Origin: Xanthostigma xanthostigma
Lineage: Eukaryota; Arthropoda; Insecta; Raphidioptera; Raphidiidae
Direction: 5' to 3'
Assembly: GCA_963575645.1 (NCBI GenBank)
Contig: OY754468.1
Coordinates: 48,619,665-48,683,664 of the forward strand
DNA: 64,000 nt
Positions within the stretch are counted from its first letter, which is position 1. Every line of letters starts with the position of its first letter. The translations under genes and the position numbers were made by a program. Under the pieces are notes generated by a model that saw nothing but the letters and a program-made list of their open reading frames with translations, was not told the DNA's origin and ran no database searches. Shown here one piece after another: positions 1 through 64,000 of this stretch.

Positions 1-2098
1 TTTAAAAAAAGGTCACACTAGTATATATATATATATATTTATGATACGAGTTATTATCAAAACTTACTACTTTCCGCTTCATTTATACGCTGTGAGCACG
101 AAGGAAAAACTTGTTTTAAATAAACAAATAAAATATCAAAATGAAATTTAATAAACTTAAACGTTAAATTTTAATTTAAAACGATTCGTGTCGACTAACG
201 CACACTACGATGTTTAATCAAAAACACAAACAAAAGAGCGTTTGTTCAGTGACGTAGTGCGGTTCGTCGTCCCCGCTCCCCCTCGCGTTGTTTCAATAGT
301 ACATACTATTACCGCAGTGGCATGAAAGTAGTACTTTATATTTCTGGAAGGTAAATATAGCTATTATGTACGAGTTGTGACATTATGTAAAAACAAGGAA
401 CAAGCGTCTGCGAAGTTTAATAGTCAAAAAAAGCCATGTAAAGGGTGGTATTAAGGGGTTGAAAAAAATTTTCGGGCATAAAAATACCGAAAAAATTCTT
501 CGAGTCGTTTCAAATTTGAAATTTAACACTTTAGGAATCATTAAAATGTACTGCTAAAATTTAAAAAAAATCGGCCCGACAGGACCGGACTTACAAATTT
601 TATGAAATACTAATATAGATTTACATACTGAAGGGTGTATATAATTTGGTACAAATGTTGAATTGATATGTAGTATTGAAATTAAGTAAAACAATGTTGT
701 TTTAAGGGGTTTATTAAGGGGTAATTTTTTTTATTTTGTCCAAAAACAAAGTTAAGTTCATATAACAGAGCCACACTGCCTATAAAAGCAAATACGCTAT
801 ATTGTGGGCAGGGTTTGGCACTGCGACCCGGAGTTTTTTTTTAACATTCTAATTAAAAAACAATATTTTTAGGTAATTTTCCAATAAATACTAAATAACG
901 ATTATTGTTATCCCACCCCTGCTTTAAGTAGCGAAGGTCTTGTATGACAAGCAGTGCCCTTAACTGTGTCAGTAAGTACTGCAGTGCGATGATACCATAT
1001 ACTAAGTACATTGTAGACTCACAACGTCAATGGAACGATAATTGACCGGTTGCAGATGAAACGATTCTGCTACCATCTATTTGTGAAAAACTAAACTTGT
1101 CAGAAAAAAGTTGTTGGCCTGCATTTGTTCAGAATGTCTCTGATTGATCGCCTACGAACAATAAAAATTCTGAGAAGAAAAGTTATTAAATATTTTTTAT
1201 CTTTTGTACAGTTAATGAGATATTAATTAATTAATTATTACCAATAAGCTAAGCGGAATACAATATTAATACAATACACCTAATTTCCCTTCGTTGACAG
1301 CGAAAAAAAAAACGTCACGGAAAATATTTACGGGGCTACCTGTTTCAAAATGTCGGCCATTAAAGTCAAAGCGCGTATTTAAGTTAGGCTGAGCTCACTC
1401 CAAAGACTTTATTTTAAAAAAATCAAAGCGCACCTCTCTCTCTTGCCCCTACAGTAATATACGAATACAAAACGTAACTCTCTCTCTTTCTATCATCACT
1501 AACTTATATCTCCCTCTCAACTTCCAATATACGAAACGTAACTCTCTCTCTTACTATCTTCACTAACTTATATCTCCCTCTCAACTACCGTTCGCCTCGA
1601 ACGATCACGCACCGTTCGCCTCGTCCGATGACGCACTTCCGTAAACGCTTTCGTCAGGCATTTACCAGCTTGTTACCAAGCGTGCCTAAAGAAGTATTAC
1701 TTCAAAAAGTCAGGTGTATATGTTGGTGAGAAAGACTAGGGCCACGCCTTTTTGACGTTGAATGAAGACTCTATAATTCCATATTCTCTTGTTACACCGA
1801 ATCCGCAAACAATGTTAGTTAAATAATACAGATGACAGACGCTGACGCTTTCCTTTAAAACCGGCCCCGTCCTTTGATACTGATTTCAAATGCTCACAAC
1901 ACAACGAAACGAACCGGGTAGGGGTACCGCGTCGACCACTTTTATGTTGGTATCACTGGACTGGACTGTGTTCTGACCACACACGTACACAATCACACAC
2001 ACATACAGGCGGATCGAAATTTATCCTACTCTTTCTCATCAACAGATTGCTTTATTTTTGGGCAGTAGATTGATACGTGAATGGATCAACTATCCTTA
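1..2098. other. No gene seen; AT-rich repeat background
   Basis: No ORF of note. It holds a short (TA)n run near 20-38 and a pyrimidine-rich internally duplicated block (1425-1706) listed separately. The remaining sequence is low-complexity and non-coding on both strands. I see no promoter or RNA gene. Confidence 0.5.
1425..1706 (+). repeat. CT-rich internally duplicated repeat with an inverted partner at 45.2 kb
   Basis: Two near-identical ~65-bp segments, each with CTCTCTCT followed by a stretch ending TATCTCCCTCTCAAC, lead into GTTCGCCTCG repeats and then CCTAAAGAAGT. The same order appears reverse-complemented at about 45198-45425. The shared end (AAGTAAAACTTCTTTAGGC) recurs in related forms near 30.2, 38.6 and 56.8 kb, so this is probably a dispersed MITE family rather than a local duplication. 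Confidence 0.55.
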
Positions 2099-2695
2099 TC
2101 TATACTAATATATAAAGCTGAAGAGTGTGTTTGTTTGTTTGTTTGTTTGAACGCGCAAATCTCAGGAACTGCTGGTTCAAATTGAAAAATTTTTTTTTTG
2201 TTGGATAGCTCATTTATCGAGGAAGGCTATAGGCTATATTATAATATCACGCTACGATCATTAGGAGCGGAGCATTAATGAAAAATGTTGCAAAATGTAT
2301 CTCAAAAATAAGCTTCTATTCAGGTGAAATGCACTAACTAAATATATTCGTTATAGCGTTGTGAGTAAACAACCCCGGCTGGCTCAATTGGTAGAGCATG
2401 CGACTGTCAATATCTGGGTTCGAGCCCCACGTTGGGCGAATATATTTTTATTTTTTTTTTATTTTCTACATTGCTACATTTAAATATACTTAATTTTCTT
2501 TAATTATTTAAAAAAAAATTATTAGTTAAAAAAGTATAAATACCTACTGCTTTTTATCGACAAAAACTAACTCCGATCATCATGAAATTTGGACATAACA
2601 TTCATCTCGGTAAACTAAGATGAATATGTGTACTCATGTTCCTCCCTTCCCCATTCGTTCTTTTACACCCGGGTGAAACCGGACGGGACCGCTAG
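2099..2695 (+). mobile_element. Non-autonomous Helitron-like element (LEP1-type), full length
   Basis: Starts TCTATACTAATATATAAAG with a GTTTGTTTGTTT run and ends with the GC-rich hairpin CACCCGGGTGAAACCGG followed by CTAGT, the usual Helitron 3' signature. No Rep/helicase ORF is present, so it cannot move by itself. It contains a tRNA-Lys-like segment in the middle. Copies or fragments of the same family lie near 22.9, 28.7, 38.7, 43.1, 46.8, 51.1 and 55.1 kb. The boundary at 2099 is chosen by alignment of the copies. Confidence 0.75.
2374..2439 (+). pseudogene. tRNA-Lys(CTT)-derived segment inside Helitron-like element
   Basis: Reads CCCGGCTGGCTCAATTGG, then GTAGAGCATGCGACTG, and ends GTTCGAGCCCCACGTTGG, close to insect tRNA-Lys(CTT) as remembered. 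The A box and B box (GGTTCGAGCC) are recognisable. The anticodon loop is CTGTCAA, so it would read GTC, the anticodon stem has mismatches, and about 8 nt before the T arm is missing. It is not a functional tRNA. The same segment sits at the same place in the other copies, so it was captured before the family amplified. Confidence 0.65.
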
Positions 2696-3019
2696 TATAA
2701 GAATATAGCGATTATATATAAATGCTAGTGGAAAAGAGTGCAAACATTTCGAGGTCAAATAATTTGAACGTATTGTTATTGAAAAAAAAGAAAAGAAAAA
2801 TATTCCTGTAAATAATAGTTACTTATTTTGAGTTCCTATTCTAGAACATATTGATATTAACTAGATAGAAATTTTTTTTCTGCGATTTATAATGTTTAAA
2901 TCACGAATAAGCCATTAAGAATTTAGTCTATACTTTCTTGCAAAAATGAATAAAATAATAAACCGTGATAAAAAGTATAAGTTATTTTAACAGAAAAAAT
3001 AACGTTATAACGCATATCT

Positions 3020-3330
3020 GTTCTGCGCATGTGTCGATTTTTCCCTAAAAACAATGAGGCTCTTCCTTTTGACATGACAAACGTTCTATTAAAATTTGGT
3101 TACGATCCGCTCAGCCATTTGACCTATATTGCGCTCAGACGAAAACATGGTTTGCACATACCGCTAAACTAGCGGTATGTGCTCTAATTTGAACTCGAGG
3201 GGGCCTTACAACGAAAATATTAAGTAAAATTCTGAAAAGTAGATTTTGATCTAAATTAGTAGCATTCGAACTCCCCATTTGTGGATTTGGAATGGTAAAA
3301 TATAATGTATATGAGTGCCAATCGATGTGT
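3020..3330 (+). repeat. Dispersed repeat with an embedded 13-bp-stem hairpin
   Basis: Matches 62270-62515 in the same orientation at several blocks (for example the ATCCGCTCAG segment followed by TTTGACCTA). At 3154-3182 the sequence GCACATACCGCTA pairs with TAGCGGTATGTGC across a 3-nt loop; the 62-kb copy lacks this hairpin. No coding potential is seen. Confidence 0.5.
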
Positions 3331-3459
3331 ATAAATAACAAAGATAAGTTCTTCCCATCGTTTTATTTTATTAGTGCAATTTCACTTACGGTACCAGTTG
3401 AATGAAAATCAACACGGTAAAAGCAAGAAATGGAAAAATAAGAAAAGCCGAGGTTAAAG

Positions 3460-3884
3460 CCGCTGCACACGAGGCTAGAAACGCTGCTAGGAGTTCAGCT
3501 AGCCGGTAGGCTGGGTACGAAGCTGGAAACGACGTCACTGCGGGCTGGCCTGCTAGCTCACAAGATAGGTTTTAAAATTTGATTTGCTGCTAGGCATGAG
3601 TAAGAACCAATTAGAAAGCAGTATCTTGTCACGTGGGCAGTTGAACAAACGCCCACAAACCAACATGGCTTCATTCTGCTTAGATTCAGACAACAGACAC
3701 GTTTTCCTCTTTGTTTATATTTGAACTGTCACTGCGCGCGCACCAGATTTATCCACAAAACATGCTTGAAAAATAGTCTCGTGTGAAGCGAGCACTTTAC
3801 AGCAATCAAGAAAACCAGCGCTAGAAAACTAGTAGGCAAATCTAGCAATGAATCTAGCAGCGTTTCTAGCCTCGTGTGCAGCGG
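3460..3884 (+). mobile_element. MITE with ~30-bp terminal inverted repeats (CCGCTGCACACGAGGCTAG family)
   Basis: Begins CCGCTGCACACGAGGCTAG and ends with its reverse complement CTAGCCTCGTGTGCAGCGG; the inverted repeats run about 30 bp. I could not find a clear target duplication, so the superfamily is open. Partial copies lie at 21838-22090 (reverse), 30528-30722 and 31877-32125, with terminal fragments near 22825 and 45134. No ORF. Confidence 0.65.
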
Positions 3885-4689
3885 ACTGCTGCACTGTGCG
3901 TAATTGGTGTAATAATTTTCAATATATATATTATATATATGTATTATATGTTTACATTACGACGGTTAGGAAATTGAATTTCACGGAGTGGAAAAGTAAA
4001 TCACATATCTTATTGAAAATGCATTGCAATATTCTATTATGAACTTTGAATGGCATCTCATATATATAATACAGCTGTATTTGCATATTACAAAAGCAAA
4101 TAATTGAAAATATATTCCATATCCAATCAATTTTATTAAAATGGCGTGCGATCAATTTCAATGGTAGCTTGTAATTTTTGAAGAGTAAAAACACTGATTA
4201 TTATCAAACACATAACTTATATATAAATAGTTGGCATGTTACCAATAATATCTATACGAGGAAAAGTTTGTATGTAAATTTGTAGTGGAAAATCTTAGTT
4301 GCTACTGAGCCGATTTGAACTCATTGTTATTACACAGGTTAAGTTATTAACACAGGCTAAGGAAAAATGAGAGTGTAAGAAGCAAGACTAAAGTGCATCT
4401 TGGCCCCACTAAAATCTACTCGAGTGAAGTCGGGACGGAAAGCTAGCAGTGTGTAATTAAAAAAGACGGACAAGTGCGAGTAGAACTCGCGTCCTGACGG
4501 TTCAGTACCGTTATTCCATAAAAATTAAATTTGTCATCTAATAATTCTGTATATACAATTAGAAATTTATGACTTTCGGATTCTTTTCTTTACTTGTGCT
4601 ATGCAACCTTCTTTCGGGCCAAACAAGATTCTAAGTTAACGGGAAAAATTAAAAGTTACTCAGTACTCAAAAAGAAAAAATAATCGAGT

Positions 4690-5210
4690 GATTTGCAATT
4701 CTAAAAATAAATATCCCTTTAAAAAAATTCGATTTTTGACGAAAAACGAAATCTGTCGGAACTTTTGCAAAATCATCATGCTTATAGAAAAAAATACGCT
4801 GATCCAATGAGCACAAACAAACGTCTGTATGTCTTTTGGTTTAGAAGCTATTTGCGTTTATAGTTTTCAGAAAATCATATAAAACCTTTGAAAGGCCGTA
4901 GTTTCCAAACTAAAAGAGATACAGACGTCTGCTTACGCTTATTGAAATCAGCGTAATTTTTTCTGTAAGCATTCTCAATTCCAAAAGTATATAAAAAAAT
5001 CGATTTTTGCAATTTTTTCAAGGCATATCCCTTTAAAAAAATGCGATTTTTGACGAAAATCGAAATCTGTCGGAACTTTTGCAAAATCATCATGCTTATA
5101 GAAAAAAATACGCTGAATCCAATGAGCACAAACAAACGTCTGTATGTCTTTTGGTTTAGAAGTTATTTGCGTTTATAGTTTTCAGAAAATTTGACGAAAA
5201 CCGAAATAAA
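4690..5210. repeat. Satellite-like array of alternating inverted half-units (copy 1)
   Basis: Blocks of about 150 bp alternate in orientation. Each carries the pattern of a GAGC..AAACAAACGTCTG stretch and a TTTTGGTTTAGAAG stretch, or its reverse complement, around TTTTTGACGAAAA. The same arrangement occurs at 58740-59545, and a degenerate form near 43660-43985 and 44600-44830. Because the unit is quasi-palindromic, similar short ORFs appear on both strands; I do not regard them as genes. Confidence 0.6.
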
Positions 5211-5293
5211 AAAAAATAACCAACAGTCTCTTAAAACTATAGGAGTTTTAAAATAATATAGTTTTAAAATTTAATTAATACTTCCACCTGTTC

Positions 5294-5523
5294 CAGGCCC
5301 GTAGCCAGGTCCAAATCGTAGTACGGGCAAATAAGAACGAAGGACGGGCGAGATTATATAACACCAAATGTTTCAATAAGTGCGATTGTAAAAAAACTTC
5401 TATAATATATGTCGTTACAAATTATATTTATTGAGAAAATCATACAAGCGACTTGCTAGTACGGGCAAACAAATCGCAAGTACGGGCATCGCCCGTACAT
5501 GCCCGTACGTGGCTACAGGCCTG
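5294..5523. mobile_element. hAT-type MITE, 230 bp, perfect 8-bp target duplication
   Basis: Terminal inverted repeats are CAGGCCCGTAGCCAGG and, reversed, CAGGCCTGTAGCCACG. The 8-bp sequence ACCTGTTC lies immediately outside both ends (5286-5293 and 5524-5531), diagnostic of hAT insertion. The interior repeats the word TACGGGCA or its complement, which may be subterminal transposase-binding sites. No ORF. Confidence 0.85.
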
Positions 5524-5951
5524 ACCTGTTCTCTCTCATTAACTATTGTAGATTACGGCCTGCCAACTGGGGGCTTGTAATAAACGCGCCGCGGTGACAT
5601 CATATAAACAATCGTATCTTGGCAATCTCAGCTATGCAGCACTTTCTGACATAGAGTATTATAATTATGACAATGCAGCTATTGCAGCGACTCCAGACAA
5701 AACGAAGTAATTGTTAAATCGTTTGGAAGTCGTCTTTTTTCCAGAAAAATGAAATTGAATTGAACTGCATTACTATATTATTATTATAGGGTTGAAACCG
5801 CCGACCCAGGACATTCAGTTTCTACTTTAGGTGCGGTAGATAGAAATGATTCCAATCAAATATGGAAAAATAAAAAAAAACAAACTAAAAGTACTTTTCT
5901 TGTAAACTATCAAAACTAAAACAGTTGTGTGGTTTTAAGAAACCACGACGC

Positions 5952-6277
5952 AAGTGAAACTTTTATTGGATTGTAGGCGTTGGATTGTAGACACTTATCC
6001 ATCACGATTAATTATAAACAACAATATTCACATGAATACACGAATAAAAACATGTAAACACTGTACAGCACTTGCCCGCATGACAGACTGACTATGTGTT
6101 ATACATACTACACGGTCAGCTGATGCTAACCATGGGCGCCGCCATATTGGCCTTGGCTGCTCTACCGAGCGCCTACTCCGAACGCCTTTCACTTTACCCC
6201 TACTCCGCGGCCGCCTGTAATGCGACATGCAACAGACGGCCAGAAAAATTCGGGGCGATAGAATAAAAGTTTCACTT
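5952..6277. mobile_element. MITE with perfect 16-bp terminal inverted repeats
   Basis: Starts AAGTGAAACTTTTATT and ends with the exact reverse complement AATAAAAGTTTCACTT. The neighbouring words GCGGTAGAT and GTTTCACTT recur near 50.05 and 56.8 kb, so a dispersed family is likely. A target duplication was not identified. Confidence 0.55.
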
Positions 6278-6532
6278 TAAAATGAATCCCAACGCGGTAC
6301 TACTATTGAAGAATTAGTTAACTCGCTAAAAGATGGCAGTAAAAAGCAAAAAAAAAACGTTTCCTCTGTTCCAACAAATTGATTTGCGGTTTCATGGATT
6401 ATGAAACTCGCGATTGTGAGACGTCCATTAAGCTAGCAGAACAAGGTCAGCAGAACAAAATATGACATAACTAATAATTAAGTGCTAATATAATGCTAAT
6501 TAAATGCCCCAATCAAAAATTTATTGCTCCGT

Positions 6533-8497
6533 TTTTTTTAAAAAATATCGCATGTTCTGCTAGCTTAAGATTAACTCAGCAGAGCAGATACTGATAAAAC
6601 CATTAAAAACAAATCTGACCGAATGAAAATCAAGTGAAAATTAAGTGCTAATTTAATGCTCTAATAAGAAATTTATTGCTCCGTTTTTTAAAAAAATATC
6701 ACATGTTCTGCTAGCTTAAGATGAACTCAGCAGAGCAGATACTGAAAAAACCATTAAAAACAAATCTGAACGAATGAAAATCAATTGAAAAATTAAGTGC
6801 TAATTTAATGCTCTAATCAGAAATTTATTGCTCCGTTTTTTAAAAAAATATCGCATGTTCTGCTAGCTTAAGATGAACTCAGCAGAGCAGATACTGAAAA
6901 AACCATTAAAAACAAATCTGAACGAATGAAAATCAATTGAAAAATTAAGTGCTAATTTAATGCTCTAATAAGAAATTTATTGCTCACTTTTTTTTAAATA
7001 TCACATGTCCTGCTAGCTTAAGATGAACTCAGCAGAGCAGATACTGAAAAAACCATTAAAAACAAATCTGACCGAATGAAAATCAATTGAAAAATTAAGT
7101 GCTAATTTAATGCTCTAATAAGAAATTTATTGCTCACTTTTTTTTAAATATCACATGTCCTGCTAGCTTAAGATGAACTCAGCAGAGCAGATACTGAAAA
7201 AACCATTAAAAACAAATCTGAACGAATGAAAATCAATTGAAAAATTAAGTGCTAATTTAATGCTCTAATCAGAAATTTATTGCTCCGTTTTTTATTTTTT
7301 AAAAATATCGCATGTTCTGCTAGCTTAAGATGAACTCAGCAGAGCAGATACTGATAAAACCATTAAAAACAAATCTGAACGAATGAAAATCAATTGAAAA
7401 ATTAAGTGCTAATTTAATGCTCTAATCAGAAATTTATTGCTCCGTTTTTTATTTTTTAAAAATATCGCATGTTCTGCTAGCTTAAGATGAACTCAGCAGA
7501 GCAGATACTGATAAAACCATTAAAAACAAATCTAAACGAATGAAAATCAATTGAAAAATTAAGTGCTAATTTAATGCTCTAATAAGAAATTTATTGCTCC
7601 GTTTTTTTTTTTAAATATCGCATGTTCTGCTAGCTTAAGATGAACTCAGCAGAGCAGATACTGAAAAAACCATTAAAAACAAATCTGAACAAATGAAAAT
7701 CAATTGAAAAATTAAGTGCTAATTTAATGCTCTAATCAATAATTTATTGCTCCGTTTTTTATTTTTTAAAAATATCGCATGTTCTGCTAGCTTAAGATGA
7801 ACTCAGCAGAGCAGATACTGATAAAACCATTAAAAACAAATCTGAACGAATGAAAATCAATTGAAAAATTAAGTGCTAATTTAATGCTCTAATCAGAAAT
7901 TTATTGCTCCGTTTTTTTTTTTTTAAATATCGCATGTTCTGCTAGCTTAAGATGAACTCAGCAGAGCAGATACTGATAAAACCATTAAAAACAAATCTGA
8001 CCGAATGAAAATCAAGTGAAAATTAAGTGCTAATTTAATGCTCTAATCAGAAATTTATTGCTCCGTTTTTTTTTTAAAAATATCGCATGTTCTGCTAGCT
8101 TAAGATGAACTCAGCAGAGCAGATACTGAAAAAACCATTAAAAACAAATCTGAACGAATGAAAATCAATTGAAAAATTAAGTACTAATTTAATGCTCTAA
8201 TCAGAAATTTATGCTCCGTTTTTTTTTTTTAAATATCGCATGTTCTGCTTGCTTAAGATGAACTCAGCAGAGCAGATACACTGATAAAACCATTAAAAAC
8301 AAATCTGACTGAATGAAAATCAAGTGAAAATTAAGTGCTAATTTAATGCTCTAATCAGAAATTTATTGCTCCGTTTTTTAAATATCACATGTCCTGCTAG
8401 CTTAAGATGAACTCAGCAGAGCAGATACTGAAAAAACCATTAAAAACAAATCTGAACGAATGAAAATCAATTGAAAAATTAAGTGCTAATTTAATGC
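6533..8497 (+). repeat. Left arm: 13 tandem units of ~149-158 bp
   Basis: The word ACTCAGCAGAGCAG recurs at 6574, 6725, 6876, 7026, 7176, 7334, 7491, 7644, 7801, 7955, 8109, 8262 and 8411. Length differences lie mainly in a poly-T/poly-A stretch before ATATCGCATGTTC. Each unit contains TCTGCT and AGCAGA in inverted orientation about 15 bp apart, so each can form a small hairpin. Confidence 0.9.
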
Positions 8498-8815
8498 TCC
8501 GAAAAAGGAGTGAAAACGTATAATTTGTATTTTTCGCGCCAATTTTCTGCTTCAGTCATACCTAGATGTCGCCGCACGATAGTTCCTGGACACATTGTTT
8601 CATTTATGCACTCATAAGGTGACATTTCGTCACCATCAGTGTCAGTTCAACAAAGAAAAAGCGCACCAGCCGTGTGTTATATTACACGAACCATTTGGAG
8701 CCACTTTTGACCTCTTAATAACTCAAAATCTATTTAACGTAAACACATGAAATTAGTGTATGTGCCATATATGGCAAATACACTAAAAATGAAAGAATAG
8801 TTACTTCTTACCACC
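8498..8815. other. Unique core of the foldback element, no ORF
   Basis: About 320 bp between the two arrays, unlike them and unlike anything else in the window. No reading frame of useful length exists on either strand. It contains the perfect palindrome CATATATG within GTGCCATATATGGCAAAT. It may be all that is left of an internal region, or a filler segment. Confidence 0.6.
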
Positions 8816-9990
8816 AGATTTGTTTTTAATGGTTTATCAGTAGTCTGCTCTGCTGAGTTCATCTGAAGCTAGCAGAACATGTGATATTTAAAAAAAAGTG
8901 AGCAATAAATTTCTGATTAGAGCATTAAATTAGCACTTAATTTTTCAATTGATTTTCATTCGTTCAGATTTGTTTTTAATGGTTTTATCAGTATCTGCTC
9001 TGCTGAGTTCATCTGAAGCTAGCAGAACATGTGATATTTAAAAAAAAGTGAGCAATAAATTTCTTATTAGAGCATTAAATTAGCACTTAATTTTCACTTG
9101 ATTTTCATTCGGTCAGATTTGTTTTTAATGGTTTTATCAGTGTATCTGCTCTGCTGAGTTCATCTTAAGCTAGCAGAACATGCGATATTTAAAAAAAAAA
9201 CGGAGCAATAAATTTCTGATTAGAGCATTAAATTAGCACTTAATTTTTCAATTGATTTTCATTCGTTCAGATTTGTTTTTAATGGTGTTTTCAGTATCTG
9301 CTCTGCTGAGTTCATCTTAAGCTAGCAGAACATGTGATATTTTTTAAAAAAACGGAGCAATAAATTTCTGATTAGAGCATTAAATTAGCACTTAATTTTC
9401 ACTTGATTTTCATTCGGTCAGATTTGTTTTTAATGGTTTTATCAGTATCTGCTCTGCTGAGTTAATCTTAAGCTAGCAGAACATGCGATATTTTTTTAAA
9501 AAACGCAGCAATAAATTTCTGATTAGAGCATTAAATTAGCACTTAATTTTCACTTGATTTTCATTCGGTCAGATTTGTTTTTAATGGTTTTATCAGTGTA
9601 TCTGCTCTGCTGAGTTCATCTTAAGCTAGCAGAACATGCGATATTTAAAAAAAAAACGGAGCAATAAATTTCTGATTAGAGCATTAAATTAGCACTTAAT
9701 TTTTCAATTGATTTTCATTCGTTCAGATTTGTTTTTAATGGTTTTTTCAGTATCTGCTCTGCTGAGTTCATCTTAAGCTAGCAGAACATGTGATATTTTT
9801 TTAAAAAACGGAGCAATAAATTTCTGATTAGAGCATTAAATTAGCACTTAATTTTCACTTGATTTTCATTCGGTCAGATTTGTTTTTAATGGTTTTATCA
9901 GTATCTGCTCTGCTGAGTTAATCTTAAGCTAGCAGAACATGCGATATTTTTTAAAAAAAACGGAGCAATAAATTTTTGATTGGGGCATTT
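8816..9990 (-). repeat. Right arm: 8 inverted tandem units of ~150-154 bp
   Basis: The reverse-oriented word TGCTGAGTT recurs at 8851, 9001, 9152, 9304, 9455, 9608, 9760 and 9911. The units are the reverse complement of the left-arm units and share their variants (GATATTTAAAAAAAA versus GATATTTTTTAAAA), which suggests exchange between the arms. Confidence 0.9.
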
Positions 9991-10095
9991 AATTAGCATT
10001 ATATTAGCACTTAATTATTAGTTATGTCATATTTTGTTCTGCTGACTTTGTTCTGCTAGCTTAATGGACGTGATTGTGAGATGGTGAAAAAAAAA

Positions 10096-10280
10096 TTGGT
10101 TGTCTGTAAAGTCGGTTTACAGACGATATTTTTACGTGATAACGTATTCCGCTCGAATATCATATTTAATAATCACGCACAGGGTCAGGCGGAACGTTAC
10201 ACTTTTTCGTGCAAGCAGCCGGTGTTTCATCTTTTTATATTGACGTGATTCATCAATTTATAAGACGTTATCACGTCAAT
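10096..10280. mobile_element. MITE with ACGTGATAACGT / ACGTTATCACGT ends (copy A)
   Basis: Starts with a perfect small hairpin (GTCTGTAAA, GTCGG, TTTACAGAC), then TTTTACGTGATAACGT, and ends ACGTTATCACGTCAA. The inner block CAGGCGGAACGT..CACTTTTTCGTGC is shared with copies at 10697-10813 (partial), 35914-36080 and 59903-60150. Target duplication not resolved. Confidence 0.6.
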
Positions 10281-10696
10281 AATTTATGTTCTATTTCTCC
10301 TATCTTCTACATATAATAATTATAATAATTCGAATCTATGATGTTGCATCTTTCGCTTCAAATTTAGGTTAATTTTATTTATTAAAATTACTCACCACCT
10401 ATAATAATAGGTAATTGTTTTTTTTGACTTTCTTTCTTTCGTATTTATTTTAAGTCTCAAAGATTAACTGTCATAATATTTTGAAAACAATTGTTTCATT
10501 GATTATATAAAATTCCAAAACCTACTTACAATATTTAAGTATTTTCATACGTCAAAAAATTGATTTTTATAATGATAAAATTTGTATGAAAACGATTTTT
10601 TCGAGAGATGAGACCTAGCTAAAACGATTTTTTGCCCCCCAAAATCCCTTTTCAGTAAATTTCATCCAAATCGTTAGGGCCGTTTTCGAGAAAAGC

Positions 10697-10813
10697 ACGC
10701 ACAGGGTCAAGCGGAACGTTAGGAACGTTACACTTTTTCGTGCATGCAGCCGGCGTTTCATCAATTTATAAGATTGGTGATTCATCAATTTATAAGACGT
10801 TATCACGTCAAAA
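10697..10813. mobile_element. Partial copy of the ACGTGATAACGT MITE (copy B)
   Basis: Retains GCACAGGGTCAAGCGGAACG, TTTTTCGTGCATGCAGCCGG and the ACGTTATCACGTCAA end; the left end is missing. The segment TTCATCAATTTATAAGA is locally duplicated. Confidence 0.5.
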
Positions 10814-11282
10814 GCACAGTATCCGTGTCTATCAAGTGAAAATAGTACAAAGAAAGTCGTATCATGAAACCATCCTGTACCTATATGTTGAGAAGCTTGT
10901 ATTTCCCAGTGAGACAACTATGGTAGGCCCTCGACCTTTTGTGAGACGGTTAAGAGAAGGGTTGACATCCACCATTCTTTTTTGTAATAGTTCAAATATT
11001 TGCGAGTTATAAAATTTTAATCATTAAATTGCCAACTAAAATAAAACAGTTTTTAAGCGTGTTTTGCACAGCGTTAAAATATTACACGAAATATTCGATG
11101 TAAACATTAAAAGTTTAAATGAGAATTTGAGTGTTGAGTGTTTATACAGTGTGTAACAAAAAAAGCTGGTCAAGTGCGCGCCAAACTCGCATAACAGTAT
11201 AGTCAACTTAAAAATTAGATCAGATCAACGAATAGCTAAAAAAGTTAGCTGAAAATGAGATAAATATAACTAATAACATACG

Positions 11283-11755
11283 ACTAGCGTGACCTGTGCG
11301 AATTATTCGCACTAAATAAGTATAATAATAAATTATCACTTTACAAAATTATTTTTTAAATATGATTGCAGGTATTCAATTCGTTTCTAATTTTGCACAC
11401 TGATTATAACATTCTTCTTTTTGTTGTAAAAGAAATATTTTACTAAAATTGTCATATAGAGGCGCAAGTAGCAAAAGCGTTGTTCAGCGTTGCCCGTCAG
11501 ATGGCAGTATGCAGTATTTACAATATGAAGGTCAGATGACAGATCGAAGTGTTAACGCTACACCGTCAGATGGCAGACGTTGTTCAGAGTTTAATTAATT
11601 TACAAAAACAATAGCAATAATAAATTTTTTAGTTGTCGATGTCAGTAGAGCAAGCAATTATCTGTAAAATGATATATAATTTATGTGAAGAAATTGTGTG
11701 GTTTTTTCTAAAAAGGGAGGCAAGCATCTTAAACCTTAGCGTATTAATATATAGG
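11283..11755 (-). mobile_element. Helitron-like element, second subfamily (copy 1)
   Basis: Read on the minus strand it ends with the perfect hairpin GTGCGAATAATTCGCAC, then AGGTCACG and CTAGT, matching the Helitron 3' pattern, and begins near CCTATATATTAATACGC. A close copy lies at 47928-48376. The two differ by small indels in a stretch containing CGTCAGATGGCAGACG. No Rep/helicase. Confidence 0.6.
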
Positions 11756-12891
11756 ATAAACGTTTTCCCATCCCTTATTCAAAAGAAACACCGACTAAAC
11801 ACATTTTCTGTGTGATAAATTGAACATTTCTCAATACTTATCGTTGAATTAGTTCAGTAAATCTCCATGGCTTTCAATGTATCATACAAAGTATACCAGA
11901 TTTATCATAGAAGAATACCGATTTCACAGAGACTAAAAGAGGGCCGTCCAACTGGTAAATTGTTGCTGTTCTTCACTGCACAGGGCTGGCCGGACGATAT
12001 TTACAAAAATATCTGAAAATAATTAAAACAAATGTCCGCGACACGCCACTTCCGCGATACTTCACCCAATCATTCAAACAGACATTTCGAGGGAGCGGCA
12101 ATAAAGATATTTACACATTATGGAGTAACGAAATACTAAAATATTTATTTGCTAAACTCTTTAGTAATTATTGTTATTCTTTTATCTTCAACACCGTAAA
12201 GAGCAATATGATAGAAGAGAAACTACCGTATGAGATGCTAGCGAACTCTAGCGAGCCAGAATCATCAATACTGGTTGTGACGCACGCTACGCATTGGTTT
12301 GCATCTAGACTATCATACGCGCCACGGATCTAAAAGATGAATGCGGGCTTGCGCTTGTACAGTCTGTTGAAAAACTACAAACTCGCAACTCAACAAAACT
12401 AAAATAGCAATAACAACTTGACAATAGCGTACTCGACTGTACTTTAAAGCAGGAAAGCGACAAGTGACAAAGGCAACGAGCGATCACGGCCAATCACCGA
12501 GTTCCGTGCAGGTAGCTGAGAGGTGGTGGGAGTATCAACGGCTCTAAAATGTGCCTTTGCGACGCTGTTTGCGACTAACTTCCGAACCTTTTAGATCCGT
12601 GGCACGTATTATACCGCCGGCTTGTTTAGTCTAAATTGGAACAGTGTTTTTGAATGAAAAAATGATTCGGTGTAATGTAAAAAGTTGCAAAAGGCGTTAG
12701 AGAAAAGATTTACAACGTTATTGGGTTAGCCATTGCGTCAAAAAGTGCCCGAAAATTAATACCGTGATAATAACCACGGTAGTGACGATGAAAAGCCCTA
12801 TACTCACTGGCACACTTTGCAATGTAGATACGAAATATATTGATTTGCTTCCAACTCAACAGATAGCGCTAAATTTTTAAGCACTTTTAAC
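11756..12891. other. No gene seen
   Basis: AT-rich sequence with a more GC-balanced stretch (12200-12640) holding a matched pair of GGATCTAAAAG and CTTTTAGATCC near 12326 and 12588 with GCCACG/CGTGGC next to them, probably termini of another unclassified MITE. No convincing coding frame. Confidence 0.35.
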
Positions 12892-13430
12892 TAGTGATGT
12901 GCCGGATCGTTAAAAATGTATATCCGCGGATACGGATCTGAATACGGATATTTGGTTTCAAGATCCACGGATACGGATACGGATCTTAAGTTTCTTAGAG
13001 TACGCGGCGGTAAATATTGCACATCGACCTTTGGAAAGAGACTATCTGTTATGGGAAAAAGTTATTGACCTCTTTAGGAGTTAACGCTCATAACAGATTG
13101 TCTCTTTCCAAAGATCGATGTGCAATATCTCATTATAAAGATAGTTTTTTAGTACCTTTGGGTTATGTACTATTGGTATGGTACTCACTACGACAAATGT
13201 TTGCAATATAAAGGTGCTAAATACGATTTTAAAAAATAAAAAATAACCTGAATGGAATTTAACAGTTTTTCATTATTACCTACTCACCTATATATATAAA
13301 ATTTCATCTATGAATTGAAAATTAATAAGGTAAAAATTCCGTAAAAGATCCGCCAAAAACTAACGGATACGGATACGGATCTTTCTTCTCCCTCGGATAT
13401 CCGCGGATACGGATATCTGGCACATCACTA
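12892..13430. mobile_element. hAT non-autonomous element, 539 bp, perfect 8-bp target duplication
   Basis: Ends TAGTGATGTGCCGGAT and, reversed, TAGTGATGTGCCAGAT. CTTTTAAC flanks both sides (12884-12891 and 13431-13438). Both subterminal regions are rich in GGATACGGATAC and CCGCGGATA words, as hAT transposase-binding regions often are. A ~45-bp-arm hairpin (13015-13127) sits inside. No transposase remains. Confidence 0.85.
13015..13127. repeat. Inverted repeat inside the hAT element
   Basis: ATATTGCACATCGACCTTTG pairs with its near-complement CAAAGATCGATGTGCAATAT, continuing through GGAAAGAGAC..CTGTTATG; arms about 40 bp with few mismatches. May be a nested insertion. Confidence 0.7.
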
Positions 13431-13438
13431 CTTTTAAC

Positions 13439-16210
13439 ATTGCGCCTTATGGATCAGTTCGCTTCTACAGGCTTTACTTCAAACAAAGTATTTTGAGAAA
13501 ATTAATACAGAACAGTTCTCTCTATCTATTTTTACATTATTATTATTTCGTCTGCCAACATCACAAGAAACACGCTTATAAAAAAAATGCAATGTTTTTG
13601 CTCTAGTTACGCGATAATTTACATATCGTCGGGCGATGACACGATTTTCCTGTGTTTGATTTTTTCTAGGTTTGTTAAATCGGCCCTGGCAGAGCGCCAT
13701 TCTTTATTATAAGACGTTGAATAATGTAGCCTTCAACCGGGAAAACAGTTTTCGCAGTTAGTTTAATAGATATAAAACACCGAAGAACCTCTTATTCCGT
13801 TGTTTCAATATTTATATTCATATACTGTATTTTTCGAAACGAAAACACTGCTTTAAACACTTTAATCTCATTTAAATAAGATTTCAGTATAAATAACAAC
13901 AGATTTTGAAATCCTATCCTATAATACAGGTAACACGTCTACTATTCCCCCCAAAAAAAATATTTCAAATTAATTTTTAACACAAATTATTGCATTTTTA
14001 TATTTCCGTTTTGAATTAAGCGCGAAAACGCTCGTATGTGTAATGGCGTCCGTTTGTGACGTCACGCTTAAGTGACAACTGACATTGTGGATGCTGTATT
14101 TATGGGTGTAGAGCAGTAGTGCAGAGCTATTTCGCAGATGGGTATGTAAATTTACTTAATGATATGATTCATATTAAATATTTTCTTAAAAGGAGGTACT
14201 TAATAGTAAATATAGTATGGGCTTTCTTTAGCTGTGAGTTAACTAACCTCAAAAATAACCTATGACATAAGTGTTATAAAATATCACGAAACCACGAATA
14301 AACAATAAATCAACTAATTAAATGATCGCAACAAAAATTCAAGCAACACGGTGATTTTATTCTCTTTGATTTAAGCAGGCGTGACGTCATTCGATGTTTC
14401 AGTCAACATGGCCGTTTTCAGTATTTTATACTTTTATTTTGTTAAAAGTCTTATCATTCTCAATGTTTATATTAACACTGGATCATTTTTTAGAATCCTT
14501 TCAACATAATATACTTTTTTCTAAAACGCAGTTATTCTTTGATTCTTTTATATTGTCATCATGCTTATTGACGATATATTTACACAAAAGTTTAAGATTC
14601 TTACGAAAAACACTTTTATACAGCGTTTTCCGTGGCTCGAATATATTAAAAACGTATTTTTATTAACTTACAAAGTTTAAGAATTTTCTCGAATTAATAA
14701 AAAAAAAATAAGCTGCTTAGTTTTAAAACCATCGTCTCAACCCATCTATGTTTGTACGCAAAGTCGATATACTCAAGTTTAAAAAATTAAATTTGAAAAA
14801 GTTTGCTCAGAAGTCTTTTAAAGAGGAGAATATTCCGCTTCTGTATTTAAAATTTCATTCAGTTTCATAAGGAGCGCATTAAACAAAATTCAATATGGAT
14901 TGTAGATTATAAATGCACGACAACTCAGGCTATTTACGAATCGACATGGAGAACCATATATAATTCTCATGTTTCAAAATAATTCTTATATGGAAGTCCA
15001 AATCTGTCAAAAGGACATAATATGACATCTGGTGGTAGAAAAATTTACTCAAAAAAGGGATACATGCTGACAGTGCAAGTTTATTGTAAAATCGCTTATT
15101 ACAAATATAAAGCATGTAATACTTATCCTAATAGTCGAAGCACACTTTTTTTCCATAAATAAAAAAAAATATTTAAACAAAATATTGAAAATGAAAACCG
15201 CGACATTTTTCAATATCGCGGTATTAAACTATAATATCAGTTATTGCCATGTATACTTACTTTATTACATCACTACATACATACGCAGCCTGTGATTCCA
15301 CCGACTGGATTTATTGTGATTTGTCAAATTGAAAGCAAACAACGAGGTAGATAGTTTATAATGTGTTTCAGTATTGTCGCTCTCAATTAAGAGCAAATAT
15401 ATAAGAACTAAGAATATTATTAAACGGTTTTATTTATTGGACCACGGCATACAAGCCCGGAAACCAAGAAGATTTGGATCAACACCGGCCGTGAAAGCCT
15501 ACACACTTGGATATCATCGAAACTGTCTAGCTTATAAAGCTTTTTACCTATTTTTTGTTTATAGGACGACCGTATTAGTTTGTTTAAGGAAGACGCATTG
15601 CATAATAAATTGTGAAGTCGAATGGACTATAGCTCTCTGTTGATGAAGTATCTAATTTTCAAGTAAATTATCTTCTATATCTTTGGAGAAAAAGCAATTT
15701 ACGTAAAAATGAATAAATTAAAAATTTGTTTCAAGTTTTCAATTACAAACATTTCAAATTTCAATTGCGCAAAAGGTTATTGACTACATTTTTTAAAAGA
15801 TATCAAAATAAAGATACCGATACGTTTTTTAAATAATAAATAAATCACAGGGTGGTCCCTTTTTCTCCAGGACAATTTATCTGACTTCCCGGTTTTTTTT
15901 GACGTTTCAAAGTTTCCGAATAATTATACGTGTAAAGATTTTGTAGGTATACATTCTAAGAAAAAAAATGTTAAGCTTACCAAATTAAATTTGTGAATAT
16001 TTTTGTAGTTCACATACCTGAAACAAAAAAAGAAATACTTAATTAAAGTGAGAAATAAAAAATATACAATTTTTTATAAAAAACAAGTTTACCCTTTGAT
16101 GACGTTCTAGACACAATTTTTACTTTTTTCTACCTTTACCAGTTTCACACGGTTCAAGAGGATGTACTTTAACTATGTGAACTTTAAAGCTATTTATAAA
16201 ATAAATACTA
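13439..16210. other. Low-repeat stretch with no assignable gene
   Basis: Fewest recognisable repeats in the window. It holds two perfect TGACGTCA words (near 14057 and 14382), a possible splice donor CAGATGGGTATGT near 14136, and a reading frame at 15374-15643 that follows a plausible acceptor (GTGTTTCAG). I recognise none of the translations. An untranslated exon or a decayed gene is possible but not shown. Confidence 0.3.
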
Positions 16211-16400
16211 AAAGATTGAAGGATGAAACCTGGTGACATCGGATCAATGAACTTTGCAATACTGAGAAAAAAGACAGCATTGATTCTCCGAAGATGGCAC
16301 AAAGATTGCCGAAACGTCAGACAATAAAATGCAATAAAAAAACCTTCAGTATTTGCAAAGTTCATTGATCATATGCCACCAGGTTTCATCCTTCAATCTT
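16211..16400. mobile_element. Penelope-like terminal remnant with inverted arms
   Basis: AAGATTGAAGGATGAAACC at the left pairs with GGTTTCATCCTTCAATCTT at the right, arms about 50 bp. The centre holds a hammerhead-like core. A fragment of the same repeat lies at about 57305-57390. Association of such cores with Penelope-like element termini is established; that this copy belongs there is my inference. Confidence 0.45.
16288..16318 (+). ncRNA. Degenerate hammerhead-ribozyme-like core
   Basis: CCGAAGATGGC, a short loop, GCC, then GAAACGTC reproduces the order CUGANGA - stem II - GAAA - UH of minimal hammerheads in Penelope-like elements. The stem II pairing GGC/GCC is intact. The U of CUGA is C here, so activity is doubtful. 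Confidence 0.35.
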
Positions 16401-17005
16401 CTAATATTTAAACATGATTATCATCATTCTAAATTATTAGAGTTATTTTTCACAGAAATAAATAATGTAACACGTTTGTCTCGGCCTTAAAAGTCTTTAT
16501 TTATCAAAATAAATGTCGTTTGTAACAAAAATAACAATGTCTTATTATTTAATAAAAAAAATTCAATTTTGCATTATTATTTTTTTTTTAGAATTGTCAA
16601 AAAAATATTATTTACGTTTGTTATTGTTTTAATACCAAAATCAAACATATTTTTTTCCAAATCAGAATAGCTAATGATAAGCTATCGCCTTCAGCCGATT
16701 TTTCCATTAGTTTTGAAACAGGGGTGTTGCAATTATCCACTGTATTTATTTACGGAATTTATACGTGATTATGAAATATCCCCTCATTAATTACTTTCTG
16801 GCAATTATTCGCAGCCAAAAAAAAAAATATGTTTCAGTTTTAACCTCCGCCCTAAGCTATACAGTGCCCGGAGGCCCCTTGTTGAAAATTCACACTAAAA
16901 GGTATAAAAATTAAAAACGTATAAGTAACCTACTATTTTTAATGATGTATTTATAACAGGGATTAAACGCGAAAACAACTATATCAATATTAATTCTATA
17001 TATAA

Positions 17006-17297
17006 AAATATAGTTTAAAAAAACTAAAAAACACGCTTTATATCGAACTAAAAAGTAAAAAATATTTTTTTAAAATAAGCTTAAAACAATAATGAATAAA
17101 AAATACTAGTATTATTGTGAAAAAAGCGTGGGGCGCTCGATGTACGAAAATGTGGAACAAAGCGCCCCACGCTTTGTTCACAATAATACTAGTATTTTTT
17201 ATTCATTATTGTTTTAAGCTTATTTAAAAAAAAAACTATTTTTTACTTTTTAGTTCGATATAAAGCGTGTTTTTTAGTTTTTTTTTAAACTATATTT
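17006..17297. repeat. Long inverted repeat (~130-bp arms)
   Basis: AAATATAGTTTAAAAAAAC at the left mirrors the right end; the arms pair almost throughout, including GAACTAAAAAGTAAAAAAT and TACTAGTATTATTGTGAA, down to a short loop bounded by GCGTGGGGCGCT / AGCGCCCCACGC. It shares ACTAAAAAGTAAAAAAT with the hairpins at 21.4, 23.8 and 24.3 kb. Confidence 0.85.
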
Positions 17298-17361
17298 ATT
17301 TTCCACTTTTTAGTTCGATTTATTGTCAAAAATTTGCCGAAAAAAAAACAATTTTTTTTTC

Positions 17362-17448
17362 GGCGTGGACGGGATTAGAACCCACGATACGTGATTCCGA
17401 GAGTTGACGTCAGCGAAGACCCATGCTTTAGACCGCACGGCTACCCAC
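17362..17448 (-). pseudogene. Class II (Leu/Ser-like) tRNA-derived sequence
   Basis: On the minus strand: GTAGCCGTGCGGTCTAAAGC resembles a Leu tRNA D arm, a long variable region follows, and CGTGGGTTCTAATCCCG resembles the T arm with box B changed (GGTTCTAATCC). The acceptor ends pair only in part and the anticodon stem does not fold well. Either a decayed tRNA gene or the head of a tRNA-derived SINE. Confidence 0.45.
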
Positions 17449-17519
17449 TGTAGTTACAGTGCTGGCATATTATAACTACACTAATAAACCACTTGCTGTA
17501 GTCCAAGCGAAGGTTACAA

Positions 17520-17563
17520 ACAAACATACATACATACATACATACATACATACATACATACAA
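17520..17563 (+). repeat. (ACAT)n microsatellite
   Basis: About ten copies of a 4-bp unit, followed by a ~32-bp duplication containing AAGTGAAGCTAATA and AAAGCGTGTAA. Confidence 0.9.
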
Positions 17564-18171
17564 ACTTACAAGTGAAGCTAATAAAAAGCGTGTAATTACA
17601 AGTGAAGCTAATATAAAGCGTGTAAAAATAATAATGGCACCGACAGCCAAGATCTTTATCTTTATCGAATTTACGATCTTTAGGTTACGAGGCCGCCACC
17701 TCAACTTAATGTTCTACACTCAGTTTTTATAGTAGGTATACACTATACGTATGCTGCATCGTTTCGTTACATATTCAATCTCACGAATCGATTTTATAGC
17801 GTGTCAAAAGCAGTTCCTTTTTATTAACATTTTTTTTTGTGAATAGGTATGTTCCGCTCCTGCAGCTTGTGAGGCACTAAGCTGTATAGCGTGTAGCCTA
17901 TGTTATGTCTAAATCCGGCACTGACTGTTCGATATAATTAATTTTCGGTGAGAGCATGTTTCAATAGCGCTACCATTGAGCCGAACACGGATCGCTACAT
18001 TGTAGCAAGTACGTGACGTGACGTGGAAAGTGCAGACAAAAAGCACGAGCAGCTACCGTGACAGAGCACTAATTATGATGCACGTTTCCAACGCATAAAT
18101 TACATATAATATAAATGTACACAAGACATTAATACGACCACGACATAATCTATACTCCTTATGGCTGCGGT

Positions 18172-18400
18172 CATGGACGTACCCAGCTTTTGGCCTGGGG
18201 GAGGGGACAAATCAGACATTTCTTAAGCCTTATCAATTATTTATTCATATTAATTTTTTGATTAATCTAACAAAAGATTTGTTTTACCCGTTGTCGTTTC
18301 TGTATTTGCACGTTTTTTTATTATTGAATTTAATTTTACATAAGCATACAAAATCCAGGAGGCAGCTGCCCCCCTCTGCCCTTCCCCGGGTACGCCCATG
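18172..18400. mobile_element. hAT-type MITE, 229 bp
   Basis: Ends CATGGACGTACCC and, reversed, CATGGGCGTACCC. The flanking 8-mers are GCTGCGGT (18164-18171) and GCTGTGGT (18401-18408), seven of eight matching, as for an ageing hAT duplication. Subterminal G/C-rich runs (GGGGGAGGGG; CCCCCCTCTGCCC) mirror one another. No ORF. Confidence 0.7.
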
Positions 18401-19002
18401 GCTGTGGTGAAAACAAAACACACACACAGCCTTCGTTATTCCATGGCCCATTTGATTTATCAATTTAGTTAATAAGATTAATGTAGAGTCTGCGTATAAA
18501 AACGTCACACTCTTGTCAAAATGGTCTTCATTACGCCCTCGATACATACAGGGTGTCCCATTAAGAATGGGACATAGAACAACCGCAGATTCTCCAATTC
18601 AAAATAAAACGATTAAGCGAAATATGCTTAGATAAAATGTTGCTCGTTTTCGAAATACGGGGTGTTGAAGTTGAAAACTGAAAGATTATTAATGTCCATA
18701 ATTTTTTTAATACACCGTATAATTTTACTCAAATCGGCACACTTGTTAAATATCATAAAATGCATCTAACAATAAAAAAATTAGTTCAGTACGCTCTACC
18801 AGTGGTGTACGGCAGGAGTAAGTAATGCTTGTACCCCTTCTAAATGTTACGCCGCTGTCTAAATTTTAATTTTGACTATAATTTTAATTTTTTTGATATT
18901 TTATAAGTCAATAATGTACACTTGTTAGTTTGTTATAAAGTCATTGGTTTTCGAGATATTCGCAGTTAAAGATAGATAGACATGTACTTTTTATTTGTAT
19001 TA

Positions 19003-19159
19003 TTATTAATAATATTCATTTTTACAATTTTGTCTTAAAACCAAACAAAGTAGAAACTAATGTAATGAAATTTTTAAAAAATTTTTAAAAATTTCATTAC
19101 ATTAGTTTCTACTTTGTTTGGTTTTAAGACAAAATTGTAAAAATGAATATTATTAATAA
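19003..19159. repeat. Perfect 157-bp palindrome
   Basis: Two 78-bp arms match base for base with essentially no spacer; the centre is TTTTTAAAAAATTTTTAAAAA near 19081. Perfect identity means recent origin, gene conversion, or an assembly artefact. Confidence 0.9.
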
Positions 19160-19789
19160 AAAAACATGCTAGATGTTGAAAACAAACTGACTATCACCAA
19201 ATAACAAATACGAAAAAGTTTCATGTCTATGTATCATCAAAATTATCATTGTTATCTAGGTTTGAATCATTTTTTTGACAACTAATTTTTTTTGGTTGCT
19301 TGTCACCACGTCATGGCAACCTTAGACAGTTTTGAAAAAAATTGGCACATAGGTGGAGAAAGGTTTGCCACCCCTGTACTAGTGTACATTTATTTGCGTT
19401 TATAAAATTCGGGTTATTTATTAAAAAAAAACAAAAGCTGCATTTGCTAATGGTAGTTTAATGTTCTTTTTGACGTTAAATGTTATGAGTATCTACATCC
19501 TATAAAGTATAGACCAATGCATAATTTGACAAGTTTTTATGAACATACGATAAGCAAAAAAGAAAAATACAAGAAACTGTCATAACGTTTCCTTGCGAGA
19601 AAACTTTTTTAATGGATTTTCAAGTGTAGTTAAATTTTTTTACAGTGTAAATAGCGCACGAATCAAAAGCGCACATCGCAGATCTGCAGAAGTACAGTTT
19701 TCAAAGAAAATAACGAATATTAAAAACTACACGAACGAGTAACTCTTTTATATTAAATAAAAAATTACGTTACACCTGAGCATGCGCGA

Positions 19790-20358
19790 CGTTCAAATTA
19801 TAACGTCAGCTCGCAGATCACTCAAGTCCGCCGGATGACTTCATCCCCACACACGAGGCAACCTTTGTAATTTACTGACCTTGATAATGATGTCCTTTAA
19901 AAGCGCGTATTCTAATATAATAATTACAAAAAAAAAAACGATTTTCACGAAGTTTTGTGAAATCAAACGTTCTGATTATGACGTCAGCTCGCAGATCATC
20001 CACGCAATATTGACAGGTCCGCCGGATTACGTCATCCCCACACTACTATCCAACGGAACGATGCAGCCTTTGTAAATTACTGACATTGATAATGATGCCC
20101 TTTCAAAGCACGCATTAGAAAAAAAAAATAGATTTTTATCTGAAGTTTTGTGAAATCTAAAGTTCTGATTATGACGTCAGCTCACAGATTATCCACGCAA
20201 TATTGACAGATCCGCTGGATGACGTCATCGGTCATCCCCACACTACTATCCAACGGAACGAGGCAGCCTTTGTAAATTACTGACCTTGATAATGATGCCC
20301 TTTCAAATTACGCATTACAAAAAAAAATCGATTTTCATCTGAAGTTTTATAAAATCAA
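19790..20358 (+). repeat. Three-copy tandem repeat, ~180-195 bp unit
   Basis: Units are marked by ACGTCAGCTC at 19803, 19980 and 20173. Each contains that word, a CCGCCGGAT or CCGCTGGAT word, CATCCCCACAC, and a TTTGTAA..TACTGAC..TTGATAATGATG stretch. The second and third contain full TGACGTCA-type words. Unit three has a small GTCATC duplication. Confidence 0.85.
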
Positions 20359-20635
20359 AACCTCAATTGAAGAAAAAAACTTATTTTACAATAAAAACAT
20401 ACAATTTTCTGTGCCATCATCTTTTGTATGTTCGTGTTGTACGTATTAATACAAAACAGTTTTCCCTCAACGAATTGAAAGGGTGGAAAAACTTTCAACA
20501 TAAGAAAAGGTTTTCTACAAGAAAAAGAACGAAAGAAAACTGTACCGGGCTACCGTAGAAACTTTTACAAGATGTGTTCATACATTATACAGAGTGTTTT
20601 TTTTTTCATTAATACAGCAGTATTAATTACTACAA

Positions 20636-20995
20636 ATGAAACATGTGTTATATATAGGTAATAAAGATAAATATAAACTAGGTTCTGATATTCACAACAT
20701 CAATGCACGTCAAAAAAGTACTCTAAGAGTTCCTTATAGTCGCTTCAATTTGAGCAAAAGATCCCCAGCCCATCTAGGGGTAACTATTTTTAATAAACTG
20801 TCTGCACATATAAAATTAGCCACAGATGTAAAACATTTTAGAAATTCTCTGAAAATGTATTTGCTGGAAAACGCTTTTTATAATTTAAATGAATATTTAG
20901 TGTAATGTTCATTCACCTGACATTTTTAATACTGTACTTTACAGTTTCTTAAAATAAAAGCTTATTATTATTATTATTAAATTATTATATTATTA
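20636..20995 (+). mobile_element. 5'-truncated LINE 3' end with (TTA)n tail
   Basis: The last ~85 codons of a LINE ORF2 are followed by a short 3' UTR with AATAAA-type signal (AAAATAAAAG) and a TTATTATTATTA tail. Extreme 5' truncation is typical of target-primed reverse transcription. Confidence 0.75.
20654..20905 (+). pseudogene. C-terminal fragment of LINE ORF2
   Basis: The translation contains SRFNLSKRSPAHLG, FNKLSAHIKLATD and FRNSLKMYLLENAFYNLNEYL. This layout (YNKLP-type motif, then a Fk..lk.yLl..fY.l.E tail) is what lies downstream of reverse transcriptase in Jockey/CR1-type LINEs. The endonuclease and reverse transcriptase are absent. Confidence 0.7.
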
Positions 20996-21128
20996 AAAAA
21001 AATCAACTGAGGGGGCTAGACACCTCTTAAACGCAATAAAAAATGCCTGGATCATAATTTTTTAAATTAGAATATACCGACCTTCAAGACGTTATTTTTT
21101 GCACAAATAAGTAGGTACACTCTATTTT

Positions 21129-21656
21129 TAACCAACTTCAAAAAAGGAGGAGGTTCTATGTTCGACAGTATATATTTTTTTAATTTTATGTATGTTCACC
21201 GATTTCTCCGTCAATTATGGACCGATTTTCAAATATTTTTTTTTAATTCGAAAAAGTGCACTTCCGAGATGGTTCCATCGGAACCAAGTCAGGATCTGAT
21301 GGTGGAATACGGAGAAATCGAGGGAAACTCTCAAATTTCAAAGGCACGCATACTTGGCCTACCCATTGCAATACTTTATCTAACACTAAAATGAGAAAAA
21401 TAAAATATTTTTAACAAAAAAAAATTGAACCGACTTCAAAATATGCACTAAAAAGTAAAAAATAATAATTATTGTTATTTTTGGAGTCGGTGTCAGCCAA
21501 ACTGAAATTTATTCCGAGAACTAGAGACATGTAAGATTTAAATTGCTACTTTCGAATTCCGATGTCACACCGACTCCAAAAATAACAATAATTATTATTT
21601 TTTACTTTTTAGTGCATATTTTGAAGTCGGTTTATTTTTTTTGTTAAAAATATTTT
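21129..21656 (+). mobile_element. Composite hairpin element (copy 1)
   Basis: Left part begins AACCAACTTCAAAAAAGG with GGAGGAGG, followed by ~250 bp with a short reading frame that exists only because the repeat is open there. It runs into a long inverted repeat (21402-21656) with GAACCGACTTC in each arm. The same composite lies reversed at 23824-24307. Confidence 0.65.
21402..21656. repeat. Long inverted repeat (~95-bp arms)
   Basis: AAAATATTTTTAAC through GGAGTCGGTGT pairs with ACACCGACTCC through GTTAAAAATATTTT, apart from small differences; loop ~65 nt. Contains GCACTAAAAAGTAAAAAATA and its complement. Confidence 0.85.
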
Positions 21657-21837
21657 AATAGTATTGTTTGAAAATGTTAATATAGAAGAACTGTTCAAAA
21701 TTCATTACACTTCACTGAACAGTTTAAAATTTTGAATACAACTAACATAAAATCGTATAATAAAACTATCAAAAAGGTAAATTATGCAACATCTTTCATG
21801 ACTGTTGTAATTACTTAATACTCTCGCATAAAATAAA

Positions 21838-22090
21838 GACCGCTGCACACGAGGCTAGAAACGCTGCTAGTGCTTGCTAGATTTGCCAACTAATTTTCTA
21901 GCGCTGGTTTGTTATGTGCTCGCTTCACACCAGACATCTTTTCAAGCTAGTTTTGTGAATAAATCAGGTGCGCGCGCAGTGACAGTTCAAATATAAACAT
22001 AGAGCAAAACGTATCTGTTGTCTGACACTGAGCAGAATGACGCCATGTTAGTTTGTGGGCGTTTGTTCAAGTCGCCCACGTGACAAGATA
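21838..22090 (-). mobile_element. Truncated copy of the CCGCTGCACACGAGGCTAG MITE
   Basis: Reverse-oriented relative to 3460-3884: it has the right-end terminal repeat, the GTGCGCGCGCAGTGACAG block and the CCCACGTGACAAGATACT block, then stops. The opposite terminus is missing. Confidence 0.65.
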
Positions 22091-22897
22091 CTATTTTGAT
22101 GATTTTTTCGAATAACCAAAACTGTATTTTCAACATATATATTTAATAACTTCTATATTGCTAGTGGCCGCAAGTGAAAGCGTGGCCCATGAAGTGAGAC
22201 AGCAAATTACTGTTTTGTATCTCTTTCTTTTTACTTGATCCGTTGTGCGCAAGTGCCGCGTCTGTAGTGGAATAGAGCAAGCCACCCCCCTTTCACAGCT
22301 TAGTTCCATTGGCAAGCATCTATTCACGGACATGCGCATGAGACTCAGAGTATAATAAGTGAGACAGACGTGTATATGGCTGCACCGTAGTGTTTACGTC
22401 TTTCTCCCGATCTTTGCTAGCAATGTAGAGGGTATTAAATATATGATTTTTAAAGTTATTTGTTTGTCAGACATTTTGTATAAAGTACATAGAAAAAATC
22501 TGTACACAAAACTTTATTATAGAAGGAAAGAAAAAGAGAAAAAAGAAAACAAGTATGTGTGTAACAGAAAGAGAGAGAAAGATGTAGAGCTGTTGAACCG
22601 ATATTTTACTTCATACGCTTGTACACGTTTAAATGAAAAAGTTTGCTCTAATGTTATATAATGTTGGTATTATATCTGATGAAACGTAGACATCTTGCAT
22701 GACAAATTTTCACATAAGTTTTGAAATAAACAAATTTACATTTCTCTTAAACTATAACATCATTATTTTAGCTTTTTGTTCGCTGATTCGGCTTAAAAGG
22801 CTCAGGAACAAACATTTATCTAAAGGCTGCTGCACACGAGACTAGTTTTGCCGCTACATTAGCTGAATCATAGTTAGATAGATATTTTTATTCTGTA
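22091..22897. other. No gene seen
   Basis: Short frames on both strands are not recognisable and one is a basic, low-complexity run. A terminal fragment of the GCTGCACACGAG MITE lies at 22825-22860, where a 5'-truncated Helitron-like copy then begins. Confidence 0.4.
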
Positions 22898-23354
22898 AAC
22901 AGAGTATGAGACTGTTAATATCAGGGTCGTGGGTTCGAGCCCCACGTTGGGCGAATATATTTTTAATTTTTTTTATTTTCTACATTGCTTCTTTGTAAGG
23001 CTTACATTTAATTTTATTTACGACTAATTAAAGTAAAATAAATCTAATTAATAGCTCATTTGAAAACTGTTATAACCATAGGTACCTATATAAAAATAAT
23101 TATCCTACAGTGTTTTCAATTAAATATTTATTATATTTTATTAATTACAGCAATTATTGATTTAAAAGAAAATTACTTAAAATAAGTATAAATACTGCTT
23201 TTTATCGACAAAAACTTTTGAACGGTAACTCCGATCATCATGATATTTGGACACAACATTCATCTCGGTAAACTAAGATAAATGTGCGAACTCATGTCCC
23301 TCCCTTCCCCATTCGTTCTTTTGCACCCGGGTGAAACCGGACGGGACCGCTAGT
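22898..23354 (+). mobile_element. Helitron-like element, 5'-truncated
   Basis: Starts within the tRNA-like segment, then follows the family to the CACCCGGGTGAAACCGG hairpin and CTAGT end. The 5' third of the element is missing. Confidence 0.7.
22901..22952 (+). pseudogene. Partial tRNA-Lys-like segment
   Basis: Only the anticodon arm onward: AGACTGTTAATATCAGGG, then TCGTGGGTTCGAGCC, CCACGTTGGGCG. The loop CTGTTAA would give a GTT anticodon. The D arm is lost with the truncation. Confidence 0.55.
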
Positions 23355-23823
23355 ACATTTATAAAAGTTCTGCAGCAGTTTGCTTAAGTAAAAATATGTG
23401 TAGATATAACAAAGTCATATCGTGTCGACACGATCCCGTCAATTATAATACCATCAAATGATACAAAAAAAAATAATAATAATATACCTAACAGCGGTAC
23501 AAAGACAGAAGAGCGCAATGTACTAAGATTTTTATGGTGAGTGGTTGCCTAGCAACAGGCTGTCGATAGAATCTCAAGAAAAGAAAATTGCATTATTGAA
23601 TGCTGTAATAAACGTTTAATAGCTTGTTTTTCTCGCTCGGTACAACGCAACGATCCTGGCCTACATATACGACAAATCATGTAGATCGTCCCTATATCCT
23701 TTTAAGAAAACAATATCTATCTGTCTGTCTGTAACTCGAGTACCGCTGCACCGATTTTCATGTGGTTTTCTAACATCACAGTTTTTTGCGTTGGGTGTCA
23801 AAAATGCCGACGAGATTGAGAGA

Positions 23824-24028
23824 AATAAAATATTTTTAACAAAAAAATTGAACCGACTTCACACTAAAAATTAAAAAATAATTGCGTATTGAAATGTTTT
23901 GGAGACGGTGTCAGCCAAAATGAAATCTATTCCGAGAACTACACCGACTCCAAAACATTTCAATACGCAATTATTTTTTACTTTTTAGTGTGAAGTCGGT
24001 TCAATTTTTTTGTTAAAAATATTTTATT
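23824..24028. repeat. Long inverted repeat (~90-bp arms)
   Basis: AATAAAATATTTTTAAC through the GGAG.CGGTGT word pairs with ACACCGACTCC through GTTAAAAATATTTTATT. One-base differences only; loop about 25-30 nt. Confidence 0.85.
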
Positions 24029-24307
24029 TTTCTCTTTTTAGTGTTAATCTAACACTAAAAATCGGTGAACATACATAAAAAACATTATGCGTTTCTTTGA
24101 AATTTGAGAGTTTCCCTCGATTTCTCCGGATTCCACCATCAGATCCTGACTTGGTTCCGATGGGACCACCTCTGAGGTGCACACTTTCGAATAAAAAAAA
24201 AATTTGAAAATCGGTCCATAATAATTGACGGAGAAATCGGTGAACATACATAAAAAAAAAAAAATATACAGACGAACACAGAACCTCCTCCTTTTTGAAG
24301 TCGGTTA
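23824..24307 (-). mobile_element. Composite hairpin element (copy 2, reversed)
   Basis: The same two-part layout as 21129-21656 in opposite orientation: inverted repeat at 23824-24028, then the single-copy part ending CCTCCTCCTTTTTGAAG near 24297. The short frames inside match those of copy 1 because the DNA is related; no sign of a true protein. Confidence 0.65.
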
Positions 24308-24337
24308 ATAATAGAAATAAAAGCATTTTTTAATATG

Positions 24338-24570
24338 TTGCGTTTTTAAAGCGAACTAAAAAGTATAAAATAATTTCTTTACAGACAGATTTTTAACTTG
24401 TAGGATTTGAAACGAAAAACGTGGCGCGAATTATTCGTTTTATCTCATTCATGGAGAGCTACTCTCTACACTTCTTATATAATTATCGCATGCGTTCCGC
24501 ATTTTTCGTTTAAATCTGTCAGTAAAGAAATTATTTTATACTTTTTAGTTCGCTTTAAAAACGCGGTATA
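24338..24570. repeat. Long inverted repeat next to the LINE 5' end
   Basis: GCGTTTTTAAAGCGAAC, TAAAAAGTATAAAATAATTT and CTTTACAGACAGATTT pair with the right arm ending GTTCGCTTTAAAAACGC; arms ~55 bp, loop ~110 nt containing a second short pairing (AACGAAAAACG / CGTTT region). The LINE begins about 20 bp to the right. Confidence 0.8.
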
Positions 24571-24590
24571 AACATTTTTTTAATTTCTCT

Positions 24591-27422
24591 TATTATGACG
24601 AGCTGATTTTGCTATTATCATCTTTTAACCATGCTTTTGATTTAATAGTTCTTACAGAATGCTGGTTGAACGATATTTATATACCGAAGCAAATAACGGG
24701 ATACAATAGTTTTAAAACTAGTCAACACCAACATCAAAACGATGGAGTAGTGATCTACATCAAAGCCTCACTATCAACAACAGTTACTGAAATATCAATA
24801 GTTGGTTCAAATGCATTACAGGTAATTATCAATGGGAATTTGGTTGTATTGTCCATCTATCGTTCTCCATCCGAACGCAATATCCTACCATTCCTTGACG
24901 ATCTACGACTAAATTTAGACAAAATACATAAATACGAGACAATAATAATAACTGGCGACTTCAATATCAACATATTATCAGCGTCTAATAGACATCCACA
25001 AGCAGACATGTATTTAGATCTATTTACAGAATACAATATTCGACCAGCAATTACCAAACCGACTCGAATTTTTAATGAAACCGAAAGTTGCATTGATCAC
25101 TTTATGATCAAAACGCGACTCGCAATAAATGCTGTAATATTTGAATCGACAATTACTGACCACTATTCTACGATACTAACCATTAACTACAACCTAAGAC
25201 ATAATGTGCCACAACCAAAAGCTATCAAATCCGTAACGAACTACGAAAATCTCTTAGAGTTTTTAAACCGGGAACCTTGGACTGAAACAATGACGACAAA
25301 TGACGTTAATGTAGCAGCCGAAAAATTCATACACACATTTCAAACACACATTAAAAACACCACAGAAACCCACACATTAAAACACAAACATCATTCACTA
25401 AAACCATGGATATCTGTTAATATACTAAAGTCTATACACAAAAGAAATAAACTGCACCAGAAGGTAAAAAAATTCCCCTTAAATATACAATTAAAAACAT
25501 ATTATCTACGATATAGAAATATATGCAACAGTATAATAAAAACAGCCAAAAATACATTTTATAAAACACGCATAGCACAACAAGCTCACAATACACAAAA
25601 AATATGGCAAACTATAAAAGAAATAACAAATACAAATAAAAATAAAACACAAAATACACATATCGTACATACAGACAACTCCATTATAAATACAGACACA
25701 GACCCAATGGCTGCTGCTAACGTATTTAACGACCATTTCTCCACCGTAGGAAATAGACTAGCAACACAACTAATAGAAAAACTACAGACGACCGAAGAAG
25801 ACTTAGCTGATATGACAATACCTTCCCGTAATTTACCTCATTCTCTATTTCTTACTCCTGTCACCAATAGGGAAATTGTCGAAATTATTAACGACTTAAA
25901 GACGAATAGTGCACCTGGACCAGACACGTTGCAACCTGACCTTTTTAAAAAAACCAAAAATTATATTGCCCAACCATTAGCTCACATAATAAATTTAAGT
26001 TTTGAAACTGGCGTAGTACCTGAACATTTTAAGGAATCCATAATATGTCCCATATTTAAATCTGGAGACAAGACCGACGTGACGAACTACAGACCAATCT
26101 CTCTTTTAAACACTACGTCTAAAATTTTAGAAAAAGCCATTAAAAAAAGACTTACACAATACTTAGACAAACATAATATATTATCATGTAATCAATTTGG
26201 ATTCAGACATGGAAAAGGGACTAACGACGCTATCGTAAGACTAACAACTGACATAGTAAGAGACGTTGACAAAAACTTGAAATCTTTGGCAATTTTCCTA
26301 GATCTGGCAAAGGCCTTCGATACGGTATCACACAAAATATTAATACAAAAACTGAATAACATAGGTATTCGAGGTGTGACTCTGGATTGGTTTAAGAGCT
26401 ATCTCTCGGGGAGAAGACAGGTCACATCTGTGAATAAAACAATGAGTAACTCACAAATCATTAAGTATGGAATCCCGCAGGGTACAGTACTCGGACCCAT
26501 CATGTTTCTGATTTATGTGAATGATTTATGCAATCTTAACATTGATGGTTCCATAACGTCCTTTGCAGATGATACTGCACTATATTTCACAGGTGTGACT
26601 TGGAATGAGACATACAACAAAGCTGAGAGTGGATTGGCAAAGGTGGCTAAATACTTAGATGACAATCTACTGACATTAAATACAACCAAAACAAAATACT
26701 TAACTTTCAGCCCGACAATCACCGGACAGCCGACTGACTTAACACTTCAATTACATCAATGCAAACAAAAAAAAACTAACTGTGACTGCACTATACTGAC
26801 CAGAGCCGACAATATCAAGTACTTAGGACTCACAATAGACAATAGATTAAAATGGGACACGCATATACATGATCTGACGAAAAAAATACGCAAACTAACT
26901 TATATATTTATACCGTTACGACACATATTGACAGCGACATTAATTAAAAATGTGTATTATGCTCTTTGCCAATCCTTACTCACATACGGTATTTCAGCAT
27001 GGGGTGGTGCTTATGGAAGTACCCTAGTACCGATAAAAAACGCTCAAAAACTGATCCTAAGAGTCATAACCAGGAAAAACCCTAGGTTTTCGACAACACA
27101 ATTGTTCAAAGAATTTAGAGTTCTAGACATCTCACAGCTATACATAAAATCCATATTAAACCTATATCATCGAACTCCATCTTTACAAAATCCATTATCC
27201 CATCCTCATGATACTAGATCTCAGATTCAAAACTATGAACAACTACCGAAAATGTCGAAGACCTTTGGCCAGAGACATATGATCTACCTAGCCCCAAAAA
27301 TATACAACCACATTCCCAGCGAAATTAGGTCTGTGAAGCATAACATAAAAAGGTTCAATAGGTGTTTGACCAAATGGCTAGTAACCGATGAAGCAAGGAG
27401 AGCCTACCATATTCTAATCTAA
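24591..27422 (+). CDS. LINE ORF2: AP endonuclease plus reverse transcriptase
   Basis: Nicks target DNA and copies the LINE RNA there. Counting from the TTG at 24609 as residue 1 (no ATG exists at this point; the frame stays open upstream): endonuclease residues ~1-195, with TECWL at 16-20 (catalytic E17), YRSPS 84-88, GDFNIN 116-121, SCIDH 160-164, TDHYS 183-187. Reverse transcriptase ~400-700: SAPGPDTL 434-441, NYRPISLL 493-500, FLDLAKAFDTV 563-573, GIPQGTVLGP 621-630, FADD 652-655 with the catalytic aspartates. A C-terminal region to 937 lacks an obvious RNase H. There is no internal stop or frameshift, so this is a young copy, but without its N terminus and ORF1 it is probably dead. Confidence 0.9.
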   Translation, partial: YYDELILLLSSFNHAFDLIVLTECWLNDIYIPKQITGYNSFKTSQHQHQNDGVVIYIKASLSTTVTEISIVGSNALQVIINGNLVVLSIYRSPSERNILPFLDDLRLNLDKIHKYETIIITGDFNINILSASNRHPQADMYLDLFTEYNIRPAITKPTRIFNETESCIDHFMIKTRLAINAVIFESTITDHYSTILTINYNLRHNVPQPKAIKSVTNYENLLEFLNREPWTETMTTNDVNVAAEKFIHTFQTHIKNTTETHTLKHKHHSLKPWISVNILKSIHKRNKLHQKVKKFPLNIQLKTYYLRYRNICNSIIKTAKNTFYKTRIAQQAHNTQKIWQTIKEITNTNKNKTQNTHIVHTDNSIINTDTDPMAAANVFNDHFSTVGNRLATQLIEKLQTTEEDLADMTIPSRNLPHSLFLTPVTNREIVEIINDLKTNSAPGPDTLQPDLFKKTKNYIAQPLAHIINLSFETGVVPEHFKESIICPIFKSGDKTDVTNYRPISLLNTTSKILEKAIKKRLTQYLDKHNILSCNQFGFRHGKGTNDAIVRLTTDIVRDVDKNLKSLAIFLDLAKAFDTVSHKILIQKLNNIGIRGVTLDWFKSYLSGRRQVTSVNKTMSNSQIIKYGIPQGTVLGPIMFLIYVNDLCNLNIDGSITSFADDTALYFTGVTWNETYNKAESGLAKVAKYLDDNLLTLNTTKTKYLTFSPTITGQPTDLTLQLHQCKQKKTNCDCTILTRADNIKYLGLTIDNRLKWDTHIHDLTKKIRKLTYIFIPLRHILTATLIKNVYYALCQSLLTYGISAWGGAYGSTLVPIKNAQKLILRVITRKNPRFSTTQLFKEFRVLDISQLYIKSILNLYHRTPSLQNPLSHPHDTRSQIQNYEQLPKMSKTFGQRHMIYLAPKIYNHIPSEIRSVKHNIKRFNRCLTKWLVTDEARRAYHILI

Positions 27423-27746
27423 GAATATGATAGGCTCTCGTTGCTTCTCGCTTGACGCTCCTTGATTCTCACTACTCACTTATTATATGCTTCTTCATTA
27501 TCTCAATCGTCACTATTCTTTTATTCTTTCTTTGTTTTTGTTTTCTTCTTATTTATACATATCTATAACTACATTCATCGAAATAGTTACCATACAGACA
27601 ATCACACACAAATTCACAAACATTCCCCCCCACAAATACATGCACACCGTATAACACTAAACACATGCACCAATAAACCCAGCCACACACACCAACACAC
27701 GAAAGACAACACCCTACACAATTATTATTAGTAGTACTATCAGTAT

Positions 27747-27787
27747 TAACCTATCCTAGCACTGGCTCTGCCAAGTTGGATAGGTTA
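27747..27787 (+). other. LINE 3' UTR hairpin
   Basis: TAACCTATCC and GGATAGGTTA form a 10-bp stem around CACTGGCTCTGCC. LINE reverse transcriptases of this group often recognise 3' UTR stem-loops. A diverged version lies on the minus strand at 56879-56926, and a weaker one near 48432-48465. Confidence 0.65.
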
Positions 27788-27842
27788 ATTCCACAATTTA
27801 ATTGTATAAATACATTGTGTAATATCTTTTTTGGGAATAAAT

Positions 27843-27874
<32 letters not shown>

Positions 27875-27936
27875 TATATACTTTTTAGTAAAAAAACAAA
27901 ACAAAAATACATCGTAAAAAAATAAAAATATTATTT

Positions 27937-28006
27937 GTCCCATGGGGGATCGAACCCGTAACCTTTGTGTTGTTAGCACGACGCTCTAACCAACTGGCCC
28001 AAAGAC
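27937..28006 (-). pseudogene. tRNA-Ile(AAT)-derived pseudogene, anticodon AAC
   Basis: Minus strand: CAGTTGGTTAGAGCGTCGTG, CTAACAA loop, then GGTTACGGGTTCGATCCCCC. Close to insect tRNA-Ile as remembered, but the loop carries AAC, a Val anticodon. The acceptor stem relies on three G-U pairs (GTCTTT with GGGAC) and the D stem and T stem have mismatches. A decayed gene or tRNA-derived SINE head. Confidence 0.55.
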
Positions 28007-28691
28007 TAGTGATTGCTACGTGCCTTATACAACAATTAAACAGGTAAGAATGAATTATATATATCTGTTTACCCGTGGCAAAATAGAAAAGCCACGAAAA
28101 GGAAAATAAAAAAATATCAATTTATTTGAGTAAAATATCAAAAGAGAAAACTTCAAAATTTTGCTGGCGCAGCCCAGACTAGCAGTTCTTATGTACGCCT
28201 TGCTTGATGAGAAATCAGGTTTCGTTGAGTAGTTCGAGGGGTTGACAGCAACTGCTCGAGCGGTTCGTGTGCTAACAGCTCAAGCTGTCAGTGTAGGGCC
28301 CGCCTTAGAACTCTTTGTATCAAGCACTATTATCAATTGACCGATGATACATTCATATAGACAAATGCCTTGACCGTTCCCGCTTTGAAGCGGTCGAATC
28401 ACGCCCACAACCTACTTCCTTCAACAGTTTACACAGCTCAAAAGCACATATAATTTCTATTAAATTCTCCTGCCCTTTGAACAGCACCATCTCTGTGTGA
28501 GAACTAGGAACTATTTCCTTTCATTTTAACACGTAGTTCCATTCAGGTTCACGGAAACAAATTAATGCCAGCTTTAACAGTATCTACTCTAGAATTTGAT
28601 TATCCAGCAAAAAAAAAAATAAAGAAATGAAGGAAAACTTATTTGAATCTAAAATCTAGAGATAGATACAATGTAGACGCTCAACAGTTAA
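28007..28691. other. No gene seen
   Basis: Unrecognised AT-rich sequence with a more GC-balanced patch at 28160-28330 that contains local near-repeats of GCTCGAG and AGCTCAAGCTGT. No coding frame or RNA gene. Confidence 0.4.
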
Positions 28692-29377
28692 TCTATACTA
28701 AAAGCTGAAGAGTTTGTTTGTTTGTTTGAACGCGCTAATCTCAGGAACTACAGGTTCAAATTGAAAAAAAAAAATTGTTGGATAGCTCATTTAGTCGAGG
28801 AAGGCTATAGGCTATATAATATCACGCTACGACCAATAGGAGCGGAGCATCAATTAAAAATGTCGCAAAATGTATCTCCAAAACAGCTTCTATTCAGGTG
28901 AAATGCCCTAATTACATATATCAATATTAGGTCGTACATTCACAAACCCGGCTAGGTCAGTCGGTAGAATATGCGACTGTTAATATCATGGTTGTGGGTT
29001 CGAGCCCCACGTTGAGCGAATATATTTTTAATCTTTTTTATTTTCTACATTGCTTTGTTCTAAGTTTACATTTAAATTTATTTACGACTAATTAAAATTA
29101 AATAAATCTAATTAATAGCTCATTTGAAAACTGTTATAACTATAGTTATCTATATAAAAATAATTATCTTACAGTGTTTTCAATGAAATATTTATTATAT
29201 TTTATAAAGTACTTAAAAAAAGCATATATATACTGCTTTTTATCGACAAAAACTTTTGAACGGTAACTCCGATCATCATGAAATTTGAACACAACATTCA
29301 TCTCGGTAAACTAAGATGAATGTGCATGTGCCCATTCGTTCTTTTGCACCCGGGTGAAACCGGACGGGACCGCTAGT
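28692..29377 (+). mobile_element. Helitron-like element, full length
   Basis: Starts TCTATACTAAAAGCTGAAG (an 8-bp deletion in the usual start) and ends CACCCGGGTGAAACCGG..CTAGT. Contains the tRNA-Lys-like segment. No coding capacity. Confidence 0.75.
28947..29018 (+). pseudogene. tRNA-Lys-like segment, most complete copy
   Basis: CCCGGCTAGGTCAGTCGG, TAGAATATGCGACTG, TTAATATCATGGTTG, TGGGTTCGAGCCCC, ACGTTGAGCG. Acceptor, D and T arms can be aligned to tRNA-Lys(CTT); the loop CTGTTAA carries GTT, and the anticodon stem has two mismatches. Confidence 0.6.
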
Positions 29378-29569
29378 GTTACATATCTGTGATTCGGCCT
29401 ATGTATGGTTTCGATAAAGTAGATATTAAATTGAAAAATTTCGTCTGCAAGTTAGCGCTTTATTGCGGGTTTGTTGAGGTTTCTGAGTATTTTTCAGATG
29501 AGAAAATATGTTTCTATTATTAATCTAGTCACACGTTTTTTTTTATATATTTGCAAATTATAACAATTA

Positions 29570-29705
29570 TCAAAACAAATCTTTGATTAACGTCTGAATA
29601 GAACTCTTCAAATAAATAAAATTGTCGACCAAATTTTTTCAGACCATATATTGACAAAAAATAATATAAAAATATAAATCAATATAACAAAAGATGACGT
29701 TTCGA
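29570..29705. repeat. Dispersed repeat, inverted partner at 60228-60355
   Basis: Shares AATCTTTGATTAACGTCTGA, ATAGAACTCTTCAAATAAAT, AATTTTTTTCAGAC and TCAATAT..AAAGATGACGTTT with the reverse complement of the 60-kb copy. No terminal structure recognised. Confidence 0.6.
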
Positions 29706-30527
29706 TCCGGATTTTTTATCAAAACACCTCAATTGTTTGCAATATTTAATACTAAGCCTTGCTCCAATCTTGAAGCCATTCTCCTTTTTTATTCAAAGTT
29801 TAAATAAATTAGGCATTTATAAGAGAAATATTTCTCGCAATGTTTGACATTTATCAATCAAATTTTTGTTACTACTGACGTTATGAAGTTAAAAAGCCAA
29901 CTGTAAATATTGATTCCCAAACGTACATTATGTATATTAGGTAGCATTTGCGAGCCAAAGTAGCCAAACTACACACGCCTCTTGTGCAGGCAAGCGAGCC
30001 ATTGTTAATACTGATCTCATACTTTGAGTAGTAATGGTGTACGTGCTTTGAATCTCCAACTGAGCTTTTCCAATTCTTCCACCGCGAGAGTTATAAATCA
30101 ATACAGTCTGCGGATTATGTTGTGTACATCGGCCTTTCCCCCCACCCTTCTTTGGGCAAATAAACTCCACTGACGTCACAATTCAACAGGCTACCATTTT
30201 GTTACAAAAATAGTTGAACTCAGAACTGCGTTTTTGAAGTGAAAACTTCTTTAGCGGCGTTGTACACCTTTTTTTGTAATGGGTAAAAAATGTTAAACTC
30301 GCGTCAGATCGTCAGGGTCACGTGTCCTGATCGAAAATGCGTAAGACGAAAACTTTTATTTATACAACGTTAGACATCTAGCGTTGAAATATCGTACATA
30401 AAAATGCAATCTATGATACAAACCATTTTGATCGAAAATTCGTAAGACGTTAATATTCAAGTTTTCACTTCTGCCGGTACTCCCGAAGTGCAAAGGGTTT
30501 TTTTTTTAGACGAGCAGACGAAATTAC
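29706..30527. other. No gene seen; MITE fragments
   Basis: Contains TGACGTCA near 30170, and from 30225 the GTTTTTGAAGTGAAAACTTC end of the TGAAGTGAAACTTC repeat family. A minus-strand frame (29937-30179) is low-complexity and unrecognised. Confidence 0.35.
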
Positions 30528-30722
30528 GCCAGGCTGGCTACGAGGATGGAAATGATATCACTGCGGGCTTCGCTGGATTTCAAAATTAGAACCGGGACTG
30601 TTTGTCTCCTCATTGTGAGCAAGCCCCAATCAAGAAACAGTATCTTGTCACGTGGGCGACATAGGCAAATGCCCACAAACCGACATGGCGTCATAGTGTT
30701 AGTTCTGTTCAGAGACAACAAA
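30528..30722 (+). mobile_element. Internal fragment of the GCTGCACACGAGG MITE
   Basis: Keeps GCTGGCTACGAGGATG, ATCACTGCGGGC, AAACAGTATCTTGTCACGTG and CCCACAAACCGACATGGCG; both termini are missing or replaced. Same orientation as 3460-3884. Confidence 0.55.
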
Positions 30723-30850
30723 TACTATAGCTATATATAGATAATGTCACCCTAAAAGCAGTGAAATCGTTTTCAAATCGGCTCAGTAGTTCTGAGGATT
30801 AGGTACCCGTCGCAAACAAACGTGCACTTTCCCCCTTTTTTTATTAATAT

Positions 30851-31230
30851 TTGTAACAATTATTATTATTTTATTCAACATATTTATTAACGTAAGTTTG
30901 TAACACGAATATTATTTAATTCAACATATTTATTAACGTAAGTTTGTAACATGAATATTATTTAATTCAACATATTTATTAACGTAAGTTTGTAACACGA
31001 ATATTATTTAATTCAACATATTTATTAACGTAAGTTTGTAACATGAATATTATTTAATTCAACATATTTATTAACGTAAGTTTGTAACATGAATATTATT
31101 TAATTCAACATATTTATTAACGTAAGTTTGTAACATGAATATTATTTAATTCAACATATTTATTAACGTAAGTTTGTAACATGAATATTATTTAATTCAA
31201 CACATTTATTAATTTAAGTTTTTTAACATG
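30851..31230 (+). repeat. Minisatellite, 46-bp unit, about 8 copies
   Basis: The word CGTAAGTTTGTAACA recurs at exact 46-bp steps (30891, 30937, 30983, 31029, 31075, 31121, 31167). The first copies alternate CACGAAT and CATGAAT, which points to a 92-bp doublet at the start of the expansion. The last copy is degenerate. Confidence 0.9.
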
Positions 31231-31876
31231 AACACACTTCCTGGTTCATACGCTCCGCTGCCATCTTGCCTCTGTTTCTCCACATCAGCACCAGAGTACA
31301 CCACTGGCGGCGTGGTTTTTTAAGACGTGGTGTTACATATTTTTATTGTCATTTGGCTTTTCTCAAGTTCTGTTATTCCTTGTTATTTGGTTAAGATTTA
31401 AAATATATATAGTAATTTTAATTCTCTTATAATTACTACGAACTAAGAAAGAAAGCATAATTACTTATCGGGTATTGTATAATTTTGTTAAAATCGGCTT
31501 AAGTTTTTGACTGTAACGAAATACTTAAAAAAAGTTTCAACTGACACAAAAACCATTAATAAGTTCTGAAACAATGACACAGAAAATAATAAAGTATCTT
31601 AAAATAAAGTTTCATTTTGAGTTAAACGAAAGTCACGTAAGTCTTGATTCAGAAACGTTTTTTTTTCATAAATTGTAAGAACAAAAAATATTAGTTATGA
31701 ATGACAAAGAACGTGAAATCCGCTTTAAAGTTTAATATTATATGACAACTTTGTATCATAAAATGAGGTGGTTTTTAACTTAAGAAAATGACGATTCTCA
31801 AGAAATTGAGGTACGCGTTTAAAATAGGATTGGCACGATCAAGGTTAAAGCAAAGACTTATAGATATATTCCACAA
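31231..31876. other. No gene seen
   Basis: AT-rich. A short GC-richer patch (31230-31330) starts with CACTTCCTGG; no frame, RNA gene or terminal repeat recognised. Confidence 0.4.
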
Positions 31877-32125
31877 AGGCCGCTGCACACTAGGTTGGTT
31901 TTGCTGCTGGCTGAATCGCTGGCTACGAGGATGAAATTGACGTCACAGCGGGCTCGCGTGCGAGGTCGCAATATGGATTTTGAAAATTAGAACCGTGGCT
32001 ATTCTTCGTGCTAGTTTGTCTGCTCGCTTTAAGCACGAACCAATCAGGAAATAGTATCTTGTCACGTGAGCGACACGAACGCAAACAAACATCGCGTCTT
32101 AGTGTTTGTTCAGAGACAATAAATC
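31877..32125 (+). mobile_element. Partial copy of the CCGCTGCACACGAGG MITE
   Basis: Starts GCCGCTGCACACTAGG, keeps GGCTACGAGGATGAAAT, TGACGTCACAGCGGG and AATAGTATCTTGTCACGTG; the right terminal repeat is absent. Confidence 0.6.
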
Positions 32126-32318
32126 GAAAGACTAGTATCAGGCATCCAGCTATTGGTGGAGCATTACGATGGTTGTGTGACTAATTTTTCTGTACGAATT
32201 ATAATCACTGGTGATGCATAATTTCTGCCACTCTACAAAAGATAGCACACTGAAATATCTAAATTTTTCGAGACTTCTATCGAGAACCAGAAAGGCGATC
32301 TCGAGAACTGCATAATAT

Positions 32319-32909
32319 TGTTGCGTGCCCTTGATGGGACGACTATGGAATTAGGTAGAAACTACTAGAAACAACAACAATGGAAACAGGTAAAAACATC
32401 CGACCTGCAGACAATCGCTTGGAGAGATGCCAACACAATATGTAAAGGAGGGGATCTCTATGCGTGGAGAACATTCTAGAGCATGGACCGAAAACTATAA
32501 AAGGCGAGCAGAGTGAGCAAGTCGGTCAGTCAGTATTCAAGCTGTTCGTGAGTTGTGTTGATACAGTGCTCTGGCATTACGACATAAATTATACTGTGGA
32601 AATAAATTATAACTTTAGTGAGTGGTTTTACATAAATGATTTATAGTTAATAGACAAGTGTGCTGATAAACTTTGTGTTGTGTTCCTGTGTTGTAGTAAA
32701 TAGTTTGTGTCCATAATTTAGTGACTCTATATTCTCTGTTACTTAATCTTTTATTTTATAATTTAGAACTATTAGTTTTGTTTCTGTTAACGTTATTATT
32801 TCTGTTAAGTTAAAGAAGTATGCTTTCGTTTGTGTGTTTTACTGTTTTGTTAAACATTTATTATTGCAAATAAATAATTTCCGCCACGGACTACAGCAGT
32901 TTTGTTACA
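32319..32909 (+). mobile_element. Solo LTR (Gypsy-like), 591 bp
   Basis: Begins TGTTGCG and ends GTTACA (TGT...ACA), with ATAT on both sides (32315-32318 and 32910-32913), the expected 4-bp duplication. Inside are a TATAAAAG box and TCAGT initiator 30 bp apart, and a polyadenylation-type AAATAAATAA near the 3' end. No primer-binding site follows, so recombination between LTRs has removed the body. The short frame at 32464-32646 is not a gene. Confidence 0.6.
32496..32534 (+). promoter_or_regulatory. LTR core promoter (TATA + TCAGT initiator)
   Basis: TATAAAAGG at 32496 and overlapping TCAGTCAGT at 32526, a standard arthropod spacing and initiator. Would mark the U3/R boundary of the LTR. Confidence 0.65.
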
Positions 32910-33757
32910 ATATTTTCTCGCTTCGAAATGGGCATAAGTTTTATGGATGGGTTTGTTCCAAAAACATTGGATCAAGTTCTTCACGCAAGGGTTATATTTC
33001 AACTTGTCATCGAGAATCCTTACTGTGAACGTACCCTCGGATAATAATAATAATAATAAGTATATATTATGTATGCCAACATAAACTTCTTCATAATAAA
33101 ATTATATGCTTTTTACCTGTTTTATGTTGGTACTCACCGTCAGAGCTAAATTTCAGTCATTTTTAAACATTTCGTTCAAATTGAGTTTTCATTGCTTGAC
33201 TTTATTTTAAAAAAAATTAAGTTTTATTAATTAAAAGTATGAGGAAGATTTAAATAATTTATTCGTCAAAAAAAATGAAAATTATGTTAAATAAAAATTA
33301 ATTGTTATTTCATTGGTTGCAGGAAGCAGATAATCCCCGCAAATGGTGGAGGGTTAAAGGAAATAACCTACAAAAAAATGCAAACTATATTATCGACAAA
33401 GTTTGTTAACAATCATGTCAAGCAAGTGAAGTGCTCTATGAGCGCATTACGTAAGATTTATGAAATATTATTTTATAATATGCTAAGTGCAGCTGTGACC
33501 CCGACGAGCTTTTTGTTTACATAATGTTGGCAACAAGAAGAGTTTCAATCTGTACAGCACACTCTTGGCTTATTTGTTCACTGAACACCCGTTTTTTGTA
33601 ACGCAACTGTTTTTTTTTTTATTTTGATAATGAAAAATGAGTTTGCTAAGTTTATGTACATTTTTTTAGTGACTCGAACCGTCGAAGGAAAATTTTAAAC
33701 TAGTTAATACTTTAAAGAATTTTTTGCACGGGTTGTCTTAAAACTTGTGAATCGGCG
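32910..33757. other. No gene seen
   Basis: AT-rich with an (ATA)n run near 33041-33060. Nothing recognisable. Confidence 0.4.
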
Positions 33758-33959
33758 TAGTTTATATGAGAGGCGTTCAACGCGCGTTGGCCCAACGCGC
33801 GTTTACAGCTTCTATACAATTGTATAGGACTGTTTATATGATAACGCGCGTTGGTGGCGCGTTGAACGCGCGTTATCATATAAACAGTCCTATACAATTG
33901 TATAGAAGCTGTAAACGCGCGTTGGGCCAACGCGCGTTGAACGCCTCTCATATAAACTA
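33758..33959. repeat. CG-rich 202-bp palindrome
   Basis: TAGTTTATATGAGAGGCG pairs with CGCCTCTCATATAAACTA; the arms are ~97 bp with a tiny GGTGG-type loop. AACGCGCGTT words recur about every 20-25 bp in an otherwise AT-rich window. Both strands show nearly the same 64-residue frame purely because of the symmetry. Confidence 0.85.
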
Positions 33960-34111
33960 GGCCTTATTTTAACAGTTGACTAACGACATATTATTTTTAA
34001 TAATTTGAACTTTACAATATATAGCTAGTTCCAAAGGCCACGAAGTGTATTTTTTTTCATGTTATTACATGTAAAAAAATTGAGTTGCCATTATGCTTGA
34101 TAAATCATATA

Positions 34112-34662
34112 CAGTATGTAAGCACGTAAGGTGCACATAGGGAAATTAACATTGGGAAAAAATGACTGGATCAGAGTGAGCCTTGAAATCTTGTTTTTCA
34201 ATTTGACAGATAATATTCTTTTGCAAAATGAATGTGTATACTACCTATACATCATAATCGGACTTTTTTTATTAATGAGACATTAAATTCCCAAAAATAC
34301 TTAAATATGGTGCGAGATCAAATATCTCCGCCTATTAGTGTTGAACCTAAAGACATTGGGTCACTGATTTACCAGCGCGCATACGTTATAAGTCAGACAT
34401 TTTTGAATGAAATGTTTCCAAACAGATGGAGTTTTTTTTTGTTTTATTTTTGTACAAAAAAAATAAAATAATGATTTATAAGAGCTTTTTATTATTAAAA
34501 AAGCAAAGTAAAATAAAAATAAATCAAAATAAAATAGAAATCCTCAAGATTACCACGATAATTCAATAGAAATAACAATTAATGCAGTCATGGCTAACTC
34601 TGATCCAAGTATTTTTTCCCAATGCTAATTTCCCTATGTGCACCTTACGTGTTTACATACTG
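34112..34662. mobile_element. Tc1/mariner-type element, 551 bp, TA target duplication
   Basis: Ends CAGTATGTAAGCACGTAAG and, reversed, CAGTATGTAAACACGTAAG, each next to TA. The inverted repeats run about 60 bp (GGTGCACATAGGGAAATTA is shared) and include a GGATCAGAGT word. The 5' CAGT and TA duplication are standard for the superfamily. A remnant of transposase lies inside. Confidence 0.8.
34232..34471 (+). pseudogene. mariner-type transposase fragment
   Basis: The translation holds LNSQKYLNMVRDQISPPIS and, later, TFLNEMFPNRW. In insect mariner-type transposases these flank the second catalytic aspartate (the QDGAPPH block); here that block is replaced by a short unrelated stretch, so the catalytic centre is lost. 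Fits a deletion derivative that kept both ends. Confidence 0.55.
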
Positions 34663-34745
34663 TATATTCCTAAAAATCGATCAACATATAGGACCAGTTA
34701 ACTAACATCAAAACGAACACTGGAAGTAGTGTTTCCTCTCTGTCG

Positions 34746-35020
34746 GATGTTGGAGGGCTGCCATTCGCTGCCCCCAGCCCTGAAATAATCTAAAATACTG
34801 CCATTTTAGAGTATGTGGCTGATTGAAATCACGCTTGGTACGTAAATAACTGAAGTCTAATTTATATTCTTAATTCAGGGCAGCCAACGGCAGCCCCCGA
34901 CGGATTTTCGTTAGTTACTTACCTGCGTTAAGTCGGGGGATTTTAAAATTTTATTTACTTATTTTTTTATTACATTTACAATTGTCGAGGGTTTTTTCAA
35001 AATTTTTAATTTTGGCAAAT
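34746..35020. repeat. Diverged inverted repeat related to 41117-41417
   Basis: GGGCTGCCATTCGCTGCCC on the left and GGGCAGCCAACGGCAGCCCC on the right face one another; the right flank GTCGGGGGATTTTAAAATTT matches the right arm of the 41-kb hairpin. The left outer arm is missing. Confidence 0.6.
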
Positions 35021-35024
35021 TAAT

Positions 35025-35275
35025 TATTTAGATAGGTGTATATTGTACGTCGTAATTGATAAATAAATAATTCTCATATGCCTTTTATGTCATGCTATTT
35101 ATATAATGATCAACAATCTAAACTTTATTGAATCTATATAAAATTATTATATTTTTTTTATAAGTTGTTGACTTATCACCATAGAAATGTGTCGCGATTT
35201 CCATAAATAGTGAGTTAAATAATTCTCTATTACCCACTAGCGGCGCTAATGGGTTTTGTGCACACAGCCTGCCAA
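35025..35275 (+). repeat. Dispersed repeat, partner at 49212-49487
   Basis: Shares TATTGTACGTC.TAATTGATA, the ATGCTATTTATATAATG stretch, TTCTCTATTACCCACTAG and GGCGCTA with the later copy in the same orientation. No ends recognised. Confidence 0.6.
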
Positions 35276-35620
35276 AGTTTCATCGTCTACAAAATCGCAC
35301 TGTAACGGTTTATCGCAATTACACCTTGTAAACGACACGTGGACGTTTCTTGTGTATAATCCGATACATTATTTACTTAGAGAACTATCATATAACCATA
35401 AGCATTATAGAGGAATAATTAATGTTTATCTTAAGTTGGCGTAACAAACTTAAGTAACGTGATACTGCACCCCCAAGACAGGTATTCTGAGTTATCAAAA
35501 GGTCAAAACTGTCAACAACATAATCCGATCACAGAGTTTATGATAGCTTAGAGCTTACAAAGTCTTGTCTTTGTTAATTTATGGCCCTCTCCTTTCAGTT
35601 TTTTGCACCTTCCAGCATTA

Positions 35621-35908
35621 AGGAGGTTGATGCGTTACAGTCCCAATCAAAAGTAAGTCGAATTCTAAATGGGAACTTTTCCATAATAATTTTTTACAAA
35701 ATGTTATAAGTCGATGATACTAATAGATTATTGTCATAAAAGCATAAATAAACAATTTTTTTTTAATATTAATTAATTATTTCAGTATTTTACTTAATGG
35801 ACTAACTTTTGAATTTTTTCTACAAAGTTAGTTTAGAACAAATAAATGTATGTAAATATCTGTATTTTACATATGTTTTGCAGTAAATAATTAAAAAAAG
35901 AAATTAGT
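35621..35908 (+). mobile_element. Left part of the AGGAGGTTGATGCGTTA MITE, interrupted
   Basis: Matches the first ~285 bp of the complete element at 63091-63794, including the TA before AGGAGG. It stops where the ACGTGATAACGT MITE begins; the rest is not found on the other side. Confidence 0.7.
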
Positions 35909-35913
35909 TAAAA

Positions 35914-36080
35914 TTGACGATAGCTTTACGTGATAACGTATTCCGCTCGAATATCATATTTAATAATACATAACCTAAATTTTAGTAGCTGTCAGGCGGA
36001 ACGTGACACATGTCGGAACGTGACACTTTTTCGTGCATGCAGCCGGTGTTTGATCAATTTATAAGACGTTATCACGTCAA
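35914..36080. mobile_element. ACGTGATAACGT MITE (copy C)
   Basis: TTTACGTGATAACGTATTCC at the left and ACGTTATCACGTCAA at the right, with CAGGCGGAACGTGACA and TTTTTCGTGCATGCAGCCGG inside. The leading small hairpin of copies A and D is not kept. Confidence 0.6.
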
Positions 36081-36336
36081 AAAATCGCATCTGAATTGAT
36101 CAAACCGTTTTCGAATTAAATGACGAAATTTTCACCCTAAACGCATATGCCTTCTCCGTTCCGTCGTGGGTAAAAAAAACTATGTTAAATACGCATGTAT
36201 ACACAGTTTAAAATAATTGTTTTATTCGATCAATTATTTTTCGAGCAGGATCCATTTAAAATTCTACATTGCTTTCCTTTATATGATGGATTATGTCAAA
36301 TCTGATTTTTTGACAATGCTTTTTATAACCGGGCAT

Positions 36337-36603
36337 CAAGGGCGTAGATATTTTTTTTCTGGAAAGGGGGGGAAAAGCAAAAAATCATTTTTTTTAAGTT
36401 TTATTAATATCACACAAGAATACTCACGAAGGAAGGTGTCAAGCAAAATATTAATTTCCAAACCAATTTTACAAAATTTTTTTCAAGAAGTATTTCTAAA
36501 TTTCATTTTTTAGCCAAGTAAATTCGTATCAGTTTTCTTTTTTTTAATATTATGATCCTGATGGGGGTAATTAACCCCCCCCCCCCCCATATCTACGCCC
36601 TTG
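36337..36603. mobile_element. MITE with CAAGGGCGTAGATAT ends
   Basis: A 15-bp perfect inverted repeat at the two ends, with a G-run near the left (AAAGGGGGGG) and a long C-run near the right mirrored against it. Looks related in design to the 18172-18400 element, but flanking 8-mers do not match, so superfamily is uncertain. Confidence 0.6.
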
Positions 36604-36676
36604 CCTTGAGCGCTATGAAACTTTTTCGTATTTGTTGTTTGGTGATAGTCAATTGTTTTCGGCATCTAGCACATTT

Positions 36677-36978
36677 TTAACACTTTGCCGGACACTTAAA
36701 AATTCAGTTTTGTTCCAATTTTGACACTATAGTCTTTAAATTTTTTCATATGTTTGAATTACTTTTAAAAGTTGGTATGTTGTGACAATATTGCCTTAGT
36801 AGATTTACTTGTACGGTAACACAGAGCACACAGGGTATGTATTCTACACTGGAAAATAGACTGCTACACCCGTCTGGCTATAAAACGTTCCGTAGTATAC
36901 GACGGCTTCAGCCGTCGTGTCAAACTTTTGAAGTTTTGTTTATGACGGTCTAAGCCGGTTTGACCGTCAAAGTGTTAA
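36677..36978. mobile_element. piggyBac-like MITE, 302 bp, TTAA duplication
   Basis: TTAACACTTTGCCGG at the left; reversed right end TTAACACTTTGACGG. TTAA target plus CAC.. start fits the piggyBac superfamily. A nested ACGACGGCTTCAGCCGTCGT palindrome lies near the right end. No ORF. Confidence 0.7.
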
Positions 36979-37491
36979 TTATTTCGATTTTGCAACCTCA
37001 ATCAATGCTGCAATAATAATGTGTCACGTGCAACCTGTGGCACGCGTGCCATAGGTTCACCACCCCTGTACTAGAAGTATACTGTAGTTTTTTATAGCAT
37101 AATATATTTTTTTTAAACATCGATGTGTTTATATTATATCGTACTAAGTAATTCATATGTCGCATTTTCAAATAATATATGTAACGCAGTAAATACGAAG
37201 CCGGCAGTTTCGCGTTCGGCCAGTTTTCTACGTGATGTTTTATTACGCAATAAAAATTTAGATCAACGTTACCAAATTGCAAACGAAGCACTTTATTCAA
37301 ATTGAAATTCAGTTTTAAAATTATTATGTTAAAAGCTCGAAATACGATTGCTAATAACTTAATACAGAAAGGAGAATAGCACATAAAAACTATTTGATTT
37401 TTCGTATATAATTGATTAAATAAAAATACAAAAAAGCACGAATGAAAAATAAAACCAATCAGCTGTTCGAACAATACGATAATTTAATATA
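36979..37491. other. No firm gene; hAT-like terminus
   Basis: GGCACGCGTGCCATAGG then TTCACCACCCCTG (ending 37068) resembles a hAT 3' terminus; a similar GCCACCCCTGTACTAG stands at 19361-19376. The 158-residue minus-strand frame (36998-37474) and the plus-strand frame (37123-37305, with SFLRDVLLRNKNLDQRYQ) overlap and are unrecognised. Confidence 0.35.
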
Positions 37492-37884
37492 CTAGCGGTC
37501 CGTCCCGGTTTCACCCGGGTGCGATAGATATAATTCTGAAAAAATGTATTTCGTTTGCGGCCCGGCGTCTGAACTAATACCTTTGAGCAAATTCTACCAG
37601 ATTTGCTTCTGAACTGACAGCTTTGAACGAATTATATCAGATGTCACTACTCGGTACTAAAACAGCTTTTTCTGTTTGCTTCTGAACTAAATAGCTATGA
37701 GTAAATTCTAACAGATGTCGTTACATGTTACTGAAACAGTTTTTTTTCACGAATCACCGTAGTTTTGTAAAAAATATTTAATAAAAACTATCCTACAGCG
37801 TAAGTTGTACCAAGCAAGACACATTTACAAAATTTTATTAAAATCGGTTCAGTGGTTTCGGAAATTAGCATAGATTATATAAAT
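37492..37884 (-). mobile_element. Helitron-like element, third subfamily (copy 1)
   Basis: On the minus strand it ends in the shared CACCCGGGTGAAACCGGGAC hairpin and CTAGT, but the interior differs from the tRNA-bearing family and has the GAAACCACTGAACCGATTTT start. A partner lies at 62519-62829. An internal ~110-bp segment around TTGCTTCTGAACT is duplicated here and single in the partner. Confidence 0.65.
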
Positions 37885-38659
37885 AAAGTATATAATAAGA
37901 GGCAAAATAAATGTATAAGAATATGTTAGAGATTCGTCGGCATTTAGCACAGAAAAGAATCTCTAACGAGATTCTTCGATATATTATGCATGCCTCTATA
38001 ACTATAATGGCGACATACGTTCGCACAATATTTGTTAAACATTTTGTTATATTTAATCAACAAAATGTTTCTATGAGAATTTAATACTAGAAGTTACCCG
38101 CGATTGAGAAGAAACGCGGATGCGTTCTCATTATTTGGCATAGATACTCCTTGCTGGATGTAGACATCCACAGAACGGATTTTATGAAAATCCGATCCAA
38201 AACGGATTTTCTTTCTATCTATTTTTCTTTTTATTTAAAACATTTTTCTACATTTTGCTTTAGAAAATATATTTTCAATATTTACGTTTATCAGATTAAA
38301 ATGTTACGTCGATAATTCCAGAACATCATTTCTTCTTTAATGTTTCTCATGAACTTGAAAGTTTTTGTGATCGAATTCCGACGTTAATTTGAAAGGATGA
38401 TTAGATTGTATCGTTAAGTTAATTATTTAATTAGAGGCGTTAGAAGTTTTAAATAACTAATTTCACAGCCTTACTTTTTCGAACGAATTTCCAATGTAGA
38501 GACACCTTAAAAAGGCATCATTCCGCATTTTTGCCGCATCATTAGAGATTTGCCACTTAACTTAGAATTGCGTTTTTGAATTAATTTTTGAAGTGAAACA
38601 TCTTATTGCGCGTTTACATGGAAGTAACAACGTGAAATTGGCACAAAATGTATATCTAT

Positions 38660-39064
38660 ATCTATACTAATATATAAAGCTGAATAGTTTGTTTGTTTGT
38701 TTGATTGAACGCGCTAAACTCAGGAACTACTGGTTCGAATTGATTTTTTTTTTTCGGATAGCCCATTTATCGAGGAAGGCTATAGGCTATATAATATCAC
38801 GCTACGATCAATAGGAGCGGAGCATCTATGAAAAATGTTGCAAAATGTAACTTAAAATTTGTCCGTCCGACAAAAATTTTTAAACGATAACTCCGATCAT
38901 CATGAAATTTTGAGACAACATTTATCTCGGTAAACGTGCGTTTACTCATGTGCCTCCCTTCCATCCGTTCTTTTGCACCCGGGTGAAACCGAGCGAGACC
39001 GCTAGTTCTATATAAATAAAAAGAACAGTTTTTCACCCGGTTGAAACCGGGCCGGGACGCTAGT
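38660..39064 (+). mobile_element. Helitron-like element without the tRNA segment, with two 3' ends
   Basis: Starts TCTATACTAATATATAAAG. The tRNA-like middle is deleted. A first terminus (CACCCGGGTGAAACCG..CTAGT) ends at 39006 and a second (CACCCGGTTGAAACCGGGCC..CTAGT) at 39064. The second could come from an adjacent truncated insertion or from read-through to a downstream terminator. Confidence 0.7.
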
Positions 39065-41116
39065 AAAATATAAAAGACACAAATAATTGTTAATGAAAAG
39101 TTTTACAACGAGTTATTTTAGCTAACTAAACATTCGCAGACCCCGAAGCGAAATCTGATTTTGAGGATATTGTATGTATAATATTTAGTAAAGCTCAATG
39201 GCCTTGACGTCTGCTGCTTTGCGGCCGATATGCTCAAAGCTTTCCAGTTTCCAGACACTTGTGGATTCCATTCCCGTAGGCCGGTCAGTCGTCTGTCGCC
39301 ATTCGCTTCTCTGGACACAATGGCGACGACCTTTTAACTTTATTACTTTCATTTACGAGAGTCCAGGGTTTCCCAAACTTATTTTGTCGGGACGCCCGAT
39401 TGTCCGAAGGTCGCGGAAGCCGGAAACCGTCGCATAGCCAAATTTTACGCCTCCTATCAAACTATAATATGAGTTACTAACGTCCGCCATTTTGGAGCGT
39501 AGGCACGTTTCAATTAAAAACTAGCTAAGAAGAAAATAATAAAATAATAAGTTCAAAAATGACCGATAATCATTTTCATATTCTAAATTACCTAAATTAT
39601 GCAAATTTGAAATTTTGTAAGTGTGATTGTAATGTCAAATTATGATTTTTTCAGCTGCAACTTAAAGTAAGTGATACTGGGATTATGTAAGAGTTCTGTC
39701 AGTCAGCCATCTTGGGTCGATCTCATTGTTATCTCTCTCTAACACATGGTATTTTTGCGGTAATTTTTTTACAAAACGATTTTATTTGTCCTCAGTCACG
39801 ACCAATTATCTCCGCTTTTCAGAATGGCGTACATTTTCAACGATATCAACAATAAATTAAGAGACAAATTTCTGTTTTTTTGAAATATTAATAAATAGTG
39901 AATATTATATCTCTTCGGTTCTTTAAGTTATACATTATTCAATTATGTTTCTTGTTTTATTGCGTTTTCTTTCTTTTTTTATATATATATTTTGTTAAGG
40001 TACTGTGCTGCAAATGTATAATAATTATTGTATTATTGAGAGCAGACGTGTTATTGGACATTCATTGTCTGTTAACCCGCCTGGTTTACAAATAAAAGTT
40101 AAAATAAAAAAAAATAAAATTATCAAATTTTAAACTAATTTTTTTTTCAAATTTCAAACTCATTCATTGCAGTCTTGCAGAACACATTGCTAGATCCTAA
40201 GCATAGCCAAGATTTCATTCAGGGAGGCGGTTGAAATTAATTAACATTTTAAACGGGTCAAACGGACCCCAGCAAAAGTTTTAGTTAATATGTGATACTG
40301 TCACAGAAAAATAAATTAACTATTTTTCTAGGACTCAAACAACGAATCTAAAAATATCCAGAATCTCTTTTCGATACGTCTGATATTTTCAAAGTAAACA
40401 ATAAAGAACAATCTAAGTGTAAAAGTTTTGAACAAGATTTGTGGTCCATGCGGTTTAACCCATTTTATCAGGGCATGTTTGTGCATTAGACTGTGAACAA
40501 ATGGTTAATAAAAGCAGTAAAACTTTTGATTATCCAGTACATGTTCGTAAATTGAACCTGATGTTTGAACTTGCGAACATACTGTGTGATTTCGATTCAA
40601 AAGTATCACTCCGTCGATTCTTCCAAAGCGGCCTACACACCTTGATACAAGCTGCGATGCAGGCATCGACTCTTTGTTTCATGAAACTTGCATCAGTTGC
40701 ATCAACGGCTACTTAAATCGAAACCTATTGCGATGCCTGAATCGACTCAATGTTCATGCAACACAAGAATAGTAGGTTAAGTTATTTTTACCCACGACGG
40801 AACGGAGCACGTATATGCGTTTAGGGTGAGAGATTGTGTGTTCGTTTGTGTGTTTGTATGTGCGTTTGTGCACTCGATCAATGTCGCCATTTTTCTGGAA
40901 AACGGTTTGATCAATTCAGGTGCGGTTTCCTGTAAAGGGTTTATAATTCATCTGAGATGGTTCTTAGATAGATATTACGATGGTTACGCCCCAGGGGGCG
41001 CTGCCCTGCACAAAAAATTAATCGTGAAAATGAATTGTACAGCAACGTATGCTGGGTTGCCTACACAACGGGCATTTAATCGGCTTTCTCTGTAACAAAA
41101 ATCTCTAAAAAGTTTA
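39065..41116. other. No firm gene; LINE-like and hAT-like debris
   Basis: On the minus strand at about 39200-39320 the frame reads GDRRLTGLREWNPQVSGNW, weakly like the tail of RTE-type LINEs. At 39363 CAGGGTTTCCCAAACTTA looks like a hAT 5' terminus without a partner. CCCACGACGGAACGGAG (40790) matches the reverse of 36150-36170, another dispersed repeat. CTGTTAACCCGCCTGG then AAATAAAAG near 40070 may be an old 3' end. Confidence 0.3.
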
Positions 41117-41417
41117 AAATAAAACAAAATTAAAAATTTAAAAACCCACGAAGAAAGTAAATGTTATAATAGAAAAATAATTAAATAAAATTCAAAAATC
41201 CCCCGACTAAGAAAAACCGTCGCGGGGCTGCCATTCGCTGCCCTGAATTAAGAATAGAAGAATATAAATTGCAATATTTTAGTTCATTTCAATGCAGCCA
41301 AATGGCAGCCCCCGACGGATTTTCTTAGTCGGGGGATTTTTGAATTTTATTTAATTCTTTTTCTATTATAACATTTACTTTCGTCGTGGGTTTTTAAAAT
41401 TTTTAATTTTGTTTTAT
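41117..41417. repeat. Long inverted repeat (~125-bp arms)
   Basis: AAATAAAACAAAATTAAAAA pairs with the right edge; the arms include AAACCCACGA, AATCCCCCGACTAAG and GGCTGCCATTCGCTGCCC, facing GGCAGCCCCCGACGG. Loop about 60 nt. Confidence 0.85.
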
Positions 41418-41444
41418 CTAGGTATCTAGTGCTTGACGAATAAA

Positions 41445-41738
41445 ATGAGGTACGTTTTGCCAATACCAGTTTTATTAGCAGTAGTTGGGGCACTCTTTAT
41501 ACTCCATAAAAGTAAATCAAAAAGGAAATGGTCAAAAAGATGGTTTATAGAAAGAAAGAGTTATTCAAATGCAAATTTATTGGAAGAGCTAAAAGTATAT
41601 TTGTATTCTAAAGACACGTATGTAGATGATAAATGTTTAAGAACTTGTAACAGTACGGCTTTCCCGCCGATATTTAAAATGTATATGTTGTGTGAGTATA
41701 TGATTGAAGTAGAGTTTATTCCTTTATCCATTACCTAA
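41445..41738 (+). pseudogene. Possible PIF/Harbinger transposase N-terminal fragment
   Basis: First ATG at 41445. The protein has a hydrophobic start (VLPIPVLLAVVGALFIL) then KRKWSKRWFIERKSYSNANL and LEEL. W..RW...R....NLL.EL is how many insect Harbinger nucleases begin, before a LRM-type segment; here that is replaced by unrelated residues and the frame ends at 97 codons. No nuclease motifs. It lies directly beside a long inverted repeat. Assignment rests on short motif likeness. Confidence 0.3.
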
Positions 41739-42429
41739 AAAGCGAACAAGAAGAAGAAAAAGAGAGGGGAGAATGACGCGGCGCTATAGAAGAAACCGCG
41801 CAATTCCTAAGCAGTGGAAAAATAGCACTCAAACTGTAAGCATCGTGCTAAGTTAAGAGGCAAAGGGGGGAGCTGCAGGTGTAACAGGTCATAACTGGTG
41901 ACAAGGTTAAAAGCTAATATTGTTATATACGCCAAAGATAAAAGCGTGTATGAAATAATAATATTGAAAGGTATAAAAGTAATAGAAGTATTATAAAGTG
42001 ATAGAAAGTGCGACAAAGTAATCGCGGAGTAAGTAATAGTAAAGAAGATAAAAGTGCGGCAAAGTGATCGCGGAGTTAAAGGTGGAAAAGGGTCAGAAAA
42101 GTGCCCATAATAATAAATAAGTGAAGTTTATGGTGAAGTACCGTGGTGATACGCAGAGAAATTGCGCTCACGGAAAAGTTGTTAATATACGCAAGAAAGA
42201 AGGAAGTATTTGCAGCATACGCCAACACTGAAGCACTTCGTAAGTCCTTTTATATCCTGTTTTCCCCACCCAAAGTCTCGAGACAACTTAGAATTAAGTA
42301 TTATTAACTAATTTTCGTCATTCAGAAACTATTCAAATTGTATTTCATTGTTACAGCATTTCATAATCAATAATAAACGTCTATTATAGACAATTACTTT
42401 GTATAAAAATATTTTTTATTGTTGAATTT
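41739..42429. other. Purine-rich non-coding stretch
   Basis: Contains two ~25-bp near-repeats (GTGCGACAAAGTAATCGCGG and GTGCGGCAAAGTGATCGCGG). Looks like an LTR-retrotransposon untranslated leader rather than coding sequence. TGTAACAGG near 41879 could be an LTR start. Confidence 0.3.
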
Positions 42430-42773
42430 TTCCATTGTTCATAACTTTTCCAATTTTAGTAAAAATTGGTGGCGACCCTAAAGAAAATCTATTGAAGTAA
42501 AATTTACAGGAACCATTACATGTTCAGCGGCGTTTTCCCACGAGTCAGCGAACAGCGGCTTGCGCATGTCTGTGAAAAGTTAGATAACCGTTGCGTAAAT
42601 CAGAGCCATAATTATCATAAACTTATTACATTTGTAACCTTTATTTGCGTGTCGTTACGGCCGCGTTACAATTTGGCGACCTTGCCAGGATTTCAGTTCA
42701 TGTAATTATTATAAACATTTTACATTTGTAACTTCTTTTGCGGCCCCCCAGCGTGAGGCGCGCGTTACAAACT
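42430..42773 (+). repeat. LTR-end-like sequences with TGGCGACC primer-site-like words
   Basis: TTGGTGGCGACCC at about 42469 and GCGTTACAATTTGGCGACC at about 42665 resemble LTR ends followed by a tRNA-Arg-type primer-binding site. The block TTACATTTGTAAC..TTATTTGCG..GCGTTACAA is repeated at about 42625-42675 and 42710-42770. No gag or pol lies nearby. Confidence 0.35.
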
Positions 42774-43120
42774 CTTCGCAAAATACACGATCACTTTCCA
42801 TCCTACACACACAAACAACAAAGTAACTTCTAAAATGGCGCGGGAAAATAAATTAATTCGACTGCAGGTCTGATTTTGCAAAACGCACTGTATACAACGG
42901 ACTCTACTTCGCGCAGAGTGCATTGATATTGATTTGATATAACGAAAAAAGAAAACAACAAAACAGAAAAAAAGCAAGTATATCAAAGTGGGTAATGGAA
43001 CAGCAAATTGTTTTTGATACTTATTAGTCAACTTACTATAAATATATATCCCGAGGGAAGACGGACCCTGTTTTCAATTATCCAGACAAGAATCTCTTTT
43101 AGCAAAATACAACTCAAAAG

Positions 43121-43274
43121 TTGTCCGTCCGACAAAAACTTTTGAACGGTAACTCCGATCATCATGAAATTTGGAGACAACATTCATCTCGGTAAACTAA
43201 GATGAACGTGCGTACTCATGTCCCTTCCCTCATTCGTTCTTTTGCACCCGGGTGAAACCGGGCGGGACCGCTAG
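43121..43274 (+). mobile_element. Helitron-like 3' end fragment
   Basis: Only the last ~150 bp: TTGTCCGTCCGACAAAAAC, AACTCCGATCATCATG, then CACCCGGGTGAAACCGGGCG and CTAG. Same short-interior version as 38660. Confidence 0.65.
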
Positions 43275-43989
43275 GGATATATAATAGTGCTTCTGCCAAA
43301 ACAAGCAGCAGTAAAAAAAGTGGCATTAACGCGAGTGAAGCAGCGAGTAAAAGCTAGTACCTATTTAATTGTACAATGCAAGCACATTAAAAAACGTTAA
43401 TTTTACTTAGTACAATTAGCATTTGAAAAGTTATTTTGTAAATGAACATGGTATTTCGCAATGTAATGTAAATTGTGAGCTTTTTCCAGCATTTTAACAA
43501 ATTTAAAATTAACAGTTTTAGCTTTAATATAATTAAATGTACGTTTGCATACATTTTATAATCATTATGTATATGTTTATAAAATTTCTTTTTTTGTGAA
43601 ATTATAAAAATAATACATTTTTAAAAAGAACATTTTTAGAATAATAAAAATAAGCAAACAAACAAAAAACCGGTTGCGGAAAATCACTGAAAGGAATTTC
43701 AATGAGCAAAAGCAAAATTCTGTATTTCTTTTAGTTTAAAAGTTACGGGCATTCGAAGATTATTTTTTTTTTTTTTTGTGAATTTTGAAAAACTCTAAAT
43801 GGATATAAATTTTAAAAATAGCAGAGATACAGATTTTTGTTTGTGCTCGTTTGAAAAACATCTGCGAAAGATTTAGATTTGCGTCAAAAAATCGTGTTTT
43901 TCTAAGGCCTTACAAAAAACGTAAAAATCTAAACCTTCCAAAATTTTTTCGAAATTGAGAATGTTCATAGAAAAAATTGTGCTATTTTA
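43275..43989. other. No gene seen; degenerate half-unit repeat
   Basis: From about 43660 it carries words of the 4690/58740 array (CAATGAGCAAAAGCAAAATTCTG.., TTTTAGTTTAAAAGTTACGG), much diverged. Confidence 0.4.
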
Positions 43990-44565
43990 TTAAGGTAGTT
44001 TGGGAGCCGCAATCCCAAGTCAAATAAATGACTTTTCTTTTCCTCAAATAATTACCCAAATCATGCTATAGTAATTAAAAGAAATTCACATACCTAAAAA
44101 TTTATTTGATTTAATTTAATGCGAATTATAATTAAATAATTATATTAATGTAATTAATAAAATATTAATTGATTAGTACTCAGCTGTCACTAGTCACTGT
44201 CACTACAACAACAGAGATAGAGGCCACATGTCAGTATTAAAAAATTAATAAAATCAAAAGTACGTGGTAAATTATTCTGAAATTTTTGCAGTGTGTATTT
44301 CAGACAGCGTTCTATCCATTAAAAAGTTTTTTTTGTGGGGTCAAGTTTGTCAATTTTTTACAAACCCTCAATTTCCGGAGTTATTAAACAAGGACACTCA
44401 TAACGGCTCGTGTATTTTTGCATAACTTTAATTAATTATATCTCTTAAACGGTGTGGTAAAAAAATCTGATTCTTTTTCTGTAGGTGTCTTTAATTATAA
44501 TCTTTTGAATAAATATAAAAAATGTAGGGTCAAGTTTAAGTCATTTGACTATCAAACTAAATTAA
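43990..44565. mobile_element. TTAA-flanked piggyBac-like MITE (copy 1), 576 bp
   Basis: Left end TTAAGGTAGTTTGGGAGCC; right end decayed (ACTATCAAACTAAATTAA). Nearly collinear with 53889-54468. Non-coding; contains ACTCAGCTGTCACTAGTCAC and a GGGGTCAAGTTTGTCAA block. Confidence 0.75.
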
Positions 44566-45197
44566 GTACTTATATATTATATGTCCATTGTCCATCATTT
44601 TGATTTAGAAGTTACCTGTATCAAAATATTTTTTGGTAAATTTTGATAAACTTAAAATGATTACAAATGTTTGTCCGTGCGCATTGAAATCTGTGAAGCG
44701 TGTCAATTTTTATAAACACACGTATCACGAGATTGGATTTAATTTAACCAAAAATCGCATTTTTCTCAAGTTATAAAAAATAGCAAAAATCGAAATCTTT
44801 CGATGTATAGAAAACTATAAATTGGCGTTACTGACTCGTCTTTTAAATAAGCCAATAATGCACGGCATGTCAAGCTTGGTAGCCTTTTTCAACTCCATAT
44901 GTTAAGTTAAAAGGAAAAAGCAAACTTAGTTTAGAAAGAGGATTAAGAAAGAAGATCGTGAAGCTTGAGAATAAAAAGGCTATACGCTTTGGCATTACTA
45001 TGAAGTGCCACTCGAACTATAACCTCGTTGCTAGCGCCTGCAAGTTTGCTATATAAGATTTAAGTTGCATAATAGCCGTACAGTCGAATACACCGATACT
45101 CAATCAACTGTCAATTTCGTGTCTCACTTAAGGCCGCTGCACACGCGGCTGATTCTGCCGCTAGATTAAATAGCGTTTTTAAGAGCTTTTTGAAGTA
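44566..45197. other. No gene seen
   Basis: Degenerate half-unit repeat words to about 44830, then unrecognised sequence. A GCCGCTGCACACGCGGCTG fragment of the 3460-type MITE terminus lies at 45134. Confidence 0.4.
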
Positions 45198-45425
45198 AAA
45201 CTTCTTTAGGCACGCTTGACATGGGGAGTAAGCTGGTAAATGCCTGGCGACAGCGTTTACGGAAGTGCATCATCGGACGAGGCGAACGGTGCGTGATCGT
45301 TCGAAGCGAACGGTAGTTGAGAGGGAGATATAAGTTAGTGAAGATAGTAAGAGAAAGAGAGAGTTACGTTTCGTATATTGGAAGTTGAGAGGGAGATATA
45401 AGTTAGTGAGTGCGACAAAGACGGA
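45198..45425 (-). repeat. Inverted partner of the 1425-1706 repeat
   Basis: AACTTCTTTAGGCACGCTTG, CGTTTACGGAAGTGCATC, two GAGAGGGAGATATAAGTTAG copies. Same order as the left-end copy but reversed. Confidence 0.6.
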
Positions 45426-45916
45426 GCATTAATCGAAATTCTTTTTTTTTTTGGACAACTATTTGACGTTTAAAATGAAAACAATTGTTTTTGTATCAAA
45501 AATACATTTCATCGAATTTTGCTGCACATTGTAACGGGAAATAATGTAGGTTAGTTAATAAATCCTTTTAAATGTATTATAAATTATGCAAATAAATATA
45601 TATTATACATATTTTACCTATTAATTAATCAAAAATTATATTTTAAACATTTCTTCTTTGTAGATATGTGCTACAGAGTGAAGTTATATTGTGTCGTTAA
45701 ATCAGGATGTCTAATCAAAATATGGTAATAAATTATCGAATATTATTGTACCATTATTATATATTATATATGGCAGGTAAAAGTTTCACTTCAGTCGCGT
45801 GTAGTCTAATGCACACTCGCTTTTTCTTCGTGATGGCTATTTCTATACGCATTATTTTAAGAAATCATATCGGGATATTCAAAAACACAACACGGCACAA
45901 AACCGTAACATATTTA

Positions 45917-46146
45917 TACTATTATACTAATATTATAAAGAGAAAGTGCGAATTGTGTGAGTTTGTGTGTATGCGGAGGATAATCTCCGAAACTACTCAC
46001 TCGATTTCAGTTTTTTTTTCACCAATGTTTAGAACAAAGGCTATATATTATCGCGTTAAAATAAAAGCACTTTTCGTGGAGAACGTAAGTCGACGAATAA
46101 ACGGTAGCAATCTACAAACTCGGGCGAAACCGGGCCGGGCCACTAG
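45917..46146 (+). mobile_element. Short Helitron-like element, fourth subfamily
   Basis: Starts TACTATTATACTAATATTAT and ends GGGCGAAACCGGGCCGGGCC then ACTAGT. About 230 bp, non-coding; it creates the end of the 148-residue frame seen across 45707-46153, which I do not take as a gene. Confidence 0.6.
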
Positions 46147-46846
46147 TCTTTAATAAATAGGATCGACTAAAAAAGATAATTTAATACAATAATTACGTAA
46201 GCAAGACGGATAGTATGGATAAAATCCTTTAAATTAATCTTTCAGACTGCAAATCTTACACAACTTATATATAGGGTGTAACAGAAATTCGTGTAATTTT
46301 TAAGCCCTAAGAAGTTTTTTAGCTTAAAATAGAGGACATGATTCAATAATAGATATTATTTAAAATTAAAAGCTGGCATATTTAATTCTTTTTATGATAA
46401 TAATAATAAGACGTAATGCGCGTCGTATATTAGGACCCTCCAAGTGTGACCCTTGAGGTCCCAGTAAAATCTTAACATATTAAACCCGAGAAATATTTTT
46501 GAAATAATACTAAGATTAAAAAAAATTGCTGGGTTAATTTTGATAAAATTTCTTTCAGATCATTTTTAAAATAAGCGTCGAATAGCGCCTTAGCATAGTC
46601 GATATCATTTTTTATTCTTGTGATTTTGTTCTAGGAGAAATGGCTACGTACGTACGTACATACACACACACACAGTCAGAGAGAGAGGGAGAGACATCTT
46701 TTCAATAATAGCAATGTAAAAATAGGGTAGTGATCTTGAAATATGAAAATTTGTTATTTTTTGAACCATTACAATAACTTCCCAATGTACCTATATGAAA
46801 AGTTAATAATTCTATTGAAAAACACAAAAAATAAAATTATTATAAA
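46147..46846. other. No gene seen; microsatellite
   Basis: A compound run ACGTACGTACGTACATACAC, then (CA)n and (GA)n at 46645-46695. GGGTGTAACAGAAATTCGTG near 46275 recalls the GGGTGT termini of small insect DNA transposons (compare 18550). No frame. Confidence 0.4.
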
Positions 46847-47437
46847 CTAGCGGTCCCGTCCGGTTTCACCCGGGTGTAAAAGAACGGATGGAGAAGGGAG
46901 GAACACATTCATCTTAGTTTACCGAGATGAATGTTGTATCCAAATTTCATGATGATCGGAGTTACCGTTCAAAAGTTTTTTGTCGATAAAAAGCAGTATT
47001 TTTTTAATTAAATAAATAAAATTAAAATAAATTTAAATGTAAGCCTTAGAAGAAAGCAATGTAGAAAATAAAAAAAAATAAAAATATATTTGCCCAACGT
47101 GGGGCTCGAACCCACGACCCTGATATTGACATTCGCATACTCTACCGATTAAGCTAGCCAGGGTTGTTTACTCACTACGCTAATATGAGCATATTTAGTT
47201 AGTGCATTTCACCTGAATAGAAGCTTATTTTTGAGATACATTTTGCAACATTTTTCACTAATGCTCCGCTCCTAATGGTCGTATCGTGATATTATATAGC
47301 CTATAGCCTTCCTCGATAAATGGGCTATCCAACAAAATTTTTTTTTTCAATTTGAACCAGTAGTTCCTGAGATTAGCGCGTTCAAACAAACAAACAAACT
47401 CTTCAGCTTTATACTCGTATATTATAGAAGTATAGAT
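46847..47437 (-). mobile_element. Helitron-like element, full length
   Basis: Reverse orientation: ACTAGCGGTCCCGTCCGG at the left, CTATACTTCTATAATATACG region at the right. Contains the tRNA-Lys-like segment. Confidence 0.75.
47093..47163 (-). pseudogene. tRNA-Lys-like segment
   Basis: Minus strand: CCCTGGCTAGCTTAATCGG, TAGAGTATGCGAATGTCAAT, GGGTCGTGGGTTCGAGCCCC, ACGTTGGGC. The loop has drifted (ATGTCAA, GTC). Acceptor pairing mostly kept. Confidence 0.6.
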
Positions 47438-47927
47438 GAACACGGTACGTATGTATTTACAAATAATAAAAGTGTATTAAATAAAACAACACACGTGATT
47501 TTTTTCTCTCGCTACCGGTTTTTAATTTCATTTGGAAAACGTATATCTCTTGCGATTTCCGTTTCAAAAGTGCATATTTTCAAAGTTTCAATACACCACG
47601 TTGCACAAAGGAAACATAAACAATCGCCTATAGTGTTTTGTTTTGAAACAAGTGAACGTTTACCAAGAACAATATGGCCGCATTAAAACCTATAATATTT
47701 CACAGTGTTTTCTTTGTACTAATGTCAACAAGGCAAGCCGGAGCTAGAGCTACAGGGAGCTGGTAGCGCCGCATACAAACAACGGTTATCAATCTACAGT
47801 CGGATGCTGGTGGCTGGTTTTATATAGTTTAACAAATGAGTAACGCGTCACGTGACGTTAAGCTGTAGCTGTGACGTCATCGGCTATCCAACTCATGCGT
47901 TACTCGATATAATAATAATAATAATAA

Positions 47928-48376
47928 ACTAGAGTGACCTGTGCGAATTATTCGCACTAAATAAGTATATAATAATTATCACTTTACAAAATTATTTTTT
48001 AAACATGATTGCAGGTATTCAATTCGTTTCTAATTTTGCACACTGCTTATAACGTTCTCTTCTTTTTGTTGTATTACAAATTACAATATGAAGCTCAGAT
48101 GACAGATCAAAGTGTTGACGTTGTTTCAAAATTAAAGCCGTCAGATGGCAGACGTTGTTCAGCGTTGCTGTATTGTGTCTGAATGTATATCTATATATAT
48201 AAGTTTAATAATTAATTAATTTACAAAAACAAAAGCAATAATACATTTTTTAGTTGTCGATGTCAGTAGAGCAAGCAATTATCTGTAAAATGATATATAA
48301 TTTATGTGGAGAAATTGTGAAGTTTTTTCCAAAAAGGAAGGCAAACATCTTAGCCTTAGCGTATTAATATATATGA
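47928..48376 (-). mobile_element. Helitron-like element, second subfamily (copy 2)
   Basis: Same structure as 11283-11755; begins ACTAGAGTGACCTG with the GTGCGAATTATTCGCAC hairpin and stops at ATATATTAATACGC (minus). Preceded by an (AAT)n run. Confidence 0.6.
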
Positions 48377-49211
48377 TTTATTCTCACAAATATCTTTACA
48401 AAAACAAAAACAAATTATAAATCTTAAATTATGGAATTTTCCTACCCAATTTGACTTAAGTCAGTGCTAGGGAAAAACTCCCAGCGTTAATGGGAAATGT
48501 TTTTACAATATATTATTTACCCAGCATAATATGCAAAAGAACAATTTATTCTAAATATCAAAGTGGTCTATCACAGTTGGTTGTTCGAGAATCGGTTCCT
48601 TTACCCTTTTAATGTTATCAATATTATTTTCCAAATAAAAAAAAAACAAGCTAAGAAGAACCATATTATGCAAAAAGACATTTGAATACAGCATCTCTTT
48701 CCATTTTCTTTCTGGAATACTTTTAATAATTAATCAACATTTTTAAAGAGACTACTAAGAATGTTAATCCCACCCGAGGGATGAAATAAATGTCTAATAT
48801 AGGCTCAGCCAGATGCTAACAATACGGCGACCATCTCAAAAGAAATATTGCGTGCTAATATGCTGAAATGAGCTCCATCGCTGTGGCTTTGACCAGGATT
48901 CGATAACTAAATCGGATCCGGTCCTGCTTCGTGTAAAATTCGCTCGAAATCATGGTCGTGTGGCCTATGTGCAAGGAGGTGGAATTACAAATTTTTCGAG
49001 CACTAGGGGAAACTTCAACCTCAAATTTTCCGTATGTCAGTGAACAATGTATATTAAAAATGAAAATAGCTATAATTTTATGAAGTGTTTTAATTACAAA
49101 GAAAACATGGGCAAAACTAAGCGATCTGGAAATGCTTGATGTGTTCCGTGCTGTTGCGCTGATGGCGAATTAAAAACCGTTGGCGCCATAATTTGACGTT
49201 CCGCTGTCAGT
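48377..49211. other. No firm gene; possible LINE 3' hairpin
   Basis: CCTACCCAATTTGACTTAAG and TCAGTGCTAGG near 48440-48475 recall the LINE 3' UTR hairpin on the minus strand. A GC-balanced patch (48830-49010) has no usable frame. Confidence 0.3.
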
Positions 49212-49487
49212 GCAAACAAATTAATTATTTATATATTGTACGTCATAATTGATAAATAATACCTTTTATGTTATGCTATTTATATAATGGTTTACAATCT
49301 GAATTGTATGGTACCTATATAAAATTAACATCAGTTTTCCTTATTACATTTTTTTTATACATCATGGCCAACTAAAGTTTTTGACTTATCATCATAGAAA
49401 CATGTCGCAATTTCCACAAAAAGTGAGTTCAATAATTCTCTATTACCCACTAGTGGCGCTAGTAGGCTTCGTTCACACAGCTTATAG
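49212..49487 (+). repeat. Dispersed repeat, partner of 35025-35275
   Basis: Same order of blocks as the earlier copy, with a small insertion (CATCAGTTTTCC region). No termini identified. Confidence 0.6.
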
Positions 49488-49798
49488 ACAAGTAGTATAT
49501 ACTGACTGTGATATGGTTAGCATATTGAAGTCAAAATTTTGGTTCATGACAGCGGCGTTGCAACGAGGAAGGCAAAGTAAAACAAAAAAAAAACTTCTTT
49601 ATCAAAAAGAAACAAAATATTAAAGAGAAGGCGTAAGTCAAAAACAATGCGTAAACAAACTTAAAAGTTGTTAATTTCTTTTTATTACAGGCTTTTTTTC
49701 AGTCTTTTATTTGCCTTCTTGATTGTAGCGCCGCTATCAAGAACTAAAATTTTAGCATCAATAAAGGTTATAATATAAAGGTTATAATACGGGTACAC

Positions 49799-49933
49799 AA
49801 TACTATCCCCCAAAATATAACATCTATTCGGAATGCAGGAACTTTTAAAAAAAAATTAAAAACATTTTTAATAGCCCAGACAAATTATGATCTGAAAAAA
49901 TATATAGGTATAGAAATTTGTACCAAATTTTGA
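49799..49933 (+). pseudogene. LINE ORF2 C-terminal fragment
   Basis: Frame reads NTIPQNITSIRNAGTFKKKL then KTFLIAQTNYDLKKYI, the terminal pattern of Jockey/CR1-type ORF2, ending in TGA. A short 3' UTR with AATAAAACG and an (ATT)n tail (49974-49993) follows. About 45 codons only. Confidence 0.65.
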
Positions 49934-49993
49934 CTTATTTCACGGCTCTGTAGTCATATATGAAATAAAACGTATTATTATTATTATTATTAT

Positions 49994-50879
49994 GCTCACT
50001 AAATCGCTGCGTCTAGACATACACAAGCGAGCAACAAACTAATTTCTTCAGGCGCGGTAGGTAGGAGTGAGTTTTATCGGATATGGAAAAAGCGCGACGG
50101 AATTAGTGGTGGTGGCTAGAAGAAAGGTATAGAAGAGTTACTTAATTCGCTAATAGATGATAATTTTTTTTCTAAATATCTTCCCAAATATGTCCACTAA
50201 AATCGTCGTGTGGCGCAATGTGGTGGAAGTACCGTGTTTTTCTCCACCATAACAATTCAAAATTCTTTGTACTTTTTATATAGTGCCCGCGGTGAGAGTT
50301 GAAGCCAGGCACGTCATCAATAATATGCTAGTGAACGCCTTCTTGCGACAGTGGCATGTGGAATAAATTCGACATATCCATTTATACTTTATAGCGATAG
50401 AATAAAAATAAACACTCGACGCACATGGATCTCCGAAACAGCCAATAGCAAGCTAGAAGGCGGGCGCAATGCGTTCACGTCACTATGACGCGGTGGCTTC
50501 ATCTTTCGCCGCAGCTAGTAGTCACTTTAGTAGCGAAAATGGCCACAGATGCCAAATCGCAATTTTGTTTTCTTGTTAATAAAAATCACATGAAGACATT
50601 ATTTTGTCATGTGACAAATTCTATTTCAAGCGCTACAAAGAGCTGATTGTTTCAAATCGTCATCTCATTTCCAAGAAAGTCGTCTTTCTTTCTCTTGGCA
50701 CACATAAAGTAGCAGGATTATTCCATAGGGCGGTTGTCAGTCTAACTACGTGCGCAGGGAGCAGCTTAAAACACGTTTAACAAAACATAAAAAATAGACG
50801 TATAAGTAAGTTAAATCTACTTACATTTACCTGGATTTCCTCACTATAGATTAATGCTCTTTATTCTTTACTAGTGGCC
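49994..50879. other. No gene seen; MITE fragments
   Basis: TTCAGGCGCGGTAGGTAGG near 50049 and GAAGAGTTACTTAATTCGC near 50143 match the family seen at 5815-6330 and 56740-56800. A CACGTCACTATGACGCGG patch lies near 50475. Confidence 0.35.
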
Positions 50880-51104
50880 CGGTCCGGCTTCGCCCGAATT
50901 TGTAGATTGTCACCGTTTTTTTAGTCGACTTACGTTACAAAATTGGTTTCCACGACAAGCGATTTTATTTCAACTAGATAATATATTATAGTCCATCCTG
51001 AAGGTCCATTCTAAATAATGGTGAAAGAATTTTTGAAATCGGATGAGAAGTTTCGGAAATTACTTCCTACATCCAAACTTATAAACTTTATCCCTTTATA
51101 ATAT
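50880..51104 (-). mobile_element. Short Helitron-like element
   Basis: ACTAGTGGCCCGGTCCGGCT at the left is the complement of a CTAGT end with the CCGGACCGGGCC hairpin. It ends where the next Helitron-like element begins, with no base between. Confidence 0.55.
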
Positions 51105-51840
51105 ACTAGCGGTCCCAACCGATTTCACCCGAGTGCAAAAGAACGAATGGACAAGGGAGGGACATGAGTACGTATATTCATCTTAGTTTACCGAGATGAA
51201 TGTTGTGTCGCAATTTCATGATGATCGGATTTAGCGTTCAAAAGTTTTTGTCGATAAAAATCAGTATTTATACTTTTTATAAGTATAGATAATAAATTTC
51301 TTTTAAATCAATAATTACTGGAATTAATAAAATATAATAAATATTTAATTGAAAACACTGTAGGATAATATATTTTTATATATAGGTACCTATAGTTATA
51401 ATTAATTATATTTATTTTATTTTAATTAGTCGTAAATAAAATTAAAATAAATTTAAATGTAAGAAAGTAATGAATAATAAAAATATATTCGCTCAACGTG
51501 GGGCTCGACCCTGATATTAAGTGTCACGTACTCTACCGACTGAGCCAGCCGGGCTTCGGAACGTCCAACGCTAATATTGGTATATTTAGTTACAAAATTT
51601 CACCTAAATAGAAGCTTATTTTCGAGATACATTTTGCAACATTTTTCATTAATGCCCTGCTCCTCCTAATGGTTGTAGCGTGATATTATATAGCCTATAG
51701 CCTTCCTCGATAAATGGATTATCCAACTAAAATTTTTTTTTTCAATTTGAACCAGTAGTTCCTGAGATTAGCGCGTTCAACCAAACAAACAAACAAACTC
51801 TTCAGCTTTATATATTAGTATTGATATAGAAGTGTAGATT
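51105..51840 (-). mobile_element. Helitron-like element, full length
   Basis: ACTAGCGGTCCCAACCGATT at the left, TATATTAGTATTGATATAG at the right. The terminal hairpin has drifted (CACCCGAGTG). Contains a shortened tRNA-like segment. Confidence 0.7.
51491..51553 (-). pseudogene. tRNA-Lys-like segment with T-arm deletion
   Basis: Minus strand: CCCGGCTGGCTCAGTCGG, TAGAGTACGTGACACTTAAT, then GGGTCGAGCCCCACGTTG. The GTGGGTTC part of the T arm is lost. Confidence 0.5.
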
Positions 51841-53005
51841 AGTATAGATAATCTATCTTAATATAAACAGCTCAGCCATCTTGAAATCAAATTGATAACT
51901 TGCTTTTTTGGAAGTCAGTTAAAAATAAACGAATTTTTATATTCATGTATTATTTAGAACGTGAATAAATAAAGAATGCACTTAAAACTTTTCAAATTAA
52001 ATTAAAACTTTTCGAATTCAAAAGAAATATGCAACGGCAAAAATGGCAATAATTAATTGTTCTTTTCTATACGAAAAATTCCCTTGCCTCGGCACTTACT
52101 TAATTTTCAGTACCTGCTTTAATATTCTATATATTGCAAGTACATAGCAAGGGAAATTAATTGCATGAGAACGTGTCGAGTAGAAAAAGACAAAATAAAT
52201 AATTAAAAAAAGGTAAAAAAACTGTTCGACCGAACTTAAATTCTGTAGCCACAACTCAACGTACACTATATCGAGTTTTTGGTAATTTTTTGTACCTCTG
52301 AATAATGGTCTAAGAGCTGGCTACGGAGAAAATGGGTGACTCGGTACAGAGCTGAAAATTTGCAGAATAATAGGAGATAGTACAAGTAAGTAGGGAAAAA
52401 ATTACCAGAAGGCTAGGCGGAAGTTAAAGAGCCTCCAGAAGGCGCTAATGTTGCGAAAAATCAGTGCACTTCTGGCAATTTCTATACTTATTCTGTAATT
52501 CAAAACTAGATTATATATTATACATTATATAGTTATAAGGGCATACTGAAAATTCAAACATGATATAATAATTCCATTCGACAAATATTCAAAATTATTA
52601 ATGACATTTTGATAGAAATAAAATTAATCGTCATATATTTTCATTAATAAAATTACGTTGTTATAACAACGTAATTTTATTAATTTATTTAATTTTATTT
52701 CTATCAAAATGTCAAAGGAAGTTTTACGTCAAAAAATTATGTAAATCGGGTGAGTAGGAACCTCTGGCGACGTGTCGAAAGAAAACGGGTTGTGTTTTTA
52801 GGATGACACATTTAATTTTTGAGAACTGTGTACACATTCTCATAGCATAACAGAGAAAGCACACTTTGCGGTAAGTTCTAAGTACAAAATAAAATGGGCT
52901 TTATTTTTTTTTTCAAAAGATATAAAATGAACGGGCAAATCTGGAATTAAGACTGCACGAGTAGATTATGTTTTGTTTTTATTACAGGGTTCGTGTCAAT
53001 TAAAT
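51841..53005. other. No gene seen
   Basis: Apart from the cruciform repeat at 52602-52714 there is only AT-rich unrecognised sequence. CTTGCCTCGGCACTTACTT near 52085 faces a partial complement at 52150, perhaps another decayed inverted repeat. Confidence 0.35.
52602..52714. repeat. Nested cruciform
   Basis: Outer arms TGACATTTTGATAGAAATAA and its complement (26 bp) enclose a perfect 42-bp palindrome centred on TTGTTATAACAA (52643-52684). Confidence 0.85.
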
Positions 53006-53276
53006 CAGCGGTCCCTAAACTGGGGTTCGCCAAATAGTGATTCCATATAGTCAGCGATCTAACATACAAGTTACTGAAGCTACAAAAGATCGGACTGTCG
53101 TCCGGTAAACAGCGATGTGTTGTTTACTACACACCACAGAACTGAAACTTACGTAAAATCTACATCTAAATGTTGCATATTGACGTTTACACTTAAAAAA
53201 ATTTAAAAAAATCAAATGAATGCGGGTTTGCGACAGTTTTGCTAATCTGTAATGAAAAAAAGTTTGGGAAACGCTG
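53006..53276. mobile_element. hAT-like MITE, 271 bp
   Basis: CAGCGGTCCCTAAACTGG at the left; reversed right end CAGCGTTTCCCAAACTT. This matches the CAGCGGTTCCCAAACT terminus common in hAT elements. Flanking 8-mers AATTAAAT and ATTTAAAC agree at six of eight, so the duplication has decayed or the boundary is a base off. Confidence 0.65.
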
Positions 53277-53888
53277 ATTTAAACAGTTGCATGCAAGGCG
53301 GTAAAAAGAGTGATATTTCTGAAGAAAAATTAAATACAGCACTTGTTATTTCTTTTTTTATAAGGCAATAGAACATTATACGCGGAGTGTCAAAGCAATA
53401 AACAGCCAGGTTTTACGTCAAAAGGCCTTCTCTAGTACAGTGAAACATCTTTTTAAAGCCGAAAACCCACTCTCTATAGAGAGAAAACAAACCACAGTGT
53501 TTTCTGAACGGATCGAAGTCTTGTCGAATAACAATTTATTAGTCTACTCATTTTTGCAACAAAAATGAAAATAAAAATGATGATGGTTTTGAAATTTCAA
53601 CTTAATATTTCTATGGAAAATTATATCAACAATCAAACATCTACTAAATTAATATTTGAAACTTTTGAAAGAAAAGCGAAATTTGAATTTTAACAAAAAT
53701 ATTGGATAGACGTTATAGTATTAATAATTTATAGATTTAAAATACATAATTAATCTAGTTTCAATAATTTTATGTTAATAAAAATATTTCATTGCGATTA
53801 AAATTACATATTTTATTTGGCTCACCTTTGAAACATTGTATAGGTAGGTACTATTGCAATAATTATTACAAAAAGATTTTTTATACAG
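53277..53888. other. No gene seen
   Basis: AT-rich, unrecognised; CTCTATAGAG palindrome at 53471. Confidence 0.4.
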
Positions 53889-54468
53889 TTAAGGTACTTT
53901 GGGAGCCGCAATCCCAAGTCAAATAAATGACTTTTTTTTACTCAAATAATTACCCAAATCATGCTATAATAATTAATAGAAATTCACATAAAAATTTATT
54001 TGATTTAATTTAATGCGAATTATAATTAAATAATTATAGTAATGTAATTAATAAAATATTAATTGATTAGTACTCAGCTGTCACTAGTCACTGTCACTAC
54101 AACAACAGAGATAAACAACAGAGATAGAGGCCACATGTATTAAAAAAATAATAAAATCAAAAGTACGTGGTAAATTATTCTGAAATTTTTGCAGTGTGTA
54201 TTTCAGACATCGTTCTATCCATTAAAAAGTTTTTTTGTGGGGTCAAGTTTGTCAATTTTTTACAAACCCTCAATTTTCGGAGTTATTGAACAAGGACACT
54301 CATAACGGCTCGTGTATTTTTGTATAACTTTAATTAATTATATCTCTTAAACGGTGTGGTAAAAAAATCTGATTCTGTTTCTGTAGGTGTCTTTAATTAT
54401 AATCTTTTGAATAAATATAAAAAAGTGTAGGGTCAAGTTTAAGTCATATGGCTACCAAACTACCTTAA
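53889..54468. mobile_element. TTAA-flanked piggyBac-like MITE (copy 2), 580 bp
   Basis: TTAAGGTACTTTGGGAGCC at the left; reversed right end TTAAGGTAGTTTGGTAGCC. Both ends intact. Nearly collinear with 43990-44565, with a small AAACAACAGAGAT duplication near 54113. Same orientation. Confidence 0.8.
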
Positions 54469-55055
54469 TAAAATTGTATAAATAATTATAAAAAAAGAAA
54501 AATTATGGAATTCTCAAAAATAATGACCAAACACATTGCCACTAGGCCTATCTGACGAACAAAAAATAATCAAGCCGCCATTGATCCGTCAAAAAGAAAT
54601 GACTTGCTTTGGCTAATATTTACATATGAAACCGCAAGTAATCATGGAAACGAAAAGCAAATATTTTTCCGGTTTCGAGATAACGACGTGTTACTGTATA
54701 TTTGTGCAACTGTATTTTGATTGCAAAAGAACGGGATCTAACTTTATGTACCTACAACTTGTTATATAACGACAGAAATAAAAAAAAAGAAGAAAACTTT
54801 CGAAACGCGGTAGCGTGTAAAAGTATTCCCAAAAGGTGGCGGGGAAAATGTACACACACATATACGGGGCTACACCTTAAGTCTAGCCGTTTATACGACC
54901 TGGGCGAGGTGCATGTCCCCGTTAACTCGTGTCGTTCATCTGCCGCGTTGACGTTCTTCAATCATACGGCTAACAACCTTTACCTTGAACGGAGACCGAA
55001 CGATAAATATTACAGCAGGTTCTGAAATGAGTTTTGTACTAAGATTTTACAACAA
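54469..55055. other. Unassigned; one open frame
   Basis: A plus-strand frame of 107 codons (54702-55025) starts with TTG, not ATG, and resembles nothing I know. The end (AACAACCTTTACCTTGAACG) is GC-balanced. Could be an exon remnant; no splice sites stand out. Confidence 0.25.
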
Positions 55056-55660
55056 ACTAGCGGTCCCGTCCGGTTTCACCCGGGTGTAAAAGAACGAATG
55101 GGGAAGGGAGGAACATGAGTACACACATTCATCTTAGTTTACCGAGATTAATGTTGTGTCCAAATTTCATGATGATCGGAGTTACCGTTCAAAAGCTATT
55201 GTCCAAAAAAAAAACAGTATTTACACTTTTTTAAACTAATATTTTTTTTAAAATTAATTAAATAAATTTAAATGTAAGCCATAGCAGAAAGCAATGTAAA
55301 AAATAAAAAAAAATATAAAAACATATTCGCCCAACGTGGGACTCGAACCCACGACCCTGATATTGACAGTCGCATGCTCTACCGATTGAGCCAGCCAACG
55401 TTGTGTACTCACAACGCTAATATGAGTATACTTAGTGCATTTCACCTGAATAGAAGCTTATTTTTGAGATACATTTTGCAACATTTTTCATTAATGCTCC
55501 GCTCCTAATGGTCGTAGCGTGATATTATATAGCCTATAGCCTTCCTTGATAAATGGGCTATCCAACAAAAAAAATTTCAATTTGAACCAGTAGTTCCTAA
55601 GATTAGCGCGTTCAAACAAACAAACAAACAAAGTCTTCAGCTTTATATATTGGTATAGAT
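55056..55660 (-). mobile_element. Helitron-like element, full length
   Basis: ACTAGCGGTCCCGTCCGG at the left, TTTATATATTGGTATAGA at the right, with the usual AAACAAACAAACAAA run. An (ATT)n run follows immediately. Confidence 0.75.
55329..55400 (-). pseudogene. tRNA-Lys-like segment
   Basis: Minus strand: GTTGGCTGGCTCAATCGG, TAGAGCATGCGACTGTCAAT, CAGGGTCGTGGGTTCGAGTC, CCACGTTGGGCG. T arm complete; the loop CTGTCAA carries GTC. Confidence 0.6.
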
Positions 55661-56558
55661 TATTATTATTATTATTATGATTATTGTAACAAAACTGTTC
55701 TAGTTCGTGGTTGAAACTATTTATTTACAATAATAAACGTTTAACAAAACAGTTAAACACACAAACGAAAGTACTTCTTTAACGTAACAGAAACAAAACG
55801 ACAGTTCTAACTAATAAAATACGAGAATTGTGAACTGTCTGTATACTCTCAAATCGGGACGAAGTTAAAATCGAGGTTAATGAATACGATTAATTTTAAT
55901 TAAAAATTATTTAAGTTACTTTGCTTCAATATTTCACCGCAATATTTACTTAGCTGCAACTTTTCCAAGTCAAATAGATATTGTTGACCAAAGAAGTCAG
56001 TATCAGTATCGTACGGTGTTTGTATTTGAAAATACCGTCACAATATTATAAATAAAAAAAAAAGCTTATTGAAAGTTTTACTTTTTCATTTCAGATTCTA
56101 TTGGCGCGTTAAAAGTCAATTTTTTCATCTACAGTTATATGAGTCTTTAAGTATACTTAAATATTCGGTACACAAAGGAGTACGTTTCAAATATATAAGA
56201 AAAGTTATATCGCTATTTGTTGTTCGTCGAAAAAAGAGGGATATATTTTATAATGAAACTTCAAAGAAAATTTTCTCTTAATAAATTAAATTTAATTAGT
56301 TAAATTATAAACATCTTCGTCACATAATAATTATAACCAGAGTGCCCGTCGGCAAAAATTTTACTGACTCATACTCTCCCCAAATTTTGTATATGGCTTC
56401 ATTAGGCCTAGTCTGACACATATTTCCTCTATGACTTTTCTTGATTTTGGGGCGTTTTCCTTCTAAATTTTCCGAAAGATGTCGTTTCGACGACATGTAA
56501 AAATTTATAGATACTGTTTGTTTTTTTAATTGGATAGCTCAAAAACTTCAACCAAAAC
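55661..56558. other. No gene seen
   Basis: After a short (ATT)n run, AT-rich sequence. A plus-strand frame at 56069-56281 has a basic, aromatic composition typical of random AT-rich DNA. Confidence 0.35.
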
Positions 56559-56677
56559 GCTAAAATAATGTTCTCTGAACCATTTAAAACGTCTGACACC
56601 TCGAATATGTTCGACATATTCGTGGTGTCAGACATTTTAAATGGTTCATGTTATTTGTCAGAGAACATTATTTTAGC
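56559..56677. repeat. Long hairpin (119 bp)
   Basis: GCTAAAATAATGTTCTCTGA and ACCATTTAAAACGTCTGACA pair with TGTCAGACATTTTAAATGGT and TCAGAGAACATTATTTTAGC; the inner part includes CGAATATG..CATATTCG. A 12-nt bulge (TCATGTTATTTG) lies on the right. Confidence 0.85.
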
Positions 56678-56878
56678 ATTTATGTAGTAGTGCCGCGGAT
56701 GTTTCGTTATTTCATACCTCCACCACAATTCCCCCGTCACGCTTTTTCATTAGACTGTAGATCGGAATCACTCCAATCTACCGCGCCTAAAAAAGTTTCA
56801 CTTCAAGAATAATAAAAAAAGGGGGAATTTATTTACACAAGTAGGTATTACACAAAAAATATATCTACGTCAATACTA

Positions 56879-56926
56879 TTGGATATATCTCTATCCCATT
56901 TGGCAAGCCAGTGCTAGGATAGGAGT
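56879..56926 (-). mobile_element. LINE 3' UTR hairpin fragment (second copy)
   Basis: Minus strand CCTATCCTAGCACTGGCTTG then CCAAATGGGATAG matches the 3' hairpin at 27747-27787. The surrounding 56830-56880 may be the tail; no ORF2 remains. Confidence 0.5.
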
Positions 56927-57304
56927 AAATGAAAGGACAATCACACTTGATCGTTTGATGGAGCTAGTAATAAGCCTCGCCAATATGTGAACAACGAAAA
57001 ACTAGGAACGGTTTCGTTGTGACGCGTTGAGCTCCAGTTTTGACAGGTGGACATTTTACAGGGACAAGTTGAAGCCGCAAAAGCCGTAGCTATAGGAATT
57101 GCAAGTAACTCACGACCGTCAGATGGACATGGTAGATTATAGACGCTCGACAATAGATGACGTAAGTGTCGTACGTCTGTCGGGTATTATCTGTGAGCTT
57201 GACAATAATGATTCGTCGCGTTGTTGATTTAGAAAAACTTTGTTGTTTGTTTGTGAAAAATAACTCTAATAATTTAGAGTGATGATGATCACGTTTAAAG
57301 TTGG

Positions 57305-57390
57305 AAGATTAAAGGATGAATCCTGGAGGCATAGGATCGATGAACTAAGCAAATACTGAAGGTTTTTTTATTGCATTTTATTGTTTATTG
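57305..57390. repeat. Fragment of the 16.2-kb Penelope-like repeat
   Basis: GATTAAAGGATGAATCCTGG, GGATCGATGAACT, GCAAATACTGAAGG and TTTTTTTATTGCATTTTATTG match the reverse of 16329-16400; the hammerhead-like core is not included. Confidence 0.55.
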
Positions 57391-57407
57391 TTTGTAATAC
57401 CTAGTAC

Positions 57408-57612
57408 AGTAAAGTCTCACAAATCCGGCACTGTTAAAAACTAGGAGGTGCCGGATTATTGGGTTGTATAGAAAAATTCATAATATGTAGATAAAATAAA
57501 GCATTTTATAAAAACATAACAGTGATTATAATAGGGGTGAGAGAGGCGTTAGCGGAGGGAGCCGGATGATTGGACGTAACAAACTACTGAAGTGCCGGAT
57601 TACTGAGACTTA
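57408..57612. mobile_element. pogo/Tigger-like MITE
   Basis: CAGTAAAGTCTCACAAATCC at the left next to TA; the right end reads GTGCCGGATTACTGAGACTT. CAGTA..TC..AATCCG ends are typical of pogo-type Tc1/mariner elements. The right boundary is uncertain by a few bases. No ORF. Confidence 0.55.
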
Positions 57613-57635
57613 GATAGACATTAATTTATTGTATA

Positions 57636-58370
57636 TGTTATGGTCTATAGCCGAATTTGGTCAATGGACGAAATAAATGCGCCAAACTAGTTTTGACCAA
57701 CGAATATAGTCCAAACCCAAAATCTTACATTTAAACGGGTATTGAGTGTTATAAAATGACCAAAACTAGTTTTGCCCATTTTTGAACGGACAGTGTTCTA
57801 CTTGTTTCATTCAATTAACGTCCGAATCCGAACAAAAGTAGGGTTATATTATTGTTTATATACCTATCTATTGAATTGTTCTCCTGAATGTTATAATTAC
57901 TATAATTGTGGGATATTCAGTGTAATAATTAAGTAAAAATGCTAGATGAATTCGAGTCTCAACTAGTTCGCCTATTGAAGGCTTCTGAAACATAACTTTA
58001 TGACGAAAAATAATTACCTTACTACACTAAGTGAGGTTAAGAAAGCAAATTTGTTGAAAGCTGAATTAAAACCTCTGTCTGCTAAACAATACAGAAGAAT
58101 AAATTGCTTTGATATAATAAGTATCATTGATGTGGAAAAGTTAATTAAAAAACGCAAAGAAGATTCCGATGCCATACTAGTACTGTCCGTTCAAAAATGG
58201 ACAGAACTAGTTTTGTCCAATTGAAAATGCGCAAAACTAGTTTTGCTCATTTTATAACAGTCAATACCCGTTTAAATGTAAGATTTCGGGTTTGGGAAAT
58301 ATTCGTTGGTCAAAACTAGTTTTGCGCATTTATTTCGGTCACTGACCGAATTCGGGTATAGACCGTAACA
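57636..58370. mobile_element. TGT...ACA DNA element with ~165-bp inverted repeats and palindromic iterons
   Basis: TGTTATGGTCTATA at the left, reversed right end TGTTACGGTCTATA; TATA on both sides (57632-57635 and 58371-58374). The arms carry five copies of an AAACTAGTTT-centred palindrome, most as CAAAACTAGTTTTG: two in the left arm, three in the right. A broken ORF lies in the middle. TGT..ACA ends, 4-bp duplication and an integrase-associated protein suggest a Ginger-type element; this is inference. Confidence 0.65.
57938..58224 (+). pseudogene. Broken N-terminal ORF of an integrase-type transposase
   Basis: An ATG at 57938 opens MLDEFESQLVRLLKASET and meets a stop; after a one-base-type shift the frame at 58000 continues with LTTLSEVKKANLLKAELK, then YRRINCFDIIS and VEKLIKKRKE. 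This order (acidic start, lysine-rich helix, YRR, EKLI.KRK) recalls the N terminus of KRBA2/Ginger-like integrase proteins, which would next carry a zinc finger and the DDE core. Both are absent and the frame runs into the right inverted repeat. Family call is tentative. Confidence 0.4.
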
Positions 58371-58374
58371 TATA

Positions 58375-58739
58375 GACCAAAAACGGGTTACAGTAAAATG
58401 TCGTAAGCAGAAAGGAAATTGAAATTCGTTATGCCAACTGAAAAACGGTTCTAAAATTTATTGATCAAAAAGCAACCAACAAGAAACAAAATATAACGCT
58501 GGAACATATTACTTCGGACAACAAAAATGTTCAGTAATCAATTAAAAACAATTGAACGGGTAAGTCAGTTGATGTTAAACGTTTTTATAAATGTATGGCA
58601 TTAACGGTCTCTTATGTTGATGGATACTGGAGTAGTACATAGCACGTAGTATATCCAGCGTTAGGGGTAGGTGATACACAAAATTTAGTTTATATCTGCA
58701 TCAAATTTAAATCAAATCCATCGCATCTAATTAGCCCTT
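58375..58739. other. No gene seen
   Basis: Unrecognised AT-rich sequence between the TGT..ACA element and the half-unit array. Confidence 0.4.
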
Positions 58740-59545
58740 CTGTTGCTCGAAAATACGACCTTTCGAAAATTTTATATGATTTTCTAACAACAATGTACGC
58801 AAACAACTTCTAAACCAAAAGACATACAGATGTTTGTTTGTGCTCATTGCATTCAGCGTGTTTTTTTCTATAAGTATGATGATTTTTCCAAAGTTCCGAC
58901 AGATTTCGTTTTTCGTCAAAAATCGCATTTGTTTAAAGGGGTATGCTTTGAAATAATCGCAAAAATATAATTCTTTAATAAACTTTTGAAATTGAGAATG
59001 TTTACAGAAAAAATACGCTGAATTCAATGAGCGTAAGCAAGCGTCTGCATCTCTTTTAGTTTGGAAACTACGGCCATTCGAAGGTTTTATATGATGTTCT
59101 GAAAACTATAAACGCACATAACTTCTAAACCAAAAGACATACAGACGTTTGTTTGTGCTCATCGGATTTAGCGTGTTTTTTTCTATAAACATGCTGATTT
59201 TGCAAAAGTTCCGAAAGATTTCGGTTTTCATCAAAATTCGCATTTTTTTAAAGGGGTATTGCCTTGAAAAAATTGCAAAAAACGAATTTCTTAACATACT
59301 TTTGAAAATGAGAATGCTTACAGAAAAAAATACGCTGAATTCAATGAGCGTAAGCAAACGTCTGCATCTCTTTTAGTTTGGAAACTACGGCCATTCGAAG
59401 GTTTTATATGATTTTCTGAAAACTATAAACGCACATAACTTCTAAATCAAAAGACATACAGACGTTTGTTTGTGCTCATTGGATTCAGCGTGTTTTTTTC
59501 TATAAACATGCTGATTTTGCAAAAGTTCCGGCAGATTTCGTTAAA
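58740..59545. repeat. Satellite-like array of alternating inverted half-units (copy 2)
   Basis: About five half-units of ~150 bp with alternating orientation: CATACAGACGTTTGTTTG blocks alternate with GCAAACGTCTGCATCTC blocks, separated by GGTTTTATATGATTTTCTG and TTTTTAAAGGGGTAT. Longer and cleaner than 4690-5210. The three ORFs here on both strands are shadows of the symmetry. Confidence 0.65.
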
Positions 59546-59902
59546 TCTTTAAAATAAGTAATGCCAACCCTATAATAGGCACTGTTTGGTGTTGGTTATA
59601 TAATACGAAGAGTCGACCGGCTTGTGAAGTTAACATATGGTAACTGTTTGCAAGTAATATCGAGATTGATGACTGTACACAGCCGCTGCACGCGCCGTTA
59701 GCTGCGACCGCCTCATAATATATCACATATCACTAGCGTGTTAGCGCGCCTGTGTCTTCGTTCCGATCAGCTCTAAATATGACGACACAGAAGATCTGAC
59801 CAATCGGACCCCACTAATCCTGAATCAGTTCATGTCAATATCTAATATCTAAAAAAAAATAAACCTACGCCACTGAAAAGACCTTAAAAAGTTATCAAAA
59901 AA

Positions 59903-60150
59903 ATTGGTTGTCTGTAAAGTCGGTTTACGGACGATAGTTTTACGTGATAACGTCATAAAGAAACATTGATGAACTCTCTGACGTCACGCGAGAAGAGAGA
60001 GAAATGCGTACAATCCGACGCTTGGGCCGATCGTGCCTCCCTATCGCTTATACCGCGCTCTCGCTTGCACGCTCAGGCTCAGGCGGAACGTGACACTTTT
60101 TCGTGCGTGCAGCCGGTGTTTCATCAATTTATAAGACGTTATCACGTCAA
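59903..60150. mobile_element. ACGTGATAACGT MITE (copy D), longest
   Basis: Has the small hairpin (GTCTGTAAAGTCGGTTTACG), TTTTACGTGATAACGTC, an inserted stretch with TGACGTCACGCGAGAAG, then CAGGCGGAACGTGACA and the ACGTTATCACGTCAA end. Confidence 0.65.
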
Positions 60151-60227
60151 AAATGCTTAAAGAAATTTTCAGATATCTTCATAAATAAAAAAGTTATGGC
60201 CAGTTTTCAAAAACAGAAATTTTCACT

Positions 60228-60360
60228 ATTTTCCAAACGTCATCTTTTGTAATATTGATTTATAATTTTATTTTTGTCAATATATAGTCTGAAAAAAATT
60301 GGTCGCCAATTTTATTTATTTGAAGAGTTCTATTCAGACGTTAATCAAAGATTTGAATTT
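60228..60360. repeat. Inverted partner of 29570-29705
   Basis: AAACGTCATCTTTTGTAATA, CAATATATAGTCTGAAAAAA, ATTTATTTGAAGAG and ACGTTAATCAAAGATT in reverse order to the 29-kb copy. Confidence 0.6.
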
Positions 60361-60570
60361 TCCAAATATATTCATAGGGTGCCAAAATTTAATTGTTTTT
60401 TTCAACGGGACGTTAATCAGTACAAATTTCTACACTAGATACTTTGCCCATTTAAGCGACATTCTATCTCCACTAATAACAAAGTTAACCATGTTAGCCA
60501 ACGTCGATTTGGACACCCTGTATACTTATAAAAACATACAAGATTAGTCTAGCATCGCACAAGTGTAATG

Positions 60571-60688
60571 TATTCCATCTCATTCTTTCGCACGTTAAAT
60601 CCTACAGATGTATATGTTTGTCTCTTTTGTATTCCATCTCATTCTTTCGCACGTTAAATCCTACAAATATATATGTTTGCCTCTTTTG
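60571..60688 (+). repeat. 59-bp tandem duplication
   Basis: TATTCCATCTCATTCTTTCG starts at 60571 and again at 60630; only about three bases differ. A second short duplication follows (GAAGCGG.C.AGCGTAACGCC twice, 60687-60740). Confidence 0.9.
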
Positions 60689-60740
60689 AAGCGGACAAGC
60701 GTAACGCCACACTTGAAGCGGTCGAGCGTAACGCCTCACC

Positions 60741-61956
60741 GATTGATTCTACTACTCATAAAAATTTCCGTACCGGGCCTTATAACTCAAAATGGTTTCT
60801 TAAGGAGTAAACTCCAAAAAACGCTGTTCCTTTGTTTACTACTCGATACCGATATCACGAAAAAAGTTTTACGTAAATTACTGAACAAATTTCCTATGTT
60901 TTCTTTATGCTGACGTCACTACAGAGCTGTAAGGTTCGAAGCTTTACTTACAAAGTGTACAGAGATACATGCTATACTATTCACATATGTGCACGGCCAC
61001 TGTGGTTACTAATTCGCGGTTGATGCCCGACCGAGAACTGCCATACCGACCGTACGATAACAGTGGCGTGACGACGTTGCCGGGAATTCCCAACAGATTG
61101 TTATAAATTTAACTTTGAAAGCAAATACCAACTCCGTGTTTAATCAAATATTTTTGATGCCGTGATGCCCCCTCCCTTGTGTCTGCGCGCGCGTATACTA
61201 TACACTTCGTTGCTTCTCTATGAATTACTATGGGTTATATAACTTGTTAACAAATGGTAGTAAAAATAGTAACTCGTAAAGACTGCGTTTCTGTTTCGAT
61301 CAATTATCCGCATTGTTTATTTTTTAGGGTATGTACACGAGAGAGAAGTAAGAGTGAGTTACATGTATTTTCAATGTCATCTACTTTTAACTGATTTTCA
61401 AGTTTTTAATAGCTACTTCTTACGCAACGTGTCTCCTTCTACGCTGCTCAGTCAATGAAAAAATACGTTTGACAATGTTTAACCCCAAATAAAAAAAAAG
61501 TTTTCTCTGATTGGTCCATGACGATAACGAAGTGGGGATGAAGGAGGAGTTGAAAATATAAGAATCGACTAGTGTCGCCAGTTCCACTGTAGTACAGTCA
61601 CGTTGCTTCCACCACCTATACCCGTCACCACACCACATTTTTGGGATAGGTATGATTCAGATTCAGGAATTATTATATTTGCTATTTTTTGCACGGTTAC
61701 ATAATATGGCGACACATGTAAAAAATAGCCGAAGCAAACTGCCTAACTTAATTTCTTTTTGACAGAGCAAAAAAAAACGGCTGATTTTTTCATTTTCATA
61801 TTTTCGAAACTGTCAAGTTTAGGAAAACATTTTTTACAAAACTTCTCGGAAAAATAAGTAGATTAATAACTAAAATATACCATAAAGACAGAAAAAAACA
61901 ACGTTCTAGCGCATAGACTCACTTTGTTTGGAAATAGTGTGTAAGGTAACTGCATA
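60741..61956. other. No gene seen
   Basis: Lower repeat content and more balanced base composition from 60900 to 61650. Short frames such as 61420-61638 (minus) are unrecognised. No promoter or RNA gene is clear. Confidence 0.35.
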
Positions 61957-62260
61957 AAATTGTACAACAAATTACCAAAAACCATAAAAAAAACAAAAAA
62001 TCCAAAAAAAGTCTAAACAACTATTAAATAACTATGTAAAAACAAACACATTTTATAGTACAGAGGAGTAGGTACATGTGTTTGTAATAATTGAAAACTT
62101 TACTCTCTTAAATATTCTCTCGTTTCAAAATTCTAAGATATCGAATTTTTTATTATTTATTGTGCTATTTATTGTTGAAATTATTGTTAAAATAATATGT
62201 AACATTTGACAAACTCTCCTACGCATGTCATAGAGTAATAAAAATTATTATTATTATATA
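61957..62260 (+). pseudogene. Decayed LINE 3' end with (ATT)n tail
   Basis: The frame IKLYNKLPKTIKKTKNPKKV is the YNKLP motif of Jockey/CR1-type ORF2 C termini; it is stopped twice soon after. A ~170-bp 3' UTR and TTATTATTATTATA (62246-62259) follow. Confidence 0.6.
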
Positions 62261-62518
62261 TCTTCTGCAAATGCCCTTATTTTTTCCAAAAACAATAGGA
62301 CTCTACACATTTACGTGACAATTCTGACAAAAATTTGGTTTTTCATCCGCTCAGTCATTTGACCTAATCGTGTTCACATACAAACAGACTTTTTTAAAAA
62401 AAATGTGTTTTTTTAGATTCGGGAGACTTTAAAACAAAAAAAATATTGTAAAATTTTGACCTAAATTATTACCACTCCTCCTTGTGGAGTTAGAATGGTA
62501 ATATGTCTGATTTTACAG

Positions 62519-62829
62519 CATAATCTATTTTGGCCGCGCTAATCTCCGAAACAACTGAACCGATTTTAATGAAATTTTGTAAATGTGTGCAACTTACGCT
62601 ATAGGGTAGTTTTTATTAAATATTTTGTACAAAATTACGGTGTTTTCTAAAAAAACTGTTTTAGTAACATATAGCGACATCCCATAGAATTTACTCAAAG
62701 CTATTAGTTCAGAAGCAAATCTGGTAGAATTTGCTCAACGCTGTTAGTTCAGACGCCGGGCCGCAAACGAAATACAATTTGCAGAATTATATCTATCGCA
62801 CCCGGGTGAAACCGGGACGGACCGCTACT
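62519..62829 (+). mobile_element. Helitron-like element, third subfamily (copy 2)
   Basis: Starts near ATAATCTATTTTGGCCGC and ends CACCCGGGTGAAACCGGGAC, GGACCGCTACTA; the terminal CTAGT has drifted to CTACT. Pair of 37492-37884, with a single copy of the segment duplicated there. Confidence 0.6.
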
Positions 62830-63090
62830 AATTTTATAAGATCTTTTTTGTGCGGGAATTTAAATGCACACGCTACTGACTAAAGGCAAGAAAAAAACCG
62901 TTAGTTGGTGATTTCCGGTGACTAACAAGCTGTCGAAGTTGCACGTGCGAAGGCCATCAACTGTGAACCAGATTTAAAATGCGACATGTGGCGCCGCGGT
63001 TTAAACGGAAACTACAACGGCAGCTATGAATTCGCCGAGGCGATTTAAAGCAATGAAATTACTGATTTTTTTTCGCAAATATCATTTTTA

Positions 63091-63794
63091 AGGAGGTTGA
63101 TGCGTTACAGTCCCAATCAAAAGTAAGTCGAATTTTAAATGGGAACTTTTCCATAATAAATTTTTACAAAAGTTTATAAGTCGATGATACCAATAAATTA
63201 TTGTCATAAAGGCATTAATAAATCATTTTTTTTATTATTAATTAATTATTTCAGTATTTTACTTCACGAACTAACTTGTGAATTTTTTGTACAAAATTAG
63301 GTTAGGAAAAATAAATTTATGTAAATATCTGTATTTTACATATTTTTTGCAGTAAATAATTAAAAAAAGAAATTAGAAGTAATGAAAATTAAAATTAAAT
63401 CATTAAAAAGTTGAAAATTCAGTTGAAATTGTGGAAATTGTCAAGAATAAAAGTCCATATTCGAAAAGTGCTAAGGTTTAATAATTTTTTATTGATTAAA
63501 AGTCTCCTAATTTAATTGGAAAAAATATTAAAATATTTGTAAGACATCGATGCTTTACCCAGTTAGTTTTCGGAACTGCTGACATTATTTGGTTAAAATA
63601 AAAATGTACCGTTTGCATGCTAGGTTGACATATTTTTCATAAGACTACATGTAAAAGTTTTTTTTAAATTTTTAACTTTATAAATTTCCTAATGTTTTTG
63701 GTTTTTTTACAGAAAATTTTGTCATAAAAAAATCTATTAAAAAAAACCTTATATCAGACTTTTTCATTATCTTCGATTAACGCCTCAACCTCCT
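63091..63794. mobile_element. TA-flanked DNA element with AGGAGGTTGA ends, 704 bp
   Basis: AGGAGGTTGATGCGTTA at the left, reversed right end AGGAGGTTGAGGCGTTA; TA on both sides (63089-63090 and 63795-63796). No transposase. Its left ~285 bp recurs at 35621-35908. TA duplication suggests Tc1/mariner-like but the ends are not CAGT/CAC type, so class is open. Confidence 0.65.
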
Positions 63795-64000
63795 TACCAT
63801 AACTGATAGCCGAGATCGTAAGAATTTCGTTGTTTATACGTCGTTGCCATGGTTCGTCTATAATACAAGTTAGGGATTCCCAGTAAAAGTATTAAAACTA
63901 GTTTTTTTTATATATAAAAATAATTAATTGAAAATGTGAACTGGGCTTTAAGACGAAAACGGTTTTACTATGTTTAATTAAAAATTCAGACGATACTCCA

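Follow-up and report, generated by a model that had tools for sequence, protein, structure and literature searches.

A recently mobile family of foldback-type DNA transposons in the genome of Xanthostigma xanthostigma

The stretch of DNA analysed here, referred to as the window, comprises 64,000 bp of the Xanthostigma xanthostigma genome (C5:48619665-48683664). It carries a foldback element of 3651 bp at positions 6421-10071, in which two long inverted arms built of tandem repeats enclose a non-repeated core (Table 1). Elsewhere, the window includes an open frame of 957 aa at 24549-27422 with endonuclease and reverse transcriptase domains, which is LINE-like, and two tandem arrays, located at 30850-31232 (8.3 copies of 46 bp) and 58749-59540 (2.5 copies of 317 bp).

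Table 1. Parts of the foldback element and its target-site duplications, in window coordinates
Feature	Position	Strand	Remark
Left 9-bp target-site duplication, GATTGTGAG	6412..6420	+	9/9 match with right copy
Left 24-bp terminus, ACGTCCATTAAGCTAGCAGAACAA	6421..6444	+	35 exact genome matches
Left-arm diverged terminal unit	6421..6551	+	
Two AGCAGARCA motifs (putative transposase-binding site) in direct orientation, spaced 14 bp	6435..6457	+	Element positions 15 and 29
Left arm, 13 tandem units of ~152 bp, spacings 149-157	6552..8499	+	Exact inverted motif pair in 10/13
Non-repeated core between the arms, 316 bp	8500..8815	+	Full-length match in nine copies including the window's
Part of another repeat, dispersed and abundant, inside the core	8644..8754	.	
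Right arm, ~8 tandem units in opposite orientation	8815..9998	-	8 exact inverted motif pairs
Right 24-bp terminus	10048..10071	-	Exact inverse of left
Right 9-bp target-site duplication	10072..10080	+	9/9 match with left copy

A first-pass annotation of the sequence had recognised an inverted repeat of 3.65 kb with exact ends and a perfect 9-bp duplication, and both are indeed present, with GATTGTGAG on either side. The same annotation described the arms as made wholly of units of about 152 bp. The tandem arrays are real, but each arm ends on the outside in a diverged terminal unit of ~131 bp, so that "wholly" was slightly too strong. The arms are unequal in length, with 13.1 copies detected by a tandem-repeat scan at 6494-8499 on the left and 7.8 copies at 8815-9998 on the right. 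Their outer 474 bp are 99% complementary, and the perfect inverted repeat of the element measures 24 bp. No frame of 150 aa or longer is found within the element. The possibility that the core is a captured host gene was considered and dropped, part of the core being another dispersed repeat. When a single unit of ~152 bp was folded as single-stranded DNA, its structure did not exceed that of shuffled sequences (z -0.38).

The short motif AGCAGARCA occurs 23 times in forward and 20 times in reverse orientation within the element and not once in the remaining 60,331 bp of the window (0.2 expected under a Markov model). At both ends of the element it forms direct pairs, and 18 of the 21 internal units carry it as an inverted pair. 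The tip ACGTCC is distributed in another way: in all ten sequences examined it is present once per outer end and nowhere else. Cutting the units of loci L001-L048 by a fixed motif yielded 106 distinct units with a consensus of 152 bp and lengths of 145-158 bp, and the unit length is thus not strictly held in the main family.

The first-pass annotation had proposed a genome search for the 24-bp terminus, and this search, carried out over 623 Mb, brought out a family. At up to three mismatches, 45 matches to the terminus were found, 35 of them exact, as compared with a single match for the reversed control, which places the family far beyond chance. Seventeen paired copies, with both ends inverted and at most one mismatch, range in length from 306 to 5028 bp. 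Perfect 9-bp duplications flank 16 of these 17, and the 16 9-mers are all different from each other; the exception has a duplication matching at 5/9 positions. This tally was built up from 14 copies (13 perfect, one 5/9), to which the C10 copy and two C11 copies, all perfect, were added. When the flanks of 13 copies were cross-paired, none of the 156 combinations gave a duplication match. An older related subfamily with the terminus ACGTCCATGAAGCTAGCAGAGCAA is represented by two paired copies, whose flanking 9-mers match at 5/9 and 6/9 positions. Left and right arm ends, compared in 14 copies, are as alike between copies (mean 0.955) as within a copy (mean 0.957), and there is accordingly no sign of within-copy homogenisation of the arms. 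Both features of the foldback class were thus found, namely precise ends with target-site duplications and long inverted repeats of tandem units in variable number.

Empty sites, which the first-pass annotation had proposed to check, provide additional evidence of insertion for other copies than the window's. For 14 of the 17 insertions, the joined flanks with one 9-mer were compared with the window and the collected loci, and clear paralogous empty sites containing the target 9-mer once were found for six of them: C2:16221729, C2:44712123, C2:60000495, C5:37006019, C10:35919346, and C8:35400315. Each of the six has at least one empty paralogue with a gap-free junction, in which five insertions show an exact 9-mer. 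For the C10 insertion, whose empty paralogue is located in the window itself at 56360-56636, the 9-mer matches at 8/9 positions. The empty paralogue of C8:35400315 shows 93.7% identity across 95 nt, 23 of which lie to the left of the junction; in a separate genome comparison of the flanks of this copy, no match appeared among the 40 scored of 1835 candidates. The C5:37006019 copy is inserted in a tandem array of ~640-bp monomers, and when its two flanks are joined through a single 9-mer, five neighbouring monomers are identical to them across 139 nt (100%), while 35 monomers in an array on C1 match at 99%. For C2:64669161, weak gapped empty paralogues only (68-70%) were obtained, and for seven of the 14 insertions, the window's own included, no empty paralogue was found in the window and the collected loci. 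Two observations concern the target loci themselves. The ~640-bp monomers on C5 (37.01-37.03 Mb) and C1 (69.36-69.39 Mb) are 99% alike over 139 nt, and the minimal 306-bp copy at C10:35919346-35919651 sits within a palindromic target, CGAATATG..CATATTCG.

Two copies on different chromosomes, C3:41560228 and C8:35400315, are identical at 2424 of 2425 positions without a gap. Their left flanks are unrelated (27 of 100 positions agree) and their duplications differ. This near-identity implies that the family has moved recently, an entire 2.4-kb copy, arrays included, having been transposed. The element in the window is therefore one copy of a real, recently mobile family of foldback-type DNA transposons.

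A second family of the same design was revealed by a genome search with the motif pair at up to one mismatch, which gave 75 matches against five for the reversed control. The matches included the known copies and ten further inverted end pairs, 0.28-8.2 kb apart. The sister copy at C8:27514557-27522811, read at both ends, starts with ATGTCCGTAAAGTTAGCAGAGCA and is bordered by a perfect 9-bp duplication, ATATATATT, which is of low complexity. Tandem units of 152 bp were found in the middle pieces of two other sister copies, and in the genome search matches to the sister unit were present in all ten end pairs. In the copy at C11:9185564, a ~5.6-kb interior is free of array matches; 350 bases of it were read, in which a frame resembles by eye the endonuclease of a non-LTR (LINE-like) retrotransposon, and no match of these bases to the window or the collected loci was found. 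The consensus of the sister unit, obtained from three units of 152 bp, has 91 of its 152 positions in common with the main consensus and is 40% different from it. Agreement is 24 of 26 at terminus-like positions and 67 of 126 at the rest (Fisher p=1.2e-4, for terminus-like regions picked after the alignment was seen). The two families share a terminus core, and the units of both carry the inverted subterminal motif pair.

A larger copy encoding a Mutator/Phantom transposase had been anticipated by the first-pass annotation and was searched for as it proposed. None was found among the 29 paired copies (17 main, two older, and ten sister copies, most sister interiors being unread): the MULE domain PF10551 has 68 genome matches at E<=10, none of which lies inside a paired copy, in a search that a diverged or intron-split gene could escape. 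No larger coding copy with the same ends was obtained with the 24-mer at up to three mismatches, with the 20-mer at up to two, or with the ends of the older copies as DNA queries; the 20-mer terminus gave 47 matches (control 3). In loci L069-L075, which comprise the two paired older copies and five single-end loci, frames of at least 80 aa were inspected by eye and no MULE was seen; two frames of L074 were recognised by eye as mariner-like and GIY-YIG-like, respectively.

MULE genes do exist elsewhere in the genome. Four such loci, L076-L079, were considered as autonomous partners and rejected, their ends being other than those of the family or not recognisable. They have some features of their own. 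In L076 (C3:12628800-12635200), a 422-aa MULE frame is enclosed by short CGACAAAATCTCCCC-type repeat arrays in inverted orientation (positions 1799-4826), and the whole may be a distinct foldback-like element that encodes a transposase of its own and has an 8-bp duplication. A 431-aa MULE-domain frame in L079 (2290-3582) has, in addition, a CG-1 domain match above the cut-off (E 2.2e-6), a pairing that seems unusual. Furthermore, 31 of 53 MULE-domain matches are crowded into ~7.5 Mb of one contig (C10:8.8-16.3 Mb), many of them in long open frames.

The suggestion that the element is like Drosophila FB and belongs to the Mutator-like group has consequently to be divided. Foldback architecture and transposition are borne out, and membership of Mutator/Phantom is not, with 0 of 68 MULE matches in the copies. 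The 9-bp duplication of the main copies and of one sister copy falls within the 8-11 bp range of the Mutator-like superfamily (PMC6446971), and the Mutator-like assignment is drawn from this length only. The first three bases of the ends are conserved G/C in most arthropod MULEs, a tendency and not a rule (PMC13359780), and the tips of the present families depart from it, beginning with ACG in the main family and ATG in the sister family.

The preferred reading is that of a non-autonomous foldback-type DNA transposon family that moves by cut-and-paste with a transposase supplied from elsewhere, and we give it a probability of roughly 0.8. The copies have exact ends, their insertion duplicates 9 bp, and six insertions have paralogous empty sites. 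As to how the copies are moved, we infer that a transposase supplied in trans would bind AGCAGARCA as its putative site and cut at the ACGTCC tips, leading to staggered insertion over 9 bp. The arms would act as arrays of transposase-binding sites, and their length would shift through unequal exchange among units. The enzyme would be Mutator-like, judging only from the duplication.

Several other explanations were weighed. That no transposon is involved at all, and that the locus is a palindromic segmental inverted duplication or a satellite array, is hardly credible: the arms are satellite-like arrays, as this explanation would have it, but the same ends are found with different 9-bp duplications in 16 of 17 copies and empty sites exist for six of the 14 insertions. 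Mobilisation by a retroelement residing in one sister copy is very improbable. An open frame in the middle of C8:27514557-27522811 matches RVT_1 weakly, at 28.1 bits against a cut-off of 29.6, a frame with a weak GIY-YIG match (15 bits, cut-off 22.6) adjoins an older main-family end at C7, and the two loci share 115 bp that are 98% alike, all of which might speak for such a mobiliser. However, members of this retroelement family are numerous in the genome (1174 candidates at first look, of which 121 were scored), the frame was seen in one paired copy, none of the matches listed falls in another sister interval, and the ends with a 9-bp duplication are typical of a DNA transposon. The retroelement, which is Penelope-type in our own reading and not by a database name, was therefore rejected as mobiliser and is, on account of its abundance in the genome, most likely a nested insertion. 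Copies of it also occur in tandem ~3.04 kb apart and as inverted pairs at C3:18458578-18468379 and C4:52663927-52667904, several of them near-identical and with long open frames. Finally, the mobiliser could be a non-Mutator transposase, as in Galileo, which has foldback ends and belongs to the P superfamily. Target duplications of the P superfamily measure 7-8 bp, and 16 of 17 copies here have 9 bp instead of the 7-8 bp of the P superfamily and Galileo. We regard this explanation as unlikely, even with all 29 paired copies devoid of MULE matches and with foldback shapes known to arise with different transposase classes (PMC3169594), as the constant 9-bp duplication is of a size commonly made by MULE transposases (PMC3169594).

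The role of the arrays within the preferred reading of a trans-mobilised transposon is less clear-cut. The 306-bp copy, which is almost array-free, carries a perfect duplication, which suggests that an element can move without arrays and that these would at most enhance movement. The array might then be a passenger with no role in transposition, having expanded in tandem, been passed on along with the ends, and been tolerated. This is a serious contender, somewhat short of an even chance: one copy moved almost without an array, copy sizes vary from 306 to 5028 bp and unit lengths from 145 to 158 bp, and tandem repeats expand unaided. It has to be set against the retention of the ~152-bp unit and the motif pair in two families that agree at 91 of 152 positions (the sister consensus being of three units), and against the concentration of this agreement at terminus-like positions. 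More tentatively, and with some doubt on our part, selection may maintain both the periodicity of ~152 bp and the inverted pairing of the motif, the arms being enhancer arrays of putative transposase-binding sites, apart from the cut tips and possibly chromatin-phased, in a design that outlasted the split into two families. The motif may also persist in the units merely through the common origin of units and ends. The copies of this recently mobile family differ naturally in size, forming a series that extends from 306 bp to 5 kb, and the function of the arms will become directly testable once the transposase is found.

Among the known systems, Drosophila FB/NOF has the same foldback shape and 9-bp duplication as the present family, and its repeat units are much shorter than ~152 bp. 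Galileo has a target duplication of 7 bp, as against 9 bp here. Like the present family, Galileo possesses long inverted repeats with internal tandem repeats, and it differs in having a P-type transposase with a THAP domain (PMC3688188). Binding sites of its transposase domain have been shown within two of its tandem repeats, and, according to the same report, those of Foldback and Phantom are untested (PMC3688188). The closest in design, likened by description and not by sequence, is Tetris, a foldback of Drosophila virilis (PMC4079207). Tetris shares with the family described here long inverted repeats with internal tandem units and the want of an autonomous partner, being apparently non-autonomous, with no autonomous copies found (PMC4079207). 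Its internal tandem units of ~220 bp have a 37-bp stretch in common with the outer domain, and its duplications are 8-10 bp long (PMC4079207). In contrast, the unit of the present family is ~152 bp, 18 of 21 units contain the inverted motif pair, and a sister family has the same unit length.

Tm1, a Mutator/Foldback family of the root-knot nematodes Meloidogyne, resembles the present family in that its inverted repeats are composite and vary in length, its target duplications measure 9 bp, and some of its members are MITE-like (PMC3169594). The commonest length of its repeat motif is 14 bp, and a Phantom-like transposase is encoded by one member; moreover, Tm1 was judged currently inactive by its authors (PMC3169594), whereas two copies of the present family are identical at all but one of 2425 positions. 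With Tm1 published, and FARE of Arabidopsis also named in its discussion (PMC3169594), FB-like elements outside flies have already been described. Only this family may be undescribed, and no published account of it was found in searches of the literature. The element is thus of a known kind and represents a new, recently mobile family of foldback-type DNA transposons, useful for a repeated candidate binding motif from which the cut tips are separable and for its diverged sister family.
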